DNA from: Sulfobacillus sp.
GTDB taxonomy: Bacteria; Bacillota; Sulfobacillia; Sulfobacillales; Sulfobacillaceae
Direction of reading: 5' to 3'
Assembly (NCBI GenBank): GCA_027309085.1
Contig: DAIDDL010000016.1
Span: forward strand, 48,352 to 80,450
Length of the DNA stretch: 32,099 nt
Part shown: positions 1 to 32,099 of the stretch, piece after piece
How the letters are laid out: the number at the start of each line of letters is the position of its first letter
How positions within the stretch are numbered: the stretch's first letter is position 1
Position numbers and translations under genes: made by a program
The notes under the pieces: model-generated
What the model saw: the letters and a program-made list of their open reading frames with translations, nothing else
Told to the model about the DNA's origin: nothing
The model's database searches: none

Positions 1-790
1 GCTTAATTTTGTTGTTAAATCCTTCGACCATCCCCTGGCTCCAGGGGCCCCGGATCCCGGCGCGCACGGCCGCCTCATCCTCCCGGATCCCTTCGGCAAA
101 GCTGACCAGTTCCGGAATGCCGCTGGTTTCGGCGGCATGCAGCCAGGCGGACAACGCCGTCTCCTGGTGGTGCATGACCATCGTGCGAAACTGATGGACC
201 AGGGTATAGGCGTGACGGTGGACGGGGTGTTTCAAGACCTGCGTCAGGGAGGGCACAGCATAGCGGGGCAAGTAGGGCCAGCGGGCTAAAAACCAATGAG
301 CCAACTTATGCGTAGTCGGGCGTGCCTGTTTCCGGCCGGGTGCGCCCGACCGATGCCGTGCCATCCAGCGGCCCAAGGTGGACCGCCCCCCGGTAAACCC
401 CGCGTTTTTTAAGGCCTCCCACAGGACGGCGCGTCGGTGCTGACCGTTTTCCCATAGGCGCTGCAATAAAGGCTCAAAGGGGTCTAATAGATGGTGATAC
501 GGGTCACGCTGAGGGTGAGCGTCGGGCGGTGGAGCGAGTAAATCTTGACGCACGGTTTTCCGATCGCAGCTTAACTCCCGGGCAATCTGGGAAATTTTCC
601 ACCCGGCCTCGGCGAGTCGATGCACTGCGGCATAGCGGATTTGGCGAGGGGTCAGAGCCGGCGTGTCCGGGGCGGCGGGTTCGTCTTCTGGCGGTAAATT
701 CGGGGGAGGAGCCTCCGCGTCGCCGTCCGGCGACGGCCTTTTCGCAAAAGGGGACAGCCGTCGCAAAAAATGCTCGATACTCTCTGCCCC
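1..790 (-). pseudogene. ISL3-family transposase, C-terminal half (cut by IS110, runs off left edge)
   Basis: Reading the minus strand from about 790 down to the edge gives one open frame of about 260 codons with no intact start. It begins with an acidic/proline linker, then a helix-turn-helix (RYAAVHRLAEAG followed by ISQIARELSCDRKTVRQDL), then the distal ISL3 signature ending PWSQGMVEGFNNKIK at the edge. This is the usual C-terminal layout of long ISL3 transposases. The matching N-terminal half lies at 2420-3056, and the two halves join in frame if the intervening IS110 element is removed (KNL before the junction, ESIEHFL after it). The gene is therefore insertionally inactivated. The N-terminal half also has its own lesion, so the copy may have been dead before the insertion. 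No stop is seen because the window ends first. Confidence 0.85.
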
Positions 791-882
791 GAAAATCCCC
801 CATCGCAAACGGAACACGACGACTTACACCCCCCCAGAACACGCCAACGGCGGGTGGGCGGCTGTCTCCTGGAGACCCGCGG

Positions 883-2130
883 TTACCCGGTAGCCGGCAA
901 GGAATCCGCGGGTTCGACGGTCACCCGAAAGCCTAACTTCTCCAGGCGGCGCACCGCCCGGTGCACGATCTGGCTCCGGTCCCGTGCGTCATGGTACGTC
1001 GGCCCCAAATCCTGATAGGGCTGGCCGTCGGTGAGGACGTGGACGACAATCACCAGCAAGCGATGGGCTAAGGCCACGATGGCCTTCTTCAGGGGCATGC
1101 GGCGGACCCAACGGCGATACAGCGCCCCCAGGAAGGTGTTCTTGGTGTGGCTGGCGGCCCATGCGGCCAGGGTCAAGGCTTGGCGCAGAGACTGATTGCC
1201 CCGGCGGGTGCCCGCCCGCTGGCGCTTCCCGGCACTTTCGTGTTGGCCGGGAGCCAACCCGGCCCAAGCGGCCGCGTGATCGGCATCGGGAAAGCGGGTC
1301 ATGTCGGTGCCCAGTTCGGCCACGATGACCTCCGCCGTCCGCCGGCTAATGCCCGGAATCGTGCAAAGGAGGGAAATCGTGGCCTCCTGAGGGTCCACGC
1401 GGCGCACAATCTCCGCGTCGAGAGACGCGATCCGCGTGGTCAGCTCATCAATGTGTCCCAGTAGTTGCTCGAGCAGAAACCGCTGATGGGCGCCCATCAG
1501 GCCTTGCAAGGCAGGCACGAGGGCGTCATATTTCGCCCGGAGGCGGCCGACCGCGAGGTCGGCGAGGACCGCCGGATCGGTTTCTCCCGCGACCAAGCGA
1601 TCCAACATGGCGCGCCCCGACACCCCGAGCACGTCGGTCGCGACCGACGCGAGTTTGATGTTGGCGCCTTCCAGCACCTTTTGCACCCGATTGATGTCCC
1701 GGGCGCGCTCCGCGAGCCACTGGGTCCGCTGGCGCGTGAGTTCCCGAAGTTCCCGTTGGGGCTTGTCGGGGATGAAGCTAGGCGTCAACAACCCATGCCG
1801 CAAGAGGTCGGCAATCCAGGTGGCATCTTTCACATCGGTCTTGCGTCCGGGCACATTCTTCATATGGGCTGGATTGACCACCCAGGTCGTAAAGCTCGCT
1901 TCCAAGAGGTTATAGACGGGCTTCCAGTAGGAGCCGGTCGCTTCCATGGCCACGTGGGTCACGTGCTCCGCCTGCAACCAGGTTTGGAGGTCCAAGAGCT
2001 CCGGCGTGGTGGTGCCAAAGGTCCGGAGCGTAAACGTGGCGTGACCCCGGCCATCCGTGTGACACAGACAGGCCACCACACTCCGCTTGTGGACGTCGAG
2101 CCCCGTGCAATGGGCATATAAGACTTCCAT
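883..2130 (-). CDS. IS110-family transposase (DEDD recombinase)
   Basis: A 415-residue full-length serine/DEDD recombinase that moves the surrounding element. The N-terminal RuvC-like domain shows GLDVHKRS near residue 10, AMEATGSYWKP near 60 and GRKTDVKDATW near 95. A helical linker follows (QRELRELTRQRTQW, INRVQKVLEGANIKL). The C-terminal Tnp domain carries IPGISRRTAEVIVAELGTDM near 250 and GLAPGQHESAGKR, whose Ser is the expected catalytic nucleophile in this family. ATG at 2130 is the natural start, just before the GLDVHK motif. The frame is intact, so the copy may be active. It is a close relative of the broken copy at 24297-25495. Confidence 0.95.
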   Translation of the reverse strand: MEVLYAHCTGLDVHKRSVVACLCHTDGRGHATFTLRTFGTTTPELLDLQTWLQAEHVTHVAMEATGSYWKPVYNLLEASFTTWVVNPAHMKNVPGRKTDVKDATWIADLLRHGLLTPSFIPDKPQRELRELTRQRTQWLAERARDINRVQKVLEGANIKLASVATDVLGVSGRAMLDRLVAGETDPAVLADLAVGRLRAKYDALVPALQGLMGAHQRFLLEQLLGHIDELTTRIASLDAEIVRRVDPQEATISLLCTIPGISRRTAEVIVAELGTDMTRFPDADHAAAWAGLAPGQHESAGKRQRAGTRRGNQSLRQALTLAAWAASHTKNTFLGALYRRWVRRMPLKKAIVALAHRLLVIVVHVLTDGQPYQDLGPTYHDARDRSQIVHRAVRRLEKLGFRVTVEPADSLPATG

Positions 2131-2419
2131 GATGAACAGTTCCTTTCCGCACCCGGTGCTCGGTCGCGGACGCGACCGGGTCCCAGCGGGCTCGGGGGAC
2201 GGGCCGGATCTCGAATCTGCCCCACGTGCTCACCCGAAGGCGGCGACACTCTCAGGTCCCCGAGGCACCCACCACAAACTCCTAGTCGCATGCGTAATGG
2301 CAGAGAGAATTCCGTGGGGGGACAGGGTGCTAATCCTAGCTTACGCCACGGCGAACGGGCAGGAAAGGCCCATTTTCATGCGCGCAGGTTGCCGGGCGTA
2401 GCGCGGCATGGGGAACTCC
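2131..2419 (-). ncRNA. Candidate bridge RNA in the IS110 leader
   Basis: This non-coding leader lies between the element end and the transposase start, where IS110 elements encode their bridge RNA. On the minus strand it contains a stem of the CCAC/GTGG type enclosing CTCTCTGCC (complement of 2299-2307) on one side and TAGG on the other. CTCTCTGCC is identical to the nine bases of target DNA at 780-788 beside the insertion, and TAGG could pair with the CCTA across the right junction. That is the arrangement expected of a target-binding loop. A second perfect hairpin (8-bp arms, 2161-2178) lies nearer the gene. The call rests on position, structure and this match; no covariance model was run. 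Confidence 0.45.
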
Positions 2420-3056
2420 TAAGTTTTTCAGGAGATGCCAACGGTCGGCCACTTGTTCCGCCTGGGGTGCTCCCTCGCGCGCCGCGTTCGCATACCCGAC
2501 GGCCCGATCGCGGCTCACCGTCTCGACAGACGGGTTCTCCCGCAACCACGCGGCTACGGTGTCGGCCGTGCGATCCGGCAAGATATCGATGACACGATGG
2601 CGCTCTAAATCCACCACCACAGTGGCATAGCGATGCCCTTTCGCTAACGCCCAGTCATCAATGCCCACAATCCGCGGGGGCGGAAACGTGGGGTCCGGCT
2701 GCGCTCGCAAAATGCGCACCACCGTAAAGCCACTGAGCGTGACCCCACAAACGCGCCGACCGCCGGCCATAGGCCGACACCCAAGGAGTTAACCGCATGC
2801 AGAAAATGCTCTGAGGACAGTCGGGATTGTCACACCACAATTTCGGCACCACCAATTCCACCGAGACCGCCGCATCACTCCATGGCAGGTCATGCGCCTT
2901 CCGCGAATACGTGCTGTGAAAACGGGACGAGACCTGGCCACAGTGAGGACACGGAGCGGATGCGGCCTCGATCCATAACGTCAGAAAAAACTGGTGCCCA
3001 TCATCCGTGATCGTGAGGTCTTGGGTCGGCACGGCGGGCAAAATTGAGAGCGACAT
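2420..3056 (-). pseudogene. ISL3-family transposase, N-terminal half (internal lesion, cut by IS110)
   Basis: The start ATG at 3056 has GAGGAG seven bases upstream. The first frame encodes the ISL3 zinc finger (CPHCGQVSSRFHSTYSRKAHDLPW, then CDNPDCPQSIFC). At about 2735-2775 the reading moves to another frame, and the linker between the zinc finger and the catalytic domain is shorter than in relatives, so a small deletion with frameshift is likely. The second frame gives the DDE domain ([50 protein letters not shown]) and ends at the IS110 junction. The C-terminal half continues at 790-1. The terminal repeat of the element is at 3126-3152. Confidence 0.85.
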
Positions 3057-3125
3057 AGCTGATCTCCTCTGGGAACATTTGGAAAATCTGTCCATATTAT
3101 ACCGCGGAATTTCGACATCGGATCA

Positions 3126-3152
3126 CACTTACACCAAAAGTGCGGAAGAGCC
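3126..3152. repeat. ISL3 terminal inverted repeat (left)
   Basis: Read outward to inward on the minus strand it begins GGCTCTTCCGCACTTTTGG and stops 69 bases before the ISL3 transposase start. GGCTCTT starts are typical of ISL3 ends. All 27 bases recur exactly, in inverted orientation, at 31399-31425. Confidence 0.8.
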
Positions 3153-3157
3153 GTTTC

Positions 3158-3407
3158 CTATTGACGAAACACACCTGGCGCCACTACGTGGCACGCCACG
3201 TCCAAACTCTGGAGCAAGTGGACGGTGCCCAATCCTGTCGGGCTCGCTTCGTTTAGAAAGGGTGGCGGTATTCCCTTGCCGCTGCACCCACCGCCGAATC
3301 GCGGACGTCTCCGCCAGTAACGTGCCTTCGAAGCGAGCCGGACGGCGTCCGGCGTCGGCAATGGTGGCCGCATGGACATCCCAGCCAATAAATCGAGTAT
3401 ACTCCAC
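3158..3407 (-). pseudogene. IS110-family transposase N-terminal remnant
   Basis: A GTG start at 3407 opens EYTRFIGWDVHAATIADAG and GTLLAETSAIRRWVQRQGN, the N-terminal RuvC-like start of an IS110/IS1111-type transposase. The frame then shifts near 3230, and the other frame continues ASPTGLGTVHLLQSLDVAC and VVAPGVFRQ before a stop at 3158, a few bases outside the ISL3 repeat. A few residues are also missing after HAATIA. The rest of the gene is absent. It belongs to a different IS110 lineage from the copies at 883 and 24297. It looks like a relic cut off when the ISL3 element inserted beside it. Confidence 0.7.
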
Positions 3408-3934
3408 AGTGGGGTCCCGCCAACAAAACGCGGATTTACCCCGGTAGAAATACCTTTATTTGGTTAAGATGAACTTGCCGATACCGCATATCGAGGATTT
3501 TCTTGAGATAGCGTTCGTTTGAAAGATGCTTGGTGGGCTCCGATTCCAGAAATCTACGGGGGTTTCCCTTCCCTTGCGAATATCTTAGACCCCAGAGCAC
3601 TAAAACCCCAGACGCATCGCCATTATTTTCCTTTTCTAGCGTGGTTGAGACGCGTTTTGTTGGCGGGACCCCAATCCATGTTCGCCGTATTACGATCCGT
3701 GATTGAGGCAAAGCCCTGGCAGCCTCTGACGTAATCGGCCTCCGGCCGATACGACAAGATGACGGAGATGGCCGCAGGCCATCTCCGTGAACCAACATGC
3801 TTTAAACCAGAATTCCGTCAAAGGGCTGAATCGCCTTCTCTGGAGGGTACCTGAATAGTTACAAATAGGTTGTGTGATCGTTGAAGCAAACGGGCTCCTC
3901 TTCTTACCCTCTTTTTGAGCCGCCTGTCCCGACA
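3408..3934. other. Intergenic, no gene recognised
   Basis: About 530 bases between IS debris and the first dehydrogenase. Open frames on the minus strand (120 and 81 codons) lack a Shine-Dalgarno and resemble nothing I recognise. They may be further decayed IS sequence. Confidence 0.5.
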
Positions 3935-4708
3935 CTAAAAGGGTTTCCCTGCTGCCACCCCTCCGTCGACAATCAGGCCACTGCCCATAACGTACTTGGC
4001 TTCATCTGATGCCAGATACAAAGCCGCAAAGGCAACATCTTCTGACGTTCCTAGTTCGTTACCAAGTTGGCGCTTTTTGAGTTGTTCGATCGCGGCGATG
4101 GGATCGTCGTATGACTTTTTCAAGTAGTCTTCCACAAATGGCGTATAAATCGTCCCGGGCAACAAAGCATTAACACGGATACCATAGGGCGCATAATCTA
4201 CTTGCATGGATTTTGTCATCGCCATGATTGCCCCTTTCGTCGCCGCATACACCGCGCGTCGCAACAAGCCCGTGTGGACAATGCATGAGGACATATTGAT
4301 GATTACCCCAGCCTGCTGTTTTATCATCAGGGGAATGATCGCCTGTGATACGAGGTAGACTCCGGTGACATTGACAGCCATAGCGTCATCCCAGAGCTTT
4401 CTCGGCACTTCGTGCAGTTCTCCCACGGCGCTGATGCCCGCATTGTTGAACAAGACGTCTACCCGGCCGTGCCGTTGTCTGACTACGTCTTTCCATGTCT
4501 GCACGCTCGATTCCCGTGTGACATCGAGGTGTTCCGCAAAAGCGCGACCACCGGTTCGCACAATGCGGTCTAAGGTTTCATGGCAAGCCACATCGTCGAC
4601 ATCTCCCATTTCAACAATAGCTCCCTCTTTCGCAAAGATTTCTGCTGTAGCCGCCCCGATGCCTTTACCTGCGCCTGTAATTAAACATACTTTGTCTTGC
4701 AATCTCAT
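3935..4708 (-). CDS. SDR-family NAD(P)-dependent sugar/sugar-acid dehydrogenase
   Basis: A classical short-chain dehydrogenase of 257 residues: TGAGKGIG cofactor motif near residue 10, NNAG near 85, catalytic Ser in NMSS, YAATK near 150, and C-terminal LIVDGG. An upstream ATG at 4738 would add ten residues, but AGGAGG sits eight bases before 4708, so 4708 is the start. It is clearly a paralogue of the SDR at 18414: both have PGT(I/V)YTPFVE, LKKRQL and LASDEA. This suggests related substrates, either the free sugar or a 2-keto-3-deoxy sugar acid. It is the last cluster gene before the IS region and lies downstream of a broken SDR and the aldehyde dehydrogenase. Exact substrate cannot be read from sequence. 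Confidence 0.85.
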   Translation of the reverse strand: MRLQDKVCLITGAGKGIGAATAEIFAKEGAIVEMGDVDDVACHETLDRIVRTGGRAFAEHLDVTRESSVQTWKDVVRQRHGRVDVLFNNAGISAVGELHEVPRKLWDDAMAVNVTGVYLVSQAIIPLMIKQQAGVIINMSSCIVHTGLLRRAVYAATKGAIMAMTKSMQVDYAPYGIRVNALLPGTIYTPFVEDYLKKSYDDPIAAIEQLKKRQLGNELGTSEDVAFAALYLASDEAKYVMGSGLIVDGGVAAGKPF

Positions 4709-4848
4709 CAAAGTTTCCTCCTCATTATAGTCAGCCATGTCCCGTTTGATCGTACAATACGGGTCCTTAAAACAGTATGTGCTCCGTTCTTCAGTTCTTA
4801 ACGATGTTGTCCTTTATTTGGGGCATGAGCTTAACCCAGTGCGTTCTA

Positions 4849-5131
4849 CTATGCGTTGGATACCAGGATCGATCTCGGTCCCATTTCTGACTCCCACCGG
4901 TCGGCCATGGCCTCCACGGCAGCACGTTGACTGACGTCTGCCGGCACATACAGCGCCTGGATGCTGTAGGATCGCAATTCCTCTACGAATGCCATGCCTT
5001 GTTCCAGGGACCGAATGTCATTAATACAGAGATCAGCCCCCGCCTTCGGCTAATTCGAGCGCAACACCGCGGCCAATCCCCTCTCCTGCTCCCGTAATCA
5101 CGGCAACCTTTCCGGCTAATACTCCGGCCAT
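4849..5131 (-). pseudogene. Short-chain dehydrogenase, truncated and frameshifted
   Basis: The start ATG at 5131 has GGGAGG seven bases upstream. It reads MAGVLAGKVAVITGAGEGIG, a normal SDR N-terminus, then hits TGA in a G-rich run near 5046. A shift of one frame restores ADLCINDIRSLEQGM and YVPADVSQRAAVEAMADRW, ending ILVSNA then TAG at 4849, just where SDRs read NNAGI. The catalytic half is missing. It looks like a recent casualty, since the Shine-Dalgarno and about 95 codons survive. It is more distant from the two YTPFVE-type SDRs here and could have been a pentose or uronate dehydrogenase. Confidence 0.8.
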
Positions 5132-5431
5132 TTTTCATCCTCCCTGTTACAGGGTATTTCCCTGCTCATTTATTCTCTGGGCCGGGGTGCCACCCTCATA
5201 CTACGGCAGGCCACAGACCACGGGCGGATCGTGGCAGGCATCTTGTGGAATACACGGTACCCGTGGCAAGCTCAATGATCTTGGCATACACCATAAGGTT
5301 GTCAGTATCACCGGGCAATCTCGAGACTCCAAGACACGTGAGGCTCTGGTAAGACGGTCGGATGGCGGGCAGTTCCTGTTGCCGGTTGACCCACCTGGCG
5401 TAAACGAAGCCACCAGCATCCCAATTCATGG
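5132..5431. other. Intergenic, no gene recognised
   Basis: Overlapping minus-strand open frames of 72-77 codons have no credible start signal and no recognisable motif. They could be a decayed gene fragment. Confidence 0.4.
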
Positions 5432-6865
5432 CTAGACCGCCCGAATGGCAACTGTTTTTGTTTCCGTATAGAACTCTATGGCGGCGTGGCCCTGTTCACG
5501 CGAATGGGAGCTGGAGGCCTTCATGCCACCAAACGGTGCTTGAAGTTCCACGCCCGCGGTCTCCTCATTCACTCGTACCATTCCCGCCTGGAGGTCCGCG
5601 ACAAATGTTAGTGCCGTAGACAGACTGCGCGTAAACACGGACGCACTCAGCCCATAGCGGACCCCATTGGCGACGTGAATCGCTTCGTCAATACTGGAAA
5701 CCGGCAACAACGCGACCACAGGGCCAAAAATCTCTTCCTGCGCAATCGTTGCCGTCGGGACTACCTCGTCGAACACCGTGGGGGGAATGAAGTAGCCGGA
5801 CTGTTCTCCAGCGAGCGGCCCGCCTAGGAGCACGCGGCCTCCTTCGGCTTGCCCTTGATTTATCAGTCCGAGCACTTTGGTGTGCTGAGCCTGGGAGACG
5901 ACCGGACCGAGGTAGTTCTGGGGATCTAAGGGATCGCCCATTTTCAAGGTTCGCACCCGCTCGATCAACGCGTGGGAAAATGCCGCCCGCACTGCGTCCA
6001 TGACGATGACTCGTGAGGTGGCCGTGCATTTTTGTCCCGCGGATCGCATCGCTCCCGATATGGTAAAGTCCACAGCTAAATCGATATCCGCGTCATCGGC
6101 CACCACAACGGGATTTTTGCCTCCCATTTCCAGCTGATATTTGATTCCCCGCGCAGTGGCAATCTGGGCAATATGCTGACCCACGGCCACCGATCCCGTA
6201 AAACTCAGCGCGTTAACATCGGGATGACGAATCAACGCTTCCCCCGCTTCTGTCCCATGCCCCAAGACAAGGTTGAACACCCCTGGGGGAAACAGCGGCG
6301 AAATTAAGGTGAGCATCCGATAGGCCGTCAGAGAGCTTAATTCCGCGGGCTTCAACACGACGGTGTTGCCGCACACTAACGCGGGCGCCGCCTTCCACAT
6401 GGGAATCGCTAACGGGAAGTTCCACGGCGTAATCAATCCGACGACGCCGAGCGGTTCCCGTACCGTATATTGCAGGGTCTGGGGATTACTGGCAGGAATG
6501 ACATCGCCCATGGTGCGAAAGCCTTCTCCGCCATAATAGCGCATGATCGCGACCGCCCGCTGAGCTTCTCCGCGCGCTTCCCCAATCGGTTTCCCCATTT
6601 CCGTCGCGGCCAGTTGTCCGAGTTCCTCCACATGGGCCTCGAGAACTTGAGCGGCATGGAACAAAATATTGCCGCGTGCCATGGATCCTAAGCGCCGCCA
6701 ACTGTCCCTCGCCTCCTTAGCGACATGAACAGCTTGGTCGACATCGTTCGCACTAGAGCGGGGTGTTGTGCCAACCACAGTCTGAGTGTGGGCCGGATTA
6801 TATACGTCCTCACGATTTTGCGCATCCATCTCTTCTCCTGCAATCACATTTTTAGCCGCGATCAT
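5432..6865 (-). CDS. Aldehyde dehydrogenase, alpha-ketoglutarate-semialdehyde dehydrogenase type
   Basis: NAD(P)-dependent ALDH of 477 residues, with oxyanion Asn in PWNF (149), general base Glu in LEMGGKNP (246), and catalytic Cys in AGQKCTATS (280). The C-terminal stretch VNEETAGVELQAPFGG then KASSSHSREQG is characteristic of 2,5-dioxopentanoate (KGSA) dehydrogenases at the end of Weimberg-type pentose and glucarate pathways. L-lactaldehyde oxidation is an alternative. The start at 6865 has GGAGGT ten bases upstream, and an in-frame ATG at 6892 has no such site. A TnpB relic abuts the 5' end, so the native promoter may have been altered. With the FAH-SAF fusion at 9370 it could complete a route to 2-oxoglutarate. 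Confidence 0.9.
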   Translation of the reverse strand: MIAAKNVIAGEEMDAQNREDVYNPAHTQTVVGTTPRSSANDVDQAVHVAKEARDSWRRLGSMARGNILFHAAQVLEAHVEELGQLAATEMGKPIGEARGEAQRAVAIMRYYGGEGFRTMGDVIPASNPQTLQYTVREPLGVVGLITPWNFPLAIPMWKAAPALVCGNTVVLKPAELSSLTAYRMLTLISPLFPPGVFNLVLGHGTEAGEALIRHPDVNALSFTGSVAVGQHIAQIATARGIKYQLEMGGKNPVVVADDADIDLAVDFTISGAMRSAGQKCTATSRVIVMDAVRAAFSHALIERVRTLKMGDPLDPQNYLGPVVSQAQHTKVLGLINQGQAEGGRVLLGGPLAGEQSGYFIPPTVFDEVVPTATIAQEEIFGPVVALLPVSSIDEAIHVANGVRYGLSASVFTRSLSTALTFVADLQAGMVRVNEETAGVELQAPFGGMKASSSHSREQGHAAIEFYTETKTVAIRAV

Positions 6866-6894
6866 TGAATCAAACACCTCCATTATCTTCATAC

Positions 6895-7057
6895 ATGCAC
6901 AAGGCTTTATTCACCGCGCTGTGCGACTTGAAGCGCCCTAATACCGATCTTCCGAGACTTTCGCATTATAAATGAGCCGTTGACAGCCAATCCAACGCAA
7001 AAGCAATTGTTCTTGCGCTTTGGACGGATACAAGCGAAAGCGATACCCCGTCATCAT
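6895..7057 (-). pseudogene. IS200/IS605-type TnpB N-terminal relic
   Basis: Two ATGs at 7057 and 7054 follow AAAGGAGGTG. The product starts MMTGYRFRLYPSKAQEQ, then LLRWIGCQRLIYNAKVSEDRY, which is the helix-turn-helix N-terminus of TnpB/OrfB. A stop at 6938 ends it after 39 residues. One frame over, RFKSHSAVNKALCM continues to the edge of the aldehyde dehydrogenase leader, so a one-base loss caused the stop. All nuclease motifs are missing. The intact Shine-Dalgarno means a 39-residue peptide could still be made. Confidence 0.75.
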
Positions 7058-7491
7058 GTGACACCTCCTTTCGCAAATATTTGTTTTGTGAAAATAACCC
7101 GATTACCATTGCAAATCCGCCTGAATACTCACGAAGAACACTTAAAAACCTGATCAGGCGAATCTTGACCTCAAGGTCTAAGAAGGGGAATGCGCGAGGA
7201 TTACTTATAAAGGACCCCATTGTCAAGACAATATTTCTACGGATTTTTAGTTACAGTACCTCGGATGTCGATGGCAAAATCGGATCTGTTTTTGGGGGCA
7301 TAGCGTGGTCGATGGTTCACCCATTTCCCCCTACACTCCGCGCGAGGTGAGCCGTGTTCTTGGCGGCGAAACCGAGACCCGGAGTCCCAGCCCGCAGGGC
7401 TGTTTCTGGGGTCCACTATAACTGTTCAACAATGTTCTTAAAATCCTATTAGTGAACCTCGAGATCAACACTTCATGAGAATCACACATTT
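7058..7491. other. Intergenic with a GC-rich hairpin (7373-7412)
   Basis: No gene is evident. A stem-loop centred on CAGCCC-GCA-GGGCTG (7388-7402), with weaker outer pairing, resembles the structured right ends of IS200/IS605-type elements. Overlapping the 3' end of the next gene is an imperfect 14-bp hairpin (7469-7501, loop CACAC) that might act as a weak terminator for the thioredoxin-like gene, though no T-run follows. Confidence 0.35.
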
Positions 7492-8160
7492 TCATAAAGT
7501 GGCCTGAAGTAATCCCTGCGCCTGCGGAAGCAATAAACCCCCGTTAGCTATTTGACGAGTAATGCCTTTACCATTAATAAACACAATCGTAGGAAAATAT
7601 TTGATAGGCCATCGTTCAAGGCCACCGGGGTCTACATAAATGTAAATTTGTGGTTCCTCAAGATGGAATTTTACTTGATATTGACGCATCACAGTAATCA
7701 TGCCGCTTCGATTAATCAGTTTACCAAAATGGTCGGCCCCGTCGAATGGTGGCGAAAATGGCCCCGGATTACCAATCCCGCCATTGGTCGAGACATCAAT
7801 AATATCCACGACCACGCCATGTGTCTTGATGAGGGTTGGCCACACGTATTTGTCGTCGTAGGCGCAAAATTTACACCATGATGCCATCATCACCACAATT
7901 GTTGCATGTTTCCCGCGCTTTAGAAACTGGTTCTGCCCGTCGAGTCCATATGCTTTATAGTTCCACGGAAACGAACGCCCTCTATTCAAGGCAAGTCGCG
8001 TTATTACGTGGTTAGGGTGTTTAGGAACATTTTTGGTGGTTACTTTAGGCGTCTGGCTTATAAAGATAACGACAATTGCAAGAACAAGGACAACACTCCC
8101 TCCCAAGACGTAAAGCCATCCTACCAAACCTCTTCTAACTGGCGAAGAGTGATGTGACAT
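7492..8160 (-). CDS. Membrane-anchored thioredoxin-fold protein
   Basis: 222 residues. A single N-terminal transmembrane segment (about residues 11-36, after basic PVRR) would anchor an extracytoplasmic thioredoxin-like domain. Cys96 and Cys99 form the redox motif WCKFC, and YFPTIVF supplies the expected cis-proline. The start at 8160 has AAGGAG about eight bases upstream; an in-frame GTG at 8178 overlaps that site and is unlikely. It is separate from the sugar operon by function, with about 300 empty bases upstream. Possible roles are periplasmic disulfide exchange, cytochrome maturation or metal handling; none is shown by context. Confidence 0.8.
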   Translation of the reverse strand: MSHHSSPVRRGLVGWLYVLGGSVVLVLAIVVIFISQTPKVTTKNVPKHPNHVITRLALNRGRSFPWNYKAYGLDGQNQFLKRGKHATIVVMMASWCKFCAYDDKYVWPTLIKTHGVVVDIIDVSTNGGIGNPGPFSPPFDGADHFGKLINRSGMITVMRQYQVKFHLEEPQIYIYVDPGGLERWPIKYFPTIVFINGKGITRQIANGGLLLPQAQGLLQATL

Positions 8161-8461
8161 GTTCGGTCTCCTTCCCACTTAAAATTGAGGAATAATTATT
8201 ATTCACTAGGTCTCTGGGTACTCCTAGGATAAATACCGACTGCCCAGCGAATGACCTCGGGTCACAACTTAGTAGTACACGAACAAAACCATGTTGATCG
8301 GTTAACGAGAAGGTTTTTTTCAAGCAACTTCCTACCAGTCCTTCAAGTTAAACTTGTTTTTATAGGAAATTATCCCGCCGACCATTGTATAAAAAATTGA
8401 AATTTGGATTCTGGCCATTTTTGAACTGTATCGAATCCTATTGCACGTAGACGGGCATCGA
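8161..8461. other. Intergenic, A/T-rich
   Basis: No gene is evident. A 13-base palindrome CAAGTTAAACTTG at 8344-8356 followed by a T-run on the plus strand looks like a small terminator, but in the direction opposite to the flanking genes. Confidence 0.35.
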
Positions 8462-9370
8462 TCATAAAGTAGGCCCAATCCGTTCGATAGCAAATGTTTC
8501 CGCATGCATGGTTTCGACCATGGTGGGAACTCCGCTCGCCACCTCGAGAATCCAATCCACCCATGCATCAGGATTTCGATCCTCAATCATGCCGTCCATA
8601 TCATCCATCAACGCTTGGCGCCATTTCGGCTGGTACCCAATTCGAATCACGGGGACGACCGGATTTCCTCCCATGTGGTGCATATCCGCTTGGGCTATGA
8701 TAATCTGCGCGCCGGCAGCGGCTAATCCTGTCACTAACGTGCTATCGCTATTGCCTATTGGCGCAGCCATCGCAGCATATTGGATTCCTGCCGGTATGTG
8801 CGATCCGTAGTGTAATATATAAGGACCTTCTGGCTTAGCCTCAATTACTCGGCCACCACGGCTCATAAACGCTTCCATCAGCTGGTGCCCTTGTGAACCC
8901 AAACCATCAATGGTGCCTACACCGAGAATCAGTTGGTCCACCGATACAGATTGCCGCACTTCAGGTCCACTCTTCTCATGGGCCAAATATGCAATGGCAC
9001 TCTGTGCGGCTTGTTGGGTTCCTCCCACCGTTTGAATTGTCACCACATGGGCTGTATGCTGGTGTTGGCTAATGCCGTGATAGACCTCCTTGGCGGGAAT
9101 ACCTTCGCATCCAAGACCAATGACCACGGTATCCCGCACATTGGGATGAGAACCAATGCCGACTAATATTCGTAACGTCTGATCACGATCCTTGCCAATC
9201 TGGGCACAGCCAATAGGATGCTCGATAGAAACAGCATTCGGTATGAAAGTAGCCGCTTGACGCACAGCTTTCGTGGCACACACTACCGAAGGTAACGCCA
9301 AGAGGTGTTCGCGAACGCCGACCTGCCCGTTGGCGCGAACAAAACCCAAAAACTCAGTTCTCTGCTCCAC
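8462..9370 (-). CDS. Shortened UxaA-family (altronate/galactarate dehydratase-like) subunit
   Basis: 302 residues, alignable by eye to the UxaA/GarD/SuyB large domain: FLGFVRANGQVGVREHLLALP at the N-terminus, HPIGC, then HPNVRDTVVIGLGCEG near residue 85, and near the C-terminus VTGLAAAGAQIIIAQ with PVVPVIRIG and DDMDG. It is about 90 residues shorter than the partner at 10575. The family hallmark ECGGSD is replaced by GVGTIDGLGSQG, so a metal or active-site Cys appears lost. GTG at 9370 shares one base with the upstream stop, with AAGGAG ten bases before it, so it is translationally coupled. It may be a non-catalytic partner or a diverged enzyme. Confidence 0.8.
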   Translation of the reverse strand: MEQRTEFLGFVRANGQVGVREHLLALPSVVCATKAVRQAATFIPNAVSIEHPIGCAQIGKDRDQTLRILVGIGSHPNVRDTVVIGLGCEGIPAKEVYHGISQHQHTAHVVTIQTVGGTQQAAQSAIAYLAHEKSGPEVRQSVSVDQLILGVGTIDGLGSQGHQLMEAFMSRGGRVIEAKPEGPYILHYGSHIPAGIQYAAMAAPIGNSDSTLVTGLAAAGAQIIIAQADMHHMGGNPVVPVIRIGYQPKWRQALMDDMDGMIEDRNPDAWVDWILEVASGVPTMVETMHAETFAIERIGPTL

Positions 9371-10578
9371 TATTGCTCGACTCCTTTTTCTGTCATCAAA
9401 TCCCCTCGTCCCCGGTAGCTTTCAACGTTGTGTGTGTGAACATGATCTCCGGGGGTAATAAGGCTGGTGGCTATGCCAATTCGCTCCCCATACTTGATGA
9501 CCCAATCTCCAGGCGCCATAACTTGTAATGCCACTTTGTGACCAAATGGTATCCGCTGATTCACCCGGAGCACTTGCGTCCCCACTGTAATCTCCTGGCC
9601 TGGGGTTAACTCTCCTAGAGATACGGCCACGGTATCCCGTGGGTCGATACGCAACACACGGATCACAGCCGGAGGCACCTGTGCCCATGATGGGTCGATG
9701 CGCCGTGCTACATTGACCAACGTCCCGACTTCTGGGATAGTCATACGAATTTCATCGCCATCTTCTAGGAAAAATTCGTCGGGCGGAACGATACCGGTGC
9801 CGGTCATGATTCCAGTCCAAGGAGCTAATGGCCACTCGTGCTGAACATAGGTTACGAGGTCCTCAACGGATCGGCGCAACCGACCCGTCGAGGTGGTGTC
9901 GTGTAGCACGCGCTGATCATGTCGCCAGATCTCTAATTCGATGGTGAGTTGAGAGATGTCTACCGTTGACGCCAGGACGATGCTTGGACCAATAGCAGCA
10001 CTATGATGAAACATCTTTGCTTGGGGCAAGTACAAGGGGTTCGCAGCCTCCAAGTCTCGCGCCGTCATGTCATTGCCAGCCGTTATTCCGAAGACGGCTC
10101 CCCGATCGTCCAGGATGATTGTCAATTCTGGTTCAGGCACATGCCACGTGGCATCCCGTCGCAGCCCCACCGGCTCATGTGGTCCCACCACACGAGAACC
10201 GGGCGCTTTGAAAAATACTTCGGGACGTTCTGCTTGGTAAATATGGGCATAGAAATCATTTCCCAGTTGGGTTTCCTCTTCACGCGCCTCCCGGCTTCGC
10301 TCATACGTGATGCCGCACGCCCACAATTCGCTCAAATCCACGGGGATCACCAAATCTTCGTCACGAACCGATACCCGAATCGCCCTCTTCGCCAACATGT
10401 CGTTCGCCCATGCCCCTACCTCGACATCACAGGACCGACAGTAATCTAGAAGATCTGCCGCACTATGAACATTGGACACGCCGTCGTCAACCGGCCACAT
10501 GTCTCGATCGCCAGCATAGGAAAGGCCGAGCCGAATGCGCTGGTCTTCTCGCCATCGCGTCAATCGAATCGCTTTCAT
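9370..10578 (-). CDS. FAH-fold keto-deoxy-sugar-acid dehydratase fused to a UxaA SAF domain
   Basis: 402 residues in two parts. Residues 1-300 are a FAH domain of the 2-keto-3-deoxy-pentonate (D-xylonate/D-arabinonate/L-arabinonate) dehydratase type: WACGITYERSREAR near 90, RPEVFFKA, metal-site PEPEL near 150, GNDMTARDLE and NPLYLPQAK. Residues 304-390 are the SAF domain normally at the N-terminus of altronate/galactarate dehydratases (TVAVSLGELTPGQEI, IPFGHKVAL, GDWVIKYGERIG, GDHVHTHNVES). The start is ATG at 10578, overlapping the upstream stop (ATGA). The FAH domain would turn 2-keto-3-deoxypentonate into 2,5-dioxopentanoate, while the SAF domain would complete a UxaA dehydratase with the flanking genes. 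I do not know this fusion as a described architecture. Confidence 0.85.
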   Translation of the reverse strand: MKAIRLTRWREDQRIRLGLSYAGDRDMWPVDDGVSNVHSAADLLDYCRSCDVEVGAWANDMLAKRAIRVSVRDEDLVIPVDLSELWACGITYERSREAREEETQLGNDFYAHIYQAERPEVFFKAPGSRVVGPHEPVGLRRDATWHVPEPELTIILDDRGAVFGITAGNDMTARDLEAANPLYLPQAKMFHHSAAIGPSIVLASTVDISQLTIELEIWRHDQRVLHDTTSTGRLRRSVEDLVTYVQHEWPLAPWTGIMTGTGIVPPDEFFLEDGDEIRMTIPEVGTLVNVARRIDPSWAQVPPAVIRVLRIDPRDTVAVSLGELTPGQEITVGTQVLRVNQRIPFGHKVALQVMAPGDWVIKYGERIGIATSLITPGDHVHTHNVESYRGRGDLMTEKGVEQ

Positions 10579-11747
10579 CGCGTTTCTTCCCCCCACCCCT
10601 GAAAAATTCCAAATTCGCGATGGCCAAAACGTTCCGCTGCGACCAACTCCCCGTTCGCCACCGCGATAATTTTCCGCAACAAGGCCCTCCCCACTTCTTC
10701 CACCGTTAAAAAACCCTCAATGACAGGGCCGGCGTCGAAGTCTATCAGGTCCGGCAACTCCTTCTTGAGTGCCGTTCGTGTAGAAACCTTAATCACGGGA
10801 ACGATGGACGCCCCGGTCGGAGTGCCGCGGCCCGTAGTAAACACAATGACTTGGGCTCCCCCTGCTGCCATGCCCACAAACTGCATGACATCATGTCCCG
10901 GGGTGTCCATGACCACCAAACCATGGGTTCTGGGGCACTCGGCGTAGTCAATGACATCCATCACCGGACTGCTACCGCCCTTATGCACACATCCCAGTGA
11001 TTTTTCTTCAATCGTGGTAATTCCGCCTTCAATATTGCCGGGCGCAGGTTGCCCTCCGCGAAAATCCACCCCCATTCGCATCGCGGCGCGCTCCGCGTGG
11101 GAGACCGTATGCCATATCGCCTGACCAATGGCCTCCGTAGTAGCCCGATCCGCCAAAATACGTTCGGCTCCAATTAATTCGGTCGTCTCCGCTAAAATAG
11201 ATGTGCCACCCTCACGAATCACTAAATCGCTAGCATACCCCAGGCTCGGATTGGCGGAGAGTCCCGAACACGCATCCGAACCTCCACATTCCGTGGCAAG
11301 CAGCAAATACTCAAGTCCTGCAGGTTGCCGCGTCAGGAACTGCGTCGCCTCGATATAGCGCTGGGCCGCTGCCTGCGCCATCTGCTCCGCCTTTTTTCTC
11401 CCTCCCGCCTGGTCGAACGTCACGAGTTCATAGAGCACCGTATCAGGAAGATTTACGGTCAATGCTTTGACTACTGGATCGTCCTCACTTAGGGCCATTA
11501 TCACAGTGGCATACACATTAGGATGGTCGACCCATCCCCTTAAGGCGCGAACCGCCAAAGCAAATCCTTCCACCGCGGGATCAATATCCTGGTGCAGTTC
11601 CACCCCCACGGTCCCCGGCACATGGGCGCACACTGCGGAAACGGTGGGACTTACCGCAGGGGATAACGGCAGAATAAGCACATGATTGCGCGTGCCCACG
11701 CGACCATCTTGCCGCCAATATCCATGAAACACGTGGTGCATTTCCAT
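10575..11747 (-). CDS. UxaA-family dehydratase large subunit (altronate/galactarate dehydratase or sulfolactate lyase SuyB-like)
   Basis: 390 residues covering the full UxaA large domain but no SAF domain. It shows GYWRQDGRVGTRNHVLILPL at the N-terminus, ECGGSDACSGLSANPSLGYA near 180, REGGTSILAET, PGNIEGGITTIEEKSLG near 265, MDTPGHDVMQFVGMAAGGAQ and FTTGRG. These are the metal-site and substrate-site signatures of Fe-dependent sugar-acid dehydratases. ATG at 11747 has AGGAGG seven bases upstream. The missing SAF domain is found fused to the FAH enzyme encoded next. In this context it may dehydrate an aldonate, but sulfolactate lyase (SuyAB) also has a split SAF/large layout and cannot be excluded. 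Confidence 0.87.
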   Translation of the reverse strand: MEMHHVFHGYWRQDGRVGTRNHVLILPLSPAVSPTVSAVCAHVPGTVGVELHQDIDPAVEGFALAVRALRGWVDHPNVYATVIMALSEDDPVVKALTVNLPDTVLYELVTFDQAGGRKKAEQMAQAAAQRYIEATQFLTRQPAGLEYLLLATECGGSDACSGLSANPSLGYASDLVIREGGTSILAETTELIGAERILADRATTEAIGQAIWHTVSHAERAAMRMGVDFRGGQPAPGNIEGGITTIEEKSLGCVHKGGSSPVMDVIDYAECPRTHGLVVMDTPGHDVMQFVGMAAGGAQVIVFTTGRGTPTGASIVPVIKVSTRTALKKELPDLIDFDAGPVIEGFLTVEEVGRALLRKIIAVANGELVAAERFGHREFGIFQGWGEETR

Positions 11748-11759
11748 GATAGTTCCTCC

Positions 11760-11927
11760 TCATACGGACTCAACCAAGACCCATGGTATTGACCGTGTTA
11801 TTCGCTCTGGATCTTTCCTGAGACTTATACCCTGCGCCGCCCATAAATTTTTCATGGCCTCCGCATCAAAACATGGGTCAGCGCCGAACAGGGCCTCCTT
11901 CGCTACACCGTCGCGGTAGTTAGGATG
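11760..11927 (-). pseudogene. Unidentified 3' gene fragment between ABC ATPase and uxaA-like gene
   Basis: Immediately after the ATPase stop, in the same frame, 55 codons run without a stop to TGA at 11760. The product includes GVAKEALFGADPCFDAEAM and KDPERITRSIPWVLVESV and looks like real protein. There is no usable start, only an ATG at about 11853 with GGAGG too close. It fills the whole gap and ends in the Shine-Dalgarno of the next gene. It reads like the C-terminal end of a deleted gene; I cannot name the family. Confidence 0.35.
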
Positions 11928-13049
11928 TCACGATCCCGTGCCTGCTCCGTACACCAACGAGCGCTCTGTCTCTGGGTCAAACGCGTTTAACTGGCGGCCA
12001 TCCAATCCCATCGTCGTCGTGTCCCCCACGCCCCCCCGCCAGTCATTGGGAGCCCGTACCACAAAACTTGCCGGACCTGCATCCAAATACACGATGTTCT
12101 CATGCCCCATCGGCTCAATGAGTCGCACCGTAGCGGTCAACGGCAGTGATCCCTCTGGGATCCGCCCGTCCTGCACCAACGTGATGTCTTCTGGTCGAAT
12201 GCCCAACGTCACTGCCGCGTCCATTAGGATCATGAACGCCGGAGTCAATGCTTCCGGGAGCTTCACAGCCTGGTCCGCTAGCTTTGCCATAACCGTGGTC
12301 CCATCCCGTGTTAACGTGGCATCAAACAAATTCATCGCTGGCGTTCCCACAAAGGTCGCTACAAATTCATTCGCCGGTCGATGATAAATCCCGTCGGGCG
12401 TATCCACTTGCTGCACTACCCCATCTTTCATGACCACGATCCGCGTCCCCATGGTCATCGCTTCGGTTTGGTCATGAGTCACATAAACTATCGTCGCCCC
12501 CAGCCGCTGATGGAGTCTCTTTAATTCCACTCGGGTCTGGGTCCGGAGTTTGGCGTCTAAGTTGGACAACGGCTCATCCATTAAAAATGCTTTAGGTTCC
12601 CGCACTATAGCCCGCCCCAACGCTACGCGTTGCCTCTGACCTCCCGATAGCTCTTTCGGGCGACGCATCAGCAGTGATTGCAACCCTAAAATTTCTGCAG
12701 CTTCCTTCACTCGCTGATCAATTTCGTTTTTGGGCACCTTGCGCAACTTCAGTCCAAACGCCATGTTTTCATACACTGTCATGTGCGGATACAACGCGTA
12801 ATTTTGAAACACCATCGCGATGTCACGATCCTTTGGTGGCAATTGACTCACATCCCGATCATCAATATAAATGGCTCCATCCGTCAGATCTTCCAATCCC
12901 GCGACCATCCGCAAGGTCGTTGTCTTCCCACATCCTGAGGGCCCTAACAATACCAAAAATTCTTGATCACCAATCGCCAGATTGACATCCTCTACCGCCG
13001 ACACTCCGCCAAACCGCTTGCTCACATGATTTAAAACCACACTCGCCAT
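11928..13049 (-). CDS. Carbohydrate ABC transporter ATPase (UgpC/MsmX/MalK type)
   Basis: 373 residues. The ABC domain shows Walker A GPSGCGKTT near 40, Q-loop VFQNYALYPHMTV, signature LSGGQRQRVALGRA near 135, Walker B FLMDEPLSNLDA and H-loop VTHDQTEAM. After about residue 235 come MalK-type regulatory OB/TOBE segments (LGIRPEDI, RLIEPMGHENIVYL). The start at 13049 has AAGGAG about seven bases upstream; an ATG at 13070 lies before that site. It probably energises the permease pair at 19800-21740, from which it is split by six genes. Such ATPases are often shared between several sugar importers. Confidence 0.93.
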   Translation of the reverse strand: MASVVLNHVSKRFGGVSAVEDVNLAIGDQEFLVLLGPSGCGKTTTLRMVAGLEDLTDGAIYIDDRDVSQLPPKDRDIAMVFQNYALYPHMTVYENMAFGLKLRKVPKNEIDQRVKEAAEILGLQSLLMRRPKELSGGQRQRVALGRAIVREPKAFLMDEPLSNLDAKLRTQTRVELKRLHQRLGATIVYVTHDQTEAMTMGTRIVVMKDGVVQQVDTPDGIYHRPANEFVATFVGTPAMNLFDATLTRDGTTVMAKLADQAVKLPEALTPAFMILMDAAVTLGIRPEDITLVQDGRIPEGSLPLTATVRLIEPMGHENIVYLDAGPASFVVRAPNDWRGGVGDTTTMGLDGRQLNAFDPETERSLVYGAGTGS

Positions 13050-13129
13050 TACTCTGCTCCTTCCCCTCATGTGGGGACTTTTTTTGCCAGTGCAACCTTA
13101 CCCAATGGTTGGGAGGCCAATCAGGCATT

Positions 13130-13723
13130 TCACACGTCATACACAATGGCGCCGACACGTCCCGGCCCATGCACTCCAATGATCAGCGTGCCTTCGATAT
13201 CGGCGGTCATACTTGGCCCCGAAACTATTTTGAACAAAGGAGGCAGCGGTTGCCCCGTCATCTGCCGAAGGCCTTCGGCTACCGTTGAAACAATTCGATG
13301 CCGTTCAACAAGAACCAGATGAGCCGGTGGCAAAATACTGGGCCAGAGTCCGGTGATGTCTGAAGCGTAAAGTGCCACACTGCCCGTCGCCGCTGCTGCC
13401 CAAGCACAGCCGGTAATGCCCAGAATCGCCGTTGTCGCTACGTTACGCATGTCACCCTGTGAGCCCCATTCCCATGCCTTGACCGACCCATGCTGTTGGA
13501 GAACATGCCTCCAATCGATATGCTGAAGTTCGAGGTTCACCCAATAGATAACGGGCCCTGATGAAGCTTTCGGATTTGGGATGACTAAATAATCCCAGGC
13601 TTGCTCCACAGTCTTTATTATCGCTTCCCGACCACGGGCTTCCCAAACCATCCCCCCGGCATTAGTCCAACGCCAAGAAAACTCTCCCACGTTGGTATCG
13701 GTGGGCCACAATGTTGAGGTCAT
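13130..13723 (-). CDS. lutC: L-lactate oxidation complex subunit LutC (LUD family)
   Basis: 197 residues of the LUD/DUF162 domain, with conserved ITGCAWAAAATGSVALYAS and PPAHLVLVE, then HGPGRVGAIVYDV at the end. ATG at 13723 overlaps the lutB stop by four bases (ATGA) and has GGGAGG six bases upstream; an upstream ATG at 13756 lies inside lutB and is unlikely. LutC works with LutA and LutB in oxidising L-lactate to pyruvate, feeding electrons to an undefined acceptor. L-lactate is an expected end product of the fucose route encoded here. Confidence 0.92.
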   Translation of the reverse strand: MTSTLWPTDTNVGEFSWRWTNAGGMVWEARGREAIIKTVEQAWDYLVIPNPKASSGPVIYWVNLELQHIDWRHVLQQHGSVKAWEWGSQGDMRNVATTAILGITGCAWAAAATGSVALYASDITGLWPSILPPAHLVLVERHRIVSTVAEGLRQMTGQPLPPLFKIVSGPSMTADIEGTLIIGVHGPGRVGAIVYDV

Positions 13724-15165
13724 GATGATCCTCCCTTGCGGTTTTTGAGCCACCATTCATGAAATGTTTCGGAGGCTATCGGAGGCATATTGCGTGACAA
13801 AAACCATCCATGCGCGATCCCGGGGGCGTCATGCAACTTCCCCTGCCTAAGGTACAACCGCTGTCCCCAACGTGCTAACCGTAATGAACGCCGATATCCA
13901 CCAGGCGTCGCCCAAAGTTTAGCCCACCAGCGATAACTGCGTGTCACCCCGGAAGTCACTAAGTGGCGACGCACTTTCTCTTGACGAAGCTGAATGATGT
14001 GGTGTGGCAGATCGATTTCCATGGGGCATGCTTCACCACACGCATGACACACGGTACACGCCACGGTGGGTAGCTCCGGCAATATAGTCCAATCGGTCAG
14101 CAACGGAGTTTCTACGATGCCAATCGGTCCCGTGTAGACGCTGCCGTACGCATGACCACCCACTTGCCTGAAAACCGGACACACATTTAAGCAGGCCCCA
14201 CACCGAATACATGACAACACATCCTCAAATTCGGTGCCGCGCAGTGTGGTTCGTCCATTGTCGACCAAGACTAGGTGCCACTCGTCGGGGCCTTCGACCA
14301 TCCCGTCCCGCCTAGGTCCCGAAAGAAACGTGGTGTACGACGATAACCGTTGTCCTATGCCATTCATGGCTGGTTGCTGAATAATGGTACCTAGTGCGTC
14401 CCATGTGTCTAAAATTTTTTCGATTCCCACCACCGATACCAAAATGCGAGGCAATGTCGTTACCATGTCGGCATTGCCTTCATTAGTTATCAGAACGACC
14501 GTGCCAGTCTCGGCCACCGCAAAATTGCCCCCGGTTATCCCCATATCCGCGTGCAGAAATTCATCGCGCAACCGCTGGCGAGCATATAGGGTTAAAGATT
14601 CAGCATTATCGGAAGTCGGTGGCGTAATCCCCCGCTCACAAGCATCGTCGCGAAATAATGTCTCAATTTGGACTCGACTTTTATGTGCCGCAGGAGCCAA
14701 AATATGGGACGGTGTTTCATGAGCTCGTTGAATGATATACTCACCTAGGTCAGTTTCCACAACTGACAATCCGACCGCCTGAAGTGCTTTATTTAACTCA
14801 ATTTCCTCCGTCAACATGGACTTGGTTTTAATCACACGTTGTACCCCACGGGTTTGGGCAATGTTGACCACCACAGCGACGGCCTCTTTAGCATCACCTG
14901 CCAAATACGTCTGCCCCCCATGCGCTTGTACGGTTTCCCGCAACAGGGGAAGTAGGATATCTAGATCACGAATAGCGTGTCGCTTTGCCATTACGGCGGC
15001 TTCGCGGGCCAGGATTTCTTCTGCATAGCCAGTAAATACCTGACGTTGTCCCGTACTAAACCGCCTCGTCACATTCCCAATCGTCCGCCGCATAATTGAA
15101 TCGCTTAGACCTGCATCGCGACGTTCACGCCAGGATTTAGAATCAGCGGGAAGTGTCCCGGCCAT
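13720..15165 (-). CDS. lutB: L-lactate oxidation iron-sulfur protein LutB
   Basis: 481 residues. The N-terminal LUD domain has TKSMLTEEIELNKALQ and GGNFAVAETGTVVLITNEGN. Two 4Fe-4S motifs follow, CIRCGACLNVCP near 325 and CTVCHACGEACP near 375, then a basic C-terminal segment. This is the full expected length and order for LutB. The start at 15165 lies 23 bases inside lutA and has AAGGGGGG just upstream, so lutA-lutB-lutC are translationally linked. Cytoplasmic or membrane-associated electron-transfer role; no transmembrane segment is seen. Confidence 0.95.
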   Translation of the reverse strand: MAGTLPADSKSWRERRDAGLSDSIMRRTIGNVTRRFSTGQRQVFTGYAEEILAREAAVMAKRHAIRDLDILLPLLRETVQAHGGQTYLAGDAKEAVAVVVNIAQTRGVQRVIKTKSMLTEEIELNKALQAVGLSVVETDLGEYIIQRAHETPSHILAPAAHKSRVQIETLFRDDACERGITPPTSDNAESLTLYARQRLRDEFLHADMGITGGNFAVAETGTVVLITNEGNADMVTTLPRILVSVVGIEKILDTWDALGTIIQQPAMNGIGQRLSSYTTFLSGPRRDGMVEGPDEWHLVLVDNGRTTLRGTEFEDVLSCIRCGACLNVCPVFRQVGGHAYGSVYTGPIGIVETPLLTDWTILPELPTVACTVCHACGEACPMEIDLPHHIIQLRQEKVRRHLVTSGVTRSYRWWAKLWATPGGYRRSLRLARWGQRLYLRQGKLHDAPGIAHGWFLSRNMPPIASETFHEWWLKNRKGGSS

Positions 15166-15982
15166 GGGATCCCCCCTTCACCGACCGTCCACGAATCTCC
15201 ATTAGCGTCCCCTGATCAGCTCGGTCGATCAACTCGGCCAGATACATCACGGGAAACATCTCACCGAGGCGAGATTGCCGACCATCCAAATGTAAGAGAC
15301 ATCCAAGGTCGGCACTGGTGAGACAGGCGATCTGGTGATCTTGAGCCGATTGTTTCACGCTGTCCCACTTGGAGTCCGCTAAAGCGGTCGACACCTTCCA
15401 TTCGGTTATGCTATAGGTTCCGCCAAACCCACAGCACTGATCCGCATCCTCCAAGGCGACAGGGTTGATGCCACACTGACGTAAAACCGCCTCAGGTTCA
15501 ACATTGGCTTTCAGAAGGTGGCGCATGTGGCATCCTTGATGAAGAGCCGAAGAGATCACGGGGTTGGGAATTTCCGACGGCTCCTCAGTGAATCGCATGA
15601 TCCACTGGCTTAATTCGACCACCCGATTACCCACTAGAACAGCGCGGTTCTTCCAATTAGCGGCCTCTAAAGTTGTACCCCCGGTCGACACCACATCATC
15701 CGCTATCAGCGATGGATACTCATGAATCACCATCGCGGCACAGGATCCGGATAATGCCACAATGGGCCCGTCCGAGCCTTCGAACACCTGAACAAAATGA
15801 CGTGCCAACATGGCAGCTTCGTGATGATACCCCGCATTGAAACTGAACTGGCCGCAACAGGTTTGGTCTGCCGGAAAATCAACAGCCGCTCCACGGCGTT
15901 CTAACACACGGACAGCAGCGATTCCGCCTTCTGGGCGAAAGCTATCCACCATGCAGGTGACAAACAGGTAAACGGGTTGCAT
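15143..15982 (-). CDS. lutA: L-lactate oxidation complex subunit LutA (CCG-domain)
   Basis: 279 residues with two cysteine-rich CCG repeats: CM...TCCGQFSFNAG near 40 and QGCHMRH...QCCGFGGTYSI near 185. These bind a non-cubane or 4Fe-4S cluster in glycolate oxidase GlpC/HdrB/LutA proteins. It is longer than typical LutA at the C-terminus (GTLMEIRGRSVKGG and beyond), where it overlaps lutB. ATG at 15982 follows AGGAGG by six bases. It starts the lut trio, 120 bases downstream of the FAH hydrolase gene that would release lactate, and is probably co-transcribed with it. Confidence 0.93.
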   Translation of the reverse strand: MQPVYLFVTCMVDSFRPEGGIAAVRVLERRGAAVDFPADQTCCGQFSFNAGYHHEAAMLARHFVQVFEGSDGPIVALSGSCAAMVIHEYPSLIADDVVSTGGTTLEAANWKNRAVLVGNRVVELSQWIMRFTEEPSEIPNPVISSALHQGCHMRHLLKANVEPEAVLRQCGINPVALEDADQCCGFGGTYSITEWKVSTALADSKWDSVKQSAQDHQIACLTSADLGCLLHLDGRQSRLGEMFPVMYLAELIDRADQGTLMEIRGRSVKGGSHGRDTSR

Positions 15983-16102
15983 AATAGGCCTCCTTTTTCC
16001 GTTATTCCGACCACATCAGCCGTTACCTTCGGTTGTTCTGGGGAGATTTTGGACAGCTACGCAACAATGATCTTCATCGGCGTACGACAACCACACGTGC
16101 GA

Positions 16103-16996
16103 TTAGTCGTCCGATGGTTCTCCAATATAGGTGACTAGTTCCCCGAGTCCCTCGACCATAACCCCGACCCGTTCCCCAGGTACCAGCCATTTTCGCACTT
16201 CGGGTTTCTGACCTAAAATCACACCCTCTGGTGTTCCGGTGAAAATGACATCGCCCGGTTCTAACGTCATATAGTGTGAAATGTAACTTATGAGGTACCG
16301 AGATGAAAAAATCATCTCACACGTATTCGAATGCTGAACTTCAACTCCGTTGCGAGTCCCGATAATTTCAAGTTGGTCGGGGTCTTCAATCTCATCCGCT
16401 GTCACCATGTAAGGTCCCATCGCTCCAAATCCGTCTCCGCTCTTGCCCAATAACCATTGGCTGGTACGGAACTGCAAATCACGGGCTGACAAGTCATTGC
16501 CATTACAATATCCGAATACGTAGCTCAGCGCGTCCGATTCAGAAACCTGAACGCAACGCCGGCCCATAACCATCACGAGTTCGGCCTTATAATCCAGCTG
16601 ATGGGAATCGGGGGGCGCACTTACTGTAGCCTCTGTCCCCACCACCGCATTTTGAAATTTGCTAAACAAGACTGGAGACTGGGGAACGTCTAAGGCCGAC
16701 TCTGCCGCATGCGGTCGATAGTTCAGGCCTACGCAAATAATTTTGCCGGGGTAAGGAATCGGTGCCATCCACGACGTCGGAGTGGTATCGGGTTCCAAGC
16801 TCTCCCGCTTAGCCCAATCAACCCAGCGTTGAATATTGTCAAACGCCTGATCACCTTCGCGGAACATCCGGTCAGCTGTCCACGCGCCTTCGTCAAATCC
16901 GTGGAGCTGAGCCATCTGACTAATCTTTATCGGTCCATTATCGGACACCCACACCAATTCTTCTGAGCCGTTGTAGTAAGCCGTAGCTACTTTCAT
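16103..16996 (-). CDS. FAH-family hydrolase, probable 2,4-diketo-3-deoxy-L-fuconate hydrolase
   Basis: 297 residues of the fumarylacetoacetate hydrolase family: PGKIICVGLNYRPHAAES near 90, metal ligands around LDYKAELVMVMG and GYCNGNDLSARDLQ, then SGDGFGAMGPY and DVIFTGTPEGV. In oxidative L-fucose and L-rhamnose pathways such enzymes cleave the 2,4-diketo-3-deoxy acid to pyruvate and L-lactate. Position directly before lutABC fits that reaction. The start at 16996 has GGAGG eight bases upstream; the in-frame codon at 17032 has none. It differs clearly from the KDX-dehydratase-type FAH domain at 9370, so the two are unlikely to be redundant. Confidence 0.88.
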   Translation of the reverse strand: MKVATAYYNGSEELVWVSDNGPIKISQMAQLHGFDEGAWTADRMFREGDQAFDNIQRWVDWAKRESLEPDTTPTSWMAPIPYPGKIICVGLNYRPHAAESALDVPQSPVLFSKFQNAVVGTEATVSAPPDSHQLDYKAELVMVMGRRCVQVSESDALSYVFGYCNGNDLSARDLQFRTSQWLLGKSGDGFGAMGPYMVTADEIEDPDQLEIIGTRNGVEVQHSNTCEMIFSSRYLISYISHYMTLEPGDVIFTGTPEGVILGQKPEVRKWLVPGERVGVMVEGLGELVTYIGEPSDD

Positions 16997-17197
16997 GACG
17001 ATAGCCTCCATTTCAACCAATGAAATTACCAAAAACCCACTACATGACTGCGAGCGTTGTTCTACTGATTAGTCAGCCGTGATCCGCTGGCCCAAACTCC
17101 TTAAAACCTTGTGTCCAAGAGGGCCTCCTCCGCGTTTTAATCGAACAAATTACCATGAAGTCGTGTGGCTTGTTAAAAAAGCCTAACCTATGTGACA

Positions 17198-17257
17198 CGT
17201 TCGCAATTCTACTCAATTCGATGCAAGTACTACCCATCAATTGGTCCATTGCGAACG
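17198..17257. promoter_or_regulatory. Long-armed inverted repeat, possible operator
   Basis: CGTTCGCAAT (17198-17207) and ATTGCGAACG (17248-17257) are perfect 10-bp inverted arms 40 bases apart, in the 344-base gap upstream of the FAH-lutABC genes. Between them, on the minus strand, ACTTGCATCGAATTGAG is a gapped match to the promoter element seen before fucD and iclR. A regulator dimer pair bridging the promoter is possible. No other content is evident in 16997-17340. Confidence 0.35.
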
Positions 17258-17340
17258 CGTCTTGCGGAAGTTTTGCGTATAATTGTCGCTAAATCATAAC
17301 TGCCCGTAAATCTTATTGGGCCGGATCAATAGTGACGCAT

Positions 17341-18303
17341 TTACAATGGAACGGGCGCGTCTTTTTGAATGAGCCCTATCATTTGTCCCTGTCGCCAGAA
17401 TTCTGCCGGAATGGGATATTGCGCCATTGCCACATTCTCCTCAATTTCGTACACGGTTCGCGCTCCAATGAGGACTCCTGCTACAGCAGGATGTCCGAGG
17501 GGAAATTGTAATGCAGCTGCCTTCAACGGGATGCCCTCTTGTCGACACCACTGCCCCAATGCCCGAGAGCGGTTAACCCAGTAATCATTGGCAGGGCGAT
17601 AATTAAAGGTAAGATTAGCCGCCCATGGGTCGGCCAGTATGCCACTGTTAAACACACCACCCACTAAGACAGCAACATGCCGGCGAACTGCCGTTGGCAT
17701 CAAGTCTTTGAGTGCTGACTGGTCCAATAGTGTGTATCGACCTGCCATGAGCACACTATCAAACTCCCCGTCGTTCACAAATCTATCGAGTAGTGCCGAC
17801 TGGTTCATACCAACACCAATGGCATGAACCACACCTTCCTCCCGCAATCGATACAAAGCACGATAGGCACCTTGCATAGCATCATCGTAGCAATTATCGG
17901 GATCATGAACCTGTAATAAATCAATATAGCCACAATCCAGACGCCGTAAGCTGCCTTCAAATGACCGAAGTACCCCGTCATAACTAAAATCTTGCGGTAG
18001 CGTATCAGAAGGTACCTTGCTCGGCAAATCCGGAACAACATACCCCGCTTTAGTGGCAATCGTAATTTTATCCCGCGGAATAGTTTTCAAAGCTAATCCC
18101 AATCTAATTTCCGCGGCCCCCTGTCCATATAGGGGTGCAGTATCAAACCATCGAATTCCTAGTTGATAAGCTCGCACCATTGTTGACACCGCAATATCGT
18201 CTTCAACGGGATCGTACAAGTAGCCAAGGGGAGCAGTTCCAAAACCCAATCGAGTAATATTTGTTCCATTGTTCCCAATTTGTACGGTGTCGCGAATATA
18301 CAT
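17341..18303 (-). CDS. Aldo/keto reductase, L-fucose (D-threo-aldose) 1-dehydrogenase type
   Basis: 320 residues. AKR features: LGFGTAPLGYLYDP near 20, catalytic WFDTAPLYGQG (Asp, Tyr), ITIATKAGY (Lys), YIDLLQVHDPD (His), and IGVGMNQSALL. The early LGFGTAPLG plus VLVGGVFNSGILADP, with LPQDFSYDGVLRS, is typical of D-threo-aldose 1-dehydrogenases that oxidise L-fucose, and often D-arabinose, to the aldonolactone. ATG at 18303 is preceded by GGGAGAGAG; an upstream in-frame codon at 18369 lies in the intergenic space. It is probably the first catabolic step after mutarotation. A 110-base gap separates it from the SDR gene. Confidence 0.88.
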   Translation of the reverse strand: MYIRDTVQIGNNGTNITRLGFGTAPLGYLYDPVEDDIAVSTMVRAYQLGIRWFDTAPLYGQGAAEIRLGLALKTIPRDKITIATKAGYVVPDLPSKVPSDTLPQDFSYDGVLRSFEGSLRRLDCGYIDLLQVHDPDNCYDDAMQGAYRALYRLREEGVVHAIGVGMNQSALLDRFVNDGEFDSVLMAGRYTLLDQSALKDLMPTAVRRHVAVLVGGVFNSGILADPWAANLTFNYRPANDYWVNRSRALGQWCRQEGIPLKAAALQFPLGHPAVAGVLIGARTVYEIEENVAMAQYPIPAEFWRQGQMIGLIQKDAPVPL

Positions 18304-18413
18304 ATCTCTCTCCCTTCTCGTCGGTCTTCCATTTAAACACATGAGGAACGGATGCCTTACGACAATCATCCAACCGGTTATGTGCGTGGTCGTTTAGGAA
18401 TTCGATGCGATGA

Positions 18414-19193
18414 TCACTCAAAAACCTTTGCCGTTGATACGCCACCGTCGATGATCAAAGCCGTGCCTAATGCAAACCGTGCCTCATCGGACGCAAGAAA
18501 TAGCACCGACTGGGCTACGTCTTCCGCACTCATCAGCTCGTTGTTGAGCTGCCGTTTTTTAAGATTATCTTTGGCTTCGTCCATGTGGTCGGCAAAGTGA
18601 CTTCGGAGATAGCCCTCGACAAAAGGTGTATAAACTGTGCCTGGTAGGACAGCCGCCACACGAATATTCTCTCGCGAGTGATCAGCCGCCATTGATCGGG
18701 TTAATCCTAACACAGCACCTTTACTGGCCGCATATGCCGCTCGGCTAACCAGACCGATTACGGCGATCGTCGAGGACATATTAATAATTATCCCTCCACC
18801 CTGGTTGCGCATCACGGGCACGACGTAATGACTCATGAGGTAGACTCCTCGGAGGTTGACCCGCATAACCCGATCCCAATCTTCGGGCGGACACTCGACG
18901 ACATCTCCGATAGCACTAACCCCTGCGTTATTGAACAGGACGTCGATTCGGCCAAAATGCGAAAGAGTGTTGTCAACAGCATGGCGAGCAGACAATTCCT
19001 CCGATACGTCTCCCTCAAGGAACAGAGCAGGATAACCGTTGGCCGTTAACTCTTCGACAAGTCTGCGTCCTCCTACAACGTCGACATCCATTACGGCTAT
19101 TTGACTGCCCTCCCGGGCGAAGAGACGCGCGGTTGCCTCTCCAATTCCCGAGGCCCCCCCCGTAATGAGACATACTTTATCCTTCATTCGCAT
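18414..19193 (-). CDS. SDR dehydrogenase, candidate 2-keto-3-deoxy-L-fuconate 4-dehydrogenase
   Basis: 259-residue classical SDR: TGGASGIG near 11, NNAGVSAIGD near 88, NMSS, catalytic YAASKGA near 150, PGTVYTPFVEGYL near 185 and LIIDGG near the end. AGGAGGAGG lies eight bases before the ATG at 19193. It sits between the mutarotase and fucose-dehydrogenase-type genes, so among the three intact SDRs here it is the best candidate for oxidising 2-keto-3-deoxy-L-fuconate to the 2,4-diketo acid, the step the FAH hydrolase needs. L-fucose 1-dehydrogenation is the alternative. It is a paralogue of the 3935 SDR. Confidence 0.87.
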   Translation of the reverse strand: MRMKDKVCLITGGASGIGEATARLFAREGSQIAVMDVDVVGGRRLVEELTANGYPALFLEGDVSEELSARHAVDNTLSHFGRIDVLFNNAGVSAIGDVVECPPEDWDRVMRVNLRGVYLMSHYVVPVMRNQGGGIIINMSSTIAVIGLVSRAAYAASKGAVLGLTRSMAADHSRENIRVAAVLPGTVYTPFVEGYLRSHFADHMDEAKDNLKKRQLNNELMSAEDVAQSVLFLASDEARFALGTALIIDGGVSTAKVFE

Positions 19194-19347
19194 ATCGGTG
19201 TCCTCCTCCTATGAATATTCTCAATATGGTGTACTTTGCTAAACCCACTATCCAGTGGCAGGACGACTCCTGTAGTGACCCATTCGCATCGGCGAGCACC
19301 TCAGTTTTATACCTGTTAAGACACCGGATAGCGCCTAGACAATATTC

Positions 19348-19671
19348 CTAGTCTTGATAATAGACTTCTTCCATAGGTGCCCACCATTCCGTTGAACCGC
19401 AGGTTTCCAATGGCTCTTGACACGGCATGCAAAGAGCCCACCATCTTACCGTCGTCGGATCATTGGCCATTTTTCTCATGTCCTCCTCATAATTTTCGCC
19501 TACATATTCGAAATAACTAAACAGCCAGTAATCCCGATAAAAGATCGAGTAATTTCGAATATTGCAGCGGTTAATTACTGTTTGTACTTGAGGCCACACT
19601 GCTGCGTGAAGATTTTTGTACATATCCACTTTGTCAGGTTTTAACCGGATAACGCCACCATAGCGTGTCAT
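19348..19671 (-). CDS. DUF718 sugar mutarotase (L-rhamnose/L-fucose mutarotase)
   Basis: 107 residues, the full length of the RhaM/YiiL family. Conserved features are GGVIRLKPDKVDMYKNLHAAVWP at the N-terminus (catalytic His in LHAAVWP), NYSIFYRD near 42, LFSYFEYVG and the C-terminal WWAPMEEVYY. It interconverts alpha and beta pyranose anomers so that a dehydrogenase specific for one anomer can work. The surrounding genes point to L-fucose rather than L-rhamnose, and relatives in oxidative fucose clusters have been described. The start at 19671 follows GGAGGTGAG closely. It is downstream of the permeases, 154 bases before the SDR gene. Confidence 0.92.
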   Translation of the reverse strand: MTRYGGVIRLKPDKVDMYKNLHAAVWPQVQTVINRCNIRNYSIFYRDYWLFSYFEYVGENYEEDMRKMANDPTTVRWWALCMPCQEPLETCGSTEWWAPMEEVYYQD

Positions 19672-19799
19672 TGGTCCAACTCACCTCCCTCCAGCAATTA
19701 GACCTCGTATTACTCGGCTTACTCAATAGATGACCTTTTGCTTAATAACCTCAAATGTCCCCAGCAGGTCTTCTTAATGACATAAGTCACAAAGTGAAG

Positions 19800-20771
19800 T
19801 TATCCCTTAACTGCGCCCATGATTGTTCCCCGCTGCAAATATCGTTGGGCTACTAGAAATACCAACAATATCGGTAATACAGTGACTACAGAAGCCAAGG
19901 CAAGCTCCGGCATGTACAGTTTGACATTAAGTCCAGCCTCTTCATTGAAAAGTTGACTCGTAGAAATCAACTGCATTAATCCGATCGGAAGTGGGGCCTT
20001 TTGCGTTTGAGGTAGTAACACGAATGGCAAAAAGAAATTAGTCCACCCTGCAACAAACGCAAAGAATCCGACTAACGCGACCGCTTGGCGAGAGAGCGGC
20101 AACGCTATGCGTAAAAAAATGCCTGACTCCCTCAAACCATCCATACGAGCCGCCTCAATGAGTTCTATGGGCAGCGTATTTCGAAAATGAATATACGCAA
20201 GGTAAACGCCAAAAGGAAAAAATCCGAAAATCAGTATTATCGGTCCATACGAATTAAGAAGATGAACGGTGCTTACTTCGAGAAAGATCGGTATGACCAA
20301 CACAGTATTAGGCATCACCATCAGCAAAAGAGTCACAATAAGTAGAACACTGCGTCCAGGAAATTGGAGGCGTGCCATAGCATAGCCACTCGGGATTGAT
20401 ATCGCGATTGCTAAGATGGTGCCTCCTCCCACCATTATCACGGTGTTTTCGAACCATTGCAGAAAAATCCCATTGTCAAATCCCATGATTTGGCTCCACG
20501 CATAGTGGACATTAGCGAAGCTACCAATGGCAATGCCGCCCAAATCCATATTTGCTTGACTACGTGTGGGAGCCGCCAACAACGCGATGATCGGATACAG
20601 AAAACAAATCCCGAGGACAACCATCACAAAAATGCGAAGGACAGTTCCGGCGTGCAGATGCGGTAGCCGACTTTCACGATGTATTCGCGGATCGACCGCG
20701 CGGGTCTGAACAACATCTTGAACTTTATTAGATTCTGGTGACGATGGTTGTATCATACCTTCGTGGTTCAT
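19800..20771 (-). CDS. Sugar ABC transporter permease (MalG-type)
   Basis: 323 residues, about six transmembrane segments (VLRIFVMVVLGICFLYPII near residue 45, then several after 100). The cytoplasmic coupling loop EAARMDGLRESG...IALPL near 210 is the EAA motif that docks on the ATPase. The C-terminus (LVAQRYLQRGTIMGAVKG) is typical of MalG/CUT1 permeases. AGGAGG is six bases before ATG 20771. It forms the membrane channel with the permease encoded 24 bases upstream. Confidence 0.93.
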   Translation of the reverse strand: MNHEGMIQPSSPESNKVQDVVQTRAVDPRIHRESRLPHLHAGTVLRIFVMVVLGICFLYPIIALLAAPTRSQANMDLGGIAIGSFANVHYAWSQIMGFDNGIFLQWFENTVIMVGGGTILAIAISIPSGYAMARLQFPGRSVLLIVTLLLMVMPNTVLVIPIFLEVSTVHLLNSYGPIILIFGFFPFGVYLAYIHFRNTLPIELIEAARMDGLRESGIFLRIALPLSRQAVALVGFFAFVAGWTNFFLPFVLLPQTQKAPLPIGLMQLISTSQLFNEEAGLNVKLYMPELALASVVTVLPILLVFLVAQRYLQRGTIMGAVKG

Positions 20772-20795
20772 CCTAAACCTCCTAATTCTGTAAGG

Positions 20796-21740
20796 TTACG
20801 ATCGTTCCAATATGGATGTTCGGGTCACAACAACAAACGCAATACCCAGTGTGATTAATAACATGATGATGGACAAGGCGGCCGCAGCCCCGATATTCCC
20901 AATTGAGTACGCAAATGTATAACTAAGCTGGTTTGGCGACCATTGCGGTGAGATCAACCCTTGCCCGATGATGCTGAGCAACTGTGGTTCTAGAACCAGC
21001 TGGAATCCATAAGCAAAATTCATTAATGCCATATAACCTATCCAAGGAGCAATAAGGGGCAACTTTACGTATCGAATCGTGTGCCATGTATTGCAACCAT
21101 CGATTTTCGCAGCTTCCAGCACTTCTCCCGAAATGCTATTGAGCCCACCATATACAATCAGAAGCCATGACCCCGCGCCTTCGAAGAACAACATCAAGGC
21201 CAAGACCAAAGTCACGCTGGATTGCCTCGCCAAAATCCCGTCTAAAGTCTTTACGCCGATAGCCCGCAGTAGAAATTTAATAGGACTTACTGTCGGATCG
21301 ATCAATAACATCCAAAGCATAAAATTAGCAATGCCCACGAGAGCACTAGGGATGTAATAGATAAACATCATTAGGTGTCCAAACCAATTACGAGTAGCAT
21401 CGATCAACAACGCTAGTAGCACCACGCCGACAATGAGAATGGGTAACCACACCAGTAACAAGATCCCGACATCTTCGAAGGAAGACCAAAAACTAAAATT
21501 AGTTATTACCGTATGGTAATTGGCAAAACCAGCAAATCCACCACTCGTGGTGGATGTAAAACTTTCTACCACCGCATACACTGCAGGCACGACGCCAGCG
21601 AGAAACAACAGAATGACAAACGGCGCCACTAAAAGCCACGCATCCCATGACAACCTCCGACGCACCCTATGGCTTTTTTTCTGAGAGTGATGCACTTCCT
21701 TGCGCTGTTCCGAGAAGTGATGGCGGCGCACCGTGGCCAT
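20796..21740 (-). CDS. Sugar ABC transporter permease (MalF-type)
   Basis: 314 residues, six predicted membrane segments starting with AWLLVAPFVILLFLAGVVPAV near residue 35, after a basic N-terminus (RRHHFSEQRKEVHHSQKKSHRVRRR). The EAA loop reads EAAKIDGCNTWHTIRYVKLPL near 215. AGGAGGGAG-like sequence GGGAGG is seven bases before ATG 21740. It pairs with the 19800 permease. The 199-base gap from the binding-protein gene contains a hairpin, a common way of keeping binding protein in excess. Confidence 0.93.
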   Translation of the reverse strand: MATVRRHHFSEQRKEVHHSQKKSHRVRRRLSWDAWLLVAPFVILLFLAGVVPAVYAVVESFTSTTSGGFAGFANYHTVITNFSFWSSFEDVGILLLVWLPILIVGVVLLALLIDATRNWFGHLMMFIYYIPSALVGIANFMLWMLLIDPTVSPIKFLLRAIGVKTLDGILARQSSVTLVLALMLFFEGAGSWLLIVYGGLNSISGEVLEAAKIDGCNTWHTIRYVKLPLIAPWIGYMALMNFAYGFQLVLEPQLLSIIGQGLISPQWSPNQLSYTFAYSIGNIGAAAALSIIMLLITLGIAFVVVTRTSILERS

Positions 21741-21786
21741 ATTTTATCCTCCCTCATATCTGTGACGTGTGATTCCAACCAGACTA

Positions 21787-21807
21787 TAGTCGATTCGCCG
21801 TCGACTA
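21787..21807. promoter_or_regulatory. Inverted repeat between binding-protein and permease genes
   Basis: TAGTCGA and TCGACTA form perfect 7-bp arms around TTCGCCG. It lies 133 bases downstream of the binding-protein stop and 47 bases before the permease start. It could be an mRNA-stabilising or attenuating hairpin, or an operator; the sequence does not decide. Confidence 0.3.
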
Positions 21808-21939
21808 GTAGGGAAGAGACGAAGACATAACCATTATCCATCGTCACTAAAATTCCGTGACAACAAGTGCTGAACAGGTATTTGCCTCCGCTCTTTCCTA
21901 AAACTTGTGACAGTCTACTCACTAGTGAATAGGCTGCAG

Positions 21940-23247
21940 TTATTTCGTGACTACGGAATAGCCGTATTCTTGTGCATAGTTAACCAAGGCTTTTTGATAA
22001 GTAGGCCAAATCTGTTGAAGAGTTTCTCCCCGATCCAGTGCCGGAGTGACCGTCGTCTCCCAGATGTCCTCAGGGCTGAATTTCAGATAGGGATGGCCCG
22101 TCCACACCATTCCGGTTGATTTCTTAAACGCATTCACAAGAGATTCCGGATCCGCAAAGTAAGTGGAGCCCACTACATTCTTTTGTAGCCACGGCCCTTC
22201 GTCAGGTCCATAAGCTGGAAACGTCGGAGCAAAGTCGACTTGATTTTTCGGGCTAGTCGCCACAAATTGTGCAAATTTCACAGCCTCCTGCAAAAGCTTT
22301 CCCGAGACGTGGGATGAGACTGTCCATAGTCCGCCACCGTAATCTCCGGTAAGATTCTGGCCAGGCCATGTAATCGGTGCTGTAGCTGTGATTTCACCAG
22401 CGGGAGTGTGAAACGACTCCTCATACAAGTAAACTCCAAACCACGTTGGCCCCGGAGTCATAACCATCTTGGATCCAATTGCATCCATCTGAGAGCTAAA
22501 CCAGGGACTTTTACTCAATACTCCCGCTTTAATCAACGGATCCAACACGTTGACCATTTTAGTACAATTCGGACTATTGAGGTCGATTTTTACAGTGTTT
22601 GATCCCACCAAAGTGTTGACCGGACATGCGCTTGCCCATAAGTACTGATAAGTGGCGCCGTTGCCAACGGAACCAACATAATAGCCTGGGTGCTGTTTGG
22701 CAATTTCCAGACCTAGAGCTTCGTACTGAGGCCATGTTTTTGGAGGGGTATAGCCCCATTCGTGAAATAACTTCGCATTGTACCAAAGCACGTTAGGAGC
22801 GTAGTCGTTTCGCAAACACCGGAGTTGTCCCCCGATTTCGCAAGCAGCGATAGCGTCATGATTGTAGCCATTGACGACAGATTTTGGCACCAAATTTGTT
22901 AGATTAGCCGCATAGTCAATGGAAGGACTGGCAGCCCAAGCAATATTCGACAATGCGGAAAACCACATGACATCGGGCCAACCACTGCCTGATTTATTAA
23001 AGAGTTGGATTTGAGCCTCCAACTGAGAATTAGAAACGGTGGTGCTAATGAGGTTCATCTTAATCGGTATATTGGGATAAGCTTTCTCAAACGCCTTTAC
23101 AGCGGAAACTCGAGGTGCATCCACCCATACCGTTAGAGGGCCAGATGATTGTGTTGTAGTTGACGATGGCGAAGTGCCACATCCAGCTAACAACATCGCC
23201 ATAATTGCAGTCATTCCCGCGGACGCCGCAAGCCCAAATTTTCGCAT
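21940..23247 (-). CDS. Sugar ABC transporter substrate-binding lipoprotein (family 1)
   Basis: 435 residues. The N-terminus MRKFGLAASAGMTAIMAMLL ends in lipobox LLAGC (Cys near 23), then a Ser/Thr-rich linker, so it is exported and lipid-anchored. The mature domain is of the extracellular solute-binding family 1: LTVWVDAPRVSAVKAFEKAYP near 38, GWPDVMWFSALSN, DYAPNVLWYNAKLF, WPQYEAL and DLIQIWPTYQK-like end. GGGGAAGAGG precedes the ATG. It is the first gene after iclR, so it probably delivers the sugar (likely L-fucose) to the two permeases that follow. Confidence 0.93.
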   Translation of the reverse strand: MRKFGLAASAGMTAIMAMLLAGCGTSPSSTTTQSSGPLTVWVDAPRVSAVKAFEKAYPNIPIKMNLISTTVSNSQLEAQIQLFNKSGSGWPDVMWFSALSNIAWAASPSIDYAANLTNLVPKSVVNGYNHDAIAACEIGGQLRCLRNDYAPNVLWYNAKLFHEWGYTPPKTWPQYEALGLEIAKQHPGYYVGSVGNGATYQYLWASACPVNTLVGSNTVKIDLNSPNCTKMVNVLDPLIKAGVLSKSPWFSSQMDAIGSKMVMTPGPTWFGVYLYEESFHTPAGEITATAPITWPGQNLTGDYGGGLWTVSSHVSGKLLQEAVKFAQFVATSPKNQVDFAPTFPAYGPDEGPWLQKNVVGSTYFADPESLVNAFKKSTGMVWTGHPYLKFSPEDIWETTVTPALDRGETLQQIWPTYQKALVNYAQEYGYSVVTK

Positions 23248-23319
23248 TTTTGCCTCTTCCCCTTCTTAATTTATTTCCTCTCTCTCTTTAAACACATAGT
23301 CATCCAGAACGTAATTGGC

Positions 23320-24114
23320 TTAATGGCTGAACAGCCAGTTTTCTTCGTCATGCATCGCAAACTCATTCGCAATGTTCTTCGACACCGTCACCAACAAGTC
23401 GACATATCGCGCTTGGTTGTCAGGAGTAAATCTTATCGTCGGACAAGACAAGCTAATAGCCGTCAGAGTTTCGCCGCCAATTACCAATGGTACCGCAATG
23501 CATGAAACTCCTTCCGACAATTCCTCAAGATCCACCGCATAGCCACGCTCGCGAACGACCTGAATCGCGCGTTCCAAGTCTCCAATATCCAAAAGAGTGT
23601 GCGGCGTATAAGCTATCAATGGCTGCCGTTTATAATAGTCCTCGCGTTCACGCAATGTCATAGCTGCAAGAAAGACTTTCCCGAGGGCCGACGCATATAT
23701 CGGGGCACGTTGCCCCGTGCGAACATACACGCCAACATGCTGCGTAGTATCTTCCCACCGCCCAAGATAAAAGACTGCCTGCGACCGTAACAAGCCAAGA
23801 TTAATAACCTCACCGGTAATCCGGTTTGCTTCTTGTAAATAGGGACTGGATTTACGAAGCAGTATGTTGTTCCGACTGCTTGACTGTCCTAATACAATGG
23901 CCATCGGACCAAGCACATATGCACCATCATCAACATCCAGGTAGTCTCTGGCCACTAGCGTTCTTGCCAAGCGATACGCTGTGTTTCGGTGGAGTTTCAA
24001 GTGTTCCGAAATTTCGTTGAGCCTCACAGGAACATTCTGTACAAAGACATACTCTAGAATGTCTAGGGCTCTTTCAACTGCCTGCGCCCCTTCTGGCCTA
24101 CTACCATCTTTCAT
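23320..24114 (-). CDS. IclR-family transcriptional regulator
   Basis: 264 residues. N-terminal winged helix-turn-helix (QAVERALDILEYVF near 12, LNEISEHLKLHRNTAYRLARTL near 32, then a DDGAYVLG wing). C-terminal effector domain with GEVINLGLL, VYVRTGQRAPIYASALGKVFLAAM and GYAVDLEELSEGVSCIAVPL. I prefer ATG 24114 because GGTGAT lies just upstream; in-frame ATG 24120 and GTG 24129 are alternatives. A clear promoter lies 33-60 bases upstream and carries the same 20-base element found before the fucD promoter, so it probably controls both and its own synthesis. The ligand is unknown, probably a fucose-pathway intermediate. Confidence 0.9.
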   Translation of the reverse strand: MKDGSRPEGAQAVERALDILEYVFVQNVPVRLNEISEHLKLHRNTAYRLARTLVARDYLDVDDGAYVLGPMAIVLGQSSSRNNILLRKSSPYLQEANRITGEVINLGLLRSQAVFYLGRWEDTTQHVGVYVRTGQRAPIYASALGKVFLAAMTLREREDYYKRQPLIAYTPHTLLDIGDLERAIQVVRERGYAVDLEELSEGVSCIAVPLVIGGETLTAISLSCPTIRFTPDNQARYVDLLVTVSKNIANEFAMHDEENWLFSH

Positions 24115-24146
24115 CAGCATCACCCACACTGCGAATTTGATAATTC

Positions 24147-24187
24147 ATAATACAGGCATATCCTTCGAAAAGTCAATCTATATGCAA
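24147..24187 (-). promoter_or_regulatory. Promoter of iclR with shared operator-like element
   Basis: On the minus strand TTGACT (24176-24171) and TATTAT (24152-24147) are 18 bases apart. The -35 is embedded in TTGCATATAGATTGACTTTT (24187-24168), which matches 17 of 20 bases before fucD. Predicted start of transcription is near 24140, giving a leader of about 25 bases. Confidence 0.6.
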
Positions 24188-24296
24188 AATAATCTCACCC
24201 ACTTTCGAAGCCCTAATTACACCGAAAACAACACTCCTCTGAAAAATAGTCTCAAGCACTAATTGTAGTACCTATGCGCGATCGCACCCCCCGTAT

Positions 24297-25495
24297 TTAG
24301 ACGGCGGGAGCTATGGGTTCTAGGGTCACCTTGTATCCCAGCGCCGCTAAGCGCCGGGTTTCGCGGCGGATCACCGCCTGCTGATCGCGTTGATCAAAGT
24401 AGTTGCTCCCCAGGTCTTGGTAGACGACATCCGGGCCCTTCAAGATCGCGTAAGCGGCGATGAGAATGTGGCGGCCCGTGGCCATCGCCGCGCGTTTCTT
24501 GCCGCGGCGGCCGGCGAGATGGTGGAAGACAGCGCCGAGGTAGGTCCGCGTCTTGCCGGCGGCCTGCCCCGCCTCCACCAGCGCCGTCCGCAAAGCCTTG
24601 CTGCCCTTGCGGGTACGGGCGGATTGGGCGGATTGGGCGTGGCCGGCACTCTCGTGCTGGCCCGGGCTGAAGCCGGCCCACGAGACGAGTTGGGGCGCCG
24701 AGGGAAACCGCTGCATGTCCCCACTTCGGCTAAGAGGATCTCGGCCGTGCGGCGCCCGACTCCGGGAATCGTGGCCAACCGTGTGAGGGCATCATCAAAA
24801 TTGGCCAGACGGACGGTGATTTCATCACTGAGCGTGGCAATTTGCTGGTCGAGAAAGGTCATGTGTCCCAGCTGCACCTTGAGCATGAGCCGCTGGTGAG
24901 CCTGGACGATCCCGTGCAGCGCGGCCGTCAAGACTTGCGGATCGGATTCGCCCGCCGCCAAGGCGGCCAGAATCCGCTGGCCCGAGACGCCGAGCACATC
25001 ACTGATCACGCTGCTGAGTTTGATATTGGCGCCCTCCAACACTTTCTGGAGGCGGTTCGCCTCCTGGGCCCGGGTTTGGACCAAACTGGTCCGGTAGCGG
25101 ACCAGTTCCCGCAGTTCCCGTTGGGGTCGGGGCGGAATGTAGCTGCCCTTGAGCACGCCCACCCGGAGCAGCGAGGCAATCCACTGCGCATCCTGCACAT
25201 CGGTCTTGCGGCCGGGCATCCCCCGAATCTGCTGAGGATTGACCACCAGCACCGCGGAAAAGTCATACGACTCCAGCACATTCACCACCGGCTTCCAATA
25301 CACCCCGGTGGCTTCCATCGCCACATGCGTCACGCCACAGGCGATCAGCCAATCCGCCAGCGCCAGCAACTGATCCGTCAGCGTGCCAAACGACCGCGTC
25401 TCCGAGAGGGTAGGGGTAAACACGCTCGCCACAATGACCTTCTTATGAATATCCAGCCCCGTCCCATAGGACACGACCACCTTCAGCGTCTCCAT
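24297..25495 (-). pseudogene. IS110-family transposase, frameshifted
   Basis: From ATG 25495 (GAGGTGATC upstream) the frame gives GTGLDIHKKVIVASVF, AMEATGVYWKPVVNVLE, GRKTDVQDAQWIASLL and IPGVGRRTAEILLAEVGT. It is then thrown out of frame near 24715-24722. The next frame resumes MQRFPSAPQLVSWAGF, then GQHESAGHAQSAQ with the catalytic Ser, and runs to TAA at 24297. The intact relative at 883 reads ELGTDMTRF here, so about four bases (or one base plus a codon) are missing. No slippery run is seen at the site, so decay is more likely than programmed frameshifting. Apart from this one lesion it is full length, so the damage is probably recent. Confidence 0.88.
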
Positions 25496-25754
25496 GATGA
25501 TCACCTCACGAGAGTAATCCTCCGACAGCCACGGAATGTCTCAGAAATCTCCTCTACGTGCTAGCCTGGGGCGGGCGTCCGCCCGCCCCAGGCTGCAACA
25601 GTCAAGTGTGCTCGACGTGGCCGGAATTCGTCTCCTCTACGAGCTCGAAGCATCAGAGTGAACACGATCTCGGTCGGAGGTTACGACAATCATAGCGCGG
25701 TCCGCCCCCTTTTTCATCCGCGTGTGTACCCCGCGAGGGGCATGGGAGGTCTCC
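25496..25754 (-). ncRNA. Candidate bridge RNA region of the second IS110 copy
   Basis: Non-coding leader of about 260 bases in the position of a bridge RNA. It holds a perfect 14-bp hairpin with a GTCC loop (25563-25594, AGCCTGGGGCGGGC arm), matching in position the CGGTCGCG hairpin of copy one. A further segment reads CACTCTG...GAGGAG on the minus strand. GAGGAG could pair with CTCCTC and CACTC matches ACACTCCT at the left flank (24231-24238), but these overlap and are weak. Confidence 0.3.
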
Positions 25755-25828
25755 ATTGCGGATAACGTACATTTAGACCCCATCTGCATGATCGAAAATC
25801 AAGAAGTCAGCCGATAGACGAAAGCTTT

Positions 25829-26665
25829 CTAACTAATATGGTAAAATTTTCGTGCCGTTTCGCCGAAAATAGCCCGTTGCTGAGTATCGCTGTAGGCACT
25901 GAGAGCGTTACAAGTTTCTCTCCAGACTTTATGATAGCTTCCGGCCAATGTAGCAATAGGCCAGTCGCTACCAAACATCAGTCGTTCAGCCCCAAAGCAG
26001 TCGACCGCGACACTAATGTAGGGTTTGATATCATCGGCTGACCATGCGCTCCAGTCTGCAGCCGTATTGAGCCCAGAAATTTTAGCATACACCTGAGGTT
26101 GATCCGAAGCCCGTTCTAACTGAAATTTCCAGGGTTCCATCTGTTTATCTTTAATGGGGGGTTTTGCTAAATGGTCAATGACCATTTTTAAATTCGGCAC
26201 TTTTTTCGCTAATGTAGGCACATGTTTCAAATGGTGTGGAAACACGGCGACTATGTCGAAGGTCATGTTGAACGAAGCTAATACTCTCAATCCCTCAATG
26301 ACTATATCCTGAATAACCCAGTCAGGATTTGCTTCCTCGTGAATTAAATGCCGCACTCCCTTAAACTTCGGGTTTTTCGCCAACCCTTGGAGTTGATTGA
26401 GAGCCACATCCGGACGGTCCAAGGGCACCCAACCTACCACCCCTCCAATCCACTCGTGCTTTTCTGCCGTATCAAGCATGTAGGCAGTATCTTCCGAGGA
26501 ATTCGCCGCTTGGATCACCACCGTTTTCTGAACTCCCGTTGTCAGTAATTGGGGTCGCAACTCGGGCGCCTCAAAATTGCGATAAATCGATCCATAATGC
26601 GACCCCATCCACGGGTAAGACACTACGTCTAAATTCCAAAAATGTTGGTGTGCATCAACAATCAT
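25829..26665 (-). CDS. Amidohydrolase-family lactonase, probable L-fuconolactonase
   Basis: 278 residues of the COG3618 TIM-barrel amidohydrolases. The N-terminus MIVDAHQHFWNLD holds the metal-type HxH motif. Later come IGGVVGWVPLD, KGVRHLIHEE, MVIDHLAKPPI near 155, YAKISGL and FGSDWPIATL near 235, with the conserved Asp. These enzymes hydrolyse L-fucono- and L-rhamnono-lactones to the aldonate. ATG 26665 is chosen because family members start at this motif and a G-rich GGAGGGGG run lies 8-11 bases upstream; the ATG at 26719 would add an atypical 18 residues. It supplies the step between the AKR and L-fuconate dehydratase. IS110 copy two lies just downstream. Confidence 0.88.
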   Translation of the reverse strand: MIVDAHQHFWNLDVVSYPWMGSHYGSIYRNFEAPELRPQLLTTGVQKTVVIQAANSSEDTAYMLDTAEKHEWIGGVVGWVPLDRPDVALNQLQGLAKNPKFKGVRHLIHEEANPDWVIQDIVIEGLRVLASFNMTFDIVAVFPHHLKHVPTLAKKVPNLKMVIDHLAKPPIKDKQMEPWKFQLERASDQPQVYAKISGLNTAADWSAWSADDIKPYISVAVDCFGAERLMFGSDWPIATLAGSYHKVWRETCNALSAYSDTQQRAIFGETARKFYHIS

Positions 26666-27104
26666 GGAGTCATCCCCCTCCTTGTTAATTTTTACCGCGG
26701 CTTTGTCGATACCGTTCAACTGTTAATCGAATCGCCAAAGGCGACACAGTAATCGTGGTGCACTGTAGACATCTTCTCTTTGTATAGTTGGAACACTTCC
26801 CACGTCCACTTGTCCGTTCTATCACGAGGCCTGACAAACAATACCGTAACATACATCCTAAGATAAGTCAGGTAACGGGGATTGCGGATGGGATCATCGC
26901 GCAAATTGCACGGGATGGCCCCGCTTGGTGCGAAAATCTATCTAGCCGTAATATCGGTGCGCGCTCCACCTGAAAGTATGAACCTGACTCAACTAGGGAT
27001 ATATGTACGGTAATAATTTGACGCGCCCTGCTTATTCGCAAGTGTTCAATCGATGAACAAGAATGGCACCAAAAATCTACCCGTTTAAGTGATCCGTGAG
27101 GCGG
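26666..27104. other. Intergenic, one doubtful small ORF
   Basis: A 62-codon minus-strand frame (26716-26904, TTG start, containing VFVRPRDRTDKWTWEVFQLY) has no clear Shine-Dalgarno and I cannot identify it. At 27043-27059, TGTTC-AATCGAT-GAACA is an inverted repeat next to ACTTGCGAATAAGC (minus strand), a partial match to the promoter element before fucD. Confidence 0.35.
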
Positions 27105-27959
27105 TTAATACCCTCCCCCCCCACGGGACCACTCAGGTTTAGGACCAACACCATACCCCAATGTGGCTCCACCTTCAATCGGAATTGCCTGCCCAGTAAT
27201 AAAGGATGCATCGTTACTGGCAAGAAAAAGCGCCAACTGAGCAATTTCGTCTGCTGTAGCAATACGTCCCATCATATGTGACAAATCACAATCAGAGCGT
27301 GCACGTTCGGGGTTAGGTTGTTGTTGGAACCATTCTTCTAATAAAGGAGTCATCACGCCTGCAGGACAGATTGCATTGACTCGCACTCCTAAAGGTGCTA
27401 AATCCACGGCCAAAGACTTAGTCAGTGCAATCACAGCACCTTTTGTGGCACTATAAGCCGGATTTCTCATTTGTCCTACGAGCCCATTCATCGATGCCAT
27501 ATTGACAATGCTACCGTGTCTACTTTTTAGATAGGGCAATGCATACTTTGTACAATAAAAGACGCCACTTAAATTAACCCCTAACACGCGTTGCCACTCA
27601 TGGTTCTCAATCTGCTCAATAAACTTTGGTAGGATTACCGCCGCATTATTAAACAAGATGTCGATCTGGCCATAAATGTCTTTAACATTTTGCATCATCG
27701 ATTCGACTGCTGGCTCCGACGATACATCTGTAGTGATCGAAACTGCCTCCTTGTTGCCCGCTACGAGTTCGCTAGCCACCGACATTGCTCTTGCGGCATT
27801 AATATCGCAGACGACCACTTTAGCTCCTTCGCGAGAAAACAAATGAGCTGTTGCGCGCCCAATCCCACTACCACCACCGGTAATCACGGCGACTTTGCCT
27901 TTCAATTTATCACTCGGACACCGCTCAATCTCGCCATTAACGCCGATCCCATACGCCAT
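27105..27959 (-). CDS. SDR-family dehydrogenase (third intact copy)
   Basis: 284-residue SDR with a roughly 20-residue N-terminal extension (MAYGIGVNGEIERCPSDKL) before KVAVITGGGSGIG. Other motifs are NNAAVILP near 105, NMASMNG, catalytic YSATKGA near 175, and GGATLG near the end. The start at 27959 has AGGAGG eight bases upstream; further in-frame ATGs upstream run into a structured non-coding region. It is more distant from the two YTPFVE-type SDRs. Being between the dehydratases and the lactonase, it may oxidise L-fucose, D-arabinose or a keto-deoxy acid. Confidence 0.85.
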   Translation of the reverse strand: MAYGIGVNGEIERCPSDKLKGKVAVITGGGSGIGRATAHLFSREGAKVVVCDINAARAMSVASELVAGNKEAVSITTDVSSEPAVESMMQNVKDIYGQIDILFNNAAVILPKFIEQIENHEWQRVLGVNLSGVFYCTKYALPYLKSRHGSIVNMASMNGLVGQMRNPAYSATKGAVIALTKSLAVDLAPLGVRVNAICPAGVMTPLLEEWFQQQPNPERARSDCDLSHMMGRIATADEIAQLALFLASNDASFITGQAIPIEGGATLGYGVGPKPEWSRGGGGY

Positions 27960-27989
27960 GCACATATCCTCCTCATGATCGAGAAGATC

Positions 27990-28125
27990 TCGATACGGTG
28001 AGGAAACCTCCCCGGCCTGAAGGCCGAGGCTTCCTCCCCCAAAAGCTTTGGGTTCGGTGGGTATTGAACCCATCGAACCCAAGAGCCGCTGTATCCTCCC
28101 CTTAAAAAGGGGGGTTTTAGCAAAC
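27990..28125 (-). ncRNA. IS200/IS605 right-end / omegaRNA-like structured segment
   Basis: Three strong hairpins stand in series. On the minus strand: CCCC...GGGG around TTTTTAA (28096-28111); a two-part stem GGGTTCG/CGAACCC (28050-28080, internal GTGGGT/ACCCAT); and GAGGAAGCCTCGGCC pairing with GGCCGGGGAGGTTTCCTC (28002-28038). A terminal GGCCTTCAGGCC hairpin followed by GGGGAGG is typical of right ends that encode TnpB guide RNA 3' ends. No TnpB gene is adjacent. It finishes about 30 bases before the Shine-Dalgarno of the SDR gene, so any transcript would form its leader. Call is by resemblance only. Confidence 0.35.
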
Positions 28126-28309
28126 GGGCTCCCTTGATAATAATCCTTCTAAAGTAAATACTACAATCCCCACATCTTCATAAGGCTAATAAAGCTAGTG
28201 CCTTGACTCTATTCGGACCGCAGGTTCGTGGACCTTCCCACATTGGTAGCGTTAGTGCGTGCGTAGACTACTAAGAAGATCTCCCCATAGTCTATTTCTT
28301 ACATGGCAT

Positions 28310-29386
28310 TTACACGGTGGCCACAGACATTTTGTCTAATGTATCAAGGTCCCACTGTACCCCCGTTCCCGGCGTCTGTGGAACATTAACCATGCCCTTC
28401 TCATCTACTAGTGGTTCACGCACTACTGGATTGGTTGTTACTAATGACTCGTAATAGGTAGTATTAGGGATAGCACAAGCCACATGAATGTTGGGCAATC
28501 CTCCACCGTGTACCTCTGCTCGTAGTTGATAGGCATCAGCCAGGTGAGCAATGCGAAGAGCTCCAGTAAATCCACCCTTCAGAGCCGTACTCGTGCGCAC
28601 AATGTCGCCAGCACAAAAGTGAATGAAATCAGCAGTATTGTAGTGACAACCATCGGAAGTCTCGGCCACTAAAAGCGGAATTTTTAACTGGCTGCGCAGA
28701 CGCTGATACGAACTAATACTAAACTCTCGCATCGGTTCCTCATACCACAGAAATCCTGCATCCTCCAGCGCCTGACCCAAGTACAGCGCATCTTGAAAAT
28801 CAAATCCCGCAGAACCATCGTACATCAACGGCACTTCATCTCCGACATGTCGTCGCAACGCTTTGGCCAACGCCGCATCGCGATGGGTGTCTCCCCACGC
28901 GTGAAGTTTTATCGCAGGATACCCTAAGGCCAGACACTGGTCAGCCACAGATAGAAATTCATCGACGGTGGAAAATGTCACCGTGCTGGCATAAGCTGGG
29001 ATACTCGTCCGAAACCCTCCAAAGAGTTGATACAGAGGCAATTTGGCGACCTTAGCGGTAATATCCCACAATGCTATGTCCACTGCGCCTAACATATAGA
29101 TTGGGAATTCCTCAATGCGATCAACTTCCCACACTTTTTTCCATAGCAACTCTTTCAACAACGGATCTTCGCCTAGCAACAATTGTTTTAGCCGCCGAGC
29201 TACCAAGTCTAATGCAATCTGCCCCCGACGAATTTCACTGTAACCCGTCACGCCGTCGTCGGTCACAATACACAGTACGGCTGATTGGTCAAAAGGATCA
29301 GATCCTGGCAATCCCGCACGCCATCGATATAGTGCTACTGAAAGAGTTTTCGGTAACAAGTATGCCTTGACATCAATTATTTTCAT
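28310..29386 (-). CDS. Enolase-superfamily sugar-acid dehydratase (mandelate racemase subgroup)
   Basis: 358 residues: N-terminal capping domain (MKIIDVKAYLLPKTLSVALYR) and a TIM barrel with metal and catalytic positions AIKLHAWG (Lys in the KxK/KxH site), LMYDGSAGFD, LWYEEPM and VAETSDG. EVHGGGLPNIH near 295 supplies the expected His, and YYESL the Glu. ATG 29386 has AGGAGG ten bases upstream. It follows fucD by 51 bases, so it is in the same operon. Having two enolase-type dehydratases suggests a second aldonate substrate (for example D-arabinonate or L-rhamnonate), or a racemase role; the sequence does not settle it. Confidence 0.85.
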   Translation of the reverse strand: MKIIDVKAYLLPKTLSVALYRWRAGLPGSDPFDQSAVLCIVTDDGVTGYSEIRRGQIALDLVARRLKQLLLGEDPLLKELLWKKVWEVDRIEEFPIYMLGAVDIALWDITAKVAKLPLYQLFGGFRTSIPAYASTVTFSTVDEFLSVADQCLALGYPAIKLHAWGDTHRDAALAKALRRHVGDEVPLMYDGSAGFDFQDALYLGQALEDAGFLWYEEPMREFSISSYQRLRSQLKIPLLVAETSDGCHYNTADFIHFCAGDIVRTSTALKGGFTGALRIAHLADAYQLRAEVHGGGLPNIHVACAIPNTTYYESLVTTNPVVREPLVDEKGMVNVPQTPGTGVQWDLDTLDKMSVATV

Positions 29387-29437
29387 CCAATCTCGACCTC
29401 CTAGTTGAAACTATTTGATACTCGGCCAATGTAAGGG

Positions 29438-30745
29438 TCATACAAGTTGGGCACTCCAAACGGAGCCATTAGGGTACTCGTATTTTTCATAGGCTTCGGC
29501 ATTCAGATCAACGCCTAATCCCGCCGTCGTCGGAACAAGGTAATGACCTTCATGAATTTGCGCAGGGCTGATAAATGCCTCCTCGTAATTATTCGCAAAT
29601 TCCAGCATTTGCCCGTCCAACGATCCGCTGACCGCAATGTAATCAAATATGGACAAATGTTGTTGCACTTCTCTTAACCCAAGCGCACCTGCATGGGGAC
29701 AAACCGGAACGCCAAACTTGGCAGCCATGAGTAGTACCGCCAACGCTTCATTAATGCCTCCGAGGCGGCATGCGTCCAATTGACAATAGCGGATTGCCGT
29801 AAGCTGAAACAACTGTTTAAACATAATGCGATTGTGACAGTGCTCGCCGGTTGCTACGCCTATCGGGCTAATAGCTTGCGCTATTCTGGCATGGCCTAAA
29901 ACGTCATCAGGACTAGTGGGTTCTTCAATCCATACTGGGTTAAACTGCGCAAGATGTCGCACATGAGCAATTGCCTCGTCAACGTTCCATACTTGATTGG
30001 CGTCAAACATCAGCGCCACATCATCGCCAGCAATTTCGCGAAACATACTCGCGCGGCGTACGTTGTCATCAAGATCTTGTCCCACTTTAATCTTGAATGC
30101 CCGCCAGCCCAACGATAACTTTTCCTCTAGAAGCGTCCGAAACTTCGCATCGGAATATCCGATCCAACCGGCGGATGTTGTATAAGCGGGATAGCCCGTG
30201 CCTCGCACACGATCTTCTCGCGCCATCTTGTCGGGCTCCGCTCTCGTCAGAATGTCTAATGCCTCATCTTCTTTTAAAACATCGTCGATGTACCGAAAAT
30301 CAACCAACTGAACTAGCTGTGCCGGAGATAGATCTGAAAGAATTTTCCACACCGGTTTTTTTAATATTTTACCATACAGATCCCACAGTGCATTGGTTAC
30401 GGCAGCGACCGCGAGATGCACCACGCCTTTTTCTGGCCCTAACCAACGCAGTGGACTAAAGCTCACAAGCTGTCTCCAAAAGCTCCCCATGTTCTCGAAG
30501 ATACTATCAACCGACTGCCCGACCAGTAGAGGTGCGTAAGCGGAAATAGCTGCAGTGACCAACTCTGTTCCGGGCCCAATGGTGAAAGTAATACCGTGCC
30601 CTTCGAGCCGGGGTGTGTTCGTATAAAGAATAGCGTACGCTAACGAGTGATCCGGGTTAGGATTCATGGCATCGGACCCGTCGCCCGCCCGCGACGTGGG
30701 AAACCGAACATCCTTAACCCCTATACCAGTAATGATAGTGGCCAT
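29438..30745 (-). CDS. fucD: L-fuconate dehydratase
   Basis: 435 residues, the normal length for the L-fuconate dehydratase/ENOSF1 family of the enolase superfamily. It dehydrates L-fuconate to 2-keto-3-deoxy-L-fuconate with Mg2+. Diagnostic are DVRFPTSRAGDGSDAMNP near residue 12 and HSLAYAILYTN. In the barrel come AFKIKVGQDLDDN (KxK), LMFDANQVW, WIEEPTSPDD and ATGEHCHNR as metal ligands, then VCPHAGALGLRE with the catalytic His near 350. The start at 30745 has GGAGGGG nine bases upstream; an in-frame ATG at 30754 overlaps it. It is the first gene of the cluster, behind a good promoter with a possible operator. Confidence 0.95.
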   Translation of the reverse strand: MATIITGIGVKDVRFPTSRAGDGSDAMNPNPDHSLAYAILYTNTPRLEGHGITFTIGPGTELVTAAISAYAPLLVGQSVDSIFENMGSFWRQLVSFSPLRWLGPEKGVVHLAVAAVTNALWDLYGKILKKPVWKILSDLSPAQLVQLVDFRYIDDVLKEDEALDILTRAEPDKMAREDRVRGTGYPAYTTSAGWIGYSDAKFRTLLEEKLSLGWRAFKIKVGQDLDDNVRRASMFREIAGDDVALMFDANQVWNVDEAIAHVRHLAQFNPVWIEEPTSPDDVLGHARIAQAISPIGVATGEHCHNRIMFKQLFQLTAIRYCQLDACRLGGINEALAVLLMAAKFGVPVCPHAGALGLREVQQHLSIFDYIAVSGSLDGQMLEFANNYEEAFISPAQIHEGHYLVPTTAGLGVDLNAEAYEKYEYPNGSVWSAQLV

Positions 30746-30904
30746 TAAAATCATCCCCTCCCGCGCAGACGCTTTGTTAACGTAATTCCCTTTGTTGTAC
30801 TTTCAGCCCGATGGAGTCGTTAATCAGTGCTCATAGTCAATCACCGAAAATCTTTCCTCAATCTGATAAAGCCGCCTTCTTCGACCACATCGTGGATTAC
30901 TAGA

Positions 30905-30945
30905 ATCATATTACAGTTGAAATATAGAAGTCAACCTATTTGCAA
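30905..30945 (-). promoter_or_regulatory. fucD promoter with shared operator-like element
   Basis: On the minus strand TTGACT (30934-30929) and TATGAT (30910-30905) are 18 bases apart, predicting a start near 30898 and a leader of about 150 bases. TTGCAAATAGGTTGACTTCT (30945-30926) matches the iclR promoter at 17 of 20 bases. GTTGA-N10-TCAAC (30916-30935) is an inverted repeat over the -35 and spacer. Confidence 0.6.
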
Positions 30946-30996
30946 GTATTTCCCCAATTTTAGAAATCGTCCGTGTAATTACTCAGTGGGTGCCCA

Positions 30997-31042
30997 AGGC
31001 CACACCAATTAAGGGGCAGATGCCCCCTAATTGGTGTGGCCT
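30997..31042. repeat. 22-bp arms inverted repeat with 2-base loop
   Basis: AGGCCACACCAATTA pairs exactly with TAATTGGTGTGGCCT, and inside it GGGGCA pairs with TGCCCC around a GA loop, with one A/C mismatch between. No T-run follows on either strand. It sits directly beside the IS66 stub. It could be two abutted IS ends, a MITE remnant, or a strong hairpin blocking read-through into the fuc promoter. Confidence 0.6.
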
Positions 31043-31068
31043 GAATGCGAAATTCTTGTGGAGCAGCG

Positions 31069-31240
31069 TTATGGAGCCGCTTGCGGGATAAACGCGTCCA
31101 CCTGAAAGGCCTTCTGAATATATTCAAAGACCGGTAACCCTTGCTTCTAGAGGGTCGAAATGTCGCTGTGAATGCGGCAGAAGTTTTCGGCGCCATGCAC
31201 ACGGCGGAAGGTGCCGGAGATTTTCTGACGGACTCGCTTT
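31069..31240 (-). pseudogene. IS66-family transposase C-terminal remnant
   Basis: Reading minus from about 31240: ESVRKISGTFRRVHGAENFC, then RIHSDISTL, an in-frame TAG (31147-31149), and KQGLPVFEYIQKAFQVDAF to TAA at 31069. This is the IS66 TnpC end (SGTFRS...FCRIRSYISTARKQG in relatives). The rest of the gene is missing upstream. Confidence 0.7.
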
Positions 31241-31398
31241 AGCGCGATAGGCAATGTCGTCTAATTGGGGTGACATTGGAACTCCTCTCTGTAGTCGGAC
31301 CATGGGTCCGTTAGACGACCGATAATCTCGACACCCTTCCCCATGTGCACGGCTTTCCCATGCGCGGAGTACTATGATGTTTGTAGTCAAATAGAATA

Positions 31399-31425
31399 GG
31401 CTCTTCCGCACTTTTGGTGTAAGTG
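31399..31425. repeat. ISL3 terminal inverted repeat (right)
   Basis: The same 27 bases as 3126-3152, inverted: GGCTCTTCCGCACTTTTGG onward, pointing right. It marks the left end of an ISL3-type element or a solo end. No ISL3 protein is seen between here and the edge. Confidence 0.75.
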
Positions 31426-32099
31426 GAGAATTGTTTGTGACCACATTTTCTGGCATCATGCATATTGACATTAAATTGTTAAGAGATACTACATATAGTG
31501 ATTGCTTGGGGAAATTAGATGTGTTTCGTCAAGAGTTTTTCCCCCGCAAAATCATTAGAATATCCCCAATTTAGTGGGGAAATATTTTAAGTCTCTGAGT
31601 CCCTCTGTGATGGGGAATTGTTCCGCTCCGCATACGCATCGTTTGAGACAGCACGCGATTGAACATCCCATCGGCGCGACGATGCTTTGTAGCGGCGAGG
31701 ACACGCCGAATATCCGTGTCGGACCTTTGGGGGCGGGCAAGATTTTACCCCCCCAGAGGATTTGGTCGACACAAAAGACCGCGGTGGAGGACGGTGTGTG
31801 TTGCATCATGCGTGCTCGTGCCCCCGCTCTATTGCGCACCCGTCTTGAATCTTTAACTACTCTAGTGAACGTCCTTAGGGCATCGGACACGGAATGTGTC
31901 GGGGTCGGTACCGGAACAGCAAAGGCCGCCTGATGATCTTGGCTACCCTCCGGGAGGCAGATTGAGGCCACTGGCAAGCCCTGGATTCCGCTGGGGACGT
32001 GAAGAGCTAGCGGAAGACAGCACCAGAAGGTCGTCACTAGTGACGACCTTCTCGCCATCCGGGGGACGTCTTGAGCGCACGGGCAGGCCCTGGATCCCA
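31426..32099. other. Right-edge region without a recognised gene
   Basis: Open frames on both strands (119 codons plus at 31574-31933; 167 codons minus at 31555-32058) overlap each other, lack Shine-Dalgarno sites and match nothing I know. Near the edge GGCAAGCCCTGGATTCC (from 31973) and GGCAGGCCCTGGATCCC (from 32082) are imperfect direct repeats. Confidence 0.4.
32025..32052. repeat. Perfect 28-bp palindrome
   Basis: AGAAGGTCGTCACT is followed directly by its reverse complement with no loop. It lies between the two direct repeats at the right edge. It may be an IS or MITE feature, a protein-binding site, or a cruciform-prone site. Confidence 0.8.

Follow-up and report, generated by a model that had tools for sequence, protein, structure and literature searches.

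We found that the leader of an IS110 element inserted in an ISL3 transposase gene of Sulfobacillus sp. very probably encodes a bridge RNA, predicted from comparison with related elements, whose first loop carries the two guides that directed the insertion into this site, with a polarity swapped relative to IS621. We put the probability of this reading at about 0.92. Sequence comparisons showed the exact ends of the element, its core, the predicted RNA structure, both predicted target guides, the 3' donor guide and the swapped polarity. We infer, by analogy, that the RNA would be expressed, bound and used, and that the reaction steps would be those of IS621. A suggestive single match has in this way become a tested guide-target code for an IS110 branch, one outside the systems assayed in the experimental reports compared here: IS621 and its relatives (PMC11208160, PMC11208158) and ISEc21 (PMC11187229). 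Its exact ends, core, register and guide lengths are now usable in tests of retargeting.

An IS110 element within an ISL3 transposase gene

The window, by which we mean the whole stretch of DNA analysed, is 32,099 nt long and comes from Sulfobacillus sp. (assembly GCA_027309085.1, contig DAIDDL010000016.1, positions 48,352-80,450 of the forward strand). Its left part contains the following features, in window coordinates:

2-783, minus strand: C-terminal part of the interrupted ISL3 transposase gene (PF01610, HTH_23; uninterrupted paralogue L291)
777-783, plus strand: RE-side target flank ATACTCT (window sequence and empty site)
784-785: core CT (AG on the transposase strand), downstream (RE) side (relatives' ends and empty site)
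786-2415, minus strand: IS110 element without the core dinucleotides (end motifs common to relatives; predicted empty site found intact)
883-2130, minus strand: IS110 recombinase, 415 aa (PF01548, E 1.4e-34; PF02371, E 9.6e-24; NCBIfam match)
2416-2417: core CT (AG on the transposase strand), upstream (LE) side (relatives' ends and empty site)
2418-2421, plus strand: LE-side target flank CCTA (window sequence and empty site)
2418-2770, minus strand: N-terminal part of the interrupted ISL3 transposase gene, continuing upstream (PF01610)
Predicted target sequence for the element's recombinase and RNA: CTTAGGAGAGAGTAT

The recombinase scored 296 bits against the NCBIfam model of the IS110 RNA-guided transposase (NF033542), and its D, E, D, D and S residues align with the catalytic residues of IS621. 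It has the DEDD RuvC-like domain and the C-terminal domain with a catalytic serine that characterize IS110 (PF01548, PF02371 and the IS621 alignment).

The ends of the element are fixed in its relatives: the upstream end reads core, six bases, then ATG, and the downstream end reads TTTTC, five bases, then core. These fixed ends place the element and its two CT cores at the coordinates listed above. The empty site predicted from this placement, CATCTCCTGAAAAACTTAGGAGAGAGTATCGAGCATTTTTTG, occurs with 0 mismatches over 42 bases in L291, an intact ISL3 paralogue of the same genome; the sequences flanking the site there are 92-96% identical to the two ISL3 halves of the window. This fixes the ends and the two-base core exactly and shows that nothing else of the target was duplicated. 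A dinucleotide core with no other duplication of the target, as seen in the empty site, is a mark of IS110 family bridge-RNA elements. The insertion site, CTTAGG-AG-AGAGTAT, lies within the ISL3 transposase gene. A three-base core, GAG, was rejected: with it the ISL3 gene would be out of frame, and the empty site has AG. A six-base pair, CCCCAT/ATGGGG, was spotted by eye; the subterminal inverted repeats of the IS1111 group are 7-17 bp long.

Two observations concern the surroundings of the element. The host ISL3 gene has a frame change near 2750 (2740-2770, minus strand), so this copy may have been defective even apart from the IS110 insertion. Just to the left of window position 1, beyond a run of 9 N, lies a partial IS110 copy that is 95% identical (L003:1490-1709), so the scaffold join at this point may be unreliable.

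A two-loop RNA upstream of the recombinase gene

All features of the leader lie on the minus strand and are listed in the order in which the RNA would be read:

2209-2330, minus strand: bridge RNA core region, target loop plus donor loop (covariance model R1, 94.6 bits; compensatory changes)
2314-2317, minus strand: target-loop stem, 5' half CCAC (sequence; helix 1 of the structure alignment)
2304-2312, minus strand: 5' target guide GAATTCT plus core-pairing CT, pairing with the RE-side flank 777-783 (family register, 90 elements)
2288-2301, minus strand: target-loop hairpin (compensatory pairs)
2279-2284, minus strand: 3' target guide TAGG plus core AG, matching the LE-side flank 2418-2421 in sequence (141 elements)
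2272-2275, minus strand: target-loop stem, 3' half GTGG (sequence; structure alignment)
2225-2248, minus strand: donor-loop hairpin (helix 4, 97.4% of cells paired)
2217-2223, minus strand: 3' donor guide GGGGC plus core AG, same sequence as the downstream end 790-784 (34 elements)

An alignment of 24 leaders revealed two loops with one hairpin each, marked by compensatory changes. With the target-loop stem included, 92.6% of cells are paired and 69 cells changed on both sides, compared with 19.6 in shuffles; the covariation signal was lost when the structure was slid along the alignment. The rows of the window are shifted by one column in helix 1. A long non-coding end that encodes a structured RNA with a pair of internal loops, as seen across these leaders, is typical of IS110 bridge-RNA elements. 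The loop closed by CCAC (2317-2314) and GTGG (2275-2272) had been pointed out in a preliminary description of this DNA, which read the leader as like an IS110 bridge RNA and this loop as its target loop, each side of it a guide. All of this is borne out by the covariation presented below, which extends over 90-141 related elements.

The window sequence belonged to the training set of R1, so its score of 94.6 bits follows by construction. The recombinase gene starts at 2130, which puts the R1 match (2330-2209) upstream of it, in the sense of IS621 and ISEc21, and not downstream as in the IS1111 group. Within the order, R1 had matches in 32 of 42 genomes; across the phylum, in 51 of 398 genomes sampled. 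It also matches elements of Alicyclobacillus, Paenibacillus and Actinobacteria. An Rfam search of 700-2600 returned no bridge-RNA family; its sub-threshold matches to sR-tMet and Actinomyces-1 look like chance and were set aside. Single-sequence folding did not recover the target loop, and a simple consensus promoter scan of the leader found nothing.

Target guides covary with the flanks of the insertion

We compared the first loop of related elements with the DNA on either side of each insertion. On the LE side (141 elements), the flank has the sequence of the loop's 3' segment, with z values of 14.8, 14.8, 11.3, 13.9 and 9.5 at positions -1 to -5 (124, 125, 111, 111 and 84 matches, with 44, 50, 62, 39 and 38 expected); the agreement is absent at -6. 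On the RE side (90 elements), the flank pairs with the 5' segment, with z values of 7.9, 4.2, 3.2 and 3.4 at +1 to +4 (59, 40, 40 and 35 Watson-Crick pairs, with 27, 24, 29 and 22 expected; sum z 8.0, a level reached in 0 of 2000 permutations). The signal of the 5' guide is weaker than that of the 3' guide. When each distinct guide contributed a single site and the window was excluded, z was 20 on the left and 7.4 on the right; the elements are relatives, and collapsing them to distinct guides lowers but does not abolish the effect of kinship, so these z values are not exact probabilities.

The register of the 5' guide was fixed by the CT nearest the hairpin, independently of the flank, and sliding it by 1-3 bases reduced z to 0.1-1.1. 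In the large set, the downstream end was likewise located with the donor guide (at most 1 mismatch) and not with the flank. Several flanks were taken from draft genomes, and L004, L005 and L008 were left out of the two-guide comparison for contig ends or a loop deletion. The 141 left and 90 right flanks, with the register control, point to two guides complementary to opposite target strands around the core.

Near-identical leaders show guide and flank differing together: both read TAGG in the window, CAAG in L003, and CACG in L016 and L022. At the pre-set register, the window matches at 4 of 4 positions on the left, with -5 mismatched; on the right, it forms Watson-Crick pairs at +1, +2, +3 and +5 and G-U pairs at +4 and +7; +6 is mismatched. 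There are exceptions among the relatives: L030 mismatches its left flank, and L017 does not fit on the right.

The register of the nine-base match

The preliminary description started from a nine-base match, CTCTCTGCC, between the minus strand at 2307-2299 and the plus strand at 780-788, and from a TAGG (2284-2281) opposite it that can pair with CCTA at the right junction (2418-2421). Both are present. The second is supported as a guide pairing by covariation among relatives, and the proposed comparison with other copies came out in favour of guiding: the flanks track the guides of this same loop in 141 (left) and 90 (right) relatives. The programmed target loop has therefore held up, with its TAGG/CCTA pairing, but the nine-base register was two bases off, for z falls to 0.5, from 7.2, when the 5' guide is slid by two bases to that register. 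The CT that pairs with the core usually stands one or two bases before the loop hairpin in relatives; in the window it is 2305-2304, two bases earlier than in the nine-base match. The nine genomic bases accordingly split into CTCT (780-783), which is target, CT (784-785), which is core, and GCC (786-788), which is the element's own end and in the leader forms part of the hairpin stem. Only CTCT is target sequence outside the element. Since the site contains a CTCTCT repeat, the two registers are inseparable from the window alone, and it is the relatives that decide. The first reading had also missed that the polarity of the guides is opposite to that of IS621.

The donor loop

The second loop carries a guide for the element itself. 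Its 3' segment repeats the last five bases of the downstream end: position by position, 33-34 of 34 elements agree. IS110 family bridge RNAs have two donor guides for the joined ends; a search for the 5' one here found none.

A proposed mechanism and its alternatives

In the mechanism we favour, the excised circle (RE-AG-LE) would make the bridge RNA. Its 5' guide, GAATTCT with core CT, would pair with the transposase strand in the flank that today adjoins RE, and its 3' guide, TAGG with core AG, with the other strand in the flank that adjoins LE. In complex with the recombinase, the RNA would thus pair with the two strands of the ISL3 site on either side of the core, and the circle would be joined to CTTAGG-AG-AGAGTAT by recombination at the two-base core, the sole shared sequence.

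The most serious alternative, though an improbable one, is that the CTCTCTGCC match is a coincidence of a CT repeat and that only the 3' guide TAGG selects the target, leaving the RE-side flank unspecified. The preliminary description itself had cautioned that nine bases can match by chance, and rightly: among 4,000 first-order Markov shuffles of the leader, 1.9% had a match of at least nine bases to either junction on either strand, so the match by itself (P 0.019) is suggestive and not strong. Its original register (shift +2, z 0.5) is without family support, and eight identical copies in one genome (G510), which have GAGG or CAGG beside AG on the left, have almost nothing in common on the right. 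With 28-29 elements there was no clear right-flank signal, and one-sided guiding was suggested; it was overturned by the set enlarged with the covariance model, in which 90 elements pair on the right at the family register. The window itself has its four Watson-Crick pairs in that register.

Two further readings seem to us very unlikely. The 3' guide has the letters and direction of the LE-side flank, and one might hence suspect that the likeness between flank and leader arose from duplicated or captured flanking DNA and not from RNA guiding. However, the empty site has the two-base core alone in common, the agreement ends after five positions and sits within loops set by conserved stems, and the right side is complementary and antiparallel. 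It is just as implausible that the element uses the arrangement of IS621, with the 5' guide for the LE-side and the 3' guide for the RE-side flank, and that the observed pattern is secondary. The 3' guide did give z 2.9 against the RE-side flank, but the 5' guide gave only 0.4 against the LE-side flank, compared with 20 and 7.4 for the swapped arrangement, and IS621 itself clearly displays the other order.

Related copies

The window holds a second bridge-RNA match (96 bits; 25541-25683, minus strand) in a broken IS110 element with recombinase remnants at about 24692-25483; its 3' guide, AGAGG-AG, and left flank, AATGG-AG, agree at the last two positions only. In other relatives (L048, L054, L055, L094-L097, L104, L171-L178 and others), the 3' guide AAAGG-AG or GAGG-AG is a Shine-Dalgarno sequence, and the downstream end of the element in these lineages also terminates in AGG-AG, so that the gene behind the element could regain a ribosome-binding site through the insertion. 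An ATG lies within 14 bases of the core at 8 of 21 sites with such guides, versus 8 of 69 others. A remnant of about 200 bases (L005:1500-1708, G000:C92) has an upstream end and a downstream-type end and lacks recombinase and target loop; it is perhaps a miniature derivative. A cyanobacterial copy (L024:1300-1330) lies directly behind the downstream end of another copy. Its target guide, AGGGC-AA, equals its own end sequence, and it would therefore be able to target itself and form tandems.

Comparison with known systems

We used two E. coli copies of IS621 as a control of orientation. Their LE-side flank (ATCAGGC-CT in L112) corresponds to the 5' guide, ATCGGGCCT, and their RE-side flank to the 3' guide, GCGTAG, in agreement with the published arrangement (PMC11208160, PMC11208158). 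The window's element resembles IS621 in its recombinase family and aligned catalytic residues, the upstream location of the RNA, a pair of loops in which guides flank a hairpin, an NT core dinucleotide and the lack of further target duplication. It differs in that its 5' guide reads the RE-side flank, in its core (AG on the transposase strand, CT in IS621) and in its longer recombinase (415 aa, compared with 326 aa); the RNA of IS621 was not detected by R1.

Siddiquee et al. (PMC11187229) reported that guide order is reversed between IS1111 elements, with the RNA downstream, and the IS110-type ISEc21, with the RNA upstream. If the top strand of that study is the transposase strand, as our comparison assumes, the window's family has the order of IS1111-type seekRNA elements (ISEc11, ISKpn4; PMC11187229): the complement of the top strand lies 5' of that of the bottom strand. 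Unlike in those elements, its RNA lies upstream of the transposase gene. ISEc21 (PMC11187229) also has its RNA upstream, and it too enters a transposase gene belonging to a different IS family and leaves the target unduplicated, but its guide order, reported as the reverse of IS1111, is opposite to that of the window's element. ISArsp3, one of the long-recombinase IS110 elements of Actinobacteria and Bacillota, is matched by R1 (35 bits) and has the same polarity: its left flank AAGTG-AG equals its 3' guide AAGTG-AG, its right flank AG-AGGGG pairs with its 5' guide TCTCT-CT (two G-U), and its RE end ATGTC-AG equals its 3' donor guide. Its recombinase differs, with 44.6% identity over 98% of the query.

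Judged by its predicted guides, the window's family combines the guide order of IS1111 with the RNA location of IS110. The text of the literature searched contained no description of IS1111 guide order with an upstream RNA; the predicted pairings in the published figures of ISAar29, ISPpu10 and ISHne5 may already show the swapped polarity. We consider it likely that a widespread IS110 branch, in Bacillota, Cyanobacteria and Actinobacteria, has an upstream bridge RNA as in IS621 with an IS1111-like polarity. If so, guide polarity and RNA location are separable, and the recombinase would work whichever side of the donor core the RNA gene is on. These comparisons suggest that the two features taken to tell IS110 from IS1111, RNA position and guide order, can be uncoupled, which bears on the IS110/IS1111 split and on which relatives might be programmable recombinases.

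Follow-up and report, generated by a model that had tools for sequence, protein, structure and literature searches.

The locus and its parts

The window, meaning the whole 32,099-nucleotide stretch of Sulfobacillus DNA analysed here, carries on its minus strand, between 9370 and 29386, genes for a FAA hydrolase, a rhaM mutarotase, an amidohydrolase, an SDR-family dehydrogenase and enolase-family proteins, which at a guess serve sugar-acid breakdown. Two IS110-family transposase genes are found at 883-2130 and 24297-25504, the second split over two frames (PF01548, PF02371), and pieces of an ISL3-family transposase occupy two overlapping frames at 2336-3095 (PF01610, PF14690). Upstream of the SDR gene lies a hairpin-rich stretch, the parts of which, read along the minus strand, are as follows.

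28137..28140, minus strand: TTAT motif, the presumed target, directly left of the element; TTAT in 13 of 17 aligned copies
27998..28136, minus strand: the 139-bp non-autonomous element, highly probable as such and a PATE (palindrome-associated transposable element) by its features; 155.4 bits over 27999-28140 in a cmsearch with R1, a covariance model from 12 full copies that include the window copy itself
28083..28133, minus strand: left-end compound hairpin with stems GAGCC/GGCTC and GCT/AGC and an inner C-run/G-run
28048..28082, minus strand: central hairpin with the loop TCAAT within GGTTCAATACC and a compensated stem
28002..28034, minus strand: right-end hairpin, GGAAGCCTCGGCC-TTCA-GGCCGGGGAGGTTTCC
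27998..28001, minus strand: right tip TCAC, placed by the 17-copy alignment
27974..27997, minus strand: would-be guide flank, within the SDR leader
27105..27959, minus strand: SDR-family dehydrogenase gene, downstream of the element (Pfam PF13561 1.3e-63, PF00106 2.6e-59)

The SDR gene starts with the ATG at 27957-27959, a choice made by the spacing from the Shine-Dalgarno sequence at 27967-27973 with another in-frame ATG two codons upstream, and on that choice the element ends 38 bases before the start codon. The element boundaries themselves come from the alignment of 17 copies and from analogy with precise insertions of related elements.

Folding of the minus strand from 27960 to 28160 gives −86 kcal/mol, where 200 shuffles give −63.9 ± 4.5 and none is as stable (z −4.9), and the plus strand folds equally strongly (z −5.2), as is to be expected of palindromic DNA. 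The three consecutive strong minus-strand hairpins described in the initial annotation are thus present, as is the stem of the last one, which contains GGCCTTCAGGCC and is followed by GGGGAGG, and the distance to the SDR Shine-Dalgarno sequence, given there as about 30 bases, measures 24. The absence of an adjacent tnpB holds as well: with 14 TnpB queries from the same genome the only TnpB-like stretch in the window is a minus-strand remnant at 6950-7078, some 21 kb away, with 42% identity over 43 residues to the TnpB of locus L007 (E 3e-5). The extent had been set too short, at 27990-28125, in that the feature runs from the TTAT motif at 28140 to the TCAC at 27998, and the hairpins do not together make up a right end: the outer one is a left end, and the unit consists of left end, central hairpin and right end.

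Palindromes lie near both ends of the element in the fold, and the tips CAAGGGAG... and ...TTTCCTCAC are non-complementary by eye, so that terminal inverted repeats are lacking; at 139 bp it is too short for a transposase.

Copies in the family and beyond

Within its own genome (G000; 4.49 Mb in 172 contigs) the matches to the stretch are its own place and two short pieces, both of the terminal hairpin. Across 34 genomes of the family BLAST at E <= 1e-3 finds a match in 22, many of them to the terminal hairpin only, and near-full-length matches number fifteen with the window copy included. An alignment of 17 copies has the left motif TTATC in 13, TTGTC in L033, TCATC in L028 and AGATC in L034, L027 being cut by a contig end. 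The right end is intact in 13 of the 17, terminating TCAC, CCAC or CTAC; it is unrecognisable in L028, L034 and L035, and L046 is without a right-end hairpin. By eye the hairpin of L046 (1493-1609) seems to have gone as if by recombination between two GGGGAGG-like repeats.

Beyond these limits the flanks of the copies are unrelated, except for L029 and L030 (G033 and G031), which have one common site; L037 and L049, left-end fragments outside the alignment, also lie at one common site. The window copy shares 93% of its bases with L024 and 65-76% with each of ten further full copies.

R1 gives 20 matches at E <= 1e-16, in 13 of the 34 family genomes, and seven of these count as independent because 12 are training copies and one is a shared site. 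Weaker matches (E <= 0.1) extend to 29 of the 34, many covering the terminal hairpin only and some lying beside IscB genes. In a phylum sample searched with stricter filters the own genome alone of 149 has a match at E <= 1e-6, and none of the 148 others does. The exact 24-base left-end pattern, which catches just part of the copies, occurs in six stretches of five genomes in an 84,980-species collection, namely Sulfobacillus benefaciens AMDSBA1 and four Bacillota MAGs, and it has no exact match in viral contigs. The plasmid collection gives only 31-base matches to the terminal hairpin, in two plasmids, and the phage collection gives none.

Across 29 loci (L023-L051) the 14 TnpB queries find one TnpB-like stretch beside a near-full-length copy, that of L028, where it is on the opposite strand and 249 bp beyond the copy; L042 and L051 also have a TnpB-like stretch, but there the element match is the terminal hairpin only.

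Kinship to IS200/IS605 elements and PATEs

Two ISs of the genome that carry tnpB, L007 (C129; 28.2 bits, E 3e-7) and L008 (C161; 16.2 bits, E 0.0016), have left ends that R1 matches, and the left plan they have in common with the element consists of TTTATCAAA, GTAAAACCCC, a hairpin and GGGGATATAA or GAGGATATAA (GGATATAA), the common right end being ...GGGGAGTCGTCAC. They differ in carrying tnpB and in being without the strict central-hairpin motif. The terminal hairpin is similar to right ends found next to TnpB, both in this genome and in the family (L018, L201, L225 and others). No autonomous element combining such ends with such a central hairpin was found. The genome has 19 TnpB-domain matches, 5 Y1_Tnp matches (one with a stop), 10 RRXRR (IscB) matches and 13 HEARO matches, 11 of them over cut-off, and is thus rich in parts of RNA-guided transposons; several of the TnpB and IscB matches are fragments.

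The initial annotation offered as one reading a plain IS200/IS605 scar, and of this the kinship stands and the scar does not. That the stretch is the decayed right end of a former tnpB-bearing IS would agree with a terminal hairpin 93% identical over 29 bases to the right end that adjoins a TnpB fragment in this genome. An orphan right-end scar does not fit, however. The element possesses a left end, whole units of nearly the same length are found at unrelated sites, in the loci tested without tnpB, and no TnpB protein of the own genome matches inside it; this origin is extremely improbable. An IscB-side RNA (HEARO) on the plus strand, or an ISC end, is barely conceivable: the HEARO and RRXRR matches put such systems in the genome and similar terminal hairpins are found at RRXRR-gene loci of G006 and G004 (L039, L043), but HEARO reaches its gathering score nowhere in the window, does not figure among the 12 Rfam matches up to E = 10 in 27900-28310, and the strict central-hairpin motif is in 0 of 12 HEARO/IscB loci. 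A HEARO/IscB omegaRNA origin (RF02033) was rejected on these grounds, the Rfam covariance model giving no such match.

By its features the stretch is a PATE, a kind of element defined by near-terminal palindromes and by the absence of terminal inverted repeats, of target duplication and of a transposase (PMC3119063). The Haloquadratum walsbyi PATEs described there are alike in lacking terminal inverted repeats, in having IS605-like near-terminal palindromes, in being too short for a transposase, in being nested in mobile elements and in having diverged copies; their lack of target duplication is matched here in a type II relative and in the nested copy L029. They differ in host, a haloarchaeon as against a Bacillota family, and the present elements have two left motifs, TTAT and T[TC]GAT. 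A central hairpin with a recurrent loop between the ends is a further feature, stated here for the present elements alone. The name comes from a haloarchaeon, and its use here rests on features and not on descent. Of the two left motifs, TTGAT is the ISDra2 target (PMC8612924) and TTAT is among the left cleavage sites of other TnpB elements (PMC9956272). A PATE-like IS605 copy in Halanaerobium hydrogeniformans that consists of ends only (PMC7290912) is alike in having palindromic IS605 ends without tnpA, but it is a single sequence that holds the last 58 nt of tnpB, whereas the element here has no tnpB remnant and many copies in the family.

Overall the hairpin-rich stretch before the SDR gene is, with high confidence, a complete 139-bp mobile element without a gene, one PATE copy of the IS200/IS605 kind. 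As such it is an ordinary kind of thing, with one structural question, that of the central hairpin.

Other element classes and signs of movement

Two further classes, set by eye like all the classes here, have related ends. Type II, with a different left end, takes in L132, L134, L135, L137-L141, L237 and, from the own genome, L227; a third class comprises L131, L130, L041 and L036. One type II element occurs five times with equal score in G026, in differing contexts (L137, L138, L139, L235, L236).

Direct signs of movement come from two insertions. In L236 (196-340; G026:C107) a 145-bp type II element sits within iscB, 3' of TTCGAT with nothing duplicated; its flanks when joined give an open 60-codon IscB stretch, and an IscB of the own genome (L098) aligns to either side of the element with 46-48% identity. 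In L029 (1505-1643) a type I copy at TTTAT lies within the left-end loop of a type II element, and the joined flanks align across the junction to L140 (~62%, 147 columns) and L141 (~61%, 150 columns), which makes two of the six type II elements tried; with L134, L135 and L227 the alignment goes up to the junction only and with L237 there is none. By eye L037 and L049 look like the L029 nest.

Against this stands that the precise insertion is seen in type II, which is only distant kin of the window copy. L142 also speaks against, in that its left flank is part of another repeat, the continuation of which past TTTAT is absent to the right of the element; that insertion is not clean or is decayed, and no empty site was found for it. 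The repeat in question, of at least 110 bp, is dispersed in G031, G033 and G029 (L231, L232, L234, also L233); three copies run through GGGTTTATAGGGGG(G)CTTAACAG, and the L142 element starts at the TTTAT of the repeat. For the window copy no empty allele was found among homologues of the SDR gene at E <= 1e-60, which are present in 5 other family genomes with 58-68% identity; the DNA upstream of these is unrelated by eye and too diverged to serve as empty sites. In L132 (1469-1715) a type II element shows a tandem repeat extending from the 3' portion of its left end through the central hairpin to the right end.

The central hairpin

Many of the elements have between their ends a hairpin whose stem varies in sequence and yet stays paired, with the loop T-C-R-A-Y, and this is so under different left ends. 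The loop is perhaps reminiscent of a tRNA T-loop. A tRNA scan found nothing.

For 29 distinct hairpins the five inner pairs form in 89.7% of cases; redealing the 3' letters lowers this to 72.9% (maximum 79.3% of 2000), and with swapped arms the mean folding energy goes from −18.5 to −10.0 (minimum of 300: −12.8), these statistics ignoring relatedness between copies. Motif scans supplied 23 of the set, among them the type II portion of the L029 nest, and the other six were placed by eye with no motif required; left out were ten of the 38 elements (L028, L034, L035, L036, L046, L129, L135, L141, L226, L227). A motif-blind check is weaker and points in the same direction: when the best hairpin with a 5-base loop is taken from the middle zone of each element, the zones of L237 and L227 being set roughly, the loop is TC[GA]A[TC] in 15 of 38, whereas 200 shuffles give a mean of 0.11 and a maximum of 1. 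The five loop letters occur somewhere in the middle zone in 30 of the 38, a count without a control, and L031, L033, L047, L129, L136 and L144 have another loop.

The central hairpin seems to recur beyond the apparent needs of end recognition. Probably it either aids transposition as a structure or belongs to an RNA that the element makes.

Is there a guide RNA?

A right end that resembles TnpB right ends, in a genome with 19 TnpB-domain matches, invites the reading that the element makes a trans-acting omegaRNA-like guide, in which the central hairpin and right end would be the scaffold and the SDR leader the guide, used by one of the TnpB proteins of the genome to re-install the element or to regulate. 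The recurrent loop and compensated stem of the central hairpin would agree with it, as would the size, which fits the right-end RNA of about 150 nt of the ISDra2 TnpB (PMC8612924). With that RNA the element has in common the right-end place, a similar length and a flank beyond the end; it differs in that no tnpB overlaps it. Omega RNAs derive from the tnpB 3' end together with the right end, and no tnpB is in or beside the element.

Among 60 TnpB 3' regions from relatives, our own choice among the matches listed, R1, which itself contains the central hairpin, has 16 matches at a cut-off of E <= 0.5, and 13 of them are the terminal hairpin alone. The other three are weak whole-model matches (21.2, 17.4 and 11.7 bits) that on reading hold no central hairpin of the kind in the element. 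The strict central-hairpin motif is in 0 of these 60 regions, in 0 of the 19 TnpB loci of the own genome and in 0 of 30 Y1 loci, a soft control because the motif catches just 19 of the 38 elements; it also has one chance occurrence outside an element (L046). A looser form of the motif has five matches in the 60 regions, four of them in one coding stretch.

There is no promoter-like site on the minus strand in 27900-28400, where two lie on the plus strand (2 found against 0.4 expected). The first 20 bases past the right tip match, in the own genome, their own place and one site with three mismatches (C123), which has GTGAC before it and not TTAT, so that the search for sites matching the guide proposed in the initial annotation yields no second plausible target. 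The element's own site in its empty state, which such a guide would ordinarily target, was looked for and not found. The covariance search proposed along with it returned no known RNA, no Rfam family reaching its gathering score in the window; CRISPR-DR29, HgcF, HgcC and others gave the weak matches far below gathering scores among the 12 up to E = 10 in 27900-28310 and were set aside. A terminator role was also dropped, with no terminator-like site in 27900-28400.

There is thus no positive sign of a guide RNA, and the guide RNA or co-opted regulatory leader put forward in the initial annotation finds no support, the TnpB 3' regions examined matching mostly by the terminal hairpin alone. That the element makes a trans-acting guide of this kind is very unlikely. 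A broader form of the idea, which we hold as a long shot, is that these elements, though gene-less, carry a small structured RNA from place to place, with the central hairpin and right end as a scaffold recognised in trans by a nuclease from other transposons of the host and each insertion supplying a new guide. If true, the elements would parasitise the RNA-guided machinery as well as TnpA, and the guide here would be the dehydrogenase leader.

Among the matches listed, literature titles (with subscription papers mostly outside the scope) include none on guide RNAs made by IS605 elements without genes or by PATEs in this family of bacteria, and PMC12558985 makes no mention of PATE, MITE, non-autonomous, orphan or tnpB-less elements. 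An end that looks like a guide RNA but has no tnpB need not be a domesticated guide; it can be a whole non-autonomous element, and this is a trap for genome scans that seek orphan guides by hairpins alone. The family also lends itself to asking whether IS605-type elements that lack genes retain a working right-end RNA, since TnpB, IscB and Y1 genes are numerous in these genomes and the elements have a recurrent internal hairpin.

Mobilisation and the SDR gene

Returning to the PATE reading, the element is presumably moved in trans by a Y1 TnpA. Such a Y1 (HUH) TnpA, encoded elsewhere in the genome, would bind the two end hairpins in single-stranded DNA and is predicted to cut at the TTAT and at the TCAC, and the resulting circle may then have been pasted into the leader of the SDR gene. 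Any effect on the SDR gene is probably passive, 139 extra structured bases having come to lie between the upstream gene and the Shine-Dalgarno sequence. A short palindrome, ATCGAGA-TCT-TCTCGAT, lies at 27978-27994, in the leader stretch that separates the element from the Shine-Dalgarno sequence.
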